From contig NZ_JAUQON010000002.1 in the NCBI RefSeq assembly GCF_030580955.1, positions 248,001 through 312,000 of the forward strand: DNA of 64,000 nt. Reading direction: 5' to 3'. Positions 1 through 64,000 of this stretch are shown one piece after another; positions within the stretch are counted from its first letter, which is position 1; the number at the start of each line of letters is the position of its first letter. The notes under the pieces were generated by a model, which saw only the letters and a list, made by a program, of their open reading frames with translations, was not told the DNA's origin and ran no database searches. The position numbers were made by a program, and so were the translations under genes. The stretch comes from Hymenobacter convexus (GTDB taxonomy: Bacteria > Bacteroidota > Bacteroidia > Cytophagales > Hymenobacteraceae).

Positions 1-1
1 A

Positions 2-598
2 CTGCGCCGCCTCGTTGATTTCGCGGGCACCCAGCACCCCACGCTGCGCAAGCTCGAAGCCAAGCTCCAGCAGCTGAGTATTGAGGAGCGGTACCGCCGC
101 GAGATGCTCAAGCCCAAAGTCAACGTGAGTGGCGCGCTCATCAGCCAGGGCAATTTTTACCGCTCCGAAGTGCCGACTTACTATAATTTCGGGATGGACA
201 ACTACAAGGTGGGCGTCGATTTTGCCTTCCCGCTATTTCTACGGGCTGAGCGGGGCAAGCTGCAATACGCCCGCGTTCAGGTGCAGGAAACCACCCTGGA
301 GCGCCAGCAAAGCCAGCGCACCATCGTGACGCAGGTGAATGCCGTGTACAACTCCCTGCAGGCCTACGAGCGCCAGCTGGCCCTGCAGGCCCAAACCATT
401 GCCAACCAGCGGCGCCTACTGCAAGCCGAGCTGCAAAAATTCGAGCTGGGCGAAAGCACCATCTTTCTCATCAACGCCCGCGAAACCAAGCTCATCGACC
501 TGCGCATCAAGCAGGAAAGCCTGCGCGCCAGCTACGAGAAGTCGCGTGCCGAGCTATACTACTACGCCGGCACGCAGGCCGTGGCAGTGACGCGCTAG
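2..598 (+). CDS. TolC-family outer membrane efflux protein, C-terminal part
   Basis: The reading frame is open from the left edge of the window, so the start lies outside; 198 codons are visible. The protein has the look of an outer membrane efflux (OEP/TolC) repeat: long amphipathic helices rich in Leu, Gln, Glu and Arg, a short beta-like piece around VGVDFAFPLFLRAERGKLQ, and a second helical hairpin with LRIKQESLRASYEKSRAEL. In the family these form the periplasmic alpha-barrel and beta-barrel of tripartite pumps that export drugs or metals. The inner membrane and adaptor partners would be upstream, out of view. The first Met at 104 is internal and is not taken as the start. The substrate cannot be told from this fragment. 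Confidence 0.8.
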   Translation: MRRLVDFAGTQHPTLRKLEAKLQQLSIEERYRREMLKPKVNVSGALISQGNFYRSEVPTYYNFGMDNYKVGVDFAFPLFLRAERGKLQYARVQVQETTLERQQSQRTIVTQVNAVYNSLQAYERQLALQAQTIANQRRLLQAELQKFELGESTIFLINARETKLIDLRIKQESLRASYEKSRAELYYYAGTQAVAVTR

Positions 599-637
599 GG
601 GAGACGCAGAGGTTAAAAAACGAAAACGGGTAAGCAA

Positions 638-673
638 GAACGTCATGCTTCGGCTGCGCTCAGCATGACGTTC
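638..673. repeat. Short palindrome, collapsed copy of repeat family A
   Basis: Arms GAACGTCATGC (638-648) and GCATGACGTTC (663-673) enclose a 14-base loop made of the TTCGGCTGCGCTCA core of the long family A repeat seen at 9.3, 16.1, 24.9, 29.4 and 47.7 kb. It looks like a copy that lost its centre and one inner arm. It lies between the TolC-like gene and xth and could also act as a terminator hairpin. Confidence 0.75.
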
Positions 674-700
674 TGCTTTTCATCCGGTTAATTTCGCAGC

Positions 701-1471
701 ATGAAAATCGTTTCTTACAACGTCAACGGCCTGCGCTCGGCCATAAGCAAGGGCCTGCTGGACTGGGTGGCCGAAGCCGCACCCGACGTGCTCTGCCTGC
801 AGGAAATCAAAGCCAGCCGTGAGGCCATGGACGTGTCGGGTTTCGAGAAGCTGGGCTACCAGGCCTACCTGCACCCCGCCCAGAAGCCGGGCTACAGCGG
901 CGTAGCCACCTTCACGAAGGTGACGCCGAAGGCCGTCATCCACGGCTGCGGCCAGAGCTGCTACGATGATGAAGGCCGCGTGCTACGGCTCGATTTTGAG
1001 GACGTGTCGGTGCTGAACACTTACATGCCCTCGGGCACGAGCGGACCGGAGCGGCAGGCCTTCAAGATTGAGTGGCTGCATTTTTTCCGGGATTACGTGG
1101 CCCAGCTGCGAGCCGATGGCAAAACCCCGCCGCTACTCATCGGCGGCGACTTCAACTGCTGCCAGACGGCCATCGACCTGCACAACCCCAAGGCCAACCA
1201 GAACAGCCCCGGCTACACGCCCGAGGAGCGGCAGTGGTTCCAAGATTTCCTGAGTGACGGGCTGGTGGATACCTTCCGCCATCACCACGGCGAGGCCACG
1301 GGCCATTACTCCTGGTGGAGCTACCGCGCCGGCTCGCGCGGCCGCAACGTGGGCTGGCGCCTCGACCACTGGCTGGCCGATGCGGCCCTGCAACCCCGCC
1401 TGACCGGCGCAGGTCTATTGCCCGACGTTGTGCATTCGGACCACTGCCCGGCCTGGGTGGAAGTAATGTAA
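701..1471 (+). CDS. xth: Exodeoxyribonuclease III (AP endonuclease)
   Basis: A 256-residue member of the exonuclease III/endonuclease-exonuclease-phosphatase family, which cuts DNA 5' of abasic sites and removes 3' blocking groups during base-excision repair in the cytoplasm. Visible family motifs are the N-terminal SYNVNGLRS, the metal-binding LCLQEIKA, YMPSG, GGDFNCC near residue 149, and the C-terminal RLDHWLAD and VHSDHCPAWVEV with the catalytic Asp-His. Length matches the family norm. A -7-like TAATTTCG sits only four bases before the ATG, so the transcript may be nearly leaderless. A palindromic repeat lies directly after the stop. The family assignment is secure; the preferred lesion is not known. 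Confidence 0.95.
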   Translation: MKIVSYNVNGLRSAISKGLLDWVAEAAPDVLCLQEIKASREAMDVSGFEKLGYQAYLHPAQKPGYSGVATFTKVTPKAVIHGCGQSCYDDEGRVLRLDFEDVSVLNTYMPSGTSGPERQAFKIEWLHFFRDYVAQLRADGKTPPLLIGGDFNCCQTAIDLHNPKANQNSPGYTPEERQWFQDFLSDGLVDTFRHHHGEATGHYSWWSYRAGSRGRNVGWRLDHWLADAALQPRLTGAGLLPDVVHSDHCPAWVEVM

Positions 1472-1542
1472 CGCGGACTTTTAGTCCGCGAGTAAGTCGC
1501 CTTACAAGGAACTTCGGCTCGCGGACTAAGAGTCCGCGCTAC
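1470..1542. repeat. Intergenic palindromic repeat family C (GCGGACT type)
   Basis: Two copies of a self-complementary unit, ACGCGGACTTTTAGTCCGCG near 1471-1490 and TCGCGGACTAAGAGTCCGCG near 1519-1538, sit in opposite orientation around a short spacer. The same unit recurs three times at 32.68-32.91 kb. It follows the xth stop immediately and can fold as two small hairpins or one long one. Confidence 0.85.
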
Positions 1543-1598
1543 ATCATCCGAACCAAGCGCCGCGTCCTGATGTATCTTTCCCGACTAAGACCTGATTT

Positions 1599-4500
1599 AT
1601 GGCGGTGATGATAGAGCAAGGCGCTGCGGCGGCCGAGTACCCCGCATTGGCGCGGGTGCGGACGGAGCTGGAGGCCTTCAAACGTAAATTTTACCTCAAC
1701 CTGCTGGTGCGGGGTGGGCTGGTAGCCGGTGGGATACTGCTGAGCTTTTTCGTGGTATTCAATGGCCTCGAATACTTCCTGTACCTGCCTACGGTGGTGC
1801 GGGCAGGGTTGCTGTTCGGCTTCATCGGCCTCACCATCTACAGCTTCATTCGCTGGATTTGGACGCCGCTGGCCGCCCTCACCAACCTGCGCCGGCTGCT
1901 AAGCGACGAGCAGGCCGCCCGCCGGGTAGGGGAGCTGTTTCCCGAAGTGCAGGACCGCCTGCTGAACGCCCTGCAGCTGCAAGGTCAGGCCCGTGACAAC
2001 GCCCTCATCGCCGCCAGCCTAGAGCAGCGCGCCGCCCAAATGGGTGACATTTCCTTCGCCAAAGGCATCGACATTCAGCAGCAGAGCAAGCCGCTGTGGA
2101 AGTACGCGGCCATTCCGGCGGCCGTGCTGCTGCTGTTGCTGGCCTTTTATCCCAGCTTTCTGGTGCAGGGCACGGAGCGCATCTGGCACTACAAGCGGGC
2201 GTATTCGCCGCCGGCACCGTTTCAGTTTCTGATTAAAAACCCCAAGCTGACAGCTTTCAAAGGCGAAGATTTCACACTGGATGTGGGCGTAGCAGGCAAC
2301 GCCTTGCCGGCCGATGTGAGCATTGCCTTCGACGAAGGCGAGCGCAAGCTGAGCAAGGTGGCAGGCCGGGGCGACCAGTTCCGATACACCTTCGAGCAGC
2401 CGCAGGGCGACGTGACCTTCCAGTTGAAGGGCGCTGGTTTTGCCTCGCCCGAATACCAGCTCACGGTGCTGGAGCGGCCTAATCTGCGCGATTTCAAGGT
2501 CAACGTCACCTATCCCGCCTACACGGGCAAGCCGGCCGAAACTATCGAAAACGGTGGTAACCTGACGGTGCCCGAAGGCAGCACGGTGCGCTGGGAATTC
2601 GCCACGGCCGCCACTGATGAGCTGTCGCTGGTATTTCAGAACCCGGATGAGACCCTGGCCGCCACCGGCGACGACGGCACCTTCACCGCCACGAGGCGCG
2701 TCATGCGTTCGCAGCCCTACCTGCTACGCCTGAAAAACCCGGCCAGCCTCAACCGCGACCCCATTTCCTACCAGCTCACGGCCGTGCCCGACTTGGCCCC
2801 CACGCTCACGCTGGAAGCCTTTGCTGATACCGTGACGCGGCGCTATCTGGCGCTGGGCGGCACCGTGCGCGACGACTATGGTTTGACGCGCTTGTCGCTG
2901 CACTACGCTCTGCGCCGCGCCGGTCAGGGGCCGAATGCCACACCTGCCCGCCAGGGCAGCACCGCGCTGGGCCTGCCCCGCGAAAGCTCCGGCACCTACG
3001 CCTACACCTGGAACCTGAACCCGCTGAACCTGCAGCCTGGCGACCGCCTCGAATACTACGTGGAGGCCTGGGACAACGACGGCGTGCACGGCCCCAAGGC
3101 CACCCGCACCCGCCCGGCCGAGTTCCGCCTGCCCAGCCGGCGTGAGCTGAAACAGGAGCTGCAGGCTCAGGCCCAATCCGTGGCCAGCCAGATGAGCCAA
3201 GCCGCCAAGCAGAGCGAGAAGCTGGAACGCGAGCTGGCCAAAACCCAGGACAAGCTCAAAACCAAGCGCGACCTAAGCTTCCAGGACCGCAAGCAGCTGG
3301 AAAACATGCTGGACCAGAAAAACCAAATGAACCAGCAGATGGAGCAGATGCAGAAGATGTTCGAGCAGCTGCAGCAGAAGCAGGACCAGGCCAACCCTAA
3401 AAGCGAGGAGCTGGCCAAGAAAGCCGAGGAGCTGAAAAAGCTGATGGCCGACCTGCTCGACCCTGAAACCAAGAAGCTCTACGACAAACTGAAAAAGCTG
3501 CTGGAAGAGCAGAAACAGCCCGACGCCGAGATGCAAAAGCTACTCCAGCAACTCGAAAACAAGGAAGACACCCTGCAAAAGGAGCTTGACCGCGCCCTCG
3601 AAATGTTCAAGCAGATGCAGCTGGAACAGAAGGCCGAGGAAACCGCCAATAAGCTGGAGGAACTGGCCAAAGATGAGGAAAAGCTGGCCGAAAAAACTGC
3701 CCAAAACGATAAGGAGAACCCCGACAACAAGCTCTCGAACCAAGAGCAAAAGGCCAAGCAGGAGCAGCTGAAGCAGGAGCAGGCCGAAAACCAGAAGGAG
3801 TTCGAAGACCTGAAAAAGGACTTGCAGGACCTGAAGCAGATGGACAAGGAGCTCGACAACCAAAACGGCATGGACGAGCAGAAGCCCGAGCAGGAGCAGA
3901 CCGACCAAGACATGCAGGAAAGCCAGCAGCAGCTCGGCAAAAACCAAAACTCTAAGGCCTCGGCCAAGCAGAAAAGCGCCGCCCAGCGCATGAAAAAGAT
4001 GGCGCAGAAAATGCGCGACCAGATGAGCGAGGAAGAAAGCGACCAAGCCCAGCAGAACATCGACGACCTGCGCGACATCCTCGAAAACCTACTGACGCTC
4101 AGCTTCGACCAGGAAAACCTGATGAAGGATTTCCGCAAGGTCGACCAGTCCGACCCACGCTTCGTGCAACTGGGGCAGACCCAGCGCAAGCTGCGCGACG
4201 ACGCCAAAATCATCCAGGATTCGCTGTATGCGCTGGCCAAGAAGGAGCCCAAAATCCAGAGCTTCGTGACGCGCGAAGTGGGCGAGATGAACGGCCGCAT
4301 GGACGAGTCGCTCACCCACATCCAACAGCGCGACTTGGGCCGCGCCACCGCCACCGAGCAGCAGGCCATGACCAGCATGAACAACCTGGCCCTGATGCTG
4401 CAGGGCTCCTTGCAACAAATGCAGCAGGAGCAGCAGGCCGGCAAAGGCAACCCCCAGCCGGGCGACGGCAAGCCCGGCAAGGGCAAGAAAAAAGGCAAAG

Positions 4501-5168
4501 GCCAGGGCCAAGGGCAGGGCAGCAAGCCGGGCCCCGGCAGCATGGGCAAGATGCAGCAGCAGCTCAACGAACAGATTCAGAAGCTTTCGCAGAGCGGCAA
4601 GCAGGGCCGGGCCATGAGCGAAGAACTGGCCAAGCTGGCCGCCCAGCAGCAGATGCTACGCCAGGCCATGCAGCAGCTCGACAAGCTGCAACAGGGCCAG
4701 GGCAAGCCCGGCGGCGCCCAGCAGGGCCAAGGGGGCCAGGGCGGGCAAGGTCAGCCCGGTCAAAGCCAGAGCAAGAACGGAAAGGACGGCAAAGAAGGCG
4801 GCGACCCCACCGGCCAGAACGGCAAAGGCAAGGGCGACCAGGGCGGGGGCGGCACCGGCGAGCTCAAGAAAATGATGGAGCAAACCGAAACTGACCTCGT
4901 GAACAAGCGCCTCACCGAAGAAACCATCCTGCGCCAGCAGCAAATCCTTACCCGCCTGCTGGAAGTAGAAAAATCGGCCCGCGAGCGTGACCAGGACACC
5001 AAGCGCGAGGCCCAGGCGGCTCAGTATAAACCCCCGGTTTTTCCGCCGGCTTTCGATAAATACAAGGGTACCAAGGAACGCCAGACCGAATTACTACGTA
5101 GTACCCCCCCGAACCTAACTCCGTATTACCAGCGCGAGGTGGGTGAGTATTTCCAAAAAATCAAGTAA
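1599..5168 (+). CDS. DUF4175 family membrane protein with long coiled coil
   Basis: A 1189-residue protein of the DUF4175 type found in Bacteroidota; the function is unknown. The N-terminus has two or three membrane segments (about residues 36-58, 65-88 and 168-190). A beta-rich, Ig-like middle region follows (about 200-505). From about residue 511 to 830 the sequence is almost pure Lys/Gln/Glu/Leu heptad-like coiled coil, then a mixed helical part, then Gly/Gln/Lys-rich low-complexity stretches near 945-985 and 1035-1095. The last 60 residues become ordinary again (PPVFPPAFDKYKG). The start is chosen at the ATG 18 bases after a -7-like TATCTTTC. It is followed by the HATPase and ybeY genes on the same strand. 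The shape suggests a membrane-anchored scaffold, but that is inference. Confidence 0.85.
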   Translation: MAVMIEQGAAAAEYPALARVRTELEAFKRKFYLNLLVRGGLVAGGILLSFFVVFNGLEYFLYLPTVVRAGLLFGFIGLTIYSFIRWIWTPLAALTNLRRLLSDEQAARRVGELFPEVQDRLLNALQLQGQARDNALIAASLEQRAAQMGDISFAKGIDIQQQSKPLWKYAAIPAAVLLLLLAFYPSFLVQGTERIWHYKRAYSPPAPFQFLIKNPKLTAFKGEDFTLDVGVAGNALPADVSIAFDEGERKLSKVAGRGDQFRYTFEQPQGDVTFQLKGAGFASPEYQLTVLERPNLRDFKVNVTYPAYTGKPAETIENGGNLTVPEGSTVRWEFATAATDELSLVFQNPDETLAATGDDGTFTATRRVMRSQPYLLRLKNPASLNRDPISYQLTAVPDLAPTLTLEAFADTVTRRYLALGGTVRDDYGLTRLSLHYALRRAGQGPNATPARQGSTALGLPRESSGTYAYTWNLNPLNLQPGDRLEYYVEAWDNDGVHGPKATRTRPAEFRLPSRRELKQELQAQAQSVASQMSQAAKQSEKLERELAKTQDKLKTKRDLSFQDRKQLENMLDQKNQMNQQMEQMQKMFEQLQQKQDQANPKSEELAKKAEELKKLMADLLDPETKKLYDKLKKLLEEQKQPDAEMQKLLQQLENKEDTLQKELDRALEMFKQMQLEQKAEETANKLEELAKDEEKLAEKTAQNDKENPDNKLSNQEQKAKQEQLKQEQAENQKEFEDLKKDLQDLKQMDKELDNQNGMDEQKPEQEQTDQDMQESQQQLGKNQNSKASAKQKSAAQRMKKMAQKMRDQMSEEESDQAQQNIDDLRDILENLLTLSFDQENLMKDFRKVDQSDPRFVQLGQTQRKLRDDAKIIQDSLYALAKKEPKIQSFVTREVGEMNGRMDESLTHIQQRDLGRATATEQQAMTSMNNLALMLQGSLQQMQQEQQAGKGNPQPGDGKPGKGKKKGKGQGQGQGSKPGPGSMGKMQQQLNEQIQKLSQSGKQGRAMSEELAKLAAQQQMLRQAMQQLDKLQQGQGKPGGAQQGQGGQGGQGQPGQSQSKNGKDGKEGGDPTGQNGKGKGDQGGGGTGELKKMMEQTETDLVNKRLTEETILRQQQILTRLLEVEKSARERDQDTKREAQAAQYKPPVFPPAFDKYKGTKERQTELLRSTPPNLTPYYQREVGEYFQKIK

Positions 5169-5258
5169 CTGCGCCGTCCAATCCATCCAAAACGGCCGCT
5201 GTCTCGTTAACTGTTTAGCAATCTGCCGAAACCCGGTGGTGGCGCCCGGCATAAATTC

Positions 5259-5292
5259 TTGTGGCGCTTTGCCATTTAAACGACTATTTTTG
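5259..5292 (+). promoter_or_regulatory. Bacteroidota-type promoter before the HATPase gene
   Basis: TATTTTTG at 5285-5292 fits the -7 consensus TAnnTTTG of Bacteroidota primary sigma factor, with a TTG at 5259-5261 spaced 23 bases upstream. It lies 43 bases before the chosen ATG at 5336 and argues against the upstream in-frame GTG at 5261 as the start. Confidence 0.55.
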
Positions 5293-5335
5293 CCGCCCGC
5301 TTAACTTGCCGCCGCTCTTCCTAGTAAACCGCCTT

Positions 5336-5782
5336 ATGAAGCAGGTAAAAATTCAGATTCCGTCGCTCGTCGAAAACATCCGCGTGGTCGAAAGTTTCAT
5401 CGATAACTCGAAGGATACCTTTCAGATTGAGGACGATATCTACGGCAACATCATGGTGGCCGTGACCGAAGCGGTGAACAACGCCATTCGCCACGGCAAC
5501 AAGTTCGACAAGGACAAGAACGTCTATCTGTCGCTCTACGTGGAGCCCCAGCAGCTCAAATTCGAAATCGAAGACGAGGGCACGGGCTTTAATTATGACA
5601 ACCTCGACGACCCCACGGCGCCCGAAAACCTGGAAAATCCCGGTGGCCGCGGCATCTTCCTTATCCGCCACCTGGCCGATGAGGTGGAGTTCAGTAAAGA
5701 AGGCCGCCGCGTGCTGCTGACGTTCCAGCTGGCCCCCGCGCCCGCCGACGAACCCTCGACCGCCGACCAAATTGCCGCCTAA
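5336..5782 (+). CDS. Anti-sigma-factor-type ATP-binding protein (HATPase_c, RsbW-like)
   Basis: A 148-residue stand-alone GHKL ATPase domain. The N box VAVTEAVNNAIRHGN, G1 box DEGTGFN and G2 box GGRGIFLIRHLAD are all present, in the order seen in RsbW/SpoIIAB-type serine kinases that bind and phosphorylate anti-anti-sigma (STAS) proteins. No DHp or receiver part is attached, so it is not a histidine kinase. The partner STAS protein and sigma factor are not in the window. The start at the ATG of MKQVKIQIPS is preferred because the promoter-like TATTTTTG lies upstream of it. The ybeY gene follows after 16 bases, so the two are probably co-transcribed. The precise signalling role is unknown. Confidence 0.85.
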   Translation: MKQVKIQIPSLVENIRVVESFIDNSKDTFQIEDDIYGNIMVAVTEAVNNAIRHGNKFDKDKNVYLSLYVEPQQLKFEIEDEGTGFNYDNLDDPTAPENLENPGGRGIFLIRHLADEVEFSKEGRRVLLTFQLAPAPADEPSTADQIAA

Positions 5783-5798
5783 AGCTGCCTGACGCCGC

Positions 5799-6296
5799 AT
5801 GATGAGCACCCCGCCGGTGGGCCCGCCCCACCACGAAAGTTTCCCCCCCGGCGAGCTCCACCACGAAGCCCCCGGCATCGAATTCATGGTGGAGGACGTG
5901 CCCGAGTTCGAGCTGTCCGACGCCGAGGAGCTAATTGGCTGGATTGAGCGCGTAGCGCGGGTGCACGAGCACCGCATCGTGCAGCTCACCTACATCTTTT
6001 GCTCCGATGACTACCTGCACCGGCTTAACGTGGAGTACCTCGACCACGACACGCTGACCGACGTCATCACCTTCGATAATTCGGACGACGCCGACATTCT
6101 CGAAGGCGACATCTTCATCAGCGTGGAGCGGGTGCGCGAAAATGCCCAGGACCTCGGCATCACCTTCCGTGACGAGTTGCACCGCGTCATGATTCACGGC
6201 GTGCTGCACCTCCTCGGCTACCACGACAAAGACCTGCTGAGCCAAACGGCCATGCGCAAAAAAGAAGACGACTGCCTGTCGCTGCGCACTTTTTAG
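5799..6296 (+). CDS. ybeY: Endoribonuclease YbeY, rRNA maturation factor
   Basis: YbeY is a zinc-dependent single-strand endoribonuclease used in 16S rRNA 3'-end maturation and ribosome quality control. The family signature is visible as HGVLHLLGYHDKD, whose three histidines bind the metal, preceded by the typical LNVEYLDHDTLTDVITF and GDIFISVERV blocks. From the first ATG the protein is 165 residues; an ATG at 5886 (MVEDVPEFEL) would give 136 residues, nearer the usual size, and the Pro/His-rich first 29 residues are atypical, so the true start is uncertain. It lies 16 bases after the HATPase gene. A short hairpin with a following T-run (6328-6350) ends the unit. Confidence 0.93.
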   Translation: MMSTPPVGPPHHESFPPGELHHEAPGIEFMVEDVPEFELSDAEELIGWIERVARVHEHRIVQLTYIFCSDDYLHRLNVEYLDHDTLTDVITFDNSDDADILEGDIFISVERVRENAQDLGITFRDELHRVMIHGVLHLLGYHDKDLLSQTAMRKKEDDCLSLRTF

Positions 6297-6327
6297 CCCG
6301 GCTGTTGTTTGATGATTGAACCACCCG

Positions 6328-6350
6328 ACGCCCGCCTCTAGCGGGCGTTT
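6328..6350 (+). terminator. Hairpin terminator after ybeY
   Basis: ACGCCCGC (6328-6335) pairs with GCGGGCGT (6341-6348) around a CTCTA loop and is followed by a short T-run. Confidence 0.6.
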
Positions 6351-6363
6351 GGCATATAGGGCT

Positions 6364-6454
6364 GTAGAGACGCGACACTTCGCGTCTCTTCGTTGTTTCA
6401 TCTGCGCCGGTTTATTTCGTTCACGCGCCGAGACGCGAAGTGTCGCGTCTCTAC
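6364..6454. repeat. Intergenic inverted repeat family B, copy 1
   Basis: Two 25-base arms, starting GTAGAGACGCGACACTTCGC (6364) and ending GTGTCGCGTCTCTAC (6454), are exact inverses around a spacer of about 40 bases. Each arm is also self-complementary (GAGACGCGA / TCGCGTCTC). A second copy with a different spacer lies at 12493-12575. Confidence 0.9.
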
Positions 6455-6487
6455 ATCGTTCTGTCGTCTCCTAGACAACATTTTTCC

Positions 6488-7219
6488 ATGTCTGCTTCCC
6501 CTTCCGGCCTGCCCATCATTCGGGGCGATGCCCTGGATTTCTACCTCGCCCAGGGCTACTACCGCATGCAGCAGGAGCTGTTCACCTGCCACTTCGTGCC
6601 CTTCGGCAAGCACCTCTACACCGCCCACTGGCTGCGGCTGGACTTGAGTCGCGTGGAGTGGGGCCCGGAGCAGCGCCGGCTGCTGCGCCGCAACGCCCGG
6701 TTCGCGGCCACCGTCCGCCAGTTCCGCCTCACCGAGGAATACGAGGAGCTTTACGCCCGCTACCACGCCTCTATCACCTTCGATGCCGCCCCCACCATTG
6801 AGGCCGTGCTGCTCGGCGGCGAAGCCCACAATGCCTTCAACACCCAGGTCATCGAACTGCGAGACGGCGACCGCCTGATTGCCGCCGGCATCTTCGACCG
6901 CGGCGAGCGCACCCTGGCCGGCATCCTCAATTTCTACGACCCCGAATACCGCCAGTTCAGCCTCGGCAAGTGCCTGCTGCTGCTGAAAACCGACCACGCC
7001 CGCCGCCTAGGCCTCGATTACTATTACCCCGGCTACCTGGTGCACGGCTACCCCAAATTCGACTACAAGCTGTTTGCCTGCGCGGCGGCCACCGAGGTTT
7101 TTGATAACGTGCGGGGCTACTGGCTGCCGTTTTCCTGGGAGGTTGTCAACGCCCATTCGGCCGAATTGCTGGACGAATGGCTGCCCGAAGACCTGCGCGG
7201 CATGGTCGACAAAGTGTAA
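6488..7219 (+). CDS. Arginyltransferase (ATE/Bpt C-terminal)-like aminoacyltransferase
   Basis: A 243-residue protein resembling the GNAT-fold C-terminal half of arginyl/leucyl-tRNA-protein transferases. The most telling part is LGLDYYYPGYLVHGYPKFDYK near residues 175-195, close to the YY-x-GYY...M-YK pattern of ATE/Bpt enzymes, together with the preceding LNFYDPEYRQFSLGKCLLL that resembles their central acyltransferase core. The N-terminal cysteine motif of classical ATE is missing; the only early Cys is in FTCHF. In the family the enzyme adds an amino acid from tRNA to protein N-termini, marking them for ClpAP/ClpS-type degradation. Start chosen at MSASPSG; the upstream ATG at 6440 lies inside a repeat. 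The substrate is unknown, and a different GNAT role is possible. Confidence 0.6.
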   Translation: MSASPSGLPIIRGDALDFYLAQGYYRMQQELFTCHFVPFGKHLYTAHWLRLDLSRVEWGPEQRRLLRRNARFAATVRQFRLTEEYEELYARYHASITFDAAPTIEAVLLGGEAHNAFNTQVIELRDGDRLIAAGIFDRGERTLAGILNFYDPEYRQFSLGKCLLLLKTDHARRLGLDYYYPGYLVHGYPKFDYKLFACAAATEVFDNVRGYWLPFSWEVVNAHSAELLDEWLPEDLRGMVDKV

Positions 7220-7244
7220 ACAGTTCTGTTTAATCTGAATTTTT

Positions 7245-7285
7245 AAACCCGCAAGCCGTTTCACGTGAAACTGGCTGCGGGTTTT
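7245..7285 (+). terminator. Hairpin terminator enclosing a parS-like palindrome
   Basis: AAACCCGCA (7245-7253) pairs with TGCGGGTTT (7276-7284), followed by more T. The loop contains the perfect 14-base palindrome GTTTCACGTGAAAC (7258-7271), so the whole structure can extend through the inner stem. The inner part matches the core of ParB binding sites and is listed separately. Confidence 0.75.
7257..7272. promoter_or_regulatory. parS-like site (14 of 16 bases)
   Basis: CGTTTCACGTGAAACT matches the ParB site TGTTTCACGTGAAACA at every position except the outermost base on each side. It lies upstream of mnmG, a gene often found near bacterial origins, and 5.6 kb from the DnaA-box cluster. Its position inside a terminator stem means the palindrome could have a purely transcriptional role. 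Confidence 0.5.
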
Positions 7286-7293
7286 TGATTTCG

Positions 7294-7301
7294 TATTTTT
7301 G
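7294..7301 (+). promoter_or_regulatory. -7 promoter box before mnmG
   Basis: TATTTTTG fits TAnnTTTG. It sits nine bases after the terminator of the preceding gene and about 110 bases before the chosen mnmG start. No convincing TTG -33 element is seen at the usual distance. Confidence 0.5.
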
Positions 7302-7411
7302 CACCCGATACGGCTGGAACGCTCTGCAGCGCCTTCAGCGTTGAACTGTTTCTATTTCCGCTCATTAAGGCGGCCCCTTATCCTGAATGCACCTTGGCGG
7401 GTGCTCCAATT

Positions 7412-9280
7412 ATGTTTCAGCAAGAAGAATACGACGTCATTGTAGTGGGCGCGGGCCACGCCGGCTGCGAAGCCGCCGCCGCCGCCGCCAACCTCGGCTC
7501 GAAAGTGCTGCTGGTGACGATGAACATGAACACCATCGCCCAGATGTCGTGCAACCCAGCCATGGGCGGCGTGGCCAAGGGCCAGATTGTGCGCGAAATT
7601 GACGCGCTGGGTGGCCAGTCGGGCCTCATCACCGACCAGACCATGATTCAGTTTCGGATGCTGAATCGCTCGAAAGGCCCCGCCATGTGGAGCCCGCGTG
7701 CCCAAAGCGACCGCATGCGCTTCGCCGAAGCCTGGCGCCTGACCCTGGAAGGCATCGCCAACGTGGACTTCTGGCAGGAAGCCGTGACCGGCATCGTGGT
7801 AGAAAACGACACGGCGGTGGGCGTGAAAACGGCCCTAGGCATCGAGTTCCGGGGCAAGTCAGTGGTGCTGACGAATGGCACGTTCCTGAATGGTCTCATC
7901 CACATCGGCGAGAAGAATTTCGGCGGTGGCCGGGCGGCCGAAAAGGGCAGCCGGGGCATCACCGAGCAGTTGGTGGAGCTGGGCTTCGAGGCCGGGCGCA
8001 TGAAAACCGGCACCCCGCCCCGCGTGGACGGCCGCAGCCTCGACTACTCGAAAATGGAAGCGCAGGGCGGCGACGAGGTGCCCAGCAAATTCTCCTACCT
8101 CGACACGCCGCGCCTCACCCAGCAACGTCCCTGCTACATCACCTACACCAACGAGCGGGTACACGACATCCTGCGCGAGGGCTTCGAGAAGTCGCCCATG
8201 TTCCAGGGCCGCATTAAGGGCCTGGGGCCGCGCTACTGCCCGAGCGTGGAGGACAAAATCAACCGCTTTGCCGACAAGGACCGCCACCAGATTTTTGTAG
8301 AACCGGAAGGTTGGAGCACCGTGGAATGCTACATCAACGGCTTCAGTAGCTCGCTGCCGGAGGATGTGCAGTACCGCGCCCTGCGCGAAATTGCGGGCTT
8401 TGAGAACGCCAAGATGTTCCGCCCCGGTTACGCCATCGAGTACGACTTCTTCCCGCCGACCCAGCTTGCGCTCACCCTCGAAACCAAGCTGATTGCGGGG
8501 CTGTATTTCGCGGGCCAGATTAACGGCACTACGGGCTACGAGGAAGCCGCCTGCCAGGGCCTGATGGCCGGTATCAACGCGCACAACAAGGTGCACGGCA
8601 AGGCGCCTTTCATTCTCAAAAGGAGTGAAGCCTATATCGGCGTGCTCATCGACGACCTGGTGAACAAAGGCACGGACGAGCCCTACCGTATGTTCACGAG
8701 TCGCGCCGAGCACCGCATTCTGCTGCGCCAGGATAACGCCGACCTGCGCCTCACGCCGCTGGGCCACGAGCTGGGCCTGGCTTCAGACGAGCGGCTGGAG
8801 CGCGTGCGGATGAAGGAAGCCCAGACCGCCGAAATCGGCACGCTGTTCCAGAAATTCGCCATTGAGCCGGCTGAAATCAACCCGCTCATGGTGGAGTTGG
8901 GCTCGGCCGAAATCCATGAGAAAACCCGCGCCGTGAACCTGCTGCGCCGCCCCAACGTGGAGCTAGTCGACCTGCGCCGCGCCCTGCCCGCGCTAAATGA
9001 AGCCTTGGCCGCTTACGACGCTGAGGCGTTGGAGCAGGCCATTATCAATATCAAGTACGAAACCTACCTGCAGAAGGAGCAGCAGCAGGCCGAGCGCATG
9101 CAGGAGCTGGAAAACTTCGTGATTCAGGGCCGGCTCGACTACCGCGCCATGCCGGCCCTCAGCCACGAGGCCCGCGAAAAGCTCCTCAAGATTCAGCCCG
9201 AAACCATTGGGCAGGCTTCGCGCATCAGCGGCATCTCGCCGGCCGATGTGTCGGTGCTCATGGTGTATCTGGGACGCTAG
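7412..9280 (+). CDS. mnmG: tRNA uridine-5-carboxymethylaminomethyl(34) synthesis enzyme MnmG
   Basis: MnmG (GidA) is the FAD-dependent partner of MnmE that installs the (carboxymethyl)aminomethyl group on wobble uridine 34 of tRNAs in the cytoplasm. The Rossmann FAD motif VVGAGHAGCEAA starts at residue 10, followed by CNPAMGGVAKGQ, the GRAAEKGSRGI region, PPRVDG, CPSVEDKI and the late FAGQINGTTGYEEAA and FTSRAEHRILLRQDNAD blocks; the C-terminal helical domain ends with ASRISGISPADVSVLMVYL. At 622 residues it is full length. ATG at 7412 (MFQQEEYDVIVVG) is preferred over an in-frame TTG six codons earlier. MnmE is not in the window. mnmG is often close to the origin in bacteria, which agrees with the nearby DnaA boxes. 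Confidence 0.97.
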   Translation: MFQQEEYDVIVVGAGHAGCEAAAAAANLGSKVLLVTMNMNTIAQMSCNPAMGGVAKGQIVREIDALGGQSGLITDQTMIQFRMLNRSKGPAMWSPRAQSDRMRFAEAWRLTLEGIANVDFWQEAVTGIVVENDTAVGVKTALGIEFRGKSVVLTNGTFLNGLIHIGEKNFGGGRAAEKGSRGITEQLVELGFEAGRMKTGTPPRVDGRSLDYSKMEAQGGDEVPSKFSYLDTPRLTQQRPCYITYTNERVHDILREGFEKSPMFQGRIKGLGPRYCPSVEDKINRFADKDRHQIFVEPEGWSTVECYINGFSSSLPEDVQYRALREIAGFENAKMFRPGYAIEYDFFPPTQLALTLETKLIAGLYFAGQINGTTGYEEAACQGLMAGINAHNKVHGKAPFILKRSEAYIGVLIDDLVNKGTDEPYRMFTSRAEHRILLRQDNADLRLTPLGHELGLASDERLERVRMKEAQTAEIGTLFQKFAIEPAEINPLMVELGSAEIHEKTRAVNLLRRPNVELVDLRRALPALNEALAAYDAEALEQAIINIKYETYLQKEQQQAERMQELENFVIQGRLDYRAMPALSHEAREKLLKIQPETIGQASRISGISPADVSVLMVYLGR

Positions 9281-9291
9281 GTTGGCTTTCC

Positions 9292-9389
9292 GAACATCAT
9301 GCTGAGCGCAGCCGAAGCATCTCTACCGCAACAGTAAATGAATTACGTTGCGCGGTAGAGATGCTTCGGCTGCGCTCAGCTTGACGTTC
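9292..9389. repeat. Long inverted repeat family A, copy 1
   Basis: Left arm GAACATCATGCTGAGCGCAG, continuing CCGAAGCATCTCTACCGC, faces a right arm GCGGTAGAGATGCTTCGG continuing CTGCGCTCAGCTTGACGTTC. The arms are about 38 bases, nearly perfect inverses, around a unique spacer of about 20 bases. It lies between mnmG and the methyltransferase gene and could fold as a long cruciform or RNA hairpin. Confidence 0.9.
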
Positions 9390-9504
9390 TTTTTTGCGCT
9401 GAAAACAGTCCGTTCCGTTCCCGCCAAAATCTTGCGAACTTTGCCGGGCTACCCCATACGCTGCGCCGCGCTTGTGCCGGCCGGCTTTGCCTTTAGAAGT
9501 ATCC

Positions 9505-10413
9505 GTGTCCTACGAACGTTTAGATAATTGCCCGGTTTGCGGCAAAACCGAATTCCGTAACAAACTGGTGGTGGAAGACCGCACGGTAAGCCACGAAAGT
9601 TTCGCTATTGTGCAGTGCGCAGGCTGCGGCTTCCAGTTCACCAACCCGCGGCCGAACGAGGCCGAAATCGGCAAATACTACGAGTCGGATGCCTACGTGT
9701 CGCACAACAGTGCCGCCCAGGGCTTCGTGAACCAGGCTTACCGGGTGGCGCGGTTTTTCACCATGCGCCGCAAGGTGAGCTTGCTGAACAAGCTGGCCCC
9801 GCGCCGGGGCAAGATGCTGGATTACGGCTGCGGCACGGGGCATTTCCTGGCTGCCGCCAAGGCCGCACGCTGGCAGGTGGCCGGCCTGGAACCCAACGCC
9901 CGCGCCCGCGAGGAAGCCAGCCAGCGCCTCGGCCAGCCCATCGGGCAGGAGAGCTTGGCGCAGTTTCAGCCCGGCACTTTTGATGCGATTACGCTCTGGC
10001 ACGTGCTGGAGCACATCCATACCCTGAATGAGACGCTGGCTCAGCTGGTGGCTTTGCTGAAGCCTGACGGCGTGCTGCTCATTGCCGTGCCCAACGTGGA
10101 AAGCCTCGACGCCCAGCACTACCGCGAGCTGTGGGCGGCCTATGACGTGCCGCGCCACCTCTACCACTTCGCGCCCAAAACCATGGCCCAGCTGCTCAAG
10201 AAGCACAAGCTGACCATCCGCCAGACGCTGCCCATGCCGCTCGATGCTTACTACGTGAGCATGCTCAGCGAGAAGCACAAGGCCGAGCGCGCCGGCGGCC
10301 TGCTCACGGTGCTCAAGGCCGGCTACAAGTCGAATGTGTACGCCGAGGAACACGAGGGCCAGTATTCGAGCTTGCTCTACGTGGCCGGGCGGCGCACCCC
10401 GGCCGGCGCCTGA
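9505..10413 (+). CDS. Class I SAM-dependent methyltransferase with N-terminal zinc ribbon
   Basis: A 302-residue protein. The N-terminus has a zinc-ribbon pattern, CPVCG near residue 7 and CAGCGFQFTNPRP near residue 36, as in C-methyltransferases acting on sugars or lipids. A Rossmann methyltransferase domain follows, with motif I MLDYGCGTGHFL near residue 109 and the later FDAITLWHVLEHIH and LLKPDGVLLIAVPN blocks. GTG at 9505 is chosen because it gives the usual short lead to the ribbon; a TTG at 9472 is possible. The stop overlaps the next start as TGATG, implying coupled translation with the following small gene. The methyl acceptor cannot be told. Confidence 0.85.
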   Translation: MSYERLDNCPVCGKTEFRNKLVVEDRTVSHESFAIVQCAGCGFQFTNPRPNEAEIGKYYESDAYVSHNSAAQGFVNQAYRVARFFTMRRKVSLLNKLAPRRGKMLDYGCGTGHFLAAAKAARWQVAGLEPNARAREEASQRLGQPIGQESLAQFQPGTFDAITLWHVLEHIHTLNETLAQLVALLKPDGVLLIAVPNVESLDAQHYRELWAAYDVPRHLYHFAPKTMAQLLKKHKLTIRQTLPMPLDAYYVSMLSEKHKAERAGGLLTVLKAGYKSNVYAEEHEGQYSSLLYVAGRRTPAGA

Positions 10414-10706
10414 TGCATCGGGCGGCGCGCCGGTGGGGGAGGGGCGTGGCGCTGGCCGCGTGCCTGCTGCCGGCCGCCCACGCCCAAACGGTGCCCGCGC
10501 CGCCACCCGCGCCCATCGCTTCGCCGCGGCCCGACTCGGTAAAAACTCCGGCGCCGACCTTTGTGGCCGATACCGCCCGCACGGTTACCGTCGTTACCAC
10601 CGAGCCGAGCGATGCCGTCACGCGCCGCCTGGCCTGGCGCATCGGGGCGGCCATTGTTGTTCTCACGCTTTCCACGCTGCTTCTCTATAATGTCCGTTCG
10701 CGTTGA
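10413..10706 (+). CDS. Small secreted or membrane protein, unknown function
   Basis: A 97-residue protein with an N-terminal signal peptide (ALAACLLPAAHAQ, cleavage likely after AHA), a Pro/Ala/Thr-rich middle and a C-terminal hydrophobic segment (IGAAIVVLTLSTLLLYNV) near residues 74-92. It overlaps the methyltransferase stop by one base and the following lipoprotein gene by 17 bases, so all three genes are probably translated as one unit. I do not recognise the family. The double overlap and well-formed signal peptide argue that it is a real gene. Confidence 0.65.
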   Translation: MHRAARRWGRGVALAACLLPAAHAQTVPAPPPAPIASPRPDSVKTPAPTFVADTARTVTVVTTEPSDAVTRRLAWRIGAAIVVLTLSTLLLYNVRSR

Positions 10707-12324
10707 ACTGCTGGCTTTGCTGGCGCTGGTTGCCTTGCTTGAAAGCTGCGCCGCCGTGGCCCCGCCCCTGGGCGGCCCGCGCGACCGAATTGCGCCGCGC
10801 CGCATTGCCAGCTCGCCCGACAGCGCGGCCCGCAACGTGAAGCAGCAGTTCGTGCGCCTGGAGTTTTCGGAGCCCGTCATCACCAAAGAGCTGAGCAAAA
10901 ACCTGCTCATCACGCCCCAGCTGGCCGAAGACAACCCCTACAAGCTGCGCGAAGACCGCAACTCCGTGACGCTGCTTTTCGACAAGCCGCTGGACCCGAA
11001 CACCACCTACAGCTTCAATTTCCGCGAGGGCATCGTGGACATCACTGAAGGCCTGCCGGCCAAAAACGCGGTGGTCAACTTCAGCACCGGCGCCGTTCTC
11101 GATTCGGGCCGCGTGACGGGCACCGTCACCGACCTGCTCACCGCCAAGCCCGTGGGCGATGCCAGCATCGGCCTCTACCGCACCATCGACACGGCCGGCG
11201 TGCGCCGTGGCCGGCCCTACTACACCGCCCTCACCGACAAGGAAGGCAGATTCAGCCTGGGCTTTTTGAAGGACGGCACTTACAAAATTTACGCCATCGG
11301 CGATAAGAACAACAACGGCCGCTACGACGACGGCGAGAAAATTGCCTACCTGCCCGCGCCCATCACCATTGCTGGCCGCACCGGCCAGCCCGTGGCCCTG
11401 GTGCTCACCCAGCCCGACCGCCGCCCGCCGCTGCTCACCACCCGCACGCCCAGCCCTACGCAGCTACGCCTGGGGTTCAACGAAGCCCTGCGCACCGCCA
11501 CGCTGACTTCGCTGGGCGCTGGCCCCAGGCCCGAGGCCTTGGCCGAAGCCACTCAGCTCACCGACCGGGGCCGCACCCTGGTGCTCTTCAAAACGCCGGA
11601 CGTGGGCGATGGCCGCTACCTCCTCAACATGGCCGACAGCACCGGCAACGTGGGCCACGACACCCTGCAAGTGAAGTTCCCGGTGCCGCCCGCCACGGCC
11701 AAAAAAGTAGCCCTGACTGCTCTATACAACGTGGAAGGAAGCCCGCGCAAAGTGTATCCCGAGGGCCAGGTGCGCTTCCAGTTTCTGGTGCCGGTGCGCG
11801 TGGCCAGCGACAAGCCGTTCGGCACGCTCATCGAAGATTCGACCAAGCGCCGCCCCCTCCGCCTACCCGCCGACGGCACTCTCAACGCCGACCGCACCGA
11901 GCTGACCGTGCGCTTCAACAGCAAGGCCAAAACCCGGCTCGAAATCGTGCTCGACAGCACGGCCATCACCGCCGTCACGGGCCAGAACCTCCGTTTGCGG
12001 CCCCTGCGCCTGGGCATCAGCGAGCAGGATGTGTCGACCAGCCTGTCGGGCACCATCACCACAAAGGAGAAGAATTTCGAGCTGCAGCTCCTCGATTCCA
12101 AGCTGCAAGTGGTGGCCAGCCTGGCCTCGCCCAAAGGCAAATACCTTTTTTCCGACATCGCGCCCGGCACCTACCGCCTGCGCGTGCTGATTGATGCCGA
12201 CGGCGACGGCCGCTGGCGCGGCGGCGACCCCAACCTGCTGCTCCCGCCCGAGCCCGTGTACCTCGACCCCAAGCTCCAGCAGGTACGGGCCGGGTTTGAT
12301 ATCGAGGAGCCGCTTTCGTTCTAG
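10690..12324 (+). CDS. Ig-like (Big_5 type) domain lipoprotein
   Basis: A 544-residue exported lipoprotein. The signal peptide ends in the lipobox LESC (Cys near residue 17). Next comes a Big_5-like bacterial Ig domain, recognised by FVRLEFSEPVITKELSKNLLI and NTTYSFNFREGIVDITEG, then carboxypeptidase-regulatory-like beta-sandwich parts (VTGTVTDLLTAKPVGDASIGL and YTALTDKEGRFSLGFLKDGTYKIYAIGDKNNNGRYD, Ca-binding-like). A similar DADGDGRW motif recurs near the C-terminus. Proteins of this kind are common Bacteroidota surface lipoproteins without a known reaction. ATG at 10690 is chosen because the lipoprotein signal begins there; it overlaps the upstream gene. The stop is the last before the DnaA-box region. 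Confidence 0.8.
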   Translation: MSVRVELLALLALVALLESCAAVAPPLGGPRDRIAPRRIASSPDSAARNVKQQFVRLEFSEPVITKELSKNLLITPQLAEDNPYKLREDRNSVTLLFDKPLDPNTTYSFNFREGIVDITEGLPAKNAVVNFSTGAVLDSGRVTGTVTDLLTAKPVGDASIGLYRTIDTAGVRRGRPYYTALTDKEGRFSLGFLKDGTYKIYAIGDKNNNGRYDDGEKIAYLPAPITIAGRTGQPVALVLTQPDRRPPLLTTRTPSPTQLRLGFNEALRTATLTSLGAGPRPEALAEATQLTDRGRTLVLFKTPDVGDGRYLLNMADSTGNVGHDTLQVKFPVPPATAKKVALTALYNVEGSPRKVYPEGQVRFQFLVPVRVASDKPFGTLIEDSTKRRPLRLPADGTLNADRTELTVRFNSKAKTRLEIVLDSTAITAVTGQNLRLRPLRLGISEQDVSTSLSGTITTKEKNFELQLLDSKLQVVASLASPKGKYLFSDIAPGTYRLRVLIDADGDGRWRGGDPNLLLPPEPVYLDPKLQQVRAGFDIEEPLSF

Positions 12325-12599
12325 CTGCGCCTTTAACTATTTTTTCGAGCCCCGGCCGGGCGGTACCTCTTTGGTTGAGGGCCGCTTGGCCGGGGCTCTG
12401 GCGTTGTACCCGTTTCGTGGCAGTTTGCTGATTGGGGCTTGTGCTGGGATTATGCCCGTTTCGAAGTGCTTTTTAAGACTAGGCGAACAGATGTAGAGAC
12501 GCGACACTTCGCGTCTCGGCGTTGCACTATGCACTGAAGGCACGATTCTGAAGACGCGAAGTGTCGCGTCTCTACATCCCTTCCGTGATATTGCGCCCA
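12325..12599. other. Non-coding stretch between the lipoprotein gene and the DnaA-box cluster
   Basis: About 275 bases without a supportable gene. A C/G-rich hairpin-like segment (GCCCCGGCCGGGC near 12350) follows the lipoprotein stop, then repeat family B copy 2 at 12493-12575. The antisense frames here are open but lack any recognisable protein character. Confidence 0.6.
12493..12575. repeat. Intergenic inverted repeat family B, copy 2
   Basis: The left arm starts GTAGAGACGCGACACTTCGC and the right arm ends GTGTCGCGTCTCTAC, identical to copy 1 at 6.4 kb over almost the whole arm, but with an unrelated spacer. It borders the DnaA-box cluster. Confidence 0.9.
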
Positions 12600-13130
12600 A
12601 GGCTTTCCCTATCGAATCCACACCTGCCGACAGGCTTTCGTGGATAGCCAAAGCTTGATTCCAGTTACTGAGGGCATTTTTAGGCAATAATCCACCGGTT
12701 TTCCACGGGCTTTTCCACAGCGTTTTGGGCTTGTGGGAAATTTCGGGGATAACCTGGGGGAAACATGGGGAGAAGCGGGGGATAAGTGGGGCACAAGTTT
12801 TTTTGGTGCTTTCAGCGCCCGCACAGGGCATTTTCCCCGTGGATAACCGTGGATAACTTCCCCAGCCCAGCAGCCCTTCCCACACCACCGTTTTTGGTGG
12901 GGATAGCAAAATGTGGAAACCCGGTGGAGATGTTGAAAATTAATCCAACCATCAGTTAATGAGTACTTTATTTTCCACAATGCCGGTGGATATTGCGTGG
13001 ATAAGGCTCGTGTTTCCCCCATGTTATCCACGCTGGGGATAACCTTCAAGGCTTATCCACTTATCAACGGACCTAATGAGTGGAAACAAAAAGAGTTTTT
13101 TAGAAAAAAATTTAATTAAAAAGTAAGATT
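12600..13130. other. Probable chromosomal replication origin (oriC): DnaA-box cluster plus A/T-rich block
   Basis: Five 9-mers differ from the DnaA box TTATCCACA only in the last base: 12838-12846 and 12848-12856 (tandem, 10 bases apart, minus sense), 12996-13004 (minus), 13024-13032 and 13053-13061 (plus). Two TTTTCCACA boxes (12711-12719, 12971-12979) and several weaker TGGATA, TGTGGAAA and GGGGATAA variants fill the space. Directly after the last boxes is an A/T-rich run, 13085-13130, a candidate unwinding element in an otherwise GC-rich genome. No gene fits the 1-kb gap. Gene neighbourhood (mnmG on one side, recF/dciA and a parS site on the other) agrees. DnaA itself is not in the window, and cumulative GC skew was not computed. 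Confidence 0.8.
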
Positions 13131-13326
13131 GGGGAAAAACGCGAGTCAAGCGTTTTTTGGCTCAGGGGCTTTTTCCATTTCAAGTGTTCGTTCCAGCTTG
13201 AGGGCTGAGCTTCTAAAAAGCCTGCTTCAAAAAAAAGCTGCCCCGCCGCCGGACTTTAAAAAAGGCGGCTCACGGTTTTTGCGCGAATCCGTATGGGTTA
13301 TGCACAACGCCCCAACACTTGTCCCC

Positions 13327-13821
13327 ATGCCGTTCGATTACACCCTCGATTTCCATACCGTCGACTTCCGTCAGCACCCCGAACTCTATCGCGTGGGCCG
13401 GGGCGAGCAGGGCGTGCTGCTGGTGCAGCCCTACAAGGGCGAAATTTTGCCGCACTGGCGCTTCAAAGACGCTGCCGCGGCTCGGGAGTCGTCGGAGACG
13501 ATTTACGGCCTGTTTGAAGCTTATTTAAAGGCCCACGATTTTGTGGGAGCCGACATGGCCCGCAAATTCATCCAGATGGGTTTCACCCGGGCCCGGCGCT
13601 ACGCCAACCACAAAGGCGGCAAGAAATACGATGGCCCCGTGCCCGACGACAAAAAAGGCCAGAGCGGCGCTCACGGCCGCGCCGAGTTGCCCCGCACCAC
13701 TCACCCCGATGTGGACAAGGTGGAAGCCGCCGCCATATTCAAGCGCAAGTGGGACGAGGCCAAGGCCAACCCGGAATACATCCGACAAAAAGAAGCTTTT
13801 GTGGAAAAGTATGGCAAGTAG
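13327..13821 (+). CDS. DUF4385 family protein
   Basis: A 164-residue soluble protein of the DUF4385 family, function unknown. The typical opening FDYTLDFHTVDFRQHPELYR, the block GRGEQGVLLVQPYKGEILPHWRF and the basic core MARKFIQMGFTRARRYANHKGGKKYD are all visible. The C-terminal third is Lys-rich (IFKRKWDEAKANPEYIRQKEAF). The frame is open upstream into the A/T-rich block, but residues before MPFDYT lack family character, so ATG 13327 is preferred; ATG 13300 is an alternative. The gene sits between the two groups of DnaA boxes. The basic Arg/Lys core suggests nucleic acid or phosphate contacts, which is inference only. Confidence 0.85.
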   Translation: MPFDYTLDFHTVDFRQHPELYRVGRGEQGVLLVQPYKGEILPHWRFKDAAAARESSETIYGLFEAYLKAHDFVGADMARKFIQMGFTRARRYANHKGGKKYDGPVPDDKKGQSGAHGRAELPRTTHPDVDKVEAAAIFKRKWDEAKANPEYIRQKEAFVEKYGK

Positions 13822-13907
13822 CCGATTAGTTGTTCGTTGCTAGTTGGCCATTGTCAGAACTTCAAATACCCTGACAACGGCCAACTAGCAACGAACAACT
13901 AATCGGC
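13821..13907. repeat. Large intergenic hairpin, 37-base arms
   Basis: Arms at 13821-13857 (GCCGATTAGTTGTTCGTTGC onward) and 13871-13907 are inverse with a single mismatch, around a 13-base A/C-rich loop. The left arm begins at the stop codon of the DUF4385 gene. It has no T-run, so it is not a standard terminator; it may be another palindromic repeat class. Confidence 0.9.
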
Positions 13908-13911
13908 TGCC

Positions 13912-13919
13912 TACCTTTG
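13912..13919 (+). promoter_or_regulatory. -7 promoter box
   Basis: TACCTTTG fits TAnnTTTG exactly, 24 bases before the ATG at 13944. No clear -33 TTG at the usual distance; the upstream DNA is the 37-base hairpin arm. Confidence 0.5.
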
Positions 13920-13943
13920 CTTACTACCCTTCACCCCAACCGC

Positions 13944-14429
13944 ATGAGCACCACGCAACCCTCCAGCATCGAGGAAAACGAAATTATACTGGGCACCGGC
14001 ATGGGCCCCCTACGCTTCGGCGCCACCATGGACGAAGTGCGCACCCTGGTGGGCGAGCCCGAGGAAATCGAGGAGTCGGACGACGACGACGATTTCGAGC
14101 ACCAGGCCTGGAACTACCACGAGGAAGACTACCTGCTGTCGCTCTACTTCGACCGCGAAGACGACTTCCGCCTGAGCTGCATCGAAACCGACAACCCCAG
14201 CATGCGCCTCTTCGGCGAAGCCATTTTCGGCCAGAGCCTGGAGCAGGTGAAGGCCCTGATGGCTCGCCACAACCAGCCCACCCCCGAAGTGGAAACCATG
14301 GACGAAGGCGCCGTGCGCCTGTCCTACGAAAAGTCGATGATTGACCTGTACTTTGAAGAAGGCGAGCTGCAGTTTGTCAATTTCGGCGTCTTCATCAACG
14401 ACGATATGGAGGTACAGTGGCCCAAGTAG
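13944..14429 (+). CDS. Acidic hypothetical protein
   Basis: A 161-residue, strongly acidic cytoplasmic protein of unknown function. A run EEIEESDDDDDFE lies near residue 40, and the rest is an alternating alpha/beta-like sequence with two similar halves: GMGPLRFGATMDEVRTLVGEP and IFGQSLEQVKALMARHNQP, each a strand-helix unit followed by acidic beta strands ending in SLYFDRED and DLYFEEGEL. This internal symmetry suggests a duplicated fold of the kind seen in small immunity-like or binding proteins. No catalytic motif is apparent. The start follows a good -7 box by 24 bases. Perfect DnaA boxes begin nine bases after its stop. Confidence 0.75.
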   Translation: MSTTQPSSIEENEIILGTGMGPLRFGATMDEVRTLVGEPEEIEESDDDDDFEHQAWNYHEEDYLLSLYFDREDDFRLSCIETDNPSMRLFGEAIFGQSLEQVKALMARHNQPTPEVETMDEGAVRLSYEKSMIDLYFEEGELQFVNFGVFINDDMEVQWPK

Positions 14430-14437
14430 TAGCGTAC

Positions 14438-14472
14438 TTATCCACATTTATCCGGTTTTTTACTGTGGATAA
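14438..14472. promoter_or_regulatory. Inverted pair of perfect DnaA boxes
   Basis: TTATCCACA (14438-14446) on the plus strand and TGTGGATAA (14464-14472), its inverse, match the DnaA box 9/9. They lie 1.38 kb from the nearest box of the main cluster, separated by two small genes. They could form the second half of a bipartite origin, or a titration site. Confidence 0.75.
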
Positions 14473-14555
14473 GTGGACAAGTCACTAAAAACACTAGGGT
14501 TATCCCCCAAACTTGGCCTTTTTGTAGCAAGCCCCGGCTTTGCTAAAATGCCGAG

Positions 14556-14596
14556 CACGAAAAAGGCTGCCCCGTTGAAGGGCAGCCTTTTTCGTG
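14556..14596. terminator. Bidirectional terminator before the phosphate permease gene end
   Basis: CACGAAAAAGGCTGCCC (14556-14572) is the exact inverse of GGGCAGCCTTTTTCGTG (14580-14596) around a seven-base loop, with T-runs on both strands. It ends the minus-strand pit gene and can stop readthrough from the plus side. Confidence 0.85.
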
Positions 14597-14616
14597 TTTT
14601 AGCGAGTAAGGTTCAG

Positions 14617-16020
14617 CTAGTCCAGCACCGCGCGGAACAGCAGAAAAAGCAGGCCCGAGAGTACCATCGTGACGGGCAGCGTGAGCACCCAGGCCAGGGC
14701 GATGTTGCGCACCATGCCGGGGTTGATGTTCTTCACGCCGCGGCTGGCCACCATGCTGCCCGCGATGCTGGAGGTGAGCACGTGCGTAGTGGAGGAAGGC
14801 AGGCCGAACTGCGTGCTCACGCCAATCATGGCGGCGGCCACCAGCTCGGAGCTGGCGCCCTGGGCATAACTCAGGTGCTCCTTGCCGATGCGCTCGCCGA
14901 TGGTTTTCACGATGCGCTGCCAGCCAATCATGGTGCCCACGGCCAGCGAAAGGCTCACCATCAGCAGCACCCACCAGGGGGCGTAGTCGGTGAAGGTTTT
15001 CATTTGCTTGGTGGCATCGTCGTAGGTTTTGCGGTCGGCGGTGCTCAGGCTCACTTTCTCGGAGCCGAGGAGCTTTTTGGCGCGGTTGGTGAGCAGCAGC
15101 ACATCGCGGCGGATTTCGAAGCGCGTTTGCTGCGGCAGCTGCTTGATGTCGGTTTTGCCTTCGAAAATCCGGTCGAGGTCGGCGGTTTCGGCTTGGATTT
15201 CGGCCAGGTTTTTTTGGTCGTCGGGGCTGAGCTCGGCGGGGTTGACGCGGCTCATTACGTACTCTACTTTGGTGAGGGACTCGCGCAGGTCGAGCGGGTT
15301 TTTGGTTTCATCGAGCGCGAAGCGGAAGGGCACGATGCCAATCAGAATCAGCATTACGAGGCCCACCCCCTTCTGCCCGTCGTTCGAGCCGTGAAAGAAG
15401 CTCACCAGCGTGCAGGTGGTGATGAGCAGCAAGCGAATCCAGAGAGGCGGGGGCTTGCGCTTGTGCGGCTCCTTGAAGATGGCCTTGCTAGGCGAAAAGC
15501 GCTTGAACAGGAACATCATGCCAATGGTGAGGGCGAAACCCAGCAGCGGGCCCACCAGCAGGGCAATGCCCGTTTCGCCGGCTTTGCTCCAGTTCACGGC
15601 CGCCCCGCGCGAACCCGGCAGCAGCGAAAACGCAATGCCCACGCCCAGAATTGACCCAATGAGGGCGTGCGAGCTCGACGCCGGAATGCCGTAGTACCAG
15701 GTGCCCACGTTCCAGATAATGGCGGCCAGAATGAGCGCGCCCACCATGGCGATACCGTGGTACACGTTCTGGTCGACCAGCGTTTCGACGGGCAGCAGGT
15801 AGATGATGCCCATGGCCACGCCAATACCGCCGGCAAATACGCCGATGAAGTTCCAGAACGCCGACCAGATAACCGCTACCCACGGCCGCAGCGCATTGGT
15901 GTAGATAACGGTGGCCACGGCATTGGCCGTGTCGTGAAAGCCATTCACGAACTCAAACGCGCAGGCGGCCAGCAGGCACAGGCCGAGAAGCAGAAGTACG
16001 TGAGGTTCTAAACCAAACAT
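14617..16020 (-). CDS. Inorganic phosphate transporter, PiT family
   Basis: A 467-residue multi-pass membrane protein of the PiT family, low-affinity proton- or sodium-coupled phosphate uptake across the inner membrane. The N-terminal signature FEFVNGFHDTANAVAT and the inverted-repeat counterpart HGSNDGQKGVGLVMLI near the middle are visible, as are the GTWYYGIPASSSHALIGS and QFGLPSSTTHVLTSS loop motifs of the two halves. A soluble helical insert of about 110 residues (DLRESLTKVEYVMSRVNPAEL onward) separates the halves, as in several bacterial PitA-like proteins. ATG at 16020 (MFGLEPH) is preferred over one 14 codons upstream, since the -7 box TACCTTTG on this strand ends near 16060. Confidence 0.92.
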   Translation of the reverse strand: MFGLEPHVLLLLGLCLLAACAFEFVNGFHDTANAVATVIYTNALRPWVAVIWSAFWNFIGVFAGGIGVAMGIIYLLPVETLVDQNVYHGIAMVGALILAAIIWNVGTWYYGIPASSSHALIGSILGVGIAFSLLPGSRGAAVNWSKAGETGIALLVGPLLGFALTIGMMFLFKRFSPSKAIFKEPHKRKPPPLWIRLLLITTCTLVSFFHGSNDGQKGVGLVMLILIGIVPFRFALDETKNPLDLRESLTKVEYVMSRVNPAELSPDDQKNLAEIQAETADLDRIFEGKTDIKQLPQQTRFEIRRDVLLLTNRAKKLLGSEKVSLSTADRKTYDDATKQMKTFTDYAPWWVLLMVSLSLAVGTMIGWQRIVKTIGERIGKEHLSYAQGASSELVAAAMIGVSTQFGLPSSTTHVLTSSIAGSMVASRGVKNINPGMVRNIALAWVLTLPVTMVLSGLLFLLFRAVLD

Positions 16021-16059
16021 AAAAGGCGGTTTTGTGGGAAATTGATTGTAATCATGGGT

Positions 16060-16067
16060 CAAAGGTA
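16060..16067 (-). promoter_or_regulatory. -7 promoter box of the phosphate permease gene
   Basis: Read on the minus strand this is TACCTTTG, an exact TAnnTTTG, 39 bases before the ATG at 16020. No clear -33 element. Confidence 0.5.
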
Positions 16068-16132
16068 GGGAGGTAGCTTACAGACGCTATGTTACCGAAT
16101 TGTGACGTGAGCAGTAAGCAGCGTTGAACTGA

Positions 16133-16237
16133 AACGTCAAGCTGAGCGCAGCCGAAGCATCTCTACCGCAGTAGTAAACCAATCGAATGAAATACGTTGT
16201 GCGGTAGAGATGCTTCGGCTGCGCTCAGCTTGACGTT
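16133..16237. repeat. Long inverted repeat family A, copy 2
   Basis: Starts AACGTCAAGCTGAGCGCAGC and ends with its inverse GCTGCGCTCAGCTTGACGTT; inner arms carry CGAAGCATCTCTACCGC and its inverse. The spacer differs from the other copies. It lies between the divergent phosphate permease and glyS genes. Confidence 0.9.
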
Positions 16238-16309
16238 CTTTTACTTGCTTGGTAAAGTGCCGGATTTCGCGCCTTGTACGCGCAAGTTTCGGCTTCCGCC
16301 GGACCGGCC

Positions 16310-16317
16310 TACTTTTG
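16310..16317 (+). promoter_or_regulatory. -7 promoter box directly before glyS
   Basis: TACTTTTG fits TAnnTTTG and ends only five bases before the glyS ATG, so a start of transcription at the normal distance would fall at or next to the start codon, giving a leaderless or nearly leaderless mRNA. Confidence 0.6.
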
Positions 16318-16322
16318 TGGGT

Positions 16323-17825
16323 ATGAACCCAGCATCTGAACCCGCGCAACTCAAGGACATTGTGGCCCACGCCAAGGAATACGGCTTCGTGTTCCAGTCA
16401 TCGGAAATCTACGACGGCCTGGCCGCCGTGTACGACTACGGCCCCAACGGCGTGGAGCTGAAAAACAACCTCAAGCGCCTCTGGTGGGACGCCATGACCC
16501 AACTGCACGGCAACGTGGTAGGCATCGACGCGGCCATTTTCATGGACCCGCGCACTTGGGAAGCCAGCGGCCACATCGCCGGTTTCAACGACCCGCTCAT
16601 CGATAACCTCGACAGCAAAAAGCGCTACCGCGCCGACGTGTTGCTCGAAGAAAAAGCCGCCGAATACGAAAACGCCGGCAACCCCGCCCGCGGCGCTGCC
16701 CTCACCGCCGAGATGGGCCGCCTGCTCACGGCCAACGACCTGGCCGGCGTGCGCCAGCTCATCCTCGACGAGAAAATCGTCTGCCCCATCTCGAAAACCG
16801 GCAACTGGACCGAGGTGCGCCAGTTCAACCTGATGTTCTCGACCCAAGGTTCGGCCGTGGACTCGGAAGCGCCGCCCGTGTACCTGCGCCCCGAAACGGC
16901 CCAGGGCATTTTTGTCAACTTTCTGAACGTGCAGAAATCGGCCCGCATGAAGATTCCCTTCGGCATTGCCCAAATCGGCAAAGCCTTCCGGAACGAGATT
17001 GTGGCCCGGCAGTTCATCTTCCGGATGCGGGAGTTTGAGCAGATGGAGATGCAATTCTTCGTGCGCCCCGGCACCGAAGGCGAGTGGTACGACACCTGGA
17101 AAGCCTCGCGCCGCAAGTTCCACGAGGCGCTGGGCCTGCCGGCCGCCAAGCTGCGCTACCACGACCACGACAAGCTGGCCCACTACGCCAAGGCGGCTGT
17201 GGATATCGAATACGAATTTCCTTTCGGCTTCAAGGAAATGGAGGGCATCCACTCGCGCGGCGACTTCGACCTGACCCAGCACCAGAACCTGAGCCGCAAA
17301 AAGCAGCAGTACTTCGACGCCGACATTGACCCCACCACCGGCAAGGCCTACGGCAACTACGTGCCCTTCGTGGTGGAAACTTCGGTGGGCGCCGACCGCC
17401 TGTTCCTGGCCACGCTCTGCAACGCCTACCAGGAAGAAACCATCACGGAAGGCGAGGGCGACACCCAGACCACCAAAACGCGCACCGTGCTGAAGCTGCA
17501 CCCCGCCGTGGCCCCGGTGAAAGCCGCCATTTTCCCGCTGGTGCGCAAAGACGGCATGCCTGAGAAGGCCCAGGAAATCTTCGACGCGCTGAAGTTCGAC
17601 TTCCGCCTCGTGCTGGAGGAGCGCGACGCCATCGGCAAGCGCTACACCCGCCAGGACCTCATCGGCACGCCCTTCTGCATCGTGGTGGATGGCCAGACGC
17701 TGGAAGACGAAACCGTGACCGTGCGCCACCGCGACTCCCGTGAGCAAACCCGCATGCCCATTTCGGAGCTGCGCAGCTACATCGGCGAGGCGGTGAGCTT
17801 CCGCCGGATTTTTGAGCAGCTATAG
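16323..17825 (+). CDS. glyS: Glycine--tRNA ligase, single-chain alpha2 type
   Basis: A 500-residue class II aminoacyl-tRNA synthetase charging tRNA-Gly. It is the dimeric (eukaryote/Bacteroidota-like) form rather than the alpha2beta2 form. The opening KEYGFVFQSSEIYDGLAAVYDYGPNG is diagnostic; motif 2 is visible as GKAFRNEIVARQFIFRMREFEQMEM and motif 3 near SVGADRLFLATL. The C-terminal anticodon-binding domain is the HGTP_anticodon type (KAAIFPLVRKDGMPEKAQEI). ATG at 16323 is chosen because family homology begins there and a -7 box ends five bases before it; the longer upstream frame is repeat-derived. A strong terminator follows the stop. Confidence 0.96.
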   Translation: MNPASEPAQLKDIVAHAKEYGFVFQSSEIYDGLAAVYDYGPNGVELKNNLKRLWWDAMTQLHGNVVGIDAAIFMDPRTWEASGHIAGFNDPLIDNLDSKKRYRADVLLEEKAAEYENAGNPARGAALTAEMGRLLTANDLAGVRQLILDEKIVCPISKTGNWTEVRQFNLMFSTQGSAVDSEAPPVYLRPETAQGIFVNFLNVQKSARMKIPFGIAQIGKAFRNEIVARQFIFRMREFEQMEMQFFVRPGTEGEWYDTWKASRRKFHEALGLPAAKLRYHDHDKLAHYAKAAVDIEYEFPFGFKEMEGIHSRGDFDLTQHQNLSRKKQQYFDADIDPTTGKAYGNYVPFVVETSVGADRLFLATLCNAYQEETITEGEGDTQTTKTRTVLKLHPAVAPVKAAIFPLVRKDGMPEKAQEIFDALKFDFRLVLEERDAIGKRYTRQDLIGTPFCIVVDGQTLEDETVTVRHRDSREQTRMPISELRSYIGEAVSFRRIFEQL

Positions 17826-17849
17826 GCCGTACGGTAGCTAACGCCAGCG

Positions 17850-17891
17850 AAAAGCCCCGGTCCCGAAGAAATTCGGGGCCGGGGCTTTTTT
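17850..17891 (+). terminator. Terminator after glyS
   Basis: AAAGCCCCGG (17851-17860) pairs with CCGGGGCTTT (17879-17888) and is followed by a T-run; an inner CCCGAA/TTCGGG stem extends it. Confidence 0.85.
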
Positions 17892-18041
17892 GTGAGCAGC
17901 AATGGCGCAGTATTTGATGAACGTTTGGTGAAGAATAAATCGGGAATAATGGCCCTTAACAGGCAATCCAGCGCCGGATTGCCTGCGAAAGTCATTAGCT
18001 ACCTCCTTCAATAATCCACACTCCATTTATTTTTTTACTGC

Positions 18042-21000
18042 ATGTCCAAATCTACTTTGGTTGGGCTCCGCATCCGCGGAGCTTTGTTTTTGATGGGAAT
18101 CGGCGGCCTGGCTCAGGCCGCATCCCGGCCGGCCACCGAGCCGGTAGCGGCTCATCCGCAAACGGTATCGGCCACGCAGGAGCCCGGCGGCCAATTTGTG
18201 CAAAACCGCAAGCAGTGGCCCGACCAGGTGCTTTATGCCGTGGACGTGCCCATGGGTAAGCTGTTTTTGGGCAAAAACAAGCTGACCCACGCCCTCTACG
18301 ACGTGCACCAGGCCGATGAGTTTCAGCACCACGGCGCGCCCGCCAATGCCCGGCTCAAAGCCCACGCCTACTCCGTCACCTTCGACCGGGCCAACCCGAA
18401 CCCGACCATCGAAACCAGCGGCAAGGTGCCCACGGAGCGCAACTATTTCCTCGGCAACGACCCCAAGCTGTGGGCCACGCACGTGCCCGCCTTCGCGGAG
18501 GTGCGCTACGGCCAGCTTTACCCCGGCACCGACCTGCGGGTGTACAGCCAGAAAAACTCGCTGGAATACGACTTTGAGCTGGCGCCCCAGGCCGACCCCG
18601 CCCGCATCCGGCTGCGCTACGATGGCGCCGACCGCCTGCGCTTGGCCGAGGATGGCGCCCTGCGCATCACCACTTCGGTGGGCGAGGTGATGGAGCAGCG
18701 CCCCTACGCCTACCAGGTGGTGAACGGCCAGCGCAAAGCCGTGCCCTGCCATTTCCAGCTGAAAGGCCAGGTGGTGACCTTTGCGCTGCCCGCGGGCTAC
18801 GACCACGACCAGCCGTTGGTTATCGACCCGGTGCTGGTGTATTCCACCTACTCGGGCTCGACGGCCAGCAACTACGGCTACACGGCCACCTACGACTCGG
18901 TGGGCAATCTGTACGCGGGCGGCGTGGTATTCGCCCAGGGCTTCCCGGTGACCACCGGGGCTTATGACGTGAGTTTCTCGAGCCTTCGCGATATGGGCAT
19001 TCTCAAGTTTAACCCGACTGCCGCGACGCCCGCCGCCTCGCTGCTGTATGCTACCTACATCGGGGGCACGGGCACCGACCACCCCCACAGCATGATTGTG
19101 GACCACGCCGGCAACCTGGTCATTCTGGGCTCTACGGATGCCAATTCGTTTCCTACCACCAGCGGCGCCTACGACGTTTCTCACAACGGCGGGACCGATA
19201 TTGTGCTCTGCAAGCTCAACAACAGCGGCAGTACCCTAATGGCTTCCACATTCATCGGCGGCAGCGCTGGCGATGGCCAAACCATTGGCACGCTGCAAAA
19301 AAACTACGGCGACAACTACCGGGGCGACGTGCAGGTCGACGCCCAAAACAACGTGTATTTCACGTCCGTGACCCAATCCAGCACCTTTCCGGTGGTGGGG
19401 GGCTTCCAAACCACGTTTGGGGGCGCCAGCGATGCCGTGGTGGGCAAGCTGAACACCACGCTCAGCACTTTGCAGTGGAGCTCGTTTCTGGGCGGCACGG
19501 GCGATGAGTCGGGCTTTTCGCTGCAGGTCGACAGCGTGCGTAATGTGTTTGTGAGCGGCGGCAGCACCAGCACCACCCTGTCCGGCACGGTCGGCAGCGC
19601 CGGACCCAGCACCCACGGCGGCACCGAAGGCTTTGTGGCCTACATTGCGGCCAGCGGCAACACGCTGCGGCGCACGGCCTATCTGGGCACGTCGGGCTAC
19701 GACCAGGCGTATTTCGTGCAAATTGACCGCGCCGGCGCCGTTTATGTCCTGGGCCAAACCGATGGCACCTACCCGGTGACTGCCGGCAAGTATTCGGTCA
19801 CGAATTCGCGCCTGTTTATTCACAAGCTGAACCACGACCTGACCACCTCGCTGTTTTCGACGCGGGTGGGGGCACCGGCTACCACTGGCGTCAATTTTTC
19901 GCCCACGGCTTTTCTGGTCGATAACTGCGGCCAGCTACTGTTGTCGGCCTGGGGCGGCTCGTTCAGTCTGGGGTCCATTACGGGGGCACCCACTACGCCC
20001 GGCGCCATTCTGTCCACGCCCACGGGCGGGTCGTTCTACCTCATGCAGCTGGCCGCCGATGCCACCAGCCTGGTGTACGGGTCGTATTTCGGCACCAGCT
20101 CCCCCCACGTTGATGGCGGCACTTCGCGCTTCGACAAGCGCGGCATCATCTACCAGTCGATGTGCGTGAACGGCGGCCTCACCACCACGCCCAACGCGTA
20201 TTCGGCCACCAACCGCGGCGGCTACAACAACGCGGCCTTCAAGATGGATATTCTGCAGCTGCAGGCCTCTTTTGTGCAGTCGACCACGCCTACCGGACCG
20301 AATATTCGCCGGGGCTGTGCGCCCCTGCTGGTGTATTTCCGCCCGGCCAGCCAGGCCGGCACCAACCTCAACTGGCAGTTCGGCGACGGCGGCACTTCTA
20401 CCCAAACCACCGGGGTGAGCCACCTCTACAGCACGCCGGGCCGCTACGTGGTGCACCTCACGGTGCTGGACCCCAACGCTTGCCTGCAAAACCGCACCGC
20501 CACCGACACCGTCGAGGTATACGCCGTGCCCACCTTTCAGCCCAGCGCCGACCGCACCATATGCCGGGGCACCTCGACTACGCTCACGGCCGGCCCATCC
20601 GTGGCGGGCATCACCTACGCCTGGAGCCCGGCTACGGGCCTAAGCAGCGCCACTGGCGCCACCGTCACGGCCACGCCCACCGCTACCACAACATATTACC
20701 TGACAGCTACTTCGCTAGGTGGCTGCTCGGTGCGCGATACGGTGGTGGTGCGGGTGCGTCCGGACCTGCAGGTGGCCTTCACGCCGCTGGCCACGGCTAC
20801 GGGCACGGCGGCCGTGCGCGCGGGCTGCGCGCCGCTGAACCTATTCTTCCGCCGCGACACGCCGCAGGCCGGCACCAGCCTGCAGTGGAACTTCGGCGAC
20901 GGCACCACCTCGGCCCAGGCCGGCGTGGTGAGCCACGTCTTTGCCAACCCCGGCCGCTACGCCGTGCGCCTGACCGTGAACGACACTTCGGCCTGCCCCG

Positions 21001-22277
21001 TCACCCGCACCGTGACCGACACTGTGACGGTATATGCCGTGCCGACTGCTCTGGCTGGCGTCAACCGCACCATTTGCGAAGGCACCTCCACTACACTCAC
21101 GGCTGGCAATGCCGGAGTGGCGGGTACCACTTTCCGGTGGGCTCCGGCCACAGGCCTGAGCAGCGCCAGCGGCGCCACCGTCACGGCCACGCCGACCGTT
21201 ACTACTACCTACACGCTCACGGCCACCGGGCCCGGTGGTTGCACCAGCCAGTCGACGGTGCTGGTGCGGGTGCGCCCGGCCTTGCAGGTGGCCTTCACGC
21301 CGCTGGCCACGGCTACGGGCACGGCGGCCGTGCGCGCGGGCTGCGCGCCGCTGAACCTATTCTTCCGCCGCGACACGCCGCAGGCCGGCACCAGCCTGCA
21401 GTGGAGCTTCGGCGACGGCACCACCTCGGCCCAGGCCGGCGTGGTGAGCCACGTCTTTGCCAACCCCGGCCGCTACGCCGTGCGCCTGACCGTGAACGAC
21501 ACTTCGGCCTGCCCCGTCACCCGTACCGTGATTGATACGGTGACCGTGTACGCCGTGCCAGTGGCCCTGGCCGGCGCCAACCAGGCCATCTGTTTGGGAG
21601 CATCGGCGCAGCTGGCCGCTGGCAATGCCGGAGTGCCGGGCACTACGTTCCGCTGGTCGCCAGCCGCGGGCCTGAGCACCACCACCGGGGCCCGCGTCAC
21701 GGCCACGCCGGTCAGCACCACCACCTACACGCTCACGGCCACCGGGCCCGGCGGTTGCACCAGCCAGTCGTCGGTGGTGGTGCAGGTGAATCCGCAGCCT
21801 GTGGCCGCGCCGGGAGCTGATGTGCGGGAGGTCTTTACGGGGACGCCCCTAGCCTTTACCAACGCCAGCACCAGCGCCACCGATTACCTATGGAGCTTCG
21901 GCGATGGGCAAACGAGCACCGCCGCCACGCCTACGCATGCCTACGAGCAGCCCGGCGATTATCAGGTGCGGCTGTTGGCCAAAGCCGGCACCACCGGCTG
22001 CACCGATGAGAAAACGCTGACCATTGTGGCTCGGAAATATGAGCTGCCCAACGTCATTACCCCCAACAATGACGGCAAAAACGACACATTCAAGCCTTTC
22101 GTGAGCTTCGCTCCGGTTGATGTGAAAATCTACAACCGTTGGGGCCGGCAGGTGTACGAAAAGACCAATTACGTGAATGGCTGGGGCGACGAAAACACCC
22201 CCAACGGCATTTACTATTTCCTGCTGAGCGGTGCCAACGGCGCGCAGTGGAAAGGCTGGCTGGAAGTCGTGCATTAG
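18042..22277 (+). CDS. Very large secreted PKD/beta-propeller protein with T9SS type B sorting domain
   Basis: A 1411-residue exported protein. A signal peptide (GALFLMGIGGLAQAAS) is followed by a DUF7948-like region (GGQFVQNRKQWPDQVLYAVD). Residues about 260-730 hold SBBP-type beta-propeller repeats, with recurring units like LLYATYIGGTGTDHPHSM and DAQNNVYFTSVTQS. From about 760 to 1325 there are four PKD domains with the W-x-FGDG core (NWQFGDGGTST, QWNFGDGTTSA, QWSFGDGTTSA, LWSFGDGQTST). The last 80 residues are a gliding-motility type B sorting domain (LPNVITPNNDGKNDTFKPF, NRWGRQVYE, GIYYFLLSG), directing type IX export and surface attachment. Two PKD blocks are almost identical in DNA, 516 bases apart. 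A likely adhesin or matrix protein; the ligand is unknown. Confidence 0.9.
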   Translation: MSKSTLVGLRIRGALFLMGIGGLAQAASRPATEPVAAHPQTVSATQEPGGQFVQNRKQWPDQVLYAVDVPMGKLFLGKNKLTHALYDVHQADEFQHHGAPANARLKAHAYSVTFDRANPNPTIETSGKVPTERNYFLGNDPKLWATHVPAFAEVRYGQLYPGTDLRVYSQKNSLEYDFELAPQADPARIRLRYDGADRLRLAEDGALRITTSVGEVMEQRPYAYQVVNGQRKAVPCHFQLKGQVVTFALPAGYDHDQPLVIDPVLVYSTYSGSTASNYGYTATYDSVGNLYAGGVVFAQGFPVTTGAYDVSFSSLRDMGILKFNPTAATPAASLLYATYIGGTGTDHPHSMIVDHAGNLVILGSTDANSFPTTSGAYDVSHNGGTDIVLCKLNNSGSTLMASTFIGGSAGDGQTIGTLQKNYGDNYRGDVQVDAQNNVYFTSVTQSSTFPVVGGFQTTFGGASDAVVGKLNTTLSTLQWSSFLGGTGDESGFSLQVDSVRNVFVSGGSTSTTLSGTVGSAGPSTHGGTEGFVAYIAASGNTLRRTAYLGTSGYDQAYFVQIDRAGAVYVLGQTDGTYPVTAGKYSVTNSRLFIHKLNHDLTTSLFSTRVGAPATTGVNFSPTAFLVDNCGQLLLSAWGGSFSLGSITGAPTTPGAILSTPTGGSFYLMQLAADATSLVYGSYFGTSSPHVDGGTSRFDKRGIIYQSMCVNGGLTTTPNAYSATNRGGYNNAAFKMDILQLQASFVQSTTPTGPNIRRGCAPLLVYFRPASQAGTNLNWQFGDGGTSTQTTGVSHLYSTPGRYVVHLTVLDPNACLQNRTATDTVEVYAVPTFQPSADRTICRGTSTTLTAGPSVAGITYAWSPATGLSSATGATVTATPTATTTYYLTATSLGGCSVRDTVVVRVRPDLQVAFTPLATATGTAAVRAGCAPLNLFFRRDTPQAGTSLQWNFGDGTTSAQAGVVSHVFANPGRYAVRLTVNDTSACPVTRTVTDTVTVYAVPTALAGVNRTICEGTSTTLTAGNAGVAGTTFRWAPATGLSSASGATVTATPTVTTTYTLTATGPGGCTSQSTVLVRVRPALQVAFTPLATATGTAAVRAGCAPLNLFFRRDTPQAGTSLQWSFGDGTTSAQAGVVSHVFANPGRYAVRLTVNDTSACPVTRTVIDTVTVYAVPVALAGANQAICLGASAQLAAGNAGVPGTTFRWSPAAGLSTTTGARVTATPVSTTTYTLTATGPGGCTSQSSVVVQVNPQPVAAPGADVREVFTGTPLAFTNASTSATDYLWSFGDGQTSTAATPTHAYEQPGDYQVRLLAKAGTTGCTDEKTLTIVARKYELPNVITPNNDGKNDTFKPFVSFAPVDVKIYNRWGRQVYEKTNYVNGWGDENTPNGIYYFLLSGANGAQWKGWLEVVH
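20768..21530 (+). repeat. Recent internal duplication of a PKD block
   Basis: Bases 20768-21014 and 21284-21530 are identical except for two substitutions (AAC/AGC in the FGDG strand and one silent C/T). The repeat period is 516 bases, or 172 codons. The flanking linker parts are diverged, so the near-identity is confined to the PKD core. Confidence 0.9.
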
Positions 22278-22316
22278 CCTTGAATTGCCGAACCGCTTCG
22301 GCGCAGAAAAGTGAAA

Positions 22317-22347
22317 AACCTCCCGGCCAGCGCCGGGAGGTTTTTTT
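22317..22347 (+). terminator. Terminator after the T9SS protein gene
   Basis: AACCTCCCGG pairs with CCGGGAGGTT and is followed by a run of T. Confidence 0.85.
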
Positions 22348-22375
22348 GTAAATCCGCGCCCGCGCCGCCCTTGCG

Positions 22376-22383
22376 TAACTTTG
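22376..22383 (+). promoter_or_regulatory. -7 promoter box before the MMPL exporter gene
   Basis: TAACTTTG fits TAnnTTTG exactly. It overlaps an in-frame TTG at 22381, which supports the ATG at 22402 as the true start. Confidence 0.6.
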
Positions 22384-22401
22384 CCTCTTAAGCAGGATTT
22401 T

Positions 22402-24846
22402 ATGTGGGAAAAGCTCGCCGTCTTCATCATCCGTTTCCGTCTCTCGCTGGTCGCAATACTAGCCGTCATCACCGTCTTCATGGCCTACAAAGCCAAGGAC
22501 GTGGAAATGACCTACGACTTCGCCCAGGTGGTGAGCGAGAAGGACCCGGACATGCTCTATTTCAAGCAGTTCAAGCGGACCTTCGGGGAAGACGGCAACG
22601 TGCTGGTTATCGGCCTGCAGGACAGCTCCATCTACAAGCTGGGTAATTTCAACGAGTTCCGGCAGCTGACCGATACCCTGGCCAAAGTGCAGGGCGTGAA
22701 CGGCGTGCTCAGCGTGAGCAAGCTACTCAACATCACGAAGGACACGGCCAGCAACAGCTTTAAAGCGGCTCCCATTTTCAAGAACCCACCGCGCAGCCAA
22801 AAAGAACTCGACAGCCTGATGCGCGTGGTAAACAGCGTGGAGTTTTACAAAGGCCAGCTCATCAGCCCGAATACTGGGGCTACGCTGCTGGCCCTCACGA
22901 TGGACCCGAAATTCCTGAATTCATCGAAGAGGCAGGCGGTGATGAACAACATTCTGGGCTTTGCGGCGCAGTTTGAGAAGAAAACGAGCATTAAGCTGCA
23001 CTACGCCGGCCTGCCCTACGTGCGCTCCACGATGACGAGCAAGGTGGCCGGGGAGATGAAATTCTTCACCATCTTGGCCATGATTGTGACCGGGATTACG
23101 CTGCTGGTGTTCTTCCGGACGTGGTCGGCGGTGGTATTTCCGCTCATTGTGGTGGGCGTTACCGTTATCTGGTGCATCGGCTCGATTGTGCTGCTGGGCT
23201 TTAAAATCAACTTGTTGACTGGTCTGATTCCTAGCATCATTATCGTCATCGGCATTCCGAACTGCACCTACCTGCTCTCGCGCTACCACTACGACTACCG
23301 AAAATCGGGCAATCAGATGCTGGCCATGACGCGGGTCATCCGCAAAATCGGCCTCGTGACTTTGATGAACAACACGACCACCGCAGTGGGCTTCATCGTG
23401 TTTGCCTTCACGGATATCGCCATTCTCTACCAGTTTGGTCTGGTAGCGACTATTAACATTTTTGCGGCCTTCATCATCAGCTTCATCCTGATTCCGGCCG
23501 CCTTCACCTACCTGCCGCCACCCACGCCCAAGCAGCTGGAGCACCTTGATGCCGCGCCCCTCACCAAGCTGCTGGAGTTCTTCGACCACCTCGTGCTCGA
23601 CCGTCGGCCCACCGTCTATATCGCCGCGTTGGTGCTGGTAGCGGGCGCCGCCATCGGCATCTCGCGCATCGAAGCCGTGTCGTACATGGTGGATGACTTG
23701 CCCAAGAAAAGCTCCGTAAACTCCGACCTGGCCTTTTTCGAAAGCCACTTCAACGGCGTAATGCCGCTGGAATTCGAAGTTGATACCCACAAGAAAAAGG
23801 GCCTATTCAAACTGAAAAACCTGGAGAAAATCGACCAGTTCGAGAAGTACCTGCGGACGCAGCCGGAACTGTCGCCGCCCGTCAGCCTCGTTACCTTCCT
23901 CAAGGCCAGCACTCAGGCATTCTACAACGGCAACCCGTCGTTTTACCGCCTGCCCGATAATTCGGAAAAGAACTTCATTCTGAGTGCCTTGGCTAACTCG
24001 GGCGGCTCCGCTGGCGGGGCGGGCATGAACAGCAAGCTGCTACATTCCTTCATGGACAGCACCAGCCAGAAGGCCCGTATCAGCCTGAAAATCGCTGACA
24101 TCGGCTCCCAGAACCTGGACACGCTGATGAACACGAAAATCATCCCGGAGATGAATCGCATCTTCAAAGGCACGGGCATGGACATTCGCCCCACGGGCAC
24201 GACCATTATCTTCACCAAGGGCAACGAATACGTCATTCACACCCTTCGCGACAGCCTTTTTATGGCCTTCGGGTTGGTGGGTCTGGTGGTACTCATCCTG
24301 TTCCGTTCGTTCAAAACGGTGCTTTTTGCGCTTATCCCCAATGCTGTCACGCTGATTCTCACGGCCGGCATCATGGGCTATTTCAACATCGCGCTCAAGC
24401 CCAGCACGGCCCTGATTTTCGTGATTGCGCTGGGGATTGATGGGGATAACTCCATCCATCTGCTGGCCAAATTCCGCCAGGAAATGGCGCTGAACGGCGG
24501 CCGGGTGCGCGAAGCCGTATCCGTGACGCTGAGCGAGGCGGGTACTAGCATGATATACACGAGCATCGTGTTGTTCGTGGGTTTCAGCATCTTCGCCTTC
24601 AGCGAATTTGGCGGTACCAAGGCACTGGGAATGCTAATGTCGGCGTCGCTGTTGATAACCAACTTCTCCAACCTGATACTGCTGCCTTCGCTGCTCGTGA
24701 CATTTGAGCACGGCAAGGGCGACACGGATACCAACGCCCTCATCCGCCACTACGACGAGTCGTATCACGAGGAGGACGATGATGCCGACCTGAACCTGAA
24801 AGAAATGCACAAAGCCTCTGACTACGAAGGCGATTACTCGATTTAA
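22402..24846 (+). CDS. RND superfamily exporter, MMPL/Patched type
   Basis: An 814-residue polytopic inner membrane protein with the two-fold RND layout: a first membrane helix (FIIRFRLSLVAILAVITVFM), a large periplasmic loop, a bundle of five helices (about residues 215-380), a second lone helix near 410, a second loop and a final bundle (about 620-780). Motifs such as GITLLVFFRTWSAVVFPL, FKINLLTGLIPSIIIVIGIPNCTYLLSRY and ALIFVIALGIDGDNSIHLLAKFR are typical of MMPL/sterol-sensing-like exporters; the Asp pair in the last one is the usual proton relay position. No adaptor or outer membrane partner is adjacent, so it may act alone, exporting lipids or hopanoid-like molecules (inference). The C-terminus is very acidic (YDESYHEEDDDADL). 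Confidence 0.85.
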   Translation: MWEKLAVFIIRFRLSLVAILAVITVFMAYKAKDVEMTYDFAQVVSEKDPDMLYFKQFKRTFGEDGNVLVIGLQDSSIYKLGNFNEFRQLTDTLAKVQGVNGVLSVSKLLNITKDTASNSFKAAPIFKNPPRSQKELDSLMRVVNSVEFYKGQLISPNTGATLLALTMDPKFLNSSKRQAVMNNILGFAAQFEKKTSIKLHYAGLPYVRSTMTSKVAGEMKFFTILAMIVTGITLLVFFRTWSAVVFPLIVVGVTVIWCIGSIVLLGFKINLLTGLIPSIIIVIGIPNCTYLLSRYHYDYRKSGNQMLAMTRVIRKIGLVTLMNNTTTAVGFIVFAFTDIAILYQFGLVATINIFAAFIISFILIPAAFTYLPPPTPKQLEHLDAAPLTKLLEFFDHLVLDRRPTVYIAALVLVAGAAIGISRIEAVSYMVDDLPKKSSVNSDLAFFESHFNGVMPLEFEVDTHKKKGLFKLKNLEKIDQFEKYLRTQPELSPPVSLVTFLKASTQAFYNGNPSFYRLPDNSEKNFILSALANSGGSAGGAGMNSKLLHSFMDSTSQKARISLKIADIGSQNLDTLMNTKIIPEMNRIFKGTGMDIRPTGTTIIFTKGNEYVIHTLRDSLFMAFGLVGLVVLILFRSFKTVLFALIPNAVTLILTAGIMGYFNIALKPSTALIFVIALGIDGDNSIHLLAKFRQEMALNGGRVREAVSVTLSEAGTSMIYTSIVLFVGFSIFAFSEFGGTKALGMLMSASLLITNFSNLILLPSLLVTFEHGKGDTDTNALIRHYDESYHEEDDDADLNLKEMHKASDYEGDYSI

Positions 24847-24881
24847 CTCAACTAGCGGACTCCTAAAGAACGTCAAATAAG

Positions 24882-24988
24882 GAACGTCATGCTGAGCGGA
24901 GCCGAAGCATCTCTACCGCGCAACTAATCCCGACGAGTGGGTTTACTATTGCGGTAGAGATGCTTCGGCTACGCTCAGCATGACGTTC
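24882..24988. repeat. Long inverted repeat family A, copy 3
   Basis: The left arm begins GAACGTCATGCTGAGCGGAG and the right arm ends CGCTCAGCATGACGTTC; inner arms carry GAAGCATCTCTACCGC and its inverse. The end of the repeat is 25 bases before the ileS start, so it is part of the ileS leader or of the terminator of the exporter gene. Confidence 0.9.
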
Positions 24989-25013
24989 TAAAGAATTGAT
25001 AATAACCCAATTC

Positions 25014-28000
25014 ATGAAATACCCCGAATACAAGCAGCCGCTCAACTACGGCCAGCTCGGCGAGGACATCCTCGCTTGGTGGAAGGAGCACGGCATCTTT
25101 GAAAAGAGCGTGAGCAGCCGGGAAGGCCAGCCCACGTTCGTGTTTTACGAAGGCCCCCCGTCGGCCAACGGCGCGCCCGGCATCCACCACGTGATGGCGC
25201 GCACGGTGAAGGACATTTTCGGCCGCTATCAGACGCTGCTGGGCAAGCAAGTGCCCCGCAAAGGCGGCTGGGACACCCACGGCCTGCCCATCGAGCTGCA
25301 GGTGGAGAAGGAGCTGGGCATCACGAAGGAGGACATCGGCAAGAAAATCAGCGTGGAGGACTACAACCAGCGCTGCAAGGAAACCGTCATGCGCTTCAAG
25401 GCGCAGTGGGACGACCTGACCGAGAAAATGGGCTACTGGGTCGACCTCAACGACCCCTACGTGACCTTCGAGCCGGAGTACATCGAAAGCTGCTGGGCGC
25501 TGCTCAAGAAGCTCTACGACAAAGGCTTGCTCTACAAGGGATACACCATCCAGCCGTACTCGCCGGCCGCTGGCACCGGCCTCTCGTCGCACGAGCTGAA
25601 CCAGCCTGGCACCTACAAGGACGTGAAGGACACGACTGTGGTGGCGCAGTTCAAGGTGAAGCGGGATGAGAAGTCGGAGAAGCTTTTTGCCGGAATCACT
25701 GAACCTATTGGGGCTGAAGTTCCAATGGGCAGCTATGAAGTTAGAAATGCCGATGGCACCACAACCAAGACCGATACCACTGGAATTGGCTCAACAGGTG
25801 TTTACATCCTAGCTTGGACAACTACGCCTTGGACTCTGCCCGCTAATACTGGATTAGCAGTAGGCAAGAATATTCCCTACGTTGTTGTTGATACTTACAA
25901 TCAATACACTAACCTGCCAGTTCGGGTGGTATTGGCGAAGGCGCTGCTGAGTAAATACTTCAGTGCGGTTATGCCACTTGACCAGATTACAGCTGGTAGC
26001 AAAGGCCCTATCGTAACCAGTGGGCCGATGGGTCAAACAGACAAAAAAGGTCTGCTTATCTGGTGGGAGGTTGTTGCCGAATTCACCGGCGCTGACCTCA
26101 TCGACATCAAGTACGAGCGGCTGTTCGATTTCACGCCGTTTGAAGGCGAGGAGCGGGCTTTCCGCGTCATCAATGGCGATTTCGTGACCACGGAGGACGG
26201 CACGGGCATCGTGCACATCTCGCCCACGTTTGGCGCCGATGACTTCCGGGCCGCGCAGCTGGCCGACATCCCGGCGCTGATGGTGCCGGATGCCGAAGGC
26301 ACGCTCGGCCCCATCGTGGACCGGACGGGCCGCTACGTGCCCCAAATGGGCGAATTTGCGGGCCGCTGGGTGAAAAACTACGACGGCCACGACGAAACCG
26401 GCGCCGACTATAAAACGCTGGACGAGAGCATCGTTATCAAGATGAAGGGCGACGGCACGGCCTTCAAAGTGGAGAAGTACGAGCACACCTACCCGCACTG
26501 CTGGCGCACCGACAAGCCCGTGCTCTACTACCCGCTCGATTCCTGGTTCATCAAGACCACGGCGGTGAAGGACCGGCTCATCGAGCTCAACAAAACCATC
26601 AACTGGAAGCCCGAAAGCACCGGCACCGGCCGCTTCGGCAACTGGCTGGAGAACCTGGTAGACTGGAACTTAAGCCGCTCGCGCTACTGGGGCACGCCGC
26701 TGCCCATCTGGCGCACCCAGGACCGCACGGAGGAAATCTGCATCGGCAGCATCGCCGAGCTGAAGGCGGAGATTGACAAGGCCGTGGCGGCCGAAATCAT
26801 GACCCACAACCCCTACGCCAACGGCGAAAAAGTGGACCTGCACCGGCCCTACGTCGACGATATTTTCCTTGTCTCGCCCACCGGCCAGCCCATGTACCGC
26901 GAGCCCGACCTCATCGACGTGTGGTTCGACAGCGGCGCCATGCCCTACGCGCAGTGGCACTATCCGCTTGAAAACGAGGGCCAATTCCACAAGAATTTCC
27001 CCGCCGATTTCATTGCCGAAGGCGTAGACCAAACGCGCGGCTGGTTCTTCACGCTGCACGCCCTGGCCGTGATGCTGGAAGATTCGGTGGCCTTCAAAAA
27101 CGTGATTGCCAACGGCTTGGTGCTCGCCAAAGACGGCCAGAAGATGAGCAAGCGCCTCGGCAACGCGGTCGACCCGTTTGCCACCATCAAGCAGTTCGGC
27201 CCAGATGCCACCCGCTGGTACCTCATCGCCAACGCGCCACCGTGGGACAACCTCAAGTTTGACCCGGCAGGAGTGACCGAAGTGCAGCGCCGCTTCTTCG
27301 GCACGCTCTTCAATACGTACTCGTTCTATGCGCTTTACGCGAATCTGGACGAGTTTCAGACCAGCGAATTCGACCGCGTGCCGCACGCCGAATTGAGCGA
27401 GCTGGACCGCTGGGTGCTGAGCAAATTGCAGTCGCTGATTGTGGAAGCGCGCGGGCACCTCGACAATTACGACCCCACGAAGGCCGCCCGCGCCATCCAG
27501 GATTTCGTGACCGACCAGCTCTCGAACTGGTACGTGCGCCTCTCGCGCCGCCGTTTCTGGAAAGGCGAACTCACTCAGGATAAGCGCGCTGCCTTCGAGA
27601 CCCTGCAGGAATGCCTGGTGGTGGTGGCGCAGCTGATGTCGCCCATCGCGCCCTTCTTCGGCGAGTGGCTGTATAAGAACATGACCGACGGCATGCGCGC
27701 CGAGGCCGTGGCCAAAAACACGCCCCTGGCTCCCGAATCGGTGCACCTCACGCTGCTGGTGGAAGCCGACACGGCCCGCATCGACCCGAAGCTGGAGGAG
27801 CGCATGGAGCTGGCCCAGCGCATCAGCTCGCTGGCCCACTCGCTGCGCAAAAAGTCGGTGCTGAAGGTGCGCCAGCCCCTGCAGCGCATCCTGGTGCCGG
27901 TGCTGAACGACTCGACCAAGGAGCAAGTCGGCCTCGTGGAGGACCTGATTTGCGCCGAAATCAACGTGAAGCACATCGAATTTCTCGACGACGAGAGCGA

Positions 28001-28544
28001 AAGCGGCGTGCTGGTGAAGTCGGTGAAGCCCAATTTCAAGCGTCTCGGCCAGCAATACGGCCCGCGCCTGAAGGCCGTGGGCGCCCGCATTCAGCAGATG
28101 ACGGCGGCCGAAATCTCGAAGCTGGAGAAGGAGGGAAGCCTCGCCGTGGAGGTCGATGGCCAGCCCATCACCCTGGCCCCCGACGATGTGGAAATCCGCA
28201 CCGACGACCTGCCCGGCTGGCTCGTGGCCACCGACGGCCCCCTCACCGTGGCCCTCGACGTGACCCTGACCGACGAGCTGCGCCAGGAAGGCCTCGCCCG
28301 CGAGCTGGTGAACCGCCTCCAGAACCTGCGCAAAGACTCGGGCCTGGAAGTGCAGGACAAAATCCGCGTCACTTTGGCAGATGCACAGCCCGAGCTCACG
28401 GCCGCCGTGGCCGCGTTCGGCGACTACATCCGCACCGAAACGCAAGCCCTCACGCTCGACTTCGCGGCCGATGTGAACGGCGGCTCGGTGCTCGAATTTG
28501 ATGACTACTCCGTGCCGGTGCATTTGGAAGTCGCAACTAGCTGA
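25014..28544 (+). CDS. ileS: Isoleucine--tRNA ligase
   Basis: A 1176-residue class I synthetase that charges tRNA-Ile and edits Val-tRNA-Ile. The HIGH-region is PPSANGAPGIHHVMART near residue 50 and the KMSKS loop is GQKMSKRLGNAVDP near residue 710. The editing CP1 domain is marked by TTTPWTLPANTGLAVG and GTGIVHISPTFGADDF; the anticodon domain (NWYVRLSRRRFWKG) and a C-terminal extension with RQPLQRILVP follow. This long form resembles eukaryote-like IleRS of Bacteroidota. Between about 25682 and 26075, within CP1, the DNA is clearly lower in GC with different codon choice than on both sides. ATG at 25014 is chosen; an upstream in-frame ATG lies at 24996, close to the repeat. Confidence 0.95.
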   Translation: MKYPEYKQPLNYGQLGEDILAWWKEHGIFEKSVSSREGQPTFVFYEGPPSANGAPGIHHVMARTVKDIFGRYQTLLGKQVPRKGGWDTHGLPIELQVEKELGITKEDIGKKISVEDYNQRCKETVMRFKAQWDDLTEKMGYWVDLNDPYVTFEPEYIESCWALLKKLYDKGLLYKGYTIQPYSPAAGTGLSSHELNQPGTYKDVKDTTVVAQFKVKRDEKSEKLFAGITEPIGAEVPMGSYEVRNADGTTTKTDTTGIGSTGVYILAWTTTPWTLPANTGLAVGKNIPYVVVDTYNQYTNLPVRVVLAKALLSKYFSAVMPLDQITAGSKGPIVTSGPMGQTDKKGLLIWWEVVAEFTGADLIDIKYERLFDFTPFEGEERAFRVINGDFVTTEDGTGIVHISPTFGADDFRAAQLADIPALMVPDAEGTLGPIVDRTGRYVPQMGEFAGRWVKNYDGHDETGADYKTLDESIVIKMKGDGTAFKVEKYEHTYPHCWRTDKPVLYYPLDSWFIKTTAVKDRLIELNKTINWKPESTGTGRFGNWLENLVDWNLSRSRYWGTPLPIWRTQDRTEEICIGSIAELKAEIDKAVAAEIMTHNPYANGEKVDLHRPYVDDIFLVSPTGQPMYREPDLIDVWFDSGAMPYAQWHYPLENEGQFHKNFPADFIAEGVDQTRGWFFTLHALAVMLEDSVAFKNVIANGLVLAKDGQKMSKRLGNAVDPFATIKQFGPDATRWYLIANAPPWDNLKFDPAGVTEVQRRFFGTLFNTYSFYALYANLDEFQTSEFDRVPHAELSELDRWVLSKLQSLIVEARGHLDNYDPTKAARAIQDFVTDQLSNWYVRLSRRRFWKGELTQDKRAAFETLQECLVVVAQLMSPIAPFFGEWLYKNMTDGMRAEAVAKNTPLAPESVHLTLLVEADTARIDPKLEERMELAQRISSLAHSLRKKSVLKVRQPLQRILVPVLNDSTKEQVGLVEDLICAEINVKHIEFLDDESESGVLVKSVKPNFKRLGQQYGPRLKAVGARIQQMTAAEISKLEKEGSLAVEVDGQPITLAPDDVEIRTDDLPGWLVATDGPLTVALDVTLTDELRQEGLARELVNRLQNLRKDSGLEVQDKIRVTLADAQPELTAAVAAFGDYIRTETQALTLDFAADVNGGSVLEFDDYSVPVHLEVATS

Positions 28545-28551
28545 TGCTGAA

Positions 28552-28585
28552 GGACTCGCCGGGAGGTGAAATCCCCGGCGAGTCC
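28552..28585. terminator. Hairpin after ileS
   Basis: GGACTCGCCGGG pairs with CCCGGCGAGTCC around a short loop. There is no T-run after it on the plus strand, so termination is uncertain. Confidence 0.4.
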
Positions 28586-28692
28586 TCGGCCGCACAAACA
28601 CTCAATAAGCTCGTCTTTGGTCGTACAAAACCTCAGACAATCAGTTGTAAAAGGTACAAAAGGACGGTAATAAAACAGGCCGTCGCTCCCGC

Positions 28693-28700
28693 CACTTTTG
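28693..28700 (+). promoter_or_regulatory. -7-like box before the first lspA
   Basis: CACTTTTG differs from TAnnTTTG at the first base only and ends 11 bases before the lspA ATG at 28712. Confidence 0.35.
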
Positions 28701-28711
28701 GCCCCGTCTGA

Positions 28712-29383
28712 ATGCATCCAACGCTCACCACTCGCCAGCAAAACGCGGCTAAATTCTTCCTGCTGGCGCTGTTCGTCATTGCCATCGACCAACTCTCGAA
28801 GTGGGCCGTGCATACCTACATGCAGCCCGGCATGGCGGGCGAAATCCCGCTCATCGGCCACTGGGCCAAGCTGCACTACACGCTGAACCCCGGCATGGCC
28901 TTCGGCGCCGAGCTGCCCGCGCCGTATGGGAAGCTGGTGCTCAGCGGGTTTCGTCTGCTGGCCGTGTTTGGCCTGAGCTACTACATTATCCGCCTCTGCA
29001 AGCAGCGCGCCGCCGGCGGCTACATCGCCTGCATGGCCCTCATCCTCGGCGGCGCCGTGGGCAACCTGATTGACTCGGTTTTCTACGGCGTCATCTACGA
29101 CAACGCGCCGTTTGGCTCGCCCACGCGCTGGTTCTACGGCCAGGTCATCGACATGCTCTACGTCGACATCTACGAAGGCTTCCTGCCCCAAAACTGGCCG
29201 CTGCTAGGAGGGAAGTACGTCTCGCTCTGGCCCATTTTCAACATCGCCGATTCCTCCATTTTCATCGGCGTAGCGTTGATTCTGCTCAATCAGAGCCGTT
29301 TTTTCAAGCAGGAAGAGCCCGTGGCTGTGACTGAGAAACACAGCGAGCCGCTGGTAGCTCCTGACTCGGAGAACCTGGGGTAG
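28712..29383 (+). CDS. lspA: Lipoprotein signal peptidase II, copy 1
   Basis: A 223-residue inner membrane aspartyl protease that cleaves the signal peptide of diacylglyceryl-modified prolipoproteins. Four membrane helices are visible. The two catalytic aspartates are in GGAVGNLIDSVFYG and in FNIADSSIFIGVALIL, and the conserved LHYTLNPGMAFG resembles the usual NxGaAFg substrate-binding part. The region between the aspartates is longer than in E. coli LspA, as is common in Bacteroidota. A second, closely related lspA lies 174 bases downstream, with a family A repeat between the two. The tail after the last helix differs between copies. Whether both copies are active cannot be told, but both keep the catalytic residues. 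Confidence 0.92.
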   Translation: MHPTLTTRQQNAAKFFLLALFVIAIDQLSKWAVHTYMQPGMAGEIPLIGHWAKLHYTLNPGMAFGAELPAPYGKLVLSGFRLLAVFGLSYYIIRLCKQRAAGGYIACMALILGGAVGNLIDSVFYGVIYDNAPFGSPTRWFYGQVIDMLYVDIYEGFLPQNWPLLGGKYVSLWPIFNIADSSIFIGVALILLNQSRFFKQEEPVAVTEKHSEPLVAPDSENLG

Positions 29384-29405
29384 CGGCGCATCCTTGCACG
29401 AAAAG

Positions 29406-29509
29406 GAACGTCATGCAGAGCGCAGCGAAGCATCTCGCGTGTGGTAGTAACTCAATCGAATGGATTACTTCGGCACGCGAGATGCTTCGCTACGCTCTGC
29501 ATGACGTTC
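29406..29509. repeat. Long inverted repeat family A, variant copy 4
   Basis: Same layout as the other copies but with a diverged core: GAACGTCATGCAGAGCGCAG then CGAAGCATCTCGCGTG, with the inverse arm CACGCGAGATGCTTCG... ending TGCATGACGTTC. Changes in one arm are matched by changes in the other, so the pairing has been kept. It lies between the two lspA genes. Confidence 0.9.
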
Positions 29510-29557
29510 TTTTGTGTTCTTTTTGCCCGCCAATCCCGCCCCCGGGCACCCTTCTAA

Positions 29558-30226
29558 ATGCACCCAACGCTCACCACCCGCCAGCATTCTGCGGCTAAAT
29601 TCTTCCTGCTGGCCCTGTTCATCATCGCCATCGACCAACTCTCGAAGTATTTGGTGCACAGCTACATGCAGCTCGGTTCGGCCGGCGAAATCCCGATTTT
29701 CGGCCAGTGGGCCAAACTCACTTACACGCTGAACCCCGGCATGGCCTTCGGGGCCGAACTGCCCGCGCCTTACGGCAAGCTGGTGCTCACCGGCTTCCGC
29801 ATGCTGGCCGTGGGCGGGCTGATTTACTACATTATTCGCCTCTGCCGCCAGCGCGTGGCGGCCGGCTACATCGCCTGCATGGCCCTCATCCTCGGCGGCG
29901 CGGTCGGCAACCTGATTGACTCGATTTTTTACGGAATTATCTACAATAATGCCCCTGTAGGCTCGCCCACGCGCTGGTTTTACGGCCAGGTCATCGACAT
30001 GATTTTCGTGCCGCTGTACGTGGGTTATTTCCCCAAATCCTGGCCCCTCATCGGCGGCTCGTACAGCAACGGTTTTCCCATCTTCAACATCGCCGACTCG
30101 TCCATCTTCATCGGCGTCGCCTTGATTCTGCTCAACCAAAGCCGCTTTTTCAACGAATCGCAGCCCGCAGCCGCTCCCAACGAGCCCCAGCCCCCAGTCG
30201 CTGCCGATGCTGAGAAGCTGGTGTAG
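29558..30226 (+). CDS. lspA: Lipoprotein signal peptidase II, copy 2
   Basis: A 222-residue paralogue of the preceding gene. Its first 25 codons differ from copy 1 at only a few positions (both begin MHPTLTTRQ and share AAKFFLLALF), and the catalytic motifs GGAVGNLIDSIFYG and FNIADSSIFIGVALIL are intact. The middle loop differs more (YVGYFPKSWPLIGGSYSNG here against YEGFLPQNWPLLGGKYVSL in copy 1), and the cytoplasmic tails are unrelated. The pair looks like a tandem duplication followed by divergence in the periplasmic loop that faces the substrate, which might separate their lipoprotein targets (inference). Confidence 0.92.
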   Translation: MHPTLTTRQHSAAKFFLLALFIIAIDQLSKYLVHSYMQLGSAGEIPIFGQWAKLTYTLNPGMAFGAELPAPYGKLVLTGFRMLAVGGLIYYIIRLCRQRVAAGYIACMALILGGAVGNLIDSIFYGIIYNNAPVGSPTRWFYGQVIDMIFVPLYVGYFPKSWPLIGGSYSNGFPIFNIADSSIFIGVALILLNQSRFFNESQPAAAPNEPQPPVAADAEKLV

Positions 30227-30261
30227 TAGGGGAGAGGCCGGGGTATTGGCCGGTAATCGTA

Positions 30262-30300
30262 GAACGGTCATGCTGAGCGAAGTCGAAGCATCTCTACCGC
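30262..30300. repeat. Family A repeat, single arm only
   Basis: GAACGGTCATGCTGAGCGAA continuing GTCGAAGCATCTCTACCGC is the left arm of family A; no inverse arm follows within the next 300 bases. Confidence 0.8.
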
Positions 30301-30324
30301 TTCGCTGAGCTTTTACGCGTTATT

Positions 30325-30735
30325 ATGGAACATCTACAAGCCTTCATCGAGTCATTTATTGCCAAGCGCTACAGAGACAAGTGGCTGCATAATGTTGCGC
30401 GTGCCAAGCCAAAGGATAACCTAGTCCGTGGCATGGATGCGCTTTACCGCGAACTAGACGAACGATATTGCGAGCAATTACCCAAGGGCAATCAGCAGCA
30501 GGAGATTTCATTCGTGCTGAAAGCTATTGCTGAATACAAACTGACGACGTGCTACGTATTGTCGTCCTACGAACCATTCAACCAGAAAACGATGCCCATT
30601 GGTGAGGCTCTGAGTGAAATCGTTGGCAGTAGCAGCACGACTATTATCTCGTTCCTGCCTGGTAAAGTGGCGTACTTTGAGGGCCACTCGATTGGTGACC
30701 GATACTTGTGCATCAAAAAGACGCCTAGCTACTAA
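30325..30735 (+). CDS. Hypothetical cytoplasmic protein
   Basis: A 136-residue protein without a signal peptide or membrane segment. It begins with a basic helix ([24 protein letters not shown]), has a central mixed region with a Tyr/Cys strand ([18 protein letters not shown]) and ends with LCIKKTPSY. No known domain is recognised. Its base composition is lower in GC than its neighbours and it directly follows a single-armed repeat, which fits a recently acquired or fast-evolving gene. It is well separated from the ABC transporter gene that starts 27 bases after its stop. Confidence 0.6.
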
Positions 30736-30762
30736 ATCAATTCCAGTATCATTTCTAGCCCC

Positions 30763-32667
30763 GTGCCCAACCCGCTGCTCACCGTTTCCAACCTCACCAT
30801 TGACTTCTCCAGCCACCGCGGCGACGTGCGGGCCGTGGACAACGTGTCGTTTGAGCTGCACCGGGGCGAAACGCTGGCCATTGTGGGCGAGTCCGGCTCG
30901 GGCAAATCCGTGACGTCGCTGGCGCTGCTGGGGCTGATTCCTATGCCGCCCGGCCGCATTGCCAGCGGCCAGGCCATCTTCCAGTCCGAAAAGCTGGGCC
31001 AGACCGACCTGCTGAAGCTCTCCGAAACCGACCTGCGCCAGGTGCGCGGCAATGACATCGGCATGATTTTCCAGGAGCCGATGACCTCGCTGAACCCCGT
31101 GTACACCTGCGGCAGCCAAGTGGTGGAAGCCCTGCGCCTCCACACCGACCTCAATGAAGCCGCCGCCAAGGCCCGCACCATCGAGCTGTTCACCGAGGCC
31201 CAGCTTCCGCGCCCCGAAGCCATTTTCGGCAGCTACCCGCACGAAATCTCGGGCGGCCAGAAGCAGCGCGTCATGATTGCCATGGCCATGGCCTGCCGTC
31301 CGGCCCTGCTCATCGCCGACGAGCCCACCACGGCCCTCGACGTGACGGTGCAGGCCCGCATGCTGCGCCTGATTGACGACCTGCGCCGGCAGCACAACAC
31401 CGCCGTGCTCTTCATCACCCACGACCTCGGCGTGGTGGCCGAAATTGCCGACCGCATTCTGGTCATGTACCGGGGCAAGGTCGTGGAACAGGGGAGGGTG
31501 CTGGATATTTTTTCAAATCCACAACATCCGTACACAAAAGGCCTTTTGGCGTGCCGTCCGCGCCTCTCGGTGGGCAAAAAACGCCTCCCCGTGGTGGCCG
31601 ATTTCATGCGGGAAGACGCCAGCGGGCAACTTTTGGCCCAGACCGCGCCCGTGCTTCCGCTGCCAGATGAGGCACTTGCAGAATCTTCGCCCGAAGTGGA
31701 GGCCCAGCAGTTACACGATAAAATCGAAACCGCCAAAACGTTCCCCGTGGAACATGGCGTTTTGGGGGATGTTCCACGCCCTGCCGAGCTTACTTCGGCG
31801 CCCGTTGCCGCGCCCGTCGTGGCCGCCGCGCCCAACGATTCGGAACCTCTTCTCCAGGTTCAGAACCTCCAGGTCTACTTCCCGCTCCGCAAGGGCTTCT
31901 TCCGCCGCGCCACCGATTACGTGCGGGCCGTCGACAACGTCAGCTTCACGCTCTACCCCGGCGAAACCATCGGCCTCGTGGGCGAGTCGGGCTGCGGCAA
32001 GACCACGCTGGGCCGTGCGCTGCTCCGCCTCACGGAACCAACAGCGGGCAGCATCCTGTTTGAAGGGACCGATTTGGCGAAGCTGTCGAGCGGTGACTTG
32101 CGCCGCCGTCGGCGCGATTTGCAGCTGGTGTTCCAGGACCCCTACGCGGCCCTCAACCCGATGCTGACCGTGGGCGAGGCCATCTGGGAGCCGATGCGGG
32201 TGCACAACGTGGGCGGCACCCGCCAGCAGCAAAAGGCGAAAGTGCTGGAGCTGCTGCGCACCGTGGGGCTGCGCGATGAGCATTTCCAGCGCTACCCGCA
32301 CGAGTTCAGCGGCGGGCAGCGGCAGCGCATCTGCATTGCCCGGGCGCTGGCCTTGCAGCCCAAATTGATTGTCTGCGACGAGTCGGTTTCGGCCCTCGAC
32401 GTCTCGGTACAGGCGCAGGTCCTGAACCTGCTCAACGACCTCAAACGCGAGTTCGGCATCACCTATCTTTTCATCACGCACGACCTGTCCGTGGCCCGGT
32501 TTATGAGCGACCGGCTGCTGGTCATGCACCAGGGCCGCATCGTGGAAAGCGGCCCGGCGGCGGCCATCTACGCCGCTCCCCAACACGAATACACCCAAGG
32601 CCTGCTAGCCGCCATCCCAAAGGACAGCCTGGCCGACATCGAAGCCGCCGTAGCTAGCCGGGCGTAA
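30763..32667 (+). CDS. Fused dipeptide/oligopeptide-type ABC transporter ATPase (two NBDs)
   Basis: A 634-residue cytoplasmic protein holding two complete ABC ATPase domains of the Opp/Dpp class, arranged like a DppD-DppF fusion. The first has Walker [12 protein letters not shown], signature SGGQKQRV and Walker [14 protein letters not shown]; the second has [19 protein letters not shown] and [13 protein letters not shown]. Each ends with the oligopeptide-ABC C-terminal extension ([32 protein letters not shown]). In the family such ATPases energise uptake of peptides or nickel through two permeases and a binding protein, none of which is next to this gene. The start is a GTG at 30763. The linker between domains is Pro/Ala-rich. 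Confidence 0.9.
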
Positions 32668-33026
32668 GCCGTGCTGTAGCGTGGACTTTTAGTCCGCGCC
32701 GAAACGACACTTTGTGCTCTCAGGCTCGGAGTTAGTTTCTGGAATTTTATGTTCTAGCATTGCTGACTCGCGGACTAAAAGTCCGCGCTACTCCGCGCTT
32801 GCCTCAATACCTTGCGCCGCCAGACGCTACTTAAGCAGCGCTGACGAAGCTCCAGATTCTGGCAACTACTGCGTCAATCCCAACCCCGCGCGGACTCGCA
32901 GAGTCCACGCTACAACCTCCCGGCCCGGCCCGCGTTTCATGAAGCGGCGCGGCCCAGCCAGCCACTCATTTTTCCGCTCTCGCCGCCTGCGACCAAACCA
33001 CTTTTCGGCGGCCACTTTTTACCCAA
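32668..33026. other. 360-base intergenic region with three GCGGACT palindromes
   Basis: No supportable gene. It holds three copies of family C (32676-32698, 32768-32791, 32888-32913) separated by unrelated sequence, then a short stretch before rnr with a CACTTTTT box at about 33013 that may be the -7 element of rnr. Confidence 0.7.
32676..32913. repeat. Intergenic palindromic repeat family C, three units
   Basis: Units GTGGACTTTTAGTCCGCG (32676 region), TCGCGGACTAAAAGTCCGCG (32768 region) and GCGCGGACTCGCAGAGTCCACG (32888 region). The outer two are more diverged. The same unit occurs at 1.47-1.54 kb. Confidence 0.85.
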
Positions 33027-35510
33027 ATGAATACCCCCGAAAACTCCCGGGCTCCCCGCGCCAAGCGCGAAAAGCCCGAACCCGCGGCCATCACCCAAGA
33101 CCAAGTCCTGCGCGTCTTCGCCGACAACCCCACCAAAGTCCTCGCCTATCGCCAGCTCTCGCGCCGCCTCGGCGTCACGACCAAGGGCCAGCGCGAGGAG
33201 ATTTTTGCCCACATCAAGGTGCTGCGCAAAAACGGCCTCATTACGCTGCTCCAAAACGACGAATACCGCCTCGCCGATGCGGACGCCGTGGCAGCGGCCT
33301 TGATGCCGTCCAGCGCCAAAAAATCAACCAAAAAAGGCGACTCGCCCATCGCCCCGCCCCGCAACCGTTCGGTGCAGGCCGAGTTCGGCCAGGACCCCAT
33401 TGTGCACCGCCGCCGCTCGGCCGGCTTCGACTACGTGGACGGCGACGACCGCCCCGAGCGCGCCCCGTCGAACACCGTCATCGGCACCGTCGATTTGGCC
33501 ACGCCCAACTTCGCCTTCGTGGTGCCGGAGGGCACGGGCGAGCACGACGACATCCGCGTGTTCACCGACCAGCTCAAGTTTGCCTTGCAGGGCGACGTGG
33601 TGCGGGTGCGCCTGCGCAGCGGCTCGCGCGACGGCCGGCCGATGGGCGACGTGGTAGAAGTGCTCAAACGCGTGCGCCCCGAAATCGTGGGCCGCATCCA
33701 GATTCAGGGCACGCTCGGCTTCGTGAAGCCCGACAACCGCAAGGTCTATTTCGATGTGTTTGTGCCGCCACATTTGCTGCACGAGTCGCGCAACGGCGAC
33801 AAGGTGCTGGTGCGCATCAACGAGTTTCCGGAGGACAGCAGCCGGCAGCCGGTGGGCGAGGTCATCCGCAACTTCGGCGCGGCCGGCGGCAACGAGGCCG
33901 AGATAAACGCCATCATGGCCGAGTTCGGCTTGCCCTTCGAATTCCCCTCGGAAGTGGAGGAGGAATCGGAAGGCATCAGCGAGGTGATTGCGGAGGATGA
34001 AATTGCCCGCCGCCGCGACTTCCGCAACATTACCACCTTCACCATCGACCCCGCCGACGCCAAGGATTTCGATGATGCCCTGAGCATTCAGAAGCTGGAA
34101 AACGGCCATTGGGAAATCGGCGTGCACATCGCCGACGTCACCCACTACGTGCGCCCCGGCACCGAACTGGAGCGCGAGGGCAAGCACCGCGCCACCTCGG
34201 TTTACCTGGTCGACCGCGTGATTCCGATGCTGCCCGAGCGCCTCTCGAACGGCCTCTGCTCGCTGCGCCCGCACGAGGACAAGCTGACCTTTTCGGCCGT
34301 GTTCGAGCTCGATGAAAACGGCAAGCTCTACGAGTCGTGGTTCGGCAAAACCATCATTCACTCCGACCGCCGCTTCAGCTACGAGGAGGCCCAGGAGCGC
34401 ATCGAAAGCAAGGAGGGCGACTACACCGAGGAGATAAATCTGATGAACGGCATCGCGCATAAGCTGTGTGCGCTGCGCTTCAAGCAGGGCGCCATCACCT
34501 TCGAAACCCAGGAGGTGAAGTTCCGGCTCGACGAAAACGGCAAGCCCCTCGGCGTGTATGTGAAGGAGCGGAAGGACGCCCACAAGATGATTGAGGAGTT
34601 CATGCTGCTGGCCAATCGCAAGGTGGCCGAGTTCGTGTTCAACCTCAAAAAGACCAAGCCGCGCTTCACCATGGTGTACCGCACCCACGACGCACCCGAG
34701 CCCGAACGCCTCCAAACCTTCGCCCTCTTCGCCCAGAAATTCGGCTACAAGCTCAAGCTCGAAAACCCGAAAAAAATCAGCACCGAACTCAACAACCTCA
34801 GTTCCGAGGTGATGGGCAAGCCCGAGCAAAACGTGCTGCAGGGCCTGGCCATTCGCACCATGAGCAAGGCCATCTACACCACCGAGCCGCTCGGCCACTT
34901 CGGCCTAGCATTCGACCATTACTCGCACTTCACCTCGCCCATCCGCCGCTACCCCGACATGATGGCCCACCGCCTACTGGAGCACTACCTCCTCGGCGGC
35001 AAGAACGTGGCCGTCGAGCCCGTGGAAGAAGAGTGCAAGCACTCCTCGGCTCGCGAAAAACTGGCGGCCAACGCCGAGCGCGCCAGCATCAAATTCAAGC
35101 AGGTCGAGTTCATGGCCGATGAAATCGGCAACGTCTTCAAGGGCGTGGTGTCGGGCCTGACGGAGCGCGGCATGTACATCGAAATCGAGGAGAACAAGTG
35201 CGAGGGCATGGTCCGCATCAGCGACATTCCCGGCGACGAGTACGAGCTCGACAAGGACAACTACCGCATCGTGGGCCGCCGCAACAAGCGCATCATCCAG
35301 TTCGGCGACGAGATGATGGTGGTCGTAAAATCCGCCAACCTGCTCGACCGCACCATCGACTTCGAGCTGGTCGACGACCGCCCCGACCATGTGAAAAAGC
35401 GCGAAGCCGACGAGCGCAAGCAGCGCGGCAGCGAGCCTCGCGGCTACCGCGACCATAGTGGCGGGAAGGGTGGAAGTAAGGGTGGCCACAAGGGCGGCAA
35501 GCGCCGCTAG
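33027..35510 (+). CDS. rnr: Ribonuclease R
   Basis: An 827-residue 3'-5' exoribonuclease of the RNase II/R family that degrades structured RNA. A winged-helix region (VLRVFADNPTKVLAYRQLSRRLGV) lies near residues 27-50, cold-shock-like domains near 145-290, and the catalytic RNB domain begins about 330, with the metal-binding cluster TIDPADAKDFDDALSI. The later FTSPIRRYPDMMAHRLL and an S1 domain (FKGVVSGLTERGMYIEIEENKCEG) are clear, and the protein ends in a Lys/Gly-rich tail typical of RNase R. An ATG in a clean context gives full length. The gene seems monocistronic between repeats. Confidence 0.95.
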   Translation: MNTPENSRAPRAKREKPEPAAITQDQVLRVFADNPTKVLAYRQLSRRLGVTTKGQREEIFAHIKVLRKNGLITLLQNDEYRLADADAVAAALMPSSAKKSTKKGDSPIAPPRNRSVQAEFGQDPIVHRRRSAGFDYVDGDDRPERAPSNTVIGTVDLATPNFAFVVPEGTGEHDDIRVFTDQLKFALQGDVVRVRLRSGSRDGRPMGDVVEVLKRVRPEIVGRIQIQGTLGFVKPDNRKVYFDVFVPPHLLHESRNGDKVLVRINEFPEDSSRQPVGEVIRNFGAAGGNEAEINAIMAEFGLPFEFPSEVEEESEGISEVIAEDEIARRRDFRNITTFTIDPADAKDFDDALSIQKLENGHWEIGVHIADVTHYVRPGTELEREGKHRATSVYLVDRVIPMLPERLSNGLCSLRPHEDKLTFSAVFELDENGKLYESWFGKTIIHSDRRFSYEEAQERIESKEGDYTEEINLMNGIAHKLCALRFKQGAITFETQEVKFRLDENGKPLGVYVKERKDAHKMIEEFMLLANRKVAEFVFNLKKTKPRFTMVYRTHDAPEPERLQTFALFAQKFGYKLKLENPKKISTELNNLSSEVMGKPEQNVLQGLAIRTMSKAIYTTEPLGHFGLAFDHYSHFTSPIRRYPDMMAHRLLEHYLLGGKNVAVEPVEEECKHSSAREKLAANAERASIKFKQVEFMADEIGNVFKGVVSGLTERGMYIEIEENKCEGMVRISDIPGDEYELDKDNYRIVGRRNKRIIQFGDEMMVVVKSANLLDRTIDFELVDDRPDHVKKREADERKQRGSEPRGYRDHSGGKGGSKGGHKGGKRR

Positions 35511-35616
35511 CCGTCGCCTGTCATTGCGAGGGGAGCGCAGCGGACCGCAGCAATCCGTTCTCCCAATGCGACCAACATTGAGATGTGATTCTTTTGAACA
35601 AGCAACAACTTCTGAC

Positions 35617-35967
35617 ATGAGCGAGATACCAGAAGGGTGGACAGATGATATGACGGTTCCACTTCCTCCAAATCAGACAGTGGAAGCCATAGCCGATTTT
35701 GTGATTCAGCAGGCGCTTCAAGGCACTCCCGATGATGAAAACGAGAGCGAATTGATTTCTACATTCGGCTTCTCTTCGGACGATGCAGCGTTAATAAGAG
35801 ACCGGGTGTTCGGTGGAATTATGCGAGCTGCGACGGGCAATGAAGCCAACCGACCTGATTCGGAAAAAGACCCTTTTGCTCACACCAGTTTTGAACTGGC
35901 CTTGCAAAACCCGGCCATAGTTGCGGGCATATATCCTCAATTCGCACCAAAGCCGAATCGGCATTGA
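35617..35967 (+). CDS. Hypothetical protein inside the family D repeat pair
   Basis: A 116-residue acidic protein beginning MSEIPEGWTDDMTVPLPPN. The middle (VEAIADFVIQQALQ) is helical, followed by ENESELISTFGFSSDDAALIRDRVFGGIMRAATG, which has a small helical-bundle look; the C-terminus is Pro-rich. No family is recognised. The frame is open upstream into the end of rnr, but that part is repeat-derived, so the ATG at 35617 is preferred. Lower GC than its neighbours and the inverted repeats on both sides suggest a mobile or recently inserted cassette, though no transposase is present. Confidence 0.55.
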   Translation: MSEIPEGWTDDMTVPLPPNQTVEAIADFVIQQALQGTPDDENESELISTFGFSSDDAALIRDRVFGGIMRAATGNEANRPDSEKDPFAHTSFELALQNPAIVAGIYPQFAPKPNRH

Positions 35968-35998
35968 TGTAAAATCTGGTAGCTTTTTCAAATCCAAC

Positions 35999-36030
35999 CA
36001 AGCCCCGGTTCTAACCAGAGTCGGGGCTTG
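35999..36030 (+). terminator. Terminator after the small gene at 35.6-36.0 kb
   Basis: CAAGCCCCG pairs with CGGGGCTTG around CTAACCAGAGT, with a partial T-run afterwards. Confidence 0.65.
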
Positions 36031-36125
36031 TCGCTTTATCAGGCATCTGGCATTGAAAGGAAGGATTGCCGCAGTCCGCTGCGCTTCACTCGCAATGACA
36101 GATGCCCCCGTTCTTTGCACCACCT

Positions 36126-37097
36126 ATGACCCCAGCCGACTTCCCCGCTAACATCACCGCCGCCCTGGCGCAGCTCAGCTACGGTGAGCAGCCCGATACC
36201 CTCTACGCCCCCATCCGCTACATCATGGGCCTGGGCGGCAAACGCATCCGCCCGCTGCTCACGCTGCTCGGCGCTCACCTCTTCACCGACGACCTCAGCG
36301 GCATCATCAAGCCTGCGCTGGCCACCGAAGTCTTTCACAACTTCACCCTCCTCCACGACGACCTGATGGACCAGGCACCCCTGCGCCGCGGCCAGGCCAC
36401 CGTGCACGAAAAGTGGAACCCCAACGTCGCCATCCTCTCCGGCGACGTGATGCTGGTGAGGGCCTACGAGCTGTTCCTGGAGGTGCAGCCGGAGCTGCTC
36501 CCGCGCATCCTCGCCCGCTTCAGCCAGACGGCCGCCGAGGTCTGCGAAGGCCAGCAGTGGGACATGAATTTCGAGACCGAACCCCAGGTCAGCATTGCCC
36601 AATACCTGGATATGATTCGCCTGAAAACGGCCGTCCTCCTCGGCTTCTGCCTGGAACTGGGCGCCCGCCTGGCCGGCGCTTCGGAGGACGATGCCGAGCA
36701 CCTGCGCCAGTTCGGCACCGACATCGGCCTGGCCTTCCAACTGCGCGACGACCTGCTCGACGTGTATGGCGACGCCGCGACCTTCGGCAAGCGCGTGGGC
36801 GGCGACATCATCTCCGATAAGAAGACTTTCCTCCTGCTATCCGCCCAGGCCCAGGCCAGCCCCGCCCAGCAAGCCATCCTGGCCCAGCACATCGGCCAGC
36901 CTGTGGCCGATGCCGAAGCCAAAGTGCAAGCCGTGCGCACCATCTACGACGAACTCGGAATTCGTCCGCAGTCGGAGGTTCTTATCAACGGCTACTTCCA
37001 GGATGCGCTACAGCATTTGGAGCGCGTAGCCGCGCCAAAAGAGCGTAAGCAGCCCCTGCATCAGCTCGCACTCCAGCTCATGGACCGCGAAAGCTAA
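36126..37097 (+). CDS. Polyprenyl diphosphate synthase (trans-isoprenyl type)
   Basis: A 323-residue soluble all-helical prenyltransferase that condenses isopentenyl diphosphate units onto an allylic primer to make the side chain of quinones or undecaprenyl-like carriers. Both aspartate-rich motifs are present: FTLLHDDLMDQA near residue 76 and FQLRDDLLDVYGD near residue 203, plus the early GGKRIRPLLTLLGA substrate-binding block and KKTFLLL. In Bacteroidota the enzyme of this size usually makes the octa- or heptaprenyl tail of menaquinone, but the chain length cannot be read from the sequence. ATG at 36126 is chosen because homology begins just after it. It ends just before the 16-base arm palindrome at 37115. 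Confidence 0.92.
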   Translation: MTPADFPANITAALAQLSYGEQPDTLYAPIRYIMGLGGKRIRPLLTLLGAHLFTDDLSGIIKPALATEVFHNFTLLHDDLMDQAPLRRGQATVHEKWNPNVAILSGDVMLVRAYELFLEVQPELLPRILARFSQTAAEVCEGQQWDMNFETEPQVSIAQYLDMIRLKTAVLLGFCLELGARLAGASEDDAEHLRQFGTDIGLAFQLRDDLLDVYGDAATFGKRVGGDIISDKKTFLLLSAQAQASPAQQAILAQHIGQPVADAEAKVQAVRTIYDELGIRPQSEVLINGYFQDALQHLERVAAPKERKQPLHQLALQLMDRES

Positions 37098-37114
37098 GCC
37101 CTTTATTAACTCGT

Positions 37115-37169
37115 AGCACAAGCTTTCGCCAGTGCTCGTCCTCACCGTGCATAGGCGAAAGCTTGTGCT
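37115..37169. repeat. Palindrome AGCACAAGCTTTCGCC with 23-base loop (family F)
   Basis: Perfect 16-base arms AGCACAAGCTTTCGCC (37115-37130) and GGCGAAAGCTTGTGCT (37154-37169), between the prenyl synthase and rhomboid genes. No T-run follows, so it is listed as a repeat rather than a terminator. Confidence 0.8.
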
Positions 37170-37184
37170 GCAATCCCATACCCT

Positions 37185-37835
37185 GTGTTCAATCCCATCC
37201 TCATTCTTATCGGCCTCACGGTCGCCATTTCCGTCTATGCCTGGTCGAAACAGGAGCTAATGGATTCCTGGATAATGCAGCCCTACCTCATGGCGCGTTC
37301 CTCGGGCCAGTGGTACCGGCTGCTCACCTCCGGCTTCCTGCACGCCGACTGGGCTCACCTCCTGTTCAACATGTTTGCCTTCTATTCCTTCGGCCCGGTG
37401 GTGCTCCGAGCGCTGGTCGAAGGCTACGGCCCGTTGCCCGGCATTGGCCTTTTTCTGGTGCTTTACCTCGGCGGCATCATCCTCTCCGATTTGCCTTCCT
37501 ACTTCCAGCACCGCGACGACCGGGGCTACCGCAGCCTTGGCGCTTCGGGCGGCGTGGCATCGGTGCTGTTTGCCAGCATCCTGTTATTCCCAGTCAACAA
37601 CAACGGCGGCGGCATCATCATCTTTCCCATTCCTTTTCCCATCCAGCCGTTCTTGTTTGGCTTCCTCTACCTCGCCTATTCCTACTACATGGCCCGCCGC
37701 CGGGCCGACAACGTGAACCACGACGCCCACTTCTACGGCGCGCTCTATGGCGTCGTGCTATTTCTTCTCCTGATGCCGGCCGCCGGACCCGCCTTTATTG
37801 AGCAAATCTCCTTGTTTATTAAGTCAAAATTCTGA
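37185..37835 (+). CDS. Rhomboid-family intramembrane serine protease
   Basis: A 216-residue six-helix inner membrane protein. The catalytic serine is in SLGASGGVA (Ser121) and the catalytic histidine in NVNHDAHFYGALYG (His182); the family's LTSGFLHADWAHLLFNMFAFYSFG loop, with the conserved His and Asn, is complete. Rhomboids cut membrane-spanning substrates within the bilayer. The segment between helices 4 and 5 is Gly/Asn-rich with an unusual Phe/Pro-rich piece (FPIPFPIQPFLFG). The start is a GTG at 37185, giving normal length. It stands alone between repeats; the substrate is unknown. Confidence 0.9.
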   Translation: MFNPILILIGLTVAISVYAWSKQELMDSWIMQPYLMARSSGQWYRLLTSGFLHADWAHLLFNMFAFYSFGPVVLRALVEGYGPLPGIGLFLVLYLGGIILSDLPSYFQHRDDRGYRSLGASGGVASVLFASILLFPVNNNGGGIIIFPIPFPIQPFLFGFLYLAYSYYMARRRADNVNHDAHFYGALYGVVLFLLLMPAAGPAFIEQISLFIKSKF

Positions 37836-37937
37836 TTGTCAAGTAATTATAATCATAAATCTTGATTTTTATATCTATTTGAGGAACGTTGCGTAATGAT
37901 GGGGCAAGTACATTCTTTCACTTTCCCTTCTCTCACA

Positions 37938-38207
37938 ATGAACACCCTTCGCCACTTCGCTTCCCGCCTGCCCCTCACGGCCCTGTTGCTTCCGCTGATG
38001 CTGCTGGCCACTTCCTGCAGCCGCTACAACGACAACGGCAGCCTTTCCATCGCCGGCGTCATCTACCTCATCCTCGCCATTGCGGCCGTCATCAGCCTGT
38101 TGAAGCAAGACTGGAGCCTGGGCAAGAAACTCATTTGGGGCGTCGTCATCTGGTTCTTCCCCATTGGTGGTTCCATCATCTATTTCCTCTTCTCTGGTCG
38201 TAAGTAA
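37938..38207 (+). CDS. Small PLDc_N-like membrane protein
   Basis: An 89-residue protein. The N-terminus has a signal-peptide-like stretch ending LLATSCSRY, which looks like a lipobox, followed by two membrane segments (VIYLILAIAAVISLL and KLIWGVVIWFFPIGGSIIYFLF). The KKLIWGVVIWFFPIGGSIIYF part resembles the PLDc_N (cardiolipin-synthase N-terminal) two-helix domain that occurs in many short stand-alone proteins of unknown function. The longer upstream frame is not supported. The very strong bidirectional terminator that follows also ends the facing gene. Confidence 0.7.
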   Translation: MNTLRHFASRLPLTALLLPLMLLATSCSRYNDNGSLSIAGVIYLILAIAAVISLLKQDWSLGKKLIWGVVIWFFPIGGSIIYFLFSGRK

Positions 38208-38213
38208 TGCCTG

Positions 38214-38277
38214 CGATTCGTTTCCAAACAAAAAGCCCCGACCATCCGGCCGGGGCTTTTTGTTTGGAAACGAATCG
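38214..38277. terminator. Bidirectional terminator with 27-base perfect stem
   Basis: Arms 38214-38240 and 38251-38277 are exact inverses over 27 bases (outer CGATTCGTTTCC, inner AAAAAGCCCCG) around a ten-base loop, with A/T-runs on both sides. It separates two convergent genes. Confidence 0.9.
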
Positions 38278-38301
38278 ATGATTCAAACCATCTGGAAAGA
38301 A

Positions 38302-38925
38302 CTATTGGTTGAGCAGCCTTTTCTTCTCCAGTTGTGCCACGCCCCGCAGCAACTCACCGCTGTTCGTAATCTGCGTCATCTGCCAGTGGTCGCCTTGGCG
38401 GCGCATCTTCACTTCCACCACCATGGTGGTGTCGTATTTGGGCTGAGTCACCTCCAAACCCACGAAGGCATTGTCGCCCTCCTCGCGGGTATACTTGATG
38501 CCTTTAAACTCGCTTTCCGGGCTCACCACTCGGCCGGCCAACCCCGTCAGCGAGATGTTCACCAAACGCTTCGGTGCGGCTGCCGCAGCCGCCTCCAACG
38601 AACCCGTTTCTACGTAGCGCTGTACTTCCTGCCGGGCGGCCTTGGCCAGTGCGGGCTTCAGCATGCGCATAGCGCCACCCATCATCAAGCTGCCGCCTGG
38701 GAGCAGCGACGTCAGCGCCCCCCCCTGCTGGGCCACGTCATCCACCAGGTGGCCGGTCACGCTACTCACGTCCACATACTTTTCAAAGGCTGCCATGTCA
38801 TGGCTTTGCACGGCTGCCGCCGCCGATACCAGCGCCCCCTTGGGCCCATTCTTCAAGTTTTGGAAATAATAATATCCTCCCCCTACCAAGGCCAATAGCA
38901 GTACGAGTATTAACAGTCTTTTCAT
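38302..38925 (-). CDS. DUF2939 family membrane-anchored protein
   Basis: A 207-residue protein with one N-terminal membrane anchor (LLILVLLLALVGGGYYYF) and a periplasmic part of the DUF2939 type, function unknown. The start of the family region is visible as ALVSAAAAVQSHDMAAFEKYVDVSSVTGHLVDDVAQQ, in which a helix-loop-helix precedes a beta-sandwich (VSPESEFKGIKYTREE, TTMVVEVKMRRQGDHWQMTQITN). Similar proteins use this fold to bind partners at the membrane, but that is not established. ATG at 38925 (MKRLLIL) is preferred over the upstream ATG because the anchor begins there. It is convergent with the preceding gene and divergent from the GDPD gene. Confidence 0.75.
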   Translation of the reverse strand: MKRLLILVLLLALVGGGYYYFQNLKNGPKGALVSAAAAVQSHDMAAFEKYVDVSSVTGHLVDDVAQQGGALTSLLPGGSLMMGGAMRMLKPALAKAARQEVQRYVETGSLEAAAAAAPKRLVNISLTGLAGRVVSPESEFKGIKYTREEGDNAFVGLEVTQPKYDTTMVVEVKMRRQGDHWQMTQITNSGELLRGVAQLEKKRLLNQ

Positions 38926-39032
38926 GTAAGCTTCGCTGTGAATGATGAGCTGCAAAAATACCCGCAATCCGCGGCTTTGCGACGATTAACGTATCCATCC
39001 GCAGCATACAATGCCCATTCGCTCATTCACCC

Positions 39033-39884
39033 ATGTCTCCGCTAAAAACTCCCGAAATACACGGCCACCGCGGCTGTCGTGGCCTCCGTCCCGAAAATAC
39101 CTTGCCCGCCTTCCTACACGCCCTGGAACTTGGCGTTGATGTACTGGAAATGGACGTGGTCATCTCTGCCGACCATCAAGTAGTGGTGTCCCATGAGCCG
39201 TGGTTCAATCCACTCTTTTGCCGCGACTCCGCTGGGCAACCCATTGCCCCCGGTAGTGCCCGGCTCCACAACCTGTTTGAGCTCGACTACGCCGCCATTC
39301 GGCAATATGATTGCGGCTCCGGGCCGCACCCCGGCTTTCCTCAACAGGTATCCCAGCCATGCTACAAGCCGCTGCTGCGTGAGGTGCTCAGCTCCATCGA
39401 AGCTGCCGCAGTGCAGCTGGGCCGTCCGCCCGTCGGCTATTCTATTGAGATAAAAAGCAGCCCCGGCGGAGACAACATCTTTCATCCGGCCCCCGAGGTA
39501 TTTCTGTCGCTTGTGCTTGCCGACCTCTCCGCTGGCGGGGTCATGTCCCGTACTACGCTGCTCTGTTTCGACCAACGGATTCTACAATTGGCTCACCAGC
39601 AAAACCCGGGTTTATCGACGTGTCTTTTAGTCGAAGACCAACGCCCATGGACTACCAGCATCAACGAACTGGGATTTGTGCCCACCACCTTCGGCCCGGA
39701 TTTTACCTCTGTCACAGCAGAAGCTGTTCGGCTGTTACGCAAGAATTTCTCCCATTTACGGCTGGTACCCTGGACCGTGAATGAGATTTCAGATATGTGT
39801 ACAATGCTTGAACTGCGCGTCGATGGTATCACTACCGATTACCCAAACCGTGCGCTTCAGCTTTTTGCCGCATTGCCAGTATAA
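39033..39884 (+). CDS. Glycerophosphodiester phosphodiesterase
   Basis: A 283-residue TIM-barrel enzyme that hydrolyses glycerophosphodiesters to glycerol-3-phosphate and an alcohol. The catalytic and metal-binding motif HGHRGCRGLRPENTLPAF near residue 9 holds the His-Arg and the Glu-Asn, and LGVDVLEMDVVISADHQVVVSHE supplies the further Glu-x-Asp and His. The C-terminal strand LRLVPWTVNEISDM, followed by VDGITTDYPNRAL, is also typical. No signal peptide is seen, so it is probably cytoplasmic, although many Bacteroidota homologues are exported. The gene is followed by the A/T-rich islet at 39.9 kb. The substrate headgroup is unknown. Confidence 0.93.
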   Translation: MSPLKTPEIHGHRGCRGLRPENTLPAFLHALELGVDVLEMDVVISADHQVVVSHEPWFNPLFCRDSAGQPIAPGSARLHNLFELDYAAIRQYDCGSGPHPGFPQQVSQPCYKPLLREVLSSIEAAAVQLGRPPVGYSIEIKSSPGGDNIFHPAPEVFLSLVLADLSAGGVMSRTTLLCFDQRILQLAHQQNPGLSTCLLVEDQRPWTTSINELGFVPTTFGPDFTSVTAEAVRLLRKNFSHLRLVPWTVNEISDMCTMLELRVDGITTDYPNRALQLFAALPV

Positions 39885-40141
39885 AAAGAGTTGCGTACCA
39901 CCAGCAGCCTGTATTCTGACCCTTTATTTAAACAGCTATTTGTATAGAGTGTATCATTTTTGGTGTAACACATTTTTGTATTGTAACAAAATTAATTACA
40001 CTGTAATGCTCGTTTCAATGTGTAAGGTGCGTTGTAATTTTGTTCATTTTACATTCTAAACGTAACTTTTATTATGAAACAAGTTTGTTTAATTGAATTA
40101 CGTATTACATATTTGCACAAGCGTTACGCAACACCCTAAAT
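39885..40141. other. A/T-rich regulatory region with repeated TGTAA/TTACA motifs
   Basis: About 257 bases far lower in GC than the surroundings. TGTAA or its inverse TTACA occurs many times, including the perfect 13-base palindrome ATTACACTGTAAT (39995-40007), direct TGTAACA copies near 39964 and 39982, and others near 40032, 40049, 40061 and 40104. It lies upstream of the small HTH gene and reads like an operator region. Confidence 0.6.
40084..40115 (+). promoter_or_regulatory. Promoter of the small HTH gene
   Basis: TTTG at 40084-40087 and CATATTTG at 40108-40115, spaced 20 bases, fit the -33/-7 pattern of Bacteroidota promoters, 26 bases before the ATG at 40142. Confidence 0.5.
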
Positions 40142-40540
40142 ATGCCACATCAAGGCGAAATCCTGCAGGATGCCATCAAAAACAGCGGTATTTCCATCAC
40201 GCGTATCGTGGATGAGATGGGAATTACACGTCCTACTATTTACCGTAAATTCAAAGAGGAAACAGTTGATTACAGTTTCGTAAAAAGAATTGGTGATATA
40301 ATTAATCACGATTTTTCAAATGACTTTACATCTGTTCAACAGTCTGCTTTGTCATTTGTAACGCCTGTACAAAAATCATCTGTTACAAATAGTGTTACAA
40401 ACAATGTTACACCTCGTGTGGCGCAGATACAATCTGTTGATTCTGACCCATCCAAGCAGCTTTTAATACTTCAAGCAAAGTATATCGCGCTGCTGGAGGC
40501 ATACAACGAGCTTTTGCTGAAAGTGTACGGGCCAAAGTGA
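40142..40540 (+). CDS. Small helix-turn-helix regulator, low GC
   Basis: A 132-residue protein with an N-terminal helix-turn-helix (about residues 4-50: GEILQDAIKNSGISITRIVDEMGITRPTIYRKF), of the Cro/phage-regulator look, followed by a Ser/Thr/Val/Asn linker with the tandem piece SVTNSVTNNVTP and a C-terminal helix (LLILQAKYIALLEAYNELLLKVY) that could be a dimer coiled coil. Its GC content and codon use are clearly unlike the neighbours, so it was probably acquired. Upstream DNA contains repeated TGTAA/TTACA motifs that could be its own binding sites; the same TGTTACA motif recurs as three 12-base repeats inside the gene (40381-40416). The stop codon runs into the parS palindrome. Confidence 0.75.
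   Translation: MPHQGEILQDAIKNSGISITRIVDEMGITRPTIYRKFKEETVDYSFVKRIGDIINHDFSNDFTSVQQSALSFVTPVQKSSVTNSVTNNVTPRVAQIQSVDSDPSKQLLILQAKYIALLEAYNELLLKVYGPK
40381..40416 (+). repeat. Three 12-base direct repeats TGTTACA...
   Basis: TGTTACAAATAG, TGTTACAAACAA and TGTTACACCTCG follow each other without gaps inside the HTH gene. They encode VTN-type tetrapeptides and carry the same TTACA motif as the upstream region. Confidence 0.8.
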
Positions 40541-40569
40541 CAAAAATGTTCCACGTGAAACATTTTTGT
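40540..40569. promoter_or_regulatory. parS: Consensus parS site within a 30-base palindrome
   Basis: TGTTCCACGTGAAACA (40547-40562) matches the ParB-binding parS consensus TGTTNCACGTGAAACA at every position. It is the centre of a longer palindrome with ACAAAAATGTT (40540-40550) and AACATTTTTGT (40559-40569) arms. parA and parB are not in the window. The A/T arms could also act as a hairpin terminator for the HTH gene, which ends at its left edge. Confidence 0.8.
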
Positions 40570-40751
40570 TCGTCGGCTCTCTAGCCACGAAATGTGAAAT
40601 AGAAATGCCAATACGTGCCCGCTTAGGTATCAAAACCAAGGTCTAGAAAAAACAGCCTAAATGCCCACCTGTATATTGGGATTGCAGACGCACCATTGTA
40701 GCCGAAAGGAGTGACGGAATAATGGAAGTCAGCAGGCGAAAATCGGTTCGC

Positions 40752-41060
40752 TCAAAGGAAGATTACTTCCTTAATAACCGTCTCCCCAACCTCGGCATTG
40801 ATGAGCTCTGCTACCCGGGTTTTCGCCATGAGGAGTTCGTGCTTAAGAGGGGCGGAGGTGAGCCGAACAAAGAGCCGACCCTGGTTAACATAAACCTCCT
40901 TGGTTTTTAACGCGACGGCCTTTCCCATCACTCGTTCCCAGCTCGACACTACCGTTACCTCGTTGAGCTTGCCCTGCAAGCGGTAGGCTTTGACCAACGC
41001 TTCGATTCCTTCCTTGAGGGAGATGTCACCGGAACGAGAAGGAGAGGAGGGCTTTTTCAC
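40752..41060 (-). CDS. dciA: DciA-like DUF721 protein, replicative helicase loader
   Basis: A 102-residue DUF721 protein. The recognisable core is LVKAYRLQGKLNEVTVVSSWERVMGKAVALKTKEVYVNQGRLFVRLTSAPLKHELLMAKTRVAELIN in pieces: a first helix, the W-x-x-V-G-x-x-I-A-like SWERVMGKAV, a beta hairpin (LFVRLTS) and a final helix. DUF721 is the fold of DciA, which brings the replicative helicase DnaB to the origin in bacteria lacking DnaC/DnaI. It is encoded on the same strand as recF and starts 71 bases after the recF stop, which fits a recF-dciA unit. The functional call comes from family and neighbourhood and was not tested here. Confidence 0.8.
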   Translation of the reverse strand: MKKPSSPSRSGDISLKEGIEALVKAYRLQGKLNEVTVVSSWERVMGKAVALKTKEVYVNQGRLFVRLTSAPLKHELLMAKTRVAELINAEVGETVIKEVIFL

Positions 41061-41131
41061 TGAGCTGTGGGGGCAAACCGAAAGCGCTATTTTGCATGCT
41101 TTCGGGCGGCCACAAAGGTACCGTCGGCAAG

Positions 41132-42244
41132 CTAGACTGGCGCAACAGTGCCCTGCTGAACGCGGAAGCGCAGGATGGGAATAGTGACGCGTGCCAGGGC
41201 TTGGTCGGTGCGTTCAAGATTGGTGTCGGTAAGGAAAACCTGGCCAAACGTCTCGTCGGCCACGAGCTCCAGTAAGCGGGCAATGCGCTTGTCATCGAGG
41301 CGGTCAAAGATGTCGTCGAGCAGAAGCAGGGGCTTGTGTTGTTGCTTGGCGGCGAGCATCTCAAACTGCGCCAGCTTGAGGGCAATAGCAAATGACTTTT
41401 GCTGGCCTTGGGAAGCGTGACTTTTTACCGGCATGTCTTCCATAAGGAAAACGAAATCGTCGCGGTGCGAACCAGTAGTGCTGCGTTGCAGCACGAAGTC
41501 CCGTCGCTCGTTTTGCCGGAGCAGTTGCCCAAAGTCGGCCCCTAGCAACTGGCTCTTATAAGTGAGCGTGACAACTTCTCGGCCATCTGCCAACTGCTGG
41601 TAGTGGCGCTGGAAGATGGGCACATACTCGGCCAGGAAAGCTTCACGGAGTTGCGTAAGCTGCTGGCCCAGGGGTGCCAACTGCTCATCGAGAGCCAGCA
41701 GGTAGTCGCGGTCGAAGCCATGGGAGGGCCGGTCACCTTGCTTGAGGACAGCGTTGCGCTGACGGAGCAGGGCATTGTAAGCAATGAGCATTTCGAGGAA
41801 CTCGTGGTCGAGCTGAGCCATGAGGCTGTCGAAATACTTGCGGCGCTCCTCACTGCCTTGCCGAATGAGGTCGGTATCGTAGGGTGAAATGAGGACTGCA
41901 GGGTAACGGCCAATGTGGTCGGCCATGCGCTCATAGGCTTGCTTATTGTGCGTAAGCGTCTTTTTCTGGCCCTGGCGCAAACTCACCTGAATAGTTTCGG
42001 GGCTGGTGGGTAGTTCAGATGAAAAAACACCCTTAACTACAAAGAAATCAGCACCTTGCTTGATGCAGAGGGCATCTGAAGAGGTTATTGCACTCTTAGT
42101 CAGCGACAAATAGTGAATGGCGTCTAGGAGGTTGGTTTTCCCGCTACCATTGTCACCAATGAAGCAATTGAGGCCGGGGGAGAGGCGCAGGGCCGCGTCG
42201 TCGTAGTTCTTAAAAAAGAGCAACTGCAGGGAATCGAGGGTCAT
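41132..42244 (-). CDS. recF: DNA replication/repair protein RecF
   Basis: A 370-residue SMC-like ATPase that, with RecO and RecR, loads RecA on gapped DNA. Walker A is GDNGSGKTNLLDAI near residue 30, the signature is SHASQGQQKSFAIALKLAQ and Walker B is KPLLLLDDIFDRLDD; the coiled-coil middle is short, as expected for RecF. ATG at 42244 is chosen because the MTLDSLQLLFFKNY start aligns with the family; a start 15 codons upstream is possible. It diverges from pdhA across 74 bases. recF is classically next to dnaA/dnaN near the origin, and here dciA follows it, so this locus fits an origin-proximal replication cluster. Confidence 0.95.
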   Translation of the reverse strand: MTLDSLQLLFFKNYDDAALRLSPGLNCFIGDNGSGKTNLLDAIHYLSLTKSAITSSDALCIKQGADFFVVKGVFSSELPTSPETIQVSLRQGQKKTLTHNKQAYERMADHIGRYPAVLISPYDTDLIRQGSEERRKYFDSLMAQLDHEFLEMLIAYNALLRQRNAVLKQGDRPSHGFDRDYLLALDEQLAPLGQQLTQLREAFLAEYVPIFQRHYQQLADGREVVTLTYKSQLLGADFGQLLRQNERRDFVLQRSTTGSHRDDFVFLMEDMPVKSHASQGQQKSFAIALKLAQFEMLAAKQQHKPLLLLDDIFDRLDDKRIARLLELVADETFGQVFLTDTNLERTDQALARVTIPILRFRVQQGTVAPV

Positions 42245-42318
42245 AAGGTTCGGTATTGCCAGCTCTTTTACGTAATTTCGCCCTCCCAACGCGAAATATT
42301 CTTTTCCTCAAACGTGCT

Positions 42319-43485
42319 ATGGCGGATACGAAAGTAAAAGCTGCTTCTAAGAAAACGACGGCAACCAATGGCACAGCAGCCAAAGGCAACAGCAAAGCCG
42401 CTTCCACCAAAGCCCAGCCCGACCCGGTGATGCCGGGCACCGATGCGCCGACCCTGGCCGCATCGGGCACGGACCTTTCCAAGCAGGCGAAAGCCGGGAC
42501 CAACTTCCCGAAGGAAACCTACTTGCAGTGGTACGAGCAGATGCAGCTCATGCGCAAGTTTGAGGACAAGGCCGGCCAGCTCTACGGCCAGCAAAAAATC
42601 AAAGGCTTCTGCCACCTCTACATCGGCCAGGAGGCCTGCGTGGCAGGCGCGGTATCGGCGCTGGAAAAGGGTGATAAGTACATTACCGCTTACCGCGACC
42701 ACGCCCACCCGCTGGCGCTAGGCACCTCGCCCAATGCCGTGATGGCCGAGCTGTTTGCCAAAGCCACCGGTTGCTCGAAAGGCAAGGGCGGCTCGATGCA
42801 CATGTTCGACAAGGAAGTGGGTTTCATGGGCGGCCACGGCATCGTGGGCGGCCAGGTGCCGATGGGCGCGGGCATTGCCTTCGCTGAGAAGTATAACAAG
42901 ACGGGCAAGCTTTGCATTTGCTACATGGGCGACGGCGCCGTGCGCCAGGGCGCCCTGCACGAAGCCTTCAACATGGCCATGCTATGGAAGCTGCCGGTCA
43001 TCTTCGTGATTGAAAACAACGGCTACGCCATGGGCACGTCGGTGCAGCGCACCTCGAACGTGACCGACCTCTACAAGATTGGTTTGAGCTACGACATGCC
43101 CTCGGAGCCGGTGAACGGCATGCGCGTGGAAGACGTGCACGCGGCCGTGGCCCGTGCCGCCGAGCGCGCCCGTGCCGGCGAAGGCCCCACGCTGCTCGAG
43201 TTCAAGACCTACCGCTACAAGGGCCACTCGATGAGCGACCCGGCCAAGTACCGCACCAAAGAAGAACTGGAAGACTACCGCCACCGCGACGCCATTGAGG
43301 GCGTACGGCACACCATCCTGAGCCAGAACATGGCCACGGAGGCCGACCTCGAAGCCATTGATGAGAAAATTAAAGGCCAGGTGCAGGAGTCGGTTGACTT
43401 TGCTGAGACTTCGCCTTTCCCCACGCCGGATGAGCTCTATAAGGACGTATACGTGCAGGCCGACTATCCCTACATTCACGACTAA
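42319..43485 (+). CDS. pdhA: Pyruvate dehydrogenase E1 component, alpha subunit
   Basis: A 388-residue thiamine-diphosphate-dependent E1 alpha subunit, part of the pyruvate dehydrogenase complex that makes acetyl-CoA. The TPP motif is GDGAVRQGALHEAFNMAMLW...IENNGYAMGT, and the substrate region KGKGGSMHMFDKE plus the phosphoacceptor-like loop YRYKGHSMSDPAKYR are clear. The first 70 residues form a Lys/Ala/Thr/Pro-rich, low-complexity extension (KVKAASKKTTATNGTAAK) not found in typical PdhA. The E1 beta, E2 and E3 genes are not adjacent, so the complex is encoded elsewhere. Start chosen at the ATG of MADTKVK. It diverges from recF across 74 bases. Confidence 0.93.
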   Translation: MADTKVKAASKKTTATNGTAAKGNSKAASTKAQPDPVMPGTDAPTLAASGTDLSKQAKAGTNFPKETYLQWYEQMQLMRKFEDKAGQLYGQQKIKGFCHLYIGQEACVAGAVSALEKGDKYITAYRDHAHPLALGTSPNAVMAELFAKATGCSKGKGGSMHMFDKEVGFMGGHGIVGGQVPMGAGIAFAEKYNKTGKLCICYMGDGAVRQGALHEAFNMAMLWKLPVIFVIENNGYAMGTSVQRTSNVTDLYKIGLSYDMPSEPVNGMRVEDVHAAVARAAERARAGEGPTLLEFKTYRYKGHSMSDPAKYRTKEELEDYRHRDAIEGVRHTILSQNMATEADLEAIDEKIKGQVQESVDFAETSPFPTPDELYKDVYVQADYPYIHD

Positions 43486-43520
43486 ACGGGCAAATCTGTC
43501 GGCTACTGGCAATTAGCTGT

Positions 43521-43528
43521 TAACTTTG
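43521..43528 (+). promoter_or_regulatory. -7 promoter box before the TPR gene
   Basis: TAACTTTG fits TAnnTTTG, 72 bases before the ATG at 43601. No -33 TTG is evident. Confidence 0.45.
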
Positions 43529-43600
43529 ACGGATTCCGACCATTCTGATTTTAAATAAAAGGCTAGCAGCTGAGAGCTAATAGCTAGCAGCTTCTCTTAT

Positions 43601-44380
43601 ATGTCGAAGATTCCTTACACTGGCAAAAGCCAGCAGGCCCAGCAGGGCCGCCAGGGGCAGCAAGTAACCCAGAACGTGCCGGTGGACCCGCTGGCGCCGG
43701 CCGAGAACCTTGCCCCCGAAAACCCGCTGCTGGAAGACCCGGACGCCTTGGCGGCCCGATTGGCCGAGTCGGAAGACTTCGTGCGCAACAATCGCAACGT
43801 GCTGCTGACCATTCTGGCCGTAGTAGTGCTGGCGGTGGTGGGCGGCTTCGGCTACTACACTTGGCGCAACCAGCAGGACGACAAGGCGCAGGCCATGATG
43901 TTCCGGGCGGTGAGCAACTGGGAAACCGATTCGCTGAGCAAAGCCGTGAAAGGCGATGGCAAAGCACCCGGCCTGGTGACCGTAGCCAACGAGTATGGCA
44001 GCACCAAAGCCGGCAACCTGGCCAATTTCTATGCCGGGGTGGCTTCGCTGAAGCAGGGCAAGTTCAAGGAAGCCCTCGACTATTTAGAGGATTTCAGCTC
44101 CGACGACTATCTGGTGCAGAGCCGCGCTTACGCACTGATGGGTGATGCCCAGCTGGAGCTGAACAAGCCCAAAGAAGCCGCCGACCTCTACGCCAAAGCC
44201 GCCGACCATAACGCCAACGAGTACTTCTCGCCCGGCTACCTGCTGAAGGAAGGCACCGCTCGTGAAATTGCTGGTGATAACGACGGTGCCGTTAAGGCTT
44301 ACGACCGCATCATTACCGAGTACCCCACGGCCCAGGAAGTAGCCGAAGCCCGCCAGTACAAAGCCAAGCTGGACAAGTAG
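43601..44380 (+). CDS. Membrane-anchored TPR protein, YfgM-like
   Basis: A 259-residue protein. The N-terminal 65 residues are cytoplasmic and Gln/Pro-rich (KSQQAQQGRQGQQ), followed by one membrane segment (VLLTILAVVVLAVVGGFGYYTW) and a periplasmic helical part with TPR-like repeats: YAGVASLKQGKFKEALDYLEDF, YALMGDAQLELNKPKEAADLY and YDRIITEYPTAQEVAEAR. This is the layout of YfgM, a Sec-associated periplasmic chaperone of Proteobacteria, but such proteins are widespread and the partner is not known here. A hairpin terminator follows the stop, so it is probably a single-gene unit. Confidence 0.75.
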   Translation: MSKIPYTGKSQQAQQGRQGQQVTQNVPVDPLAPAENLAPENPLLEDPDALAARLAESEDFVRNNRNVLLTILAVVVLAVVGGFGYYTWRNQQDDKAQAMMFRAVSNWETDSLSKAVKGDGKAPGLVTVANEYGSTKAGNLANFYAGVASLKQGKFKEALDYLEDFSSDDYLVQSRAYALMGDAQLELNKPKEAADLYAKAADHNANEYFSPGYLLKEGTAREIAGDNDGAVKAYDRIITEYPTAQEVAEARQYKAKLDK

Positions 44381-44410
44381 GCTCCTGCTGAGCCCGAATG
44401 AAAAGCACCG

Positions 44411-44449
44411 AATTGCGCTTCCTCACGGGTGGGGAAGCGCAATTTTTTT
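44411..44449 (+). terminator. Terminator after the YfgM-like gene
   Basis: AATTGCGCTTCC (44411-44422) pairs with GGAAGCGCAATT (44433-44444), followed by T-run. Confidence 0.85.
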
Positions 44450-44536
44450 ATTGAGTGGCGCCAAACCTTTGGGATGGCCGGCCTTTTTTAGGCACGGACG
44501 AACCAAAAAATCTATTACCCAGAACAACGACACGAC

Positions 44537-45013
44537 ATGGCAACTGCTTTGCAAAACCTGAGCGACTATGACGCTTCCACCTTTATTGACATCAGCGAAA
44601 AGCGGTTTGGGCTGGTGGTGGCCGACTGGAACCGCGAGATAACCGACATCCTGGGCGCAGGTGCTCACGAGACGCTGCTCAAGCACGGCGCCAAGGCCGA
44701 GAACATCTTCCGCAACGCCGTGCCCGGCAGCTTCGAGCTGACCTTGGGGGCCCAGTTCCTGGCCCAGCACGAGGAAATCGACGCGGTGATTTGTCTTGGG
44801 GTAGTGATTCAGGGCGAAACCAAGCACGACGACTACATTTGCCACGCCGTGGCGCAAGGCATCACGCAGGTGGGGCTGAAGTTCAACAAGCCGGTTATTT
44901 TCGGACTTGTCACGACCAATACCCTGGAGCAGGCCTGGGACCGGGCCGGCGGCAAGCACGGCAACAAGGGCGTGGAAGCCGCCGTGGCGGCCATCCAAAT
45001 GCTGGGTTTTTAG
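44537..45013 (+). CDS. ribH: 6,7-dimethyl-8-ribityllumazine synthase
   Basis: A 158-residue lumazine synthase, the penultimate step of riboflavin synthesis, condensing an aminouracil with 3,4-dihydroxy-2-butanone 4-phosphate; it forms hollow pentamer or 60-mer shells. Family signs are FGLVVADWNREIT, NAVPGSFELTLGAQFLA, VICLGVVIQGETKHDDYICHAVAQGITQVGL and FGLVTTNTLEQAWDRAGGKHGNKG, which contain the catalytic His and the Arg/Lys phosphate site. Other rib genes are absent, so the pathway is dispersed. No FMN-riboswitch-like structure was recognised upstream. The ATG is 25 bases after a palindrome-free leader. Confidence 0.96.
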   Translation: MATALQNLSDYDASTFIDISEKRFGLVVADWNREITDILGAGAHETLLKHGAKAENIFRNAVPGSFELTLGAQFLAQHEEIDAVICLGVVIQGETKHDDYICHAVAQGITQVGLKFNKPVIFGLVTTNTLEQAWDRAGGKHGNKGVEAAVAAIQMLGF

Positions 45014-45042
45014 CCAAACGAGGAAAAGCGCCCCAAATGGCG

Positions 45043-45050
45043 TAACTTTG
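45043..45050 (+). promoter_or_regulatory. -7 promoter box, start of a long leader
   Basis: TAACTTTG fits TAnnTTTG exactly. The DksA-like ATG lies 147 bases downstream, leaving a long leader that includes a 30-codon ORF starting ten bases after the box. Confidence 0.55.
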
Positions 45051-45060
45051 CACCCGCAAA

Positions 45061-45153
45061 ATGAGGCCTGCAACGGCTTTAAGCCAAGGGAGTAGGCATT
45101 TTCAAATGCTACTAAACCATTTAGCTTCCCGCAGCGTTGCCGCTACACCGTAG
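45061..45153 (+). CDS. Possible 30-codon leader ORF
   Basis: ATG at 45061, ten bases after the promoter box, opens 30 codons ending in TAG, reading MRPATALSQGSRHFQMLL and then NHLASRSVAATP. It lies entirely in the leader of the DksA-like gene, which starts 44 bases after its stop. The peptide is not recognised and has no run of a single amino acid to suggest classic attenuation. A chance ORF cannot be excluded. Confidence 0.3.
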   Translation: MRPATALSQGSRHFQMLLNHLASRSVAATP

Positions 45154-45197
45154 GTGGCAATTTCTTAATATACTTCGCAGTCTTTTTTACCCATTCG

Positions 45198-45581
45198 ATG
45201 AACGACGACAACATTCGCTATTCCCGGGAGGACTTGAACGAGTTCGACCAGATTATTCAGGAAAAACTGACGGCGGCCCGCAAGGAGTTGTCGTTCATTA
45301 AGGAAACCCTGAACCGCAGCAACGACTCCGGCACCGATACCACGGCCTCTTCGGCCAAGGTACTGGAGGACGGCGCCGACACGGCCGAGAAAGAAAGCAT
45401 GAACCAGCTGGCTTCGCGCCAGATGAAGTTCATCCAGCAGCTCGAAAACGCCCAGGTCCGCATCAAGAACGGTACCTATGGCGTGTGCATCGGCACGGGC
45501 AAGCTCATCCCCAAGGAGCGCCTGCGGGCCGTGCCCCACACCCAGCACTCGATTGAAGCCAAGATGGCGCGACGCGACTAG
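45198..45581 (+). CDS. TraR/DksA-family protein without zinc cysteines
   Basis: A 127-residue protein with the DksA layout: an N-terminal coiled-coil helical hairpin (about residues 8-80, with EKLTAARKELSFIKETLNR and SMNQLASRQMKFIQQLENAQVRIKNG) and a C-terminal zinc-finger-like globule GTYGVCIGTGKLIPKERLRAVPHTQHS. The canonical four-cysteine CxxC...CxxC is reduced to one Cys, so zinc is not bound in the usual way. The coil tip acidic residues used by DksA to act through the RNA polymerase secondary channel are replaced by DGADTAEKES, which keeps acidic character. A role in transcription control, maybe with ppGpp, is inferred. The gene has a long leader and ends in a large hairpin terminator. 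Confidence 0.82.
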   Translation: MNDDNIRYSREDLNEFDQIIQEKLTAARKELSFIKETLNRSNDSGTDTTASSAKVLEDGADTAEKESMNQLASRQMKFIQQLENAQVRIKNGTYGVCIGTGKLIPKERLRAVPHTQHSIEAKMARRD

Positions 45582-45598
45582 TCGGCCAATTTTTTGGA

Positions 45599-45694
45599 AG
45601 TCGGTACGGCATAGCCGGCAGTTAGAATTTTATTCGGGTTGATGACGTTGACCCGCTTCTGACTGCCGGCTACTTCGTGCCGACTCCTTTTTTT
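45599..45694 (+). terminator. Long-stem terminator after the DksA-like gene
   Basis: AGTCGGTACGGCATAGCCGG (45599 on) through CAGT pairs, with a few internal mismatches, with ACTGCCGGCTACTTCGTGCC onward (45662-45685), followed by a run of T. A smaller stem CGGGTTGATGACGTTGACCCG sits in the loop. Confidence 0.75.
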
Positions 45695-45735
45695 AACCTG
45701 TACCGTAGCGATACGGCACGCAAATTTTTCTCCCC

Positions 45736-47706
45736 ATGGGCAAGAAACATTTCTCTGATAACAACAGCAACAAGGCGGACCGTCGCGGCGGCCGCCCCAA
45801 CACGGGTGGCCCCGGCGGCTTCGGCAACAGCGCCGGCCGCAGCAACGAGCGCGGCGGCTACGGCGCTGACCGTGGCAACAGCCGCGGCGGTGAGCGCCCG
45901 GCCTATGGCAACGGCCGACCGGCCAGCAACGGTGCCTTTGGGCGCCCTGCTACCAATGGCGCCTTTGGCCGCCCATCGGGCGGGGCCTTTGGTGGAGGCA
46001 AGAAGTTCGAGGGCGGCGAGAAGCGCCCCTATGGCAGCAGCTACGGCGGCGGCCAGCGCGAAGGCGGCTTCGGTGGCAAGAGCTTTGGCAATGACCGGCC
46101 CTTCGAGCGCCGCGACAACCGGCCCAGCGTGGGCAAGGAGCAGCGCACCGGCACCAGCTACGGCCGCACCGCTGCCCCGCGCCCCGAGCGCGGCGGCTTT
46201 GGCGGCGACCGTGACGAGCGCCGCGGCCCAGCCGCCGAATCGCGCCCTATCCGCGAGTACCAGCCCAAAGAGAACTGGAGCGGCCAACCCTACCGCCGCG
46301 ACGGCGAGAAGGCTGTGCCCCGTGGCTTGCCCGGCGAGCGCAACCGCAAGTTCCAAAAGCAAAACCCCAACGAGCCGCAGGAGTACGGCGCTCCCCGTAG
46401 CGGTGGCAGCTTTGGCCGTAGCACGCCCCGGGAGCCCGAGAATTTTGACCGCAACGCCGAGCGCGGCGAGGAGCGGGGCCCGAACCGGCCCATCCGCGCC
46501 GCCCGTCCGTTTGTGGCCGAGCCGCCCCAGCCCCGCGAGGAACGCTACGACCGCCGCGACGCCAACATCGAGCGCGCCAACGCCGACGATGCCGACTACC
46601 GCGCCGACCAGGCCGCCTTTGGCCGGAAATTTACGCCCGGCGCCTTTGGCCGCCGCGATGGTGCGCCCGGCACGGGCCGTAGCACTGGCGAACGCTCCGG
46701 TGCCTACGAAAAGCGCGGCCCCAAAGAGAAGTGGGCGCCCGCACCCGGCAGTTTTGCCGAGCGCCGCGAGGCCCTGAAAGCAGCTGAGCGCAGCGTGCGC
46801 CGCTCGGGCACCGGCTACGGCGCCAGTGTCGACAAGCCGCGTGCGGCCCGCCCAATCATTCAGGAAAACCGCGCCGACAAGCCCAAGTACGGCGAAAAGC
46901 CCGGCGAAGCGCCCGACTACAAAAACCTGAAGCACTACGAAGCCGATAAAACCCGTGGCAACAAGCGTCGCCGCGAGGAACTCGAAGACTTCGGCACCGA
47001 CGAAACGCGCCTGAACCGCTACATCGCCAACGCGGGCATCTGCTCGCGCCGGGAGGCCGACACGCTGATTGCGGCCGGCGAAATCCGGGTGAACGGCGAA
47101 GTGGTGACAGAAATGGGCTACAAAGTGCAGCCCGAAGACACCGTGCAGTATGGCAAAACCAACCTCAACCGCGAGAAGTCGGTGTATGTACTGCTAAATA
47201 AGCCCAAGGACTTCATCACGACCACCGAAGACCCCGAAGGCCGCCGCACGGTGATGGACCTGGTGGCCGGCGCGTCGAAGGAGCGCATCTTCCCGGTGGG
47301 CCGCCTCGACCGCAACACTACCGGCCTGCTGCTCTTCACCAACGACGGCGAAGTGGCGCAGAAGCTCTCGCACCCCTCGCACAAGAACAAGAAAATCTAC
47401 CAAGTCGAACTTAGCCAGCCGCTGACGGAGGACGACCTGCGCAAGATTTCGGAAGGCCTGGAATTGGAAGACGGCAAAGCCGTGGTGGACGATGTGGCCG
47501 TGGTGGCTGGCAACGCGCACTTCGTGGGCATCGAAATCCACATTGGTCGCAACCGCATTGTGCGCCGCATTTTCGAGCACCTCGGCTACGAAGTGGTGGC
47601 CCTGGACCGGGTGCAGTACGCCGGCCTCACCAAGAAAGACCTGCCCCGCGGCAAGTGGCGCTTCCTGAGCGAGCAGGAGGTCATTCGGATGAAGTACTTC
47701 CTGTAA
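45736..47706 (+). CDS. rluB: RluB/RsuA-family pseudouridine synthase with Gly/Arg-rich N-terminus
   Basis: A 656-residue protein. The last 245 residues are a complete RsuA/RluB-type rRNA pseudouridine synthase: S4 RNA-binding domain (RLNRYIANAGICSRREADTLIAAG), the catalytic GRLDRNTTGLLLFTNDGE with its Asp, and the C-terminal RNRIVRRIFEHLGYEVVALDRVQY. The first 410 or so residues are a low-complexity extension rich in Gly, Arg, Asn, Pro and Phe, with RGG-like pieces (RGGRPNTGGPGGFGN, GGAFGGGKKFEGGEKRPYG) that recur. Such RG/RGG tails bind RNA and may promote condensates; usual RluB is only about 250-300 residues long. The ATG of MGKKHFSDNN is the natural start. The exact rRNA target is assumed from the family. 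Confidence 0.9.
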   Translation: MGKKHFSDNNSNKADRRGGRPNTGGPGGFGNSAGRSNERGGYGADRGNSRGGERPAYGNGRPASNGAFGRPATNGAFGRPSGGAFGGGKKFEGGEKRPYGSSYGGGQREGGFGGKSFGNDRPFERRDNRPSVGKEQRTGTSYGRTAAPRPERGGFGGDRDERRGPAAESRPIREYQPKENWSGQPYRRDGEKAVPRGLPGERNRKFQKQNPNEPQEYGAPRSGGSFGRSTPREPENFDRNAERGEERGPNRPIRAARPFVAEPPQPREERYDRRDANIERANADDADYRADQAAFGRKFTPGAFGRRDGAPGTGRSTGERSGAYEKRGPKEKWAPAPGSFAERREALKAAERSVRRSGTGYGASVDKPRAARPIIQENRADKPKYGEKPGEAPDYKNLKHYEADKTRGNKRRREELEDFGTDETRLNRYIANAGICSRREADTLIAAGEIRVNGEVVTEMGYKVQPEDTVQYGKTNLNREKSVYVLLNKPKDFITTTEDPEGRRTVMDLVAGASKERIFPVGRLDRNTTGLLLFTNDGEVAQKLSHPSHKNKKIYQVELSQPLTEDDLRKISEGLELEDGKAVVDDVAVVAGNAHFVGIEIHIGRNRIVRRIFEHLGYEVVALDRVQYAGLTKKDLPRGKWRFLSEQEVIRMKYFL

Positions 47707-47730
47707 GTTCTTTGTTAAGGAAAATACCTA

Positions 47731-47837
47731 GAACGTCATGCTGAGCGTAGTCGAAGCATCTCTACCTCAATACTAAATCCTGTCGATTGGATTAGTTGCG
47801 CGGTAGAGATGCTTCGGCTGCGCTCAGCATGACGTTC
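47731..47837. repeat. Long inverted repeat family A, copy 5
   Basis: Starts GAACGTCATGCTGAGCGTAG and ends with CTGCGCTCAGCATGACGTTC; inner arms carry CGAAGCATCTCTACC and its inverse. It ends 21 bases before the coaX ATG. Confidence 0.9.
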
Positions 47838-47858
47838 TTTTTTGTGTCTTTTAAAACT

Positions 47859-48599
47859 ATGCACACTCTTGCCCTCGACATCGGCAACACGGCCGTGAAA
47901 GCCGGCTGCTTCGATGGCCCGGCCTTGCGTGAGATGGCCGTCGGCCTCACGCCGGCCGCCGTGCGGGAACTGGTGAAGCGCTGGCAGCCGCAACACGTCA
48001 TTGTGGCTTCGGTGGCGGAGGCGGCGGTGCTGGCCGTGGAAGAGTTGCAGGATTTGGTGCCGGGCCGCGTGCTGGGTTTTGGCCCGGGCACCACGCCGGT
48101 GCCCTTGCGCAATGCCTACGCCACGCCGCACACGCTGGGCGCCGACCGGCTGGCTGCTGCCGTGGGTGCCGCCGCCCTGCGGCCGGGGCAAGACACGCTC
48201 ATCATCGATGCGGGCACGGCGCTGAAGTTCGACCTTGTGACGGCCGACGGGACCTACCACGGCGGCAGCATCGGGCCCGGGCTGCAGATGCGGCTGCGGG
48301 CGCTGCACACCTTCACGGGGCGGCTGCCGCTGCTGGATTTGCCGGCCCCCGATGCAACGATTCCGCTGGTGGGCGACTCCACTACCGGGAGCCTGCTGAG
48401 CGGGGTAGTGAACGGGGCCGTGGCCGAAATCACGGGTCTGCTCGCCCAATACCACGCGCAGCACCCCGGCTTGGGCGTGCTCCTGACCGGGGGCGACGCC
48501 GCTTTTCTGGCGGCCCGGCTCCCGGCTCGTATCTTTGTTGTGCCTGAGCTGGTGCTGCTCGGCCTAAATCGGATTTTAGCTTATCATGTTGAAGAATAA
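47859..48599 (+). CDS. coaX: Type III pantothenate kinase
   Basis: A 246-residue kinase of the acetate/sugar kinase fold that phosphorylates pantothenate, the first step of coenzyme A synthesis; type III enzymes are insensitive to CoA feedback. The phosphate-binding start LALDIGNTAVKAGCFDG, the substrate motif LGADRLAAAVGA and IIDAGTALKFDLV, which holds the catalytic Asp, are all present, followed by GGSIGPGLQMRLRALH. ATG at 47859 is taken because the DIGNT motif must lie near the N-terminus; longer forms run into the repeat. The gene overlaps the next one by 14 bases, suggesting co-translation with the outer membrane protein. Confidence 0.95.
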   Translation: MHTLALDIGNTAVKAGCFDGPALREMAVGLTPAAVRELVKRWQPQHVIVASVAEAAVLAVEELQDLVPGRVLGFGPGTTPVPLRNAYATPHTLGADRLAAAVGAAALRPGQDTLIIDAGTALKFDLVTADGTYHGGSIGPGLQMRLRALHTFTGRLPLLDLPAPDATIPLVGDSTTGSLLSGVVNGAVAEITGLLAQYHAQHPGLGVLLTGGDAAFLAARLPARIFVVPELVLLGLNRILAYHVEE

Positions 48600-49923
48600 A
48601 GTGATGGGGTGCAAGGGCGCAAGCCTGGCGTTGGCAGGGATGATGGTGCTTGGGGCAGCCGGCGCGCAGGCGCAGGGCCTCGGCAATTCGCCGTATTCTC
48701 GCATTGGCCTCGGTGATTTCAATGCCAACACCGGCGGCGTGCGCCAAATGGGCATGGGCGGCGTAGGCCTGGCCGCACCCAACAGCGTCAATATAAACGA
48801 GTTGAATCCGGCTTTGCTGTACTACACCGGCCGCACCACGTTTGAGGCGGGCTTCAACGGCCAGTATAAGACGGTAAAGAACGCCGCGGCTTCGAATCGC
48901 AGCGGCAATGGCAACCTGGGCTATCTGGCGCTATCGGTGCCGCTGAGTACCAAGTGGGGCGCCGCCGTGGGCCTGAAGCCGCTCAGCACGGTCGATTACG
49001 AATCAAACATTTTGCAGGATGTGACCGGCACGGCGTCGGCGCAGGTATTGAAGCAGTACAAAGGCACGGGCGCCATTTCGGAGGCCTACCTGGGCCAGGG
49101 GGTCCGCATCAGCAAAGCGCTGACGTTGGGCTTCACGGCCTCTTATGTGTTTGGAACGGTCGATGAAACGACCGGCACCACGGTCATTATCAACAATAGC
49201 ACGGCCACGCTGGAGCGCTCGGTAGAGCGGCAGCACGTGCGCTATTCCGACTTTGGTTTCCGGGCCGGGGCGCACTACCGCCAGAAACTGGGCAAGGAGC
49301 TCAACATGAACCTGGGCGGGGTGTACAGCTTCGGCTACAACCTCAACGGCCAACAAACCAACACCCAGGAGCGGCAGGATGTCACTTCGGGGGCGCAGCT
49401 CATCCCGGCTACCATTGTGAGCGACACGCGCGGCAGCAGCTACGTACCGGCCCTGGCGCAGGTAGGGGTGAGCTTCGACAACGACAAAAACTGGAGCCTC
49501 AACTTGGACGTGGCCCAGCAGCAGTGGTCGAAGTTCCGGAGCTTCAACTCGACGGGACCGGCCCTGAACAACACCCTGCGCTTTGGCCTGGGCGGCGAGC
49601 TGACGCCCGACCCGGGCTCGGTGGAGCACTATTTTCAGCGCGTGTCCTACCGCGCCGGCATCAGCCTGGCGCAGATGCCCTACCAGCCGAGCGGCAAAGC
49701 CCTCTACGACCGGTCGGTGAGCTGGGGCTTTGGCTTCCCGCTGCCCACGGCCACGGCCCTGGATGCCACCACCATCAGCCTGGCCTTCACCTACGGCGTG
49801 CGCGGCAACACCGACGTGCTGAACTCGACGCTGGGCACCAGCAACGTGCAGGAAAGCTACATCCGTGGCCAGCTCGGCATCACGCTCAACAACCGCTGGT
49901 TTATCAAGCGCCGCCTGCAATAA
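48586..49923 (+). CDS. Outer membrane beta-barrel protein, FadL-like appearance
   Basis: A 445-residue exported protein. A signal peptide (LALAGMMVLGAAGAQAQ) precedes GLGNSPYSRIGLGDFNANTGGVRQMGMGGVGLAAPNSVNINELNPALL, an opening shared by PorV/FadL-like Bacteroidota barrel proteins. The rest is an alternating series of amphipathic strands with aromatic girdles (FEAGFNGQYKT, LGYLALSVPLSTKW, GFTASYVFGTVD) ending in a C-terminal strand with a terminal aromatic-rich piece (LGITLNNRWFIKRRLQ). It may be an outer membrane channel, perhaps for lipids or hydrophobic compounds; substrate unknown. It overlaps coaX and is followed 22 bases later by lptC, so it belongs to an envelope-related operon. Confidence 0.75.
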   Translation: MLKNKVMGCKGASLALAGMMVLGAAGAQAQGLGNSPYSRIGLGDFNANTGGVRQMGMGGVGLAAPNSVNINELNPALLYYTGRTTFEAGFNGQYKTVKNAAASNRSGNGNLGYLALSVPLSTKWGAAVGLKPLSTVDYESNILQDVTGTASAQVLKQYKGTGAISEAYLGQGVRISKALTLGFTASYVFGTVDETTGTTVIINNSTATLERSVERQHVRYSDFGFRAGAHYRQKLGKELNMNLGGVYSFGYNLNGQQTNTQERQDVTSGAQLIPATIVSDTRGSSYVPALAQVGVSFDNDKNWSLNLDVAQQQWSKFRSFNSTGPALNNTLRFGLGGELTPDPGSVEHYFQRVSYRAGISLAQMPYQPSGKALYDRSVSWGFGFPLPTATALDATTISLAFTYGVRGNTDVLNSTLGTSNVQESYIRGQLGITLNNRWFIKRRLQ

Positions 49924-49945
49924 CCGGTTTTCCAACCCTACAACA

Positions 49946-50506
49946 GTGCACGCATTCGCAAAATTGGCAGGGGGCCTGACGGTGGTGGCCGCGGCGGCGC
50001 TGGCCGGCTGCGACAAGCAGAAGATGAGCGGCCCGCTCGCCGTATATACGGGCCCGCTGATGGAAACCACCAACGTGCTGACCCTGATTAGCGACTCGGC
50101 CAAGCTCAAGTTTCAGCTCACGGCCCCGCTGGAGCAGCAGTTCGAAAACGGCGACGTCATCTACCCCAAAGGCATGGTGGTCACGTTCTACTCGGCCGAT
50201 GGCAAGAAAACCGTCATCAACACCCTCACGGCCAAATACGGCAAGGTAGACAAGGCCAAGAACCTCTACACCATGCGCGGCAAGGTGCAGGTGGTGAACG
50301 TGCTCAAAGAGCAGCGCATGGACACCGAAGAGCTGTTTTACGACAAAAATAAGCAGGTGATTTATACTGATTCGGCCATGGCGGTGCGCATGGAAACGCC
50401 CACCGAAATCCTGTCCGGCAACGGCCTGTGGGCCAAGCAGGACCTGAACCCTTACCGCATCTACCACCCCACCGGCATCATCGACAAGGTGGGCACGGGC
50501 TTGTAG
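49946..50506 (+). CDS. lptC: LPS export ABC transporter periplasmic protein LptC-like
   Basis: A 186-residue lipoprotein of LptC type, part of the Lpt bridge that moves lipopolysaccharide from the inner membrane to the outer membrane. The signal peptide ends in the lipobox LAGC (TVVAAAALAGCDKQ), and the rest is a beta-jellyroll typical of the OstA/LptC family: strands DVIYPKGMVVTFYSADGKK, TLTAKYGKVDKAKNLYTMRGKVQVVNV, TEELFYDKNKQVIYTDSAM and LSGNGLWAKQDL. The start is a GTG at 49946, since the frame upstream codes for the tail of the barrel gene. Anchoring by lipid rather than a helix differs from E. coli LptC and is usual in Bacteroidota. LptA, B, F and G are elsewhere. Confidence 0.85.
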   Translation: MHAFAKLAGGLTVVAAAALAGCDKQKMSGPLAVYTGPLMETTNVLTLISDSAKLKFQLTAPLEQQFENGDVIYPKGMVVTFYSADGKKTVINTLTAKYGKVDKAKNLYTMRGKVQVVNVLKEQRMDTEELFYDKNKQVIYTDSAMAVRMETPTEILSGNGLWAKQDLNPYRIYHPTGIIDKVGTGL

Positions 50507-50534
50507 ACATTCGCCCCGAGGCGTTCCTTTCCTT

Positions 50535-50798
50535 ATGAAATTTGACAAATCCCTGTTGCGCACCGTTCTCTTCGCCGTGGGCGTGGTGGCCATGGTCATC
50601 GGCATCTACCAGACGATTTATTACAACGACCTGGGCCGCAACTACTGGATTTTCATGGTCTCGATGACGTGCTGGATGCCGCTGCTTTACTGGCGACAAC
50701 AGGAGCGGCTAGAGGCGAAAGTGGCCGAACAAAAAGCCAAGCTGGCCCAGCAGGCCCGCTCCAAAACGCCGGCCAAATCGACCAAAAAACGCTGCTAG
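50535..50798 (+). CDS. Small two-helix membrane protein
   Basis: An 87-residue protein with two membrane segments (LRTVLFAVGVVAMVIGIYQTIYY and NYWIFMVSMTCWMPLLYWR) followed by a basic, Gln/Lys-rich cytoplasmic helix (RLEAKVAEQKAKLAQQARSK). Function unknown. It starts 28 bases after lptC and therefore probably closes the coaX-barrel-lptC unit. A fitting promoter for the following gene lies downstream of it. Confidence 0.7.
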   Translation: MKFDKSLLRTVLFAVGVVAMVIGIYQTIYYNDLGRNYWIFMVSMTCWMPLLYWRQQERLEAKVAEQKAKLAQQARSKTPAKSTKKRC

Positions 50799-50899
50799 AA
50801 CCCTTCGGGGCTGCTAATGAACTCGCACCCAACGCATGAGCAGCGGGAACGATTGGGCGGTTTTTCGGGCTGGTTGCGGCACTTAAAATTGGGTAAAAC

Positions 50900-50930
50900 T
50901 TTGATTCCCGGTCAAATTCTGGTTATTTTG
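50900..50930 (+). promoter_or_regulatory. Promoter of the PpiD/SurA-like gene
   Basis: TTTG at 50900-50903 and TTATTTTG at 50923-50930, spaced 19 bases, match the -33 and -7 elements well. It lies 43 bases before the ATG at 50974. Confidence 0.7.
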
Positions 50931-50973
50931 CGCCTCTTTTGACCAACACGACTTCGATTCTTTTGACAAGTAA

Positions 50974-53097
50974 ATGGCTTTAATTAACACGATTCGGGAA
51001 AAATCTGGCTGGGCGGTAGGCACCGTGGCCGTCGGGATGCTGCTCTTCATTGTGGGCGGCGACCTGGTGGGCGGCAAAAACCGCCTCTTCAACCGCAACG
51101 ACTCTGTGGTGGGCGAAGTGGCCGGCCAAAAGGTGGAGCTCAACGACTACAACAACGCGCTGGAGCAAGCCAAGCAGGCCTTCGTGGCCCAGCAGCAGCG
51201 CCAGCCCGACGAGCAAGCCCTCGGCTACCTGCGCGACCAGGCCTGGAACCAGACCATTTACAACCTGGCTTTCCAGCCCGAGTACGACAAGCTGGGCCTG
51301 AAAGTATCGGACGACGAGCTGGTGGACATGGTGCAGGGCGACAACATCAGCCCCGGCATCAAGCAAGCTTTCACGGACCAGAAAACGGGCCAGTTCGACA
51401 AGGCGCGCCTGATTGACTACCTGAAAAACCTCGACAAGCTGCCGCCCGAAAACCAGCTGGCCTGGCACAATTTCGAAGCCAACCTGCCCATCGAGCGTCT
51501 GCGCAACAAGTACAACGCCCTGCTGAAAAACTCGGTGTACGTGACCTCGGCCGAAGCCAAGCGCTTCGACGCCAACCAGAACGCCAAGGCCACGGTGAAG
51601 TACCTGTTTGTGCCCTACGGCAGCATTTCCGACTCTGCCGTGAAGGTGACCGATGCCGAGCTGCAGGCTTACCTCGACAAGAACAAGGGCAAGTACAAGG
51701 TGGAAGACGGCCGCTCGGTGGAGTACATCAGCATTCCGGTGGTGGCGTCGAAAGAAGACAGCACCAGCGTGAAAGCCACGATTGCCGACCTGGCCACCCA
51801 GTTCGCCTCGGCCCCGGTCGATTCGCTGTTTGTGTCGGCCAACTCGGAGCAGCCCTACAACAAGGCCTTCCGCAGCCCTGCCGACCTGCCCGAAGAGCTG
51901 CGCAAGCAGCTGCCCCTGACCCAAGGCAAAATCTACGGCCCCTACGCCGAGAACGGTACCTACTCGCTGTATAAGGTGAGCGGCGTTGGCACCGGCAAGC
52001 AGGCCGCCGCCCGCGCCAGCCACATCCTCATCAAGGCCGACGGCACCACGCCCGAAGCCAAAGCCGCCGCGAAAGCCAAGGCCCAAGACATCCTGAATAA
52101 AATCAAAGCAGGCGCTGACTTCGGCGCCATGGCCCGCCAGTTCGGCACCGACGGCACCAAAGACCAGGGCGGCGACCTCGGCTGGTTCGGCCAGGGCCGC
52201 ATGGTACCCGAGTTCGAGAAAGCCATTTTTGGCGCTACCAGCACCGGCCTGCTGCCGAATGTGGTGGAAACGTCGTTTGGCTACCACGTCATCAAAATCA
52301 CGGCCGTGCCCACCAAGCAGACCTATCAGGTGGCCGAGGTGAAGAAAACCATCGCCCCGAGCGATGCCACCCGCGAAGCCGCCTATGCCAAAGCCCAGGA
52401 GTTGAAAGGCCAAGCCACGGACCTGGCCAGCTTCCGCGCCCTGACCACTAAGGACAAGACGCTGGTGAAGCAGGAAGCCAAGAACCTTGACCGCGGCGCC
52501 CGCAGCGTGAACAACCTGCAGAACGCCCGCGAAATGGTGCGCTGGGCTTTTGGCTTCAACCCGAACGGCTCGGAAACCAAGGTAGGCGATATCTCGGAAG
52601 TGTATGAGATGGGCGACCAGTACGTCATTGCCGCCCTCACCGACGAGCGCGCCAAAGGCACCGCCACCATCGAAAGCCTGCGCCCCGAACTGACCGCTCT
52701 GGTGCGCAACGAGAAAAAAGCCGCGCAAATCATCGGCAAGTTGGGTTCCGGCGGCACGCTGGAGGAAATGGCCGCCAAATACGGCCCCACCGCCCAGGTA
52801 GGCACCGCACCCAACGTGGTGCTGGGCCAGGGCAGCCTCGCCAACGTGGGCTTCGAGCCGCTGGCCGTGGGCAAAGCCTTCGCTTTGAAGCCGGGCCAGC
52901 ACTCGGCCCCTATTCAGGGCGAGCAGGGCGTGGTGGTGGTGCAGCCGGAGAGCGTGACGCCCGCTCCGGCCCCCGCCAACCTGAAGGCGGTGCAAACGCA
53001 GCTGGCGCAGCAGCGCGCCCAGCAGCAGGACGGCAAGATTTACGAGGCCATCAAGGCCCACGCCAACGTGAAAGACAACCGCACCAAGTTTTTCTAG
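50974..53097 (+). CDS. Periplasmic peptidyl-prolyl isomerase, PpiD/SurA-like
   Basis: A 707-residue membrane-anchored foldase. The N-terminus begins MALINTIREKSGWAVGTVAVGMLLFIVGGDLVGG, a single membrane helix like that of PpiD, followed by a SurA/PpiD helical chaperone part (NDYNNALEQAKQAFVAQQQRQ). One parvulin-type rotamase domain spans about residues 347-445, with ASHILIKADG, FGTDGTKDQGGDLGWFGQGRMVPEFEKAIF and ETSFGYHVIKI. A second, degenerate helical part and a C-terminal Gln-rich coil end the protein. It helps fold or escort outer membrane and secreted proteins. The ATG follows a clear promoter and the gene ends in a strong terminator. Confidence 0.9.
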   Translation: MALINTIREKSGWAVGTVAVGMLLFIVGGDLVGGKNRLFNRNDSVVGEVAGQKVELNDYNNALEQAKQAFVAQQQRQPDEQALGYLRDQAWNQTIYNLAFQPEYDKLGLKVSDDELVDMVQGDNISPGIKQAFTDQKTGQFDKARLIDYLKNLDKLPPENQLAWHNFEANLPIERLRNKYNALLKNSVYVTSAEAKRFDANQNAKATVKYLFVPYGSISDSAVKVTDAELQAYLDKNKGKYKVEDGRSVEYISIPVVASKEDSTSVKATIADLATQFASAPVDSLFVSANSEQPYNKAFRSPADLPEELRKQLPLTQGKIYGPYAENGTYSLYKVSGVGTGKQAAARASHILIKADGTTPEAKAAAKAKAQDILNKIKAGADFGAMARQFGTDGTKDQGGDLGWFGQGRMVPEFEKAIFGATSTGLLPNVVETSFGYHVIKITAVPTKQTYQVAEVKKTIAPSDATREAAYAKAQELKGQATDLASFRALTTKDKTLVKQEAKNLDRGARSVNNLQNAREMVRWAFGFNPNGSETKVGDISEVYEMGDQYVIAALTDERAKGTATIESLRPELTALVRNEKKAAQIIGKLGSGGTLEEMAAKYGPTAQVGTAPNVVLGQGSLANVGFEPLAVGKAFALKPGQHSAPIQGEQGVVVVQPESVTPAPAPANLKAVQTQLAQQRAQQQDGKIYEAIKAHANVKDNRTKFF

Positions 53098-53116
53098 GTC
53101 GTCCATCCGTGAGTTT

Positions 53117-53151
53117 GAAAAGGGCCGTACCTTCGGGGACGGCCCTTTTTT
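53117..53151 (+). terminator. Terminator after the PpiD-like gene
   Basis: AAAAGGGCCGTACC pairs with GGGGACGGCCCTTTT around a short TTC loop, followed by T-run. Confidence 0.9.
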
Positions 53152-53260
53152 GTTGCCGCTGGTTGGGGGCGTTGCCTGGCCACCGGGCATTGAACGAACC
53201 AACCGCAGCCCGGCGTTTAAGCCTGAGCCTGATTACTTCGACTGCTATCCCTTGCTTGCT

Positions 53261-55105
53261 ATGCGTCCGTATTCTTTTCTAATTGCTGCTTCTTTGCTGA
53301 TTGCTGCTTCTTTGCTGACGGTTGCCCCAGCGCTGGCCCAGCAGCCCACCAAAAGCTGGGTGCCCATGAGCAGCACGGCCCTGGCCCAGGACTACGCTAG
53401 TCGCGGCGAGCACGAAAAGGTGGTGTTTCTGTTTGAAAAGCTTTCGGCAGAAGAGCAGGCCAGCCTGGCCGTGTTTCCGGTGTACCTGAATTCTTTGCAA
53501 GCCCTGAAGCGCTACAAAGAGGCCGAGAAAATAGCCAAAAAAGCGGTGAAGCTGCGCCCGGAGGATGCTACGCTGGGTGTGGCGCTGGGCGGAGTGTACG
53601 CCGCCGCGGGCGACAAACCAGCGGCCGACAAGCAGTGGCAGAAAGTGCTGACGCAGCTCACTACCGCTCAGGTGGTGCCCGTGGCCACCGAGTTTGGCCG
53701 TCGCGAGCTGCCTGAATGGACAGAGCGCACCTACCTGCGCGGCCGGGCCCTGGCCAAAAACGACACCGAGTACGCGCCCCAGCTCATCCAGCTCTACACG
53801 CAAACCCAGAACCAGCCCCAGGTGCTGGCCGAAACCCTGCACCTCGTAGCCCAGGACGAGAAGCAGCTGCCTTTCGTGCGCAACATGCTGCAAAACGCCC
53901 TGCGCGAGGAAAAGGACTTCGATGCCCTGGAAAAACTGCTTCTCACCGCCACCCAGGAGCACCCCGACCAGTCGGCCTACAGCGAGCTGCTGCTGTGGCT
54001 GCAGGTGCAGCGCAAGGACTTCAGCGGGGCCTTGGTGCAGGCGCGGGCCCTGGACCGCCGCAGCCAAAGCGCCGGGGTGCAGGTGATGGGAGTGGCCGCC
54101 ATCGCGCAGCAAAACAAGGATTACGAAAGCGCCATCGACGGTTTTGCGTATGTGGCCAAAGAATACCGCAGCGGCCCCTACGGCAACCTGGCCCGTCAGC
54201 GCCTGCTGCAAGCCCGCGAGGCCCAGGTGAGTACCACTTACCCCGTCGATTTGACCAAAGTACGGGCCCTGGTAACAGAATACGAGCAACTGCTGGCCGA
54301 ACTGGGCCGCACGCCTGACACGGCGCCCGTGCTGCGCAACTTGGCCAACCTGTACGCTTTTCAGCTCAACGACCGGCCCAAGGCGATGACTTTGTTGCAG
54401 CAGGTCATCGACATGCCCCGGGCCAGCGACGAGGTGATTGACGAGGCGAAAGTCACGCAGGGCGACTTGTACCTGCTGAAAGGGGAGCCCTGGGAAGCCA
54501 CGCTGCTGTATTCGCAGGTGGAGAAGTCGCACAAGGATTCGCCGCTGGGCTACGAGGCCAAGCTGCGCAACGCCCGCCTAAGCTACTACGCCGGCGATTT
54601 CAAGCTGGCCCAGAGCCACCTCGACATTCTGAAAGAAGCCACCACCCGCGAAATCGCCAACGACGCCATGCAGCTTTCGCTGCTGATTCAGGACAACACC
54701 GTGGAGGACACGCTGGGCCTCGGCCTGAAGGCGTATGCGGCCGTGGAGCAGCTAGTGTTCCAGAACAAAATTCCGGAAGCCATCAAGGGCCTCGATGCGC
54801 TGCTGGAAAAGTTTCCCGGCCACTCGCTCTCCGACGATACCTACTACCTCAAGGCCCAGCTGCAGCGGCGCACCGGCGACTTCCCCGGCGCCATCGCCAC
54901 GCTGGAGCGCATCACCAACAACCCCAAATACGACGTGCTGAGCGACGACGCGCTGTTTCTGTTGGCCCGCATTCAGGAGGAAGATTTGAAGGACAAAGGC
55001 AAGGCCCAGGAGCTCTACAATCAGGTGATTGTGAAATACCCCGGCAGCATCTACGTGGCCGAGGCCCGCAAGCGCTTCCGCCGGCTGCGGGGCGATGGGG
55101 TGTAG
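53261..55105 (+). CDS. Periplasmic TPR-repeat protein
   Basis: A 614-residue secreted protein with a signal peptide (LLTVAPALAQQ) and a long series of TPR-like helices, about 12, spread over the mature chain; examples are YLNSLQALKRYKEAEKIAKKAVKLRPEDATLGVALGG, LLWLQVQRKDFSGALVQARALDR and YYLKAQLQRRTGDFPGAIATLERI. The C-terminal 200 residues resemble the outer-membrane-lipoprotein/YbgF-type repeat with Leu-rich pairs. The role is likely as a protein-protein scaffold, target unknown. The signal peptide contains an 18-base direct repeat (53279-53318). ATG at 53261 is chosen because the longer frame is not protein-like. Confidence 0.78.
   Translation: MRPYSFLIAASLLIAASLLTVAPALAQQPTKSWVPMSSTALAQDYASRGEHEKVVFLFEKLSAEEQASLAVFPVYLNSLQALKRYKEAEKIAKKAVKLRPEDATLGVALGGVYAAAGDKPAADKQWQKVLTQLTTAQVVPVATEFGRRELPEWTERTYLRGRALAKNDTEYAPQLIQLYTQTQNQPQVLAETLHLVAQDEKQLPFVRNMLQNALREEKDFDALEKLLLTATQEHPDQSAYSELLLWLQVQRKDFSGALVQARALDRRSQSAGVQVMGVAAIAQQNKDYESAIDGFAYVAKEYRSGPYGNLARQRLLQAREAQVSTTYPVDLTKVRALVTEYEQLLAELGRTPDTAPVLRNLANLYAFQLNDRPKAMTLLQQVIDMPRASDEVIDEAKVTQGDLYLLKGEPWEATLLYSQVEKSHKDSPLGYEAKLRNARLSYYAGDFKLAQSHLDILKEATTREIANDAMQLSLLIQDNTVEDTLGLGLKAYAAVEQLVFQNKIPEAIKGLDALLEKFPGHSLSDDTYYLKAQLQRRTGDFPGAIATLERITNNPKYDVLSDDALFLLARIQEEDLKDKGKAQELYNQVIVKYPGSIYVAEARKRFRRLRGDGV
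53279..53318 (+). repeat. 18-base tandem repeat in a signal peptide
   Basis: The unit ATTGCTGCTTCTTTGCTG occurs twice in a row (beginning near 53281) and encodes the repeated IAASLL in the hydrophobic core of the signal peptide. Being 18 bases, gain or loss of a unit keeps the frame. Confidence 0.85.
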
Positions 55106-55122
55106 GTCGTTCGCCTATTGTC

Positions 55123-55236
55123 TTACCTAAAAAACACGAACATCAGGGCCAGCACCAGAATGAACGTGCCGTACATCAGCACGTCAGTACCAATATACTG
55201 GCGGTATTTGCGGTAAAAGTCTTGCAGCTTGCGCAT
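55123..55236 (-). CDS. 37-residue single-pass membrane protein
   Basis: Starting MRKLQDFYRKYRQY, then a hydrophobic helix (VLMYGTFILVLALMFVFF) and a final Arg. The basic N-terminus and single helix suggest an inner membrane microprotein with the N-terminus inside. It is on the strand opposite to both neighbours, 18 bases after the TPR gene stop, and begins 99 bases before recJ in the divergent direction. Short proteins of this shape exist in Bacteroidota, but I cannot name a family. The alternative, an antisense chance ORF, is possible, since longer ORFs on this strand also exist. Confidence 0.5.
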   Translation of the reverse strand: MRKLQDFYRKYRQYIGTDVLMYGTFILVLALMFVFFR

Positions 55237-55335
55237 TGGGCGGGGCGGAAGGAAGAGGCCGCCCGCAAAGATAAAGCCGGCCGGGGCGGGGCCGGGTTTG
55301 GTCGTACTTTTAGGGCCATTTTGACGAAGTATCCA

Positions 55336-57075
55336 ATGTCCATATCCGCTGGTAAGCGCTGGAATTATATCCCCGAAACCGACCCTGCCGTCGCCCACCG
55401 CTTAGCGCAGGCCTTGTTCATCGCTCCTGAAATAGCCGCCCTGCTGGTGCAGCGTGGCCTCGACACGCCCGAAGCCGCCGCCGCCTTTTTCCACCCCGAC
55501 CTACGCCAGCTGCCCAGTCCGTTGCTGATGCGCGACATGGACCGCGCCGTGGCCCGCCTGGCCCGCGCCCTGCAAAGCGGCGAGAAAGTGCTGGTGCTGG
55601 GCGACTACGACGTGGACGGCATCACTTCCGTGGCCACGGTCATCAGCTACCTCACGCCCCTGTTTGGGGCCGAGCGGCTGCGCGACTACATCCCCGACCG
55701 CTACACCGAAGGCTATGGCATCTCGCAGAAAGCCATCGACTTTGCGGCTGACAACAGCTTCGCGCTAGTGGTGGCCCTCGATTGCGGCATCAAGGCCGTG
55801 GAGCAGGTGGCCTATGCCAGCAGCCGCGGCGTCGATTTCATCATCTGCGACCACCACCTGCCCGGTGAGGAGCTGCCGGCCGCCGTGGCCGTCCTCGACC
55901 CCAAGCGTGCCGACTGCCCTTATCCCTACAAAGAGCTATCGGGCTGCGGCGTGGGCTTCAAGCTGATGCAGGCGCTGGGTGAGCACCTGGGCCTGCCCCC
56001 CGAGCCGCTGCACGATTTGTTGGATTTGGTGACGGTGAGCATTGCGGCCGACATCGTGCCCATCACCGGCGAAAACCGGATTCTGGCGTCCTACGGCCTG
56101 CGCCGCTTCAACGAAGACGCTCATTTGCTGCGCCCCGGCCTGGCTGCCCTGCGCGAGCTAGCCACCCTGCGCGAGGGGCCGCTGGGCATCAGCAGCCTGA
56201 TATTTGGCTTCGCGCCGCGCATCAACGCGGCCGGGCGCATGGGCGACGCCCGCCGCGCCGTGGCCATGCTGCTGGCCCCCGACCAGCAGGAGGCCCGCTA
56301 CACTGCCGAAGTGGTGGACCAGATGAACCAGCAGCGCCGCGGCTCCGACCAACACACCACCCAGGAGGCCCTCGACATGATTGCGGGCAGCCCCACGCTG
56401 CAGAACGCCCGCGCCACCGTGCTCTACAAGGCCGACTGGCACCAGGGCGTGCTCGGCATCGTGGCCTCGCGCTGCCTGGACCAATACTACCGTCCCACCG
56501 TCATTCTTACGCAGCGCGACGGCAAGGCCACCGGCTCGGCCCGCTCCGTGGCCGGGTTCGACGTGCACGAGGCCCTGGAAGCCTGCGCCCCGCTGCTCGA
56601 CCAGTTTGGCGGGCACCGCGCCGCCGCCGGCCTCACCCTGAAGGTGGAAAATGTGCCCGCCTTCCAGCGCCGCTTTGAGGAAGTGGTAGCCGACACCCTC
56701 ACCACTGAGCACCTCGTGCGGCCCGTGGAAGTGGCCGCCGTGCTGCCCATCGGCCGCATCACCGAAGAATTCTTTGGTGAGCTGCGCCGCATGGAGCCTT
56801 TTGGTCCCGGCAACCCAAACCCGGTGTTTGCCTCGCAGCGCCTTATTGCCGTGCCCCACAGCGCCCGCGTGGTGGGCCAGGGCCACCTCAAGCTGCGCCT
56901 GGCCTCGGCCGACGCCCAGGGCCCGGCCGTGGACGCCATCGGCTTCGGCCTGGCCGACTACCTGCCCCAGATTGAGGAAGGCCACCCCTTCAGCGCCTGC
57001 TACACCGTGGAGCTGAACGAGTACCGTGGCCAGCGCAGCGTGCAGCTCCGGTTGCTGGACGTGCGCTGGGAGTAG
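55336..57075 (+). CDS. recJ: Single-stranded-DNA-specific exonuclease RecJ
   Basis: A 579-residue DHH-family 5'-3' exonuclease used in RecF-pathway recombination, mismatch repair and base-excision repair. The phosphoesterase motifs are LVLGDYDVDGITSV near residue 85, ALDCGIKAVEQ, FIICDHHLPG with the DHH, and ERINAAGRMGDARRAV-like INAAGRMGDAR; the DHHA1 domain with HQGVLGIVASRCLDQYYRPTVIL and SVAGFDVHEALE, including GGHRAAAGLTL, is complete, as is the C-terminal OB-fold region. A -7-like TACTTTTA lies about 25 bases before the ATG. ATG 55336 (MSISAGK) is preferred; the 38 codons upstream are not protein-like. Confidence 0.95.
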   Translation: MSISAGKRWNYIPETDPAVAHRLAQALFIAPEIAALLVQRGLDTPEAAAAFFHPDLRQLPSPLLMRDMDRAVARLARALQSGEKVLVLGDYDVDGITSVATVISYLTPLFGAERLRDYIPDRYTEGYGISQKAIDFAADNSFALVVALDCGIKAVEQVAYASSRGVDFIICDHHLPGEELPAAVAVLDPKRADCPYPYKELSGCGVGFKLMQALGEHLGLPPEPLHDLLDLVTVSIAADIVPITGENRILASYGLRRFNEDAHLLRPGLAALRELATLREGPLGISSLIFGFAPRINAAGRMGDARRAVAMLLAPDQQEARYTAEVVDQMNQQRRGSDQHTTQEALDMIAGSPTLQNARATVLYKADWHQGVLGIVASRCLDQYYRPTVILTQRDGKATGSARSVAGFDVHEALEACAPLLDQFGGHRAAAGLTLKVENVPAFQRRFEEVVADTLTTEHLVRPVEVAAVLPIGRITEEFFGELRRMEPFGPGNPNPVFASQRLIAVPHSARVVGQGHLKLRLASADAQGPAVDAIGFGLADYLPQIEEGHPFSACYTVELNEYRGQRSVQLRLLDVRWE

Positions 57076-57093
57076 CGGCGGCGGGGCGGGCGG

Positions 57094-57687
57094 TTATTCC
57101 GCGGCGGGCAGGGTTTGGAAGTAGTAGAAGGTCTTTTTGGTGGCAAGGGCCAGTGTGCGTTGGGCCGAATGCATCAAATAGCCTCCGTGCACCATGAGCC
57201 AGCGCGAGTTGGGCCGGTTGAACCCTTCGGCGTACTCCAGCAGCTCCAGGCGCGTGAGGATGTGGTCTTCGCGTCGCTCGGTCAATATTTTGCGGCCCTT
57301 GGCGTCGTAAAATGCCACCCGCTCCAGCTCCACGCCGAAGCGGTGCTTGACGGTTATCTTTTCGACAAGGCCAATGCCGGCGGGGGTGGCCACGCCTGCG
57401 TAGTCCACTTTTGCTCCTTTGTTGCTGGCATAGCCCAGCACCCGGCGATGCACGCTGCCAAAAGACCCCTGCGAGGTTTTGAAGAACGCCAGACGGCCTT
57501 CTGCTTCGCGGCGAACGTTGGCGGCCAAACGCATCAGCGTATCGTGCGCGGCAGCGTAGCGCGCCGACTGATTCGCGGCGCTTACGGGCGGGGCAGCGGG
57601 CGCTTGGGCAGCGGCGGTAGGAGCGTGGGTCAGGGAGATGCCCGTGAGCGCCAGCAGGCTCAGGAGCTTTCGGTGGGGTATTGTCAT
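57094..57687 (-). CDS. Secreted protein of unknown function
   Basis: A 197-residue protein with a signal peptide (LLSLLALTGISLTHAPTAAAQA), so periplasmic or outer-surface. The mature part is alpha/beta with a long helix (ARYAAAHDTLMRLAANVRREAEGRLAFF), strands KITVKHRFGVELERVAFYDAKGRKILTERREDH, and an Arg/His-rich end (WLMVHGGYLMHSAQRTLALATKKTFYYFQ). No domain is recognised, no catalytic residues stand out. The start at the ATG of MTIPHRK is favoured by the signal peptide. The DoxX-like gene lies upstream on the same strand, 41 bases away, so they may be co-transcribed. Confidence 0.7.
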   Translation of the reverse strand: MTIPHRKLLSLLALTGISLTHAPTAAAQAPAAPPVSAANQSARYAAAHDTLMRLAANVRREAEGRLAFFKTSQGSFGSVHRRVLGYASNKGAKVDYAGVATPAGIGLVEKITVKHRFGVELERVAFYDAKGRKILTERREDHILTRLELLEYAEGFNRPNSRWLMVHGGYLMHSAQRTLALATKKTFYYFQTLPAAE

Positions 57688-57728
57688 GAGAGGCGGGGTA
57701 GAAAACGGCCGCAAAGTAGGTCGAAGGG

Positions 57729-58085
57729 TTACTTCCGCCTCACTCGCCACACCCACCACAGCAGCGGCAGTTGCAGCGGCAGCCGGCCCCAGGCCACCCA
57801 CCCGGGAATGCCCAACTGCTCGTGAATGAGCGCCATGTACACATTGGCCGGAAACACGGCCAGCAGCAGCGCCAGCAGGCCCCAGCCGGCCAGCCGCCGC
57901 GTGGACCCAAACAGCAGTCCCAGCCCGCCCAGGATTTCAAAAACGCCGCTTAGGTACACCAGCGCCAGCGGCTGGGGCAGTTGCGGGGGCATGATGGCTA
58001 GGTACGTGGCCGGATGCACAAAGTGCCAGAGGCCGGCCAGCCCGAAAAGCAGGGCCAGCGCATAGCGGCTGAAGCGGAGGAGCAT
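57729..58085 (-). CDS. DoxX-family membrane protein
   Basis: A 118-residue protein with four hydrophobic segments, matching the DoxX/DoxD-like family. The start resembles the family opening (FSRYALALLFGLAGLWHFVHPATYLAIMPPQLP), followed by LALVYLSGVFEILGGLGLLFGSTRRLAGWGLLALLLAVFPANVYMAL, with the conserved Glu of ExxGG in FEILGGLGLL. DoxX proteins have been linked to quinone-coupled sulfur or redox stress chemistry, but most members have no assigned role. ATG at 58085 is chosen because the family region begins right after; a longer reading frame upstream is Pro-rich and not like the family. Confidence 0.82.
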   Translation of the reverse strand: MLLRFSRYALALLFGLAGLWHFVHPATYLAIMPPQLPQPLALVYLSGVFEILGGLGLLFGSTRRLAGWGLLALLLAVFPANVYMALIHEQLGIPGWVAWGRLPLQLPLLWWVWRVRRK

Positions 58086-58216
58086 GGGGCGTAAAAGTCG
58101 CACAGAAAACCTGATGAAAGCATGCGGCGTTTGTGTGGTAGGAAAGCACGGTGGCGGAGGAATCTTTTGTGGCTCAGCGGTTGTCATTGACGCCCGGCTG
58201 GCGCTTAAGCTCCACC

Positions 58217-58247
58217 TTGCCTAACGCCCGTTAGCAACGTACTTTTG
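58217..58247 (+). promoter_or_regulatory. Promoter of the acyl-CoA dehydrogenase gene
   Basis: TTG at 58217-58219 and TACTTTTG at 58240-58247, spaced 20 bases, fit the -33/-7 pattern. It lies 29 bases before the ATG at 58277. Confidence 0.7.
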
Positions 58248-58276
58248 TCCCATCAACTCATCACTCCCACCGCCCC

Positions 58277-59437
58277 ATGCAAACCGCCACATCCTCTAGT
58301 ATTTATCAGTTGACCGAAGAACAACTCGCCGTCCGCGACGCGGCCCGCGACTTTGCCCAGAGCGAACTGTGGGCCGGCGTGATTGAGCGCGACGAGCACC
58401 AGAAGTTCCCCGCCGAGCAGGTGAAGAAAATGGGTGAGCTCGGCTTCATGGGCATGATGGTGAGCCCCGAGTACGGCGGCTCCGGCCTCGACACCGTGAG
58501 CTACGTGCTGGCCATGGAGGAAATTTCGAAGGTTGATGCCTCCTGCTCGGTCATCATGAGCGTGAACAACTCGCTGGTGTGCTGGGGCCTGGAGAAATAC
58601 GGTACCGAGGAGCAGAAGCGCAAGTACCTGCCCCGCCTGTGCTCCGGCGAAATCATCGGCGCCTTTGCCCTCTCGGAGCCTGAAGCCGGCTCCGACGCCA
58701 CCAGCCAGCGCACCACCGCCGAAGATAAAGGCGACCACTACCTGCTGAACGGCACCAAAAACTGGATTACCAACGGCACCACCGCCTCGGTCTACCTCGT
58801 CATCGCCCAAACCCACCCCGAGCTGAAGTCGCGCGGCATCAACGTCCTCATCGTCGATAAGGACATGCCCGGCTTCATCCAGGGCCCCAAAGAGAACAAG
58901 CTCGGCATCCGCGGCTCCGACACCTGCTCGCTCATGTTCACCGACGTGAAGGTGCCCAAGGAAAATCGCATTGGCGACGACGGCTTCGGTTTCAAATTCG
59001 CCATGCAGGTGCTAGCCGGCGGCCGCATCGGCATCGCCTCGCAGGCCTTGGGCATTGCCTCCGGCTCGCTGGAGCTGAGCTTGAAGTACGCCAAGGAGCG
59101 CAAGGCTTTCGGCGTAGAAATCGCCAAGCACCAGGCCATCCAGTTTAAGCTGGCCGACATGGCCACCAACGTGGACGCCGCTCGCCTACTCTGCCTGCAA
59201 GCCGCCGCCGACAAAGATGCTGGCCAAGACTACGGCAAGTCGGGCGCCATGGCCAAGCTCTTCGCCTCGAAAGTGGCCATGGACTCGGCCGTGGAAGCCG
59301 TGCAGATACATGGCGGCTACGGCTTTGTGAAAGAGTACCACGTAGAGCGCTTCATGCGCGACGCCAAGATTACCCAGATTTACGAGGGTACTTCTGAAAT
59401 TCAGAAAATTGTGATTTCGCGGGATATCCTCAAGTAA
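58277..59437 (+). CDS. Acyl-CoA dehydrogenase, short-chain type
   Basis: A 386-residue FAD enzyme that makes a trans-2-enoyl-CoA from an acyl-CoA and passes electrons to ETF. The N-terminal helical domain (TEEQLAVRDAARDFAQSEL), the middle beta domain with the FAD/substrate motifs GAFALSEPEAGSDATSQRTTA and NGTKNWITNGTTASVYLVIA, and the C-terminal helical domain are complete. RDAKITQIYEGTSEIQKIVISRDIL holds the Glu used as catalytic base in short-chain enzymes, which points to short-chain or butyryl-like substrates. It has a good promoter and terminator, so it stands alone. The AraC-type regulator downstream may or may not control it. Confidence 0.95.
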   Translation: MQTATSSSIYQLTEEQLAVRDAARDFAQSELWAGVIERDEHQKFPAEQVKKMGELGFMGMMVSPEYGGSGLDTVSYVLAMEEISKVDASCSVIMSVNNSLVCWGLEKYGTEEQKRKYLPRLCSGEIIGAFALSEPEAGSDATSQRTTAEDKGDHYLLNGTKNWITNGTTASVYLVIAQTHPELKSRGINVLIVDKDMPGFIQGPKENKLGIRGSDTCSLMFTDVKVPKENRIGDDGFGFKFAMQVLAGGRIGIASQALGIASGSLELSLKYAKERKAFGVEIAKHQAIQFKLADMATNVDAARLLCLQAAADKDAGQDYGKSGAMAKLFASKVAMDSAVEAVQIHGGYGFVKEYHVERFMRDAKITQIYEGTSEIQKIVISRDILK

Positions 59438-59471
59438 GCCCCGAATTGCCTAAAATTCAGATTCATTGCAC

Positions 59472-59508
59472 AAAACCCAGCCACTTTTTGGCTGGGTTTT
59501 TAGTTTTT
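59472..59508 (+). terminator. Terminator after the acyl-CoA dehydrogenase gene
   Basis: AAAACCCAGCC pairs with GGCTGGGTTTT, followed by a T-rich run. Confidence 0.85.
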
Positions 59509-59595
59509 GTGAATTTCAAGGTGTTATCTTGCACTGCGATTTGTACGCATCCGTGTAAATCGTATCGCTAAAAGGCCGCATTGGCACCTCGAATT

Positions 59596-60522
59596 ATGGA
59601 AGATTACAATAAAGTCATTGAATCGTTGGGCGTCCGCTACATCAAAGCGAAGAACCTGGTGCTGCACCAGCCCTTCACGGTGCGCAATTCCTACGACGTC
59701 GGCAATAACCTGATTCTGTTACACAAAGGCCACCTCACTTTCGGCGAAGAAGCCATGGTGGTAGAGGAAGGCGAAATGCTGTTTATTCCCGGCGGCCGGC
59801 CCACCCGCGTGGCCTACGGCGAAGACCTGAAAAACCGCGTCATCACCAACGACGACCTGATTACCAACAAAGACAAGTTTTTCCACTCCAACGACAACCT
59901 CGACCTCATCGGCGAAGCCGAGGAAAGCCACAGCTTCGTGAGCTTCGAGGCCAAGGTGTTCGACTCGGTGAATTTCTTCGCCTCACTCGACGTGCCGGCT
60001 TTCCTCATTTCGGGGCAGCCCAAGCTGGCCAACCTCGTGATTAAGGTGGTGGAAGAGAGCATTCAGGACCTGCCCGGCCGCGAGCGCCTCATCAACATCT
60101 ACACCGAAAACATCGTGGTGGAAGTGGTGCGCTACGTGCTGCGCAACAACATGTTTGTGGAGCAATTGGCCACCAATAGCACCTACTTCAAAGACCCGCG
60201 CCTGATTGACCTATTCAACTACATCAAGGAAAACCTGGGCGGCGACCTGTCGAACAAGGTGCTCTCGGGCGTGGCCAACGTGAGCGAGGACTACGTGGGC
60301 CAGTATTTCAAGATGCTGACCAACATCAACCCGCAGGACTACATCGAGTACCAGCGCATGGAGCGCGCCGTGTTCCTGCTGCGCACCACCAAGAAAAGCA
60401 TCCGCGACATCGGCAAGGAAGTGGGCTACAAAGACACCGCCTATTTCTGCCGCCGCTTCAAGATGATGTTCGGCATTCCGGCCGGCAAAATGCGCCGCCG
60501 CGAGTCGGCTATGAACATCTAG
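59596..60522 (+). CDS. AraC-family transcriptional regulator
   Basis: A 308-residue regulator. The N-terminal part is a cupin-like ligand/dimer domain (KNLVLHQPFTVRNSYDVGNNLILLHKGHLTFGEEAMVVEEGEMLFIPGG), a middle linker has a helix-rich section, and the C-terminal 100 residues hold two HTH motifs of the AraC type (GGDLSNKVLSGVANVSEDYVGQYFKMLTNINPQDYIEYQRME and KSIRDIGKEVGYKDTAYFCRRFKMMFGIPAGKMR). In the family these activate genes for catabolism or stress. The ligand is unknown. ATG 59596 is chosen over a TTG five codons earlier. A strong bidirectional terminator follows. Confidence 0.88.
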   Translation: MEDYNKVIESLGVRYIKAKNLVLHQPFTVRNSYDVGNNLILLHKGHLTFGEEAMVVEEGEMLFIPGGRPTRVAYGEDLKNRVITNDDLITNKDKFFHSNDNLDLIGEAEESHSFVSFEAKVFDSVNFFASLDVPAFLISGQPKLANLVIKVVEESIQDLPGRERLINIYTENIVVEVVRYVLRNNMFVEQLATNSTYFKDPRLIDLFNYIKENLGGDLSNKVLSGVANVSEDYVGQYFKMLTNINPQDYIEYQRMERAVFLLRTTKKSIRDIGKEVGYKDTAYFCRRFKMMFGIPAGKMRRRESAMNI

Positions 60523-60543
60523 CCTTTCGGCGACGTCGGAACC

Positions 60544-60587
60544 CACAAAAAAGCCCCGCTTCATAATTGAAGCGGGGCTTTTTTGTG
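60544..60587. terminator. Bidirectional terminator with 19-base perfect stem
   Basis: CACAAAAAAGCCCCGCTTC (60544-60562) is the exact inverse of GAAGCGGGGCTTTTTTGTG (60569-60587) around a six-base loop. It ends the AraC gene and the convergent low-complexity gene. Confidence 0.92.
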
Positions 60588-60600
60588 AGCTTATAGCAGC

Positions 60601-61398
60601 TTATTCGATGCTGCGAAAGCCGTCATCCTTGCTGCGGTGGCTGCTTTCCGAGGTGCGGGCACCGTGGTCGGTGGAAGCCGAGGCTCCCGTGCTGGTTTCG
60701 GGGCGGCCACTGCCCGAATGGATGCCGGTATTGCCGGAGCCGCTAGTGTAGCTGCTGCCGCTGCCGTAGCTGGCGCCGCTGCCGCCGTAGCGGCTGCCAC
60801 TGTTGCCATAGGGCGAGCCGCTATCGGTGCGGCTGCTGGCCCCGGAAGCCGATTTGCGGCTCGTAGAAGCGTCGGGAGCTTGGTAGCCGTAGCTGCGGCG
60901 GCCGTAGCTGCCGGTATCGCGCTGCTTGCCGTAGTTGTAGCTGGCGCTGTCCGACGAAGACGACTTGCCTTTGCGCAGGGCCAGCCAGCCCAAGCCGGCA
61001 GCCAGAATGGCGCCGCCTACTACTTTCTGAGTGGTGCTGAGGTCATTCACGCGGGCTACGGCGCGGTTGCCGAGGTCTTTCAGGCTCTGGGGCAGCTGGT
61101 TCACGCTGTCGAGCACGCCGGAGTCTTCAATCCATTTTTTGCCGCTGTTCAGAGCCGTATCGAGCAGGGTGCCCTCCTGGGCGTTGGTCTGCTGGCCTTC
61201 GCCTTGGCGGTCCGCGCCGGCATTGGCGGTAGTCTGGCTGGTGGCATCCGGAGTAGCGGCCGTGCTTTGGGCGGTAGGGTTAGGTGCCGACTTGCGCGAA
61301 GCGGCCGAAGCGCCGCTGGCCGTAGCGGCAGGGTTTTGCGAGGTGCGGCCGGCATCGGTGGGGTTCGGCGTACCGAACTGGTCTTGCTGGTTATCCAT
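60601..61398 (-). CDS. Low-complexity membrane-associated protein
   Basis: A 265-residue protein. The N-terminal 85 residues are Thr/Ala/Gln/Ser-rich and disordered (NPTDAGRTSQNPAATASG), followed by helices (LDTALNSGKKWIEDSGVLDSVNQLPQSLKDLGNRAVARVNDL) and one hydrophobic segment (KVVGGAILAAGLGWLALRKG). The last 120 residues are Ser/Gly/Tyr-rich repeats (GSPYGNSGSRYGGSGASYGSG) and end SKDDGFRSIE. The middle looks like a small stress-type membrane protein; the function is unknown. ATG 61398 (MDNQQDQFG) is taken because the longer upstream frame lies over the next gene's region. Confidence 0.65.
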   Translation of the reverse strand: MDNQQDQFGTPNPTDAGRTSQNPAATASGASAASRKSAPNPTAQSTAATPDATSQTTANAGADRQGEGQQTNAQEGTLLDTALNSGKKWIEDSGVLDSVNQLPQSLKDLGNRAVARVNDLSTTQKVVGGAILAAGLGWLALRKGKSSSSDSASYNYGKQRDTGSYGRRSYGYQAPDASTSRKSASGASSRTDSGSPYGNSGSRYGGSGASYGSGSSYTSGSGNTGIHSGSGRPETSTGASASTDHGARTSESSHRSKDDGFRSIE

Positions 61399-61547
61399 GA
61401 TAATGAGACGGGAGGGAATGTGGAAAGAAAGGAAGAAGGTGCTTCCGCCGTAGCGGACAAGCGTGGGTTTTATTCGTAATCGACGGCCGGGAAGTTGCAT
61501 AAAGCAGGCTTTATTTTGGCGAGGGCCCAAATTCCATTGGCCCAAAA

Positions 61548-61577
61548 AAAGCCTTCCCTATTTTGTGGGAAGGCTTT
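61548..61577. terminator. Terminator hairpin
   Basis: AAAGCCTTCCC pairs with GGGAAGGCTTT around TATTTTGT, with A/T tracts on both sides; it lies between two minus-strand genes and terminates the upstream one (61606-61956). Confidence 0.8.
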
Positions 61578-61605
61578 CTAAATGAATTGATAGCGCAATT
61601 GTGCG

Positions 61606-61956
61606 CTAGGAGGGAAGGGCGTGGCGCGGCAGGGGGCGCAACACGTGCTCAGGGTTGGCCAGCACCACGCGGCGAGCTTCTTCGCGGGCTTCCACTTCAT
61701 ACTTGTTGAGGTAGTAGCCCACGCGGGCCGACTCGACCAGGTATTTCCAGAGGAAGGGCAGCAGGCCGTGCTCGCGGTACTGGCGCAGGTGCACGGCTTC
61801 GTGAGCCACCCATTCGGCATCGGCCAGGAAATCTTCGCGGGTGGTGCCACTCAGGTGCACCGTCTGGCCCACCACCATGGCCACGCGCGGGGCTTTCAGC
61901 ACCATGCGGGCAATGCGCGCCAGGGGAGAGCCGGTCCAGGTTCGGGGAGTTTGCAT
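61606..61956 (-). CDS. Small HExxH metallopeptidase-like protein
   Basis: A 116-residue protein with the zinc-protease-like motif WVAHEAVHLRQYREHG (HEAVH) near residue 51 and a downstream Glu-containing helix (YYLNKYEVEAREEARRVV) in which Tyr-x-x-Glu-x-Glu could supply the third ligand. The region before, MVLKAPRVAMVVGQTVHLSGTTREDFLADAE, is beta-rich. This matches the minimal core seen in DUF4157-type or other tiny zincin-like proteins. No signal peptide is present. A catalytic role is inferred from the motif alone. Confidence 0.65.
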   Translation of the reverse strand: MQTPRTWTGSPLARIARMVLKAPRVAMVVGQTVHLSGTTREDFLADAEWVAHEAVHLRQYREHGLLPFLWKYLVESARVGYYLNKYEVEAREEARRVVLANPEHVLRPLPRHALPS

Positions 61957-62290
61957 AAAGCAAGATAGCGAAATAGTTGAGCCGCGCTATTACGACAAAA
62001 TTCCAAGCATGGTTGCAAGGACAAAGAATATTATTGGGTGAATTTGTTGTGTTTAATAAAGAATATTTGAATTTTTTTCATAAAAATTGATGAGCTTATG
62101 AAAAGTTTGGGCTAGCTTTACCCAACGACCTATTGCAATGGGAATATGAATTTCCCGGTCCGACCTCTTTTCTACTTCTTTTCCCCCGGCCCCACACGGC
62201 TTCGCCTATCGCCTAAGAAATCTACTAGCCCGGCTCTTTTTGCGCCTCTGCCAAAACCCGGATTTGTGCCCCAACCCCTAACGACGGACA
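61957..62290. other. A/T-rich intergenic region before the NlpC/P60 gene
   Basis: About 335 bases. The first half (61960-62130) is clearly A/T-rich with runs of T and A, perhaps regulatory, and includes a -7-like TAGCTTTA near 62113. The rest is a leader of about 170 bases without a clear structure. No gene is supported. Confidence 0.5.
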
Positions 62291-63007
62291 ATGAAAAATA
62301 CGATTCTGTATTGCCTCGCCGCTGGCTCCCTTGCTCTCTCCTTCTTCTTTGAACGCGCCCCCGATGCTTCGGCGACGGCCCGTGCCATGGCGGCACCGGT
62401 CGCGGCCGAAGCATCGCTGCTTCCGGCCCTGACGATGGAAGAGCCCACCCTGGTAGCCAACCACGGCGGCGGTACGCCGGTCGAAAAGCCCGCCGCGCCC
62501 ACCGCTGCCGAACTGGCCGCCTCGCGCGACTCGCTCACCTACCACTACTACGCGCAGACTCTGGGCCTGCACCTGGCCTTCAACGAGAACAAGGACTTGC
62601 TCCGCACCGTGACCGACTGGATTGGGGCGCCTTATTCCTACGGCAGCAACTCGCGCCGCGGCACCGATTGCTCGGGCTTCGTGACCCGCGTGTTCCGTGA
62701 GGTGTACGGCATCAACCTGATTCACTCGTCGCGGGCCATGTTCAGCACCACCAAGCGCGTGGCCAAGAGCGAGATGGAAACCGGCGACCTGGTGTTTTTC
62801 CGCCGGGGCAAGGGTCCGATTTACCACGTGGGCATCTACCTGAAGGACGGCAAGTTTGCCCACTCGGCCACCAACGGCGGCGTAATGGTAAGCTCGCTGA
62901 ACCAGCCTTACTACCACCGCAACTTCTACGCTGCTGGCCGCGTGCGCGCCGCTAAAGCTGCCGATGAAGCGCTGGTAGCCGCCGTAGCCGTTCCCAAGGA
63001 GGACTAG
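62291..63007 (+). CDS. C40 (NlpC/P60) family peptidase
   Basis: A 238-residue secreted cysteine peptidase of the NlpC/P60 type, cutting peptidoglycan stem peptides. After the signal-like N-terminus (ILYCLAAGSLALSFFF) and a Pro/Ala linker, the catalytic domain begins near residue 105 (LLRTVTDWIGAPYSYGSNSRRGTDCSGFVTRVF), with Cys127 as nucleophile, then GDLVFFRRGKGPIYHVGIYL with the catalytic His, and FAHSATNGGV with the third polar residue. The domain is complete. It lies alone between the A/T-rich region and a terminator. Confidence 0.92.
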   Translation: MKNTILYCLAAGSLALSFFFERAPDASATARAMAAPVAAEASLLPALTMEEPTLVANHGGGTPVEKPAAPTAAELAASRDSLTYHYYAQTLGLHLAFNENKDLLRTVTDWIGAPYSYGSNSRRGTDCSGFVTRVFREVYGINLIHSSRAMFSTTKRVAKSEMETGDLVFFRRGKGPIYHVGIYLKDGKFAHSATNGGVMVSSLNQPYYHRNFYAAGRVRAAKAADEALVAAVAVPKED

Positions 63008-63032
63008 GTTTCGTTTGCTACACTGCAAGGCA

Positions 63033-63066
63033 ATGCGCCCGGCCCCATCGGCCGGGCGTTTTTTTT
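63033..63066 (+). terminator. Terminator after the NlpC/P60 gene
   Basis: CGCCCGGCC pairs with GGCCGGGCG around CCATC, followed by eight T. Confidence 0.9.
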
Positions 63067-63248
63067 GGCCCGTTCACCAAGTAATTGGCGCCGTTGGCGG
63101 GTAAATTCATCTTAGTCCCATTAAGAAAGCGGCATATTGTCATTAAACCTTAGGGAGTCTTCCGAGTCTAGGGTAAACCGTTGGCTCAGAAGGAAAAGAC
63201 GGTAGGTCGGGGTAGGGGGTTTCGGTTTAAATTTTTATGCGCTTGCTT

Positions 63249-64000
63249 ATGAATCGTAGACATTTCCTCCATCGCAACGCCGCCGTACTGAGCGCCCCGG
63301 CCACGGCCGGCTGGGCGGCGCCCGCTGCCACCACGCAGCAGGACCCGCCCGAAACCGTGAGCCGCTACGCCAACAAAGTGCTGCCCACGTTTTCGTCGCG
63401 CCTCACAAGCACCCTCACGCCTTACACCGGCACCTGGGGCGAAGCGCAGGCCGCGCACCTGCTGCGGCGCTGCCTGTTTGGGCCTACGCGCACCGAAATC
63501 CAGACGGCCGCCGCCTCCACGCTCACGGCCGTGATTAACGGTCTGCTCACGGCCTCCGCCACCGCGCCCGACCCGCCCCTGAACGTGAGCACCACCGACA
63601 CCAGCGTAGCTATCGGCACCACCTGGACGGCACAGGTCTTCGACCAGAATTTTGAGGGCGTGCGGCGCACGTCGCTGCGCGACTGGTGGCTGGGCCAGCT
63701 GCTGACGCAGAACACCTCGCTGGCGGAGAAGATGACGCTGTTCTGGCACAACCACTTCGTGGTCGAGTTTGGCGACATCAACGATGCTCGCATGGGCTAC
63801 GAGTACTGCCGTCTGCTGCGCCAGTATGCCCTCGGCAACGTGAAACAACTGGCCAAGGACGTGACCGTGACGCCGGCTATGCTGCGCTATCTTAATGGCA
63901 ACCAAAGCATTGTGGGTGCCCCCAACGAGAACTACGGCCGCGAACTGCTGGAGCTGTTCACCGTAGGCAAGGGCCCATTGATTGCGGCCGGCAACTATAC
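63249..64000 (+). CDS. DUF1800 family protein, N-terminal part (cut by window edge)
   Basis: The frame is open to the right edge; 250 codons are visible. The start MNRRHFLHRNAAV has a twin-arginine-like signal (RRHFL), and an upstream ATG at 63237 in the same frame is possible. The visible part contains the DUF1800 core: AQAAHLLRRCLFGPTRTEI, RTSLRDWWLGQLLTQ, the hallmark MTLFWHNHFVVEFGDIND and NENYGRELLELFTVGKG. DUF1800 proteins are common in Bacteroidota and planctomycetes, often next to a DUF1501 gene, and are thought to act on surface carbohydrate or protein substrates; the reaction is unknown. Both strands are open here, but the family motifs settle on the plus strand. Confidence 0.85.
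   Translation, partial: MNRRHFLHRNAAVLSAPATAGWAAPAATTQQDPPETVSRYANKVLPTFSSRLTSTLTPYTGTWGEAQAAHLLRRCLFGPTRTEIQTAAASTLTAVINGLLTASATAPDPPLNVSTTDTSVAIGTTWTAQVFDQNFEGVRRTSLRDWWLGQLLTQNTSLAEKMTLFWHNHFVVEFGDINDARMGYEYCRLLRQYALGNVKQLAKDVTVTPAMLRYLNGNQSIVGAPNENYGRELLELFTVGKGPLIAAGNY

Follow-up and report, generated by a model that had tools for sequence, protein, structure and literature searches.

The window, by which we mean the whole 64,000-nucleotide stretch of Hymenobacter convexus DNA that was analyzed, covers positions 248001-312000 of a 777-kb contig (C11) in an assembly of 5.98 Mb and 18 contigs. Within it, a cluster of DnaA boxes is found together with mnmG (gidA), a classical origin-proximal gene, and recF, both of which are common neighbors of origins. 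Two genes, one encoding a DUF4385 protein and the other a small conserved protein with no match in Pfam or NCBIfam, separate this cluster from a second set of boxes. The features, in window coordinates, are as follows.

7394-9280, plus strand: mnmG (gidA), TIGR00136
12642-13140: core of the proposed oriC (box array and unwinding region), conserved across Hymenobacter, with sharp borders against unconserved flanks
12699: further box TTTTCCACG
12711-12719, plus strand: DnaA box TTTTCCACA
12744-12785, minus strand: weaker boxes TTATCCCCG (12744) and TTATCCCCC (12777)
12838-12856, minus strand: tandem boxes, two copies of TTATCCACG 10 bases apart (12838, 12848)
12971-12979, plus strand: DnaA box TTTTCCACA
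12996-13042: boxes TTATCCACG at 12996 (minus), TTATCCACG at 13024 (plus) and TTATCCCCA at 13034 (minus)
13053-13069, plus strand: left gate, overlapping tandem boxes TTATCCACT/TTATCAACG with a step of 8
13069-13130: probable unwinding element, motif CCTAATGA followed by an A/T-rich run at 13085-13129
13130-13138, minus strand: right gate box TTTTCCCCA, facing the left gate
13327-13821, plus strand: DUF4385 gene (PF14328, 5.5e-67), between the two box clusters
13944-14429, plus strand: small conserved gene, between the two box clusters
14438-14446, plus strand: perfect box TTATCCACA of the second module
14464-14480, minus strand: perfect box TTATCCACA (14464-14472) and overlapping third box TTGTCCACT (14472-14480)
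14500: weak box TTATCCCC
40547-40562: parS TGTTCCACGTGAAACA, the sole perfect copy in the genome
41132-42289, minus strand: recF, TIGR00611

Two other repeats are present. Immediately to the left of the core, at 12485-12583, lies a MITE-like inverted repeat with 32-nt arms (GTAGAGACGCGACACTTCGCGTCTC), half-sites of which occur 78 times in the genome at up to two mismatches, mostly as inverted pairs. A large inverted repeat at 13813-13915, with 45-nt arms that are 91% complementary, overlaps the end of the DUF4385 gene.

The interval 12600-13130 contains eight sites that differ from TTATCCACA at no more than one position, compared to a mean of 0.13 and a maximum of 2 in 500 dinucleotide shuffles, and 21 that differ at no more than two, compared to a dinucleotide-shuffled mean of 1.73 and maximum of 6; among all 400-base bins of the window, the cluster has the highest density. 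Sites of the form TTATCCAC are located at 12838, 12848 and 12996 on the minus strand and at 13024 and 13053 on the plus strand, and in some congeners the positions of the weaker boxes 12744 and 12777 are also occupied by TTATCCAC. The sequence-only reading of this DNA had located the boxes correctly but reported five 8/9 TTATCC sites, whereas there are six once TTATCCCCA at 13034 (minus) is added. Its tandem boxes exactly 10 bases apart at 12838 and 12848 are borne out, both on the minus strand. It had also described the gap as free of genes, and indeed no conserved gene is present; the open reading frames listed there are unsupported because conservation tracks the boxes and their spacing. 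Within the core, an inverted pair (12744-12765 and 13011-13032) couples a DnaA box to GGGGGAAACA/TGTTTCCCCC, and may be a candidate site for a second initiation or regulatory protein.

An A/T-rich stretch directly adjoins the boxes, as predicted for an unwinding element. From 13084, 39 of 45 bases are A or T, a content matched within the window only near 62041, confirming the 45-base A/T-rich run that had been reported beside the boxes. A conserved CCTAAYGA motif follows just after the left gate, and facing boxes are present on both sides of the region, with a gate-to-gate distance of 61-64 bases in 68/68 sequences. Most congeners have TTTTCCACA or TTATCCACA as the right gate.

The array is a feature of the genus. 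Upstream of the DUF4385 gene it retains the same order and near-identical spacing in 29/30 congeners, and with longer flanks the array and A/T block are found upstream of this gene at 67 of 69 Hymenobacter and Solirubrum loci, conservation being limited to about 12642-13140. A sequence model of the core identified one place per genome, at E <= 1e-23, in 9/9 genomes tested, with faint reverse-strand echoes that overlap the very same place. Given that the cluster lies directly upstream of the DUF4385 gene in most species, it could conceivably control that gene, through transcriptional regulation by DnaA or some other factor. However, the gene has no boxes upstream at the 11 loci outside Hymenobacter and Solirubrum (Acinetobacter, Alkanindiges, Pontibacter and Neolewinella). 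Furthermore, the array persists in H. metallicola despite an insertion of approximately 5 kb of other genes between it and the DUF4385 gene; in H. montanus the expected place of the array is taken by unrelated genes up to the contig end (L174, 1-4300), and the core is located on another contig (E 3.5e-28 with a sequence model of 12990-13120). Because the array is kept after separation from the gene, and because other genera carry the gene without boxes, we consider it extremely unlikely that the cluster is a DUF4385 control region.

By inspection, the H. metallicola insertion (L212, 2100-7400) contains cyclase-like and M50-peptidase-like open reading frames, and the insertions of several kilobases between the core and the DUF4385 gene in H. 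metallicola and H. montanus are independent. An order-wide search with the core model gave weak matches (E 1e-8 to 1e-2) in other families, for example G203:C48:5411, G165:C18:511480 and G138:C6:36256; these are possibly the origins of those families, sharing the tandem-box/CCTAA module. The recognition motif of DnaA itself differs by clade (GGRDHTTVMH, GGRDHSTVIH or GGRDHATVIH in the DnaA proteins of L055-L072), as do the letters of the boxes (L004-L033), with many TTATCCCC in the T clade and strict TTATCCAC in the A clade, consistent with a possible co-change of motif and boxes between clades.

The cluster is above chance and also unique in the chromosome. Throughout the 5.98-Mb genome only two pairs of TTATCCAC occur within 30 bases of one another, both of them in the cluster, and a wider pattern (TTATCCMC, 25 bases) adds a few pairs at other places, each isolated rather than part of a cluster. 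Comparable box densities at other places had been named as grounds for rejecting an origin here. We found no rival cluster in 400 kb of other DNA from the same genome or in 2.4 Mb sampled from three congeners, where the only 450-base windows with at least four strong sites belong to the orthologous cluster (in congener G070).

A cumulative GC skew minimum had been expected at the cluster. In raw form this does not hold, as skew tracks gene orientation in both window and contig, without a minimum there; it does hold after correction for gene orientation in three complete congeners (G070, G077 and G012). When fourfold-site skew was adjusted for gene strand and the terminus fixed opposite, the best origin fell at an offset of 0.000 from the cluster in each of the three (pooled z 4.3), a weak signal with a bootstrap interval of -0.025 to +0.275 of the chromosome for the pooled origin. 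Strand composition changes sign at the cluster, weakly, in the corrected congener data. With a floating terminus, the best origin in G070 moves 0.6-0.7 Mb away (z 4.5, compared to 3.6 at the cluster), and the same fit places the terminus at 3.50-3.54 Mb, the point opposite the cluster being 3.53 Mb. On the H. convexus contig the leading and lagging strands do not differ in fourfold-site skew. In G070, AT fourfold skew lends the cluster no support, and the best split of gene strand bias falls elsewhere. Of 27 ribosomal RNA operons, 23 are co-directional with forks departing from the cluster, a score that random origins reach in 0.14% of trials; however, orientation discriminates poorly, because taking dnaA as the origin gives 20/27. 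A search for dif with a Proteobacteria-type consensus found none, and therefore the terminus cannot be placed by dif.

The strongest independent marker of origin position is parS. In 11/11 genomes there is exactly one perfect parS (TGTTNCACGTGNAACA), and in every case the cluster is 21-29 kb away, with parS on the side of the DUF4385 gene. These observations bear on whether the cluster is instead a DnaA-titrating or DnaA-reactivating locus of the datA or DARS type, with the true origin elsewhere. Loci of that type likewise consist of clustered DnaA boxes, and many of the boxes here are weak variants. Against this, the A/T block framed by boxes is present, skew and parS point to the cluster, and neither the whole-genome scan for paired boxes nor the sampled DNA contains a rival; a box cluster standing apart from a distinct origin is thus not what we observe. 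We judge this explanation highly unlikely.

The dnaA gene resides on a different contig from the cluster in H. convexus and is approximately 1-2.1 Mb distant in complete congeners, and no adjacency to dnaA/dnaN was found at the cluster. Proximity of dnaA/dnaN to oriC is common but not defining, and is not needed for a locus to be classed as one. The DnaA protein has the normal box-recognition motif GGRDH(T/S/A)TV. The proposal that this stretch is an origin is upheld by the genus-wide array and A/T block, the unique parS, the corrected skew, the uniqueness of the cluster in the genome and the proximity of mnmG and recF. Although all of the evidence is computational, it is almost certainly the chromosomal replication origin, oriC, of Hymenobacter.

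Located 1.4 kb from the core, the second module has the layout TTATCCACA-N17-TGTGGATAA, with the third box overlapping the right box by one base. At up to two mismatches it is present at all 67 of the loci that reach that far, with a gap of invariably 17 bases, compared to none in a control stretch, and neither the H. convexus genome nor three congeners have another such site. Its position, 8 bases past a stop codon and between convergent genes, and the ability of its strand to fold into an 11-pair stem (z -1.94), are features that a transcription terminator unrelated to replication would also have. On the other hand, the loop would be 17 nt with no T run after it, and the site is the only one of its kind in four genomes. 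Furthermore, 67/68 sequences have TTATCCACA as the left half, and of the right-half changes among the 68 sequences, 26 disrupt pairing and 0 are compensated; conservation also extends to the third box, which lies outside the stem. A terminator is therefore an improbable account of this inverted repeat (14438-14480), and because the changes are never compensatory, the module resembles a site for a protein more than a hairpin. Given its link to oriC, its match to the DnaA consensus and its constancy, the ligand is likely DnaA. Two conserved DnaA box clusters with genes in between suggest a bipartite origin. In H. metallicola the module is approximately 7 kb from the core, and therefore any action it has must tolerate distance.

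In several congeners, one or two distant loci have a different facing pair, TTATCCACA-N7-TGTGGATAA (G012:C1:2833312 and 3588499, G020:C1:1464584, G053:C2:4996332, G063:C1:2971463, G079:C1:2932780 and G067:C14:3568); these could be DnaA-regulated or titration sites.

Taken as oriC, the locus may work as follows. DnaA, made from the distant dnaA gene, would bind the array at 12.70-13.06 kb and assemble there into an oligomer terminating at the overlapping tandem boxes 13053-13069. The A/T-rich stretch 13085-13129 would then melt between the gates, aided by the facing box 13130-13138, helicase would load at the melted stretch, and two forks would depart. DnaA probably also binds the second module (14438-14480), which could modulate initiation via looping or DnaA titration. 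The intervening DUF4385 and small genes are not known to act in replication. We tentatively propose, as a possibility that falls somewhat short of an even chance, a bipartite origin without dnaA, in which a gated unwinding element of constant length is combined with a DnaA-binding three-box module, with its invariant 17-base gap, that controls initiation across the intervening genes.

Outside a few models, origins of Bacteroidota have, to our knowledge, seldom been mapped. The present analysis provides a precise oriC map for a genus with more than 60 species. Such a map can serve the design of oriC plasmids and the estimation of growth rates from read coverage, and raw GC skew alone would have missed this origin. 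The kind of element is ordinary; what is unusual is its distance from dnaA and the second, strictly conserved set of DnaA-type boxes 1.4 kb away, which may be part of the origin. The new details are the frame of facing boxes, 61-64 bases, around the putative unwinding region and the second module with its constant N17. Constant gate spacing and an invariant second module offer handles for studying origin opening by DnaA at a distance from its own gene, and the second module is the part most deserving of experiment.

Literature searches found no published mapping of a Hymenobacter origin. DoriC and Ori-Finder predictions use skew, boxes and indicator genes as criteria (PMC6323995, PMC10225481), the same as were used for this locus. 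Hymenobacter is not named in the text of either paper, as distinct from the database entries, and complete Hymenobacter genomes may already have a DoriC entry.

As in bacterial oriC in general, the locus combines an array of strong and weak boxes with an adjoining A/T-rich element, is single copy, and has mnmG and parS in its region; the oriC of E. coli lies next to gidA/mnmG. It differs in that the Hymenobacter clade has many TTATCCCC boxes and that its unwinding element has facing boxes on both sides at a fixed distance. The BUS unwinding module consists of a DnaA box, a spacer and DnaA-trios (PMC8287927). Similar to BUS, tandem boxes lie right at the unwinding region with a short G/C-rich spacer. 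The trio pattern is not consistent, with at least three trios (NAN, within 16 bases of the box) extending from the left gate in 4/68 sequences and from the right gate in 27/68, compared to approximately 30% in same-composition shuffles. The origins of H. pylori and B. subtilis are bipartite, with two DnaA box clusters (PMC5043019), and here too two clusters are separated by coding DNA, in this case 1.4 kb. The second module differs from those origins in comprising three boxes and a constant N17 gap. By analogy it may be a second sub-origin, in this case with DUF4385 and a small gene in between rather than dnaA.
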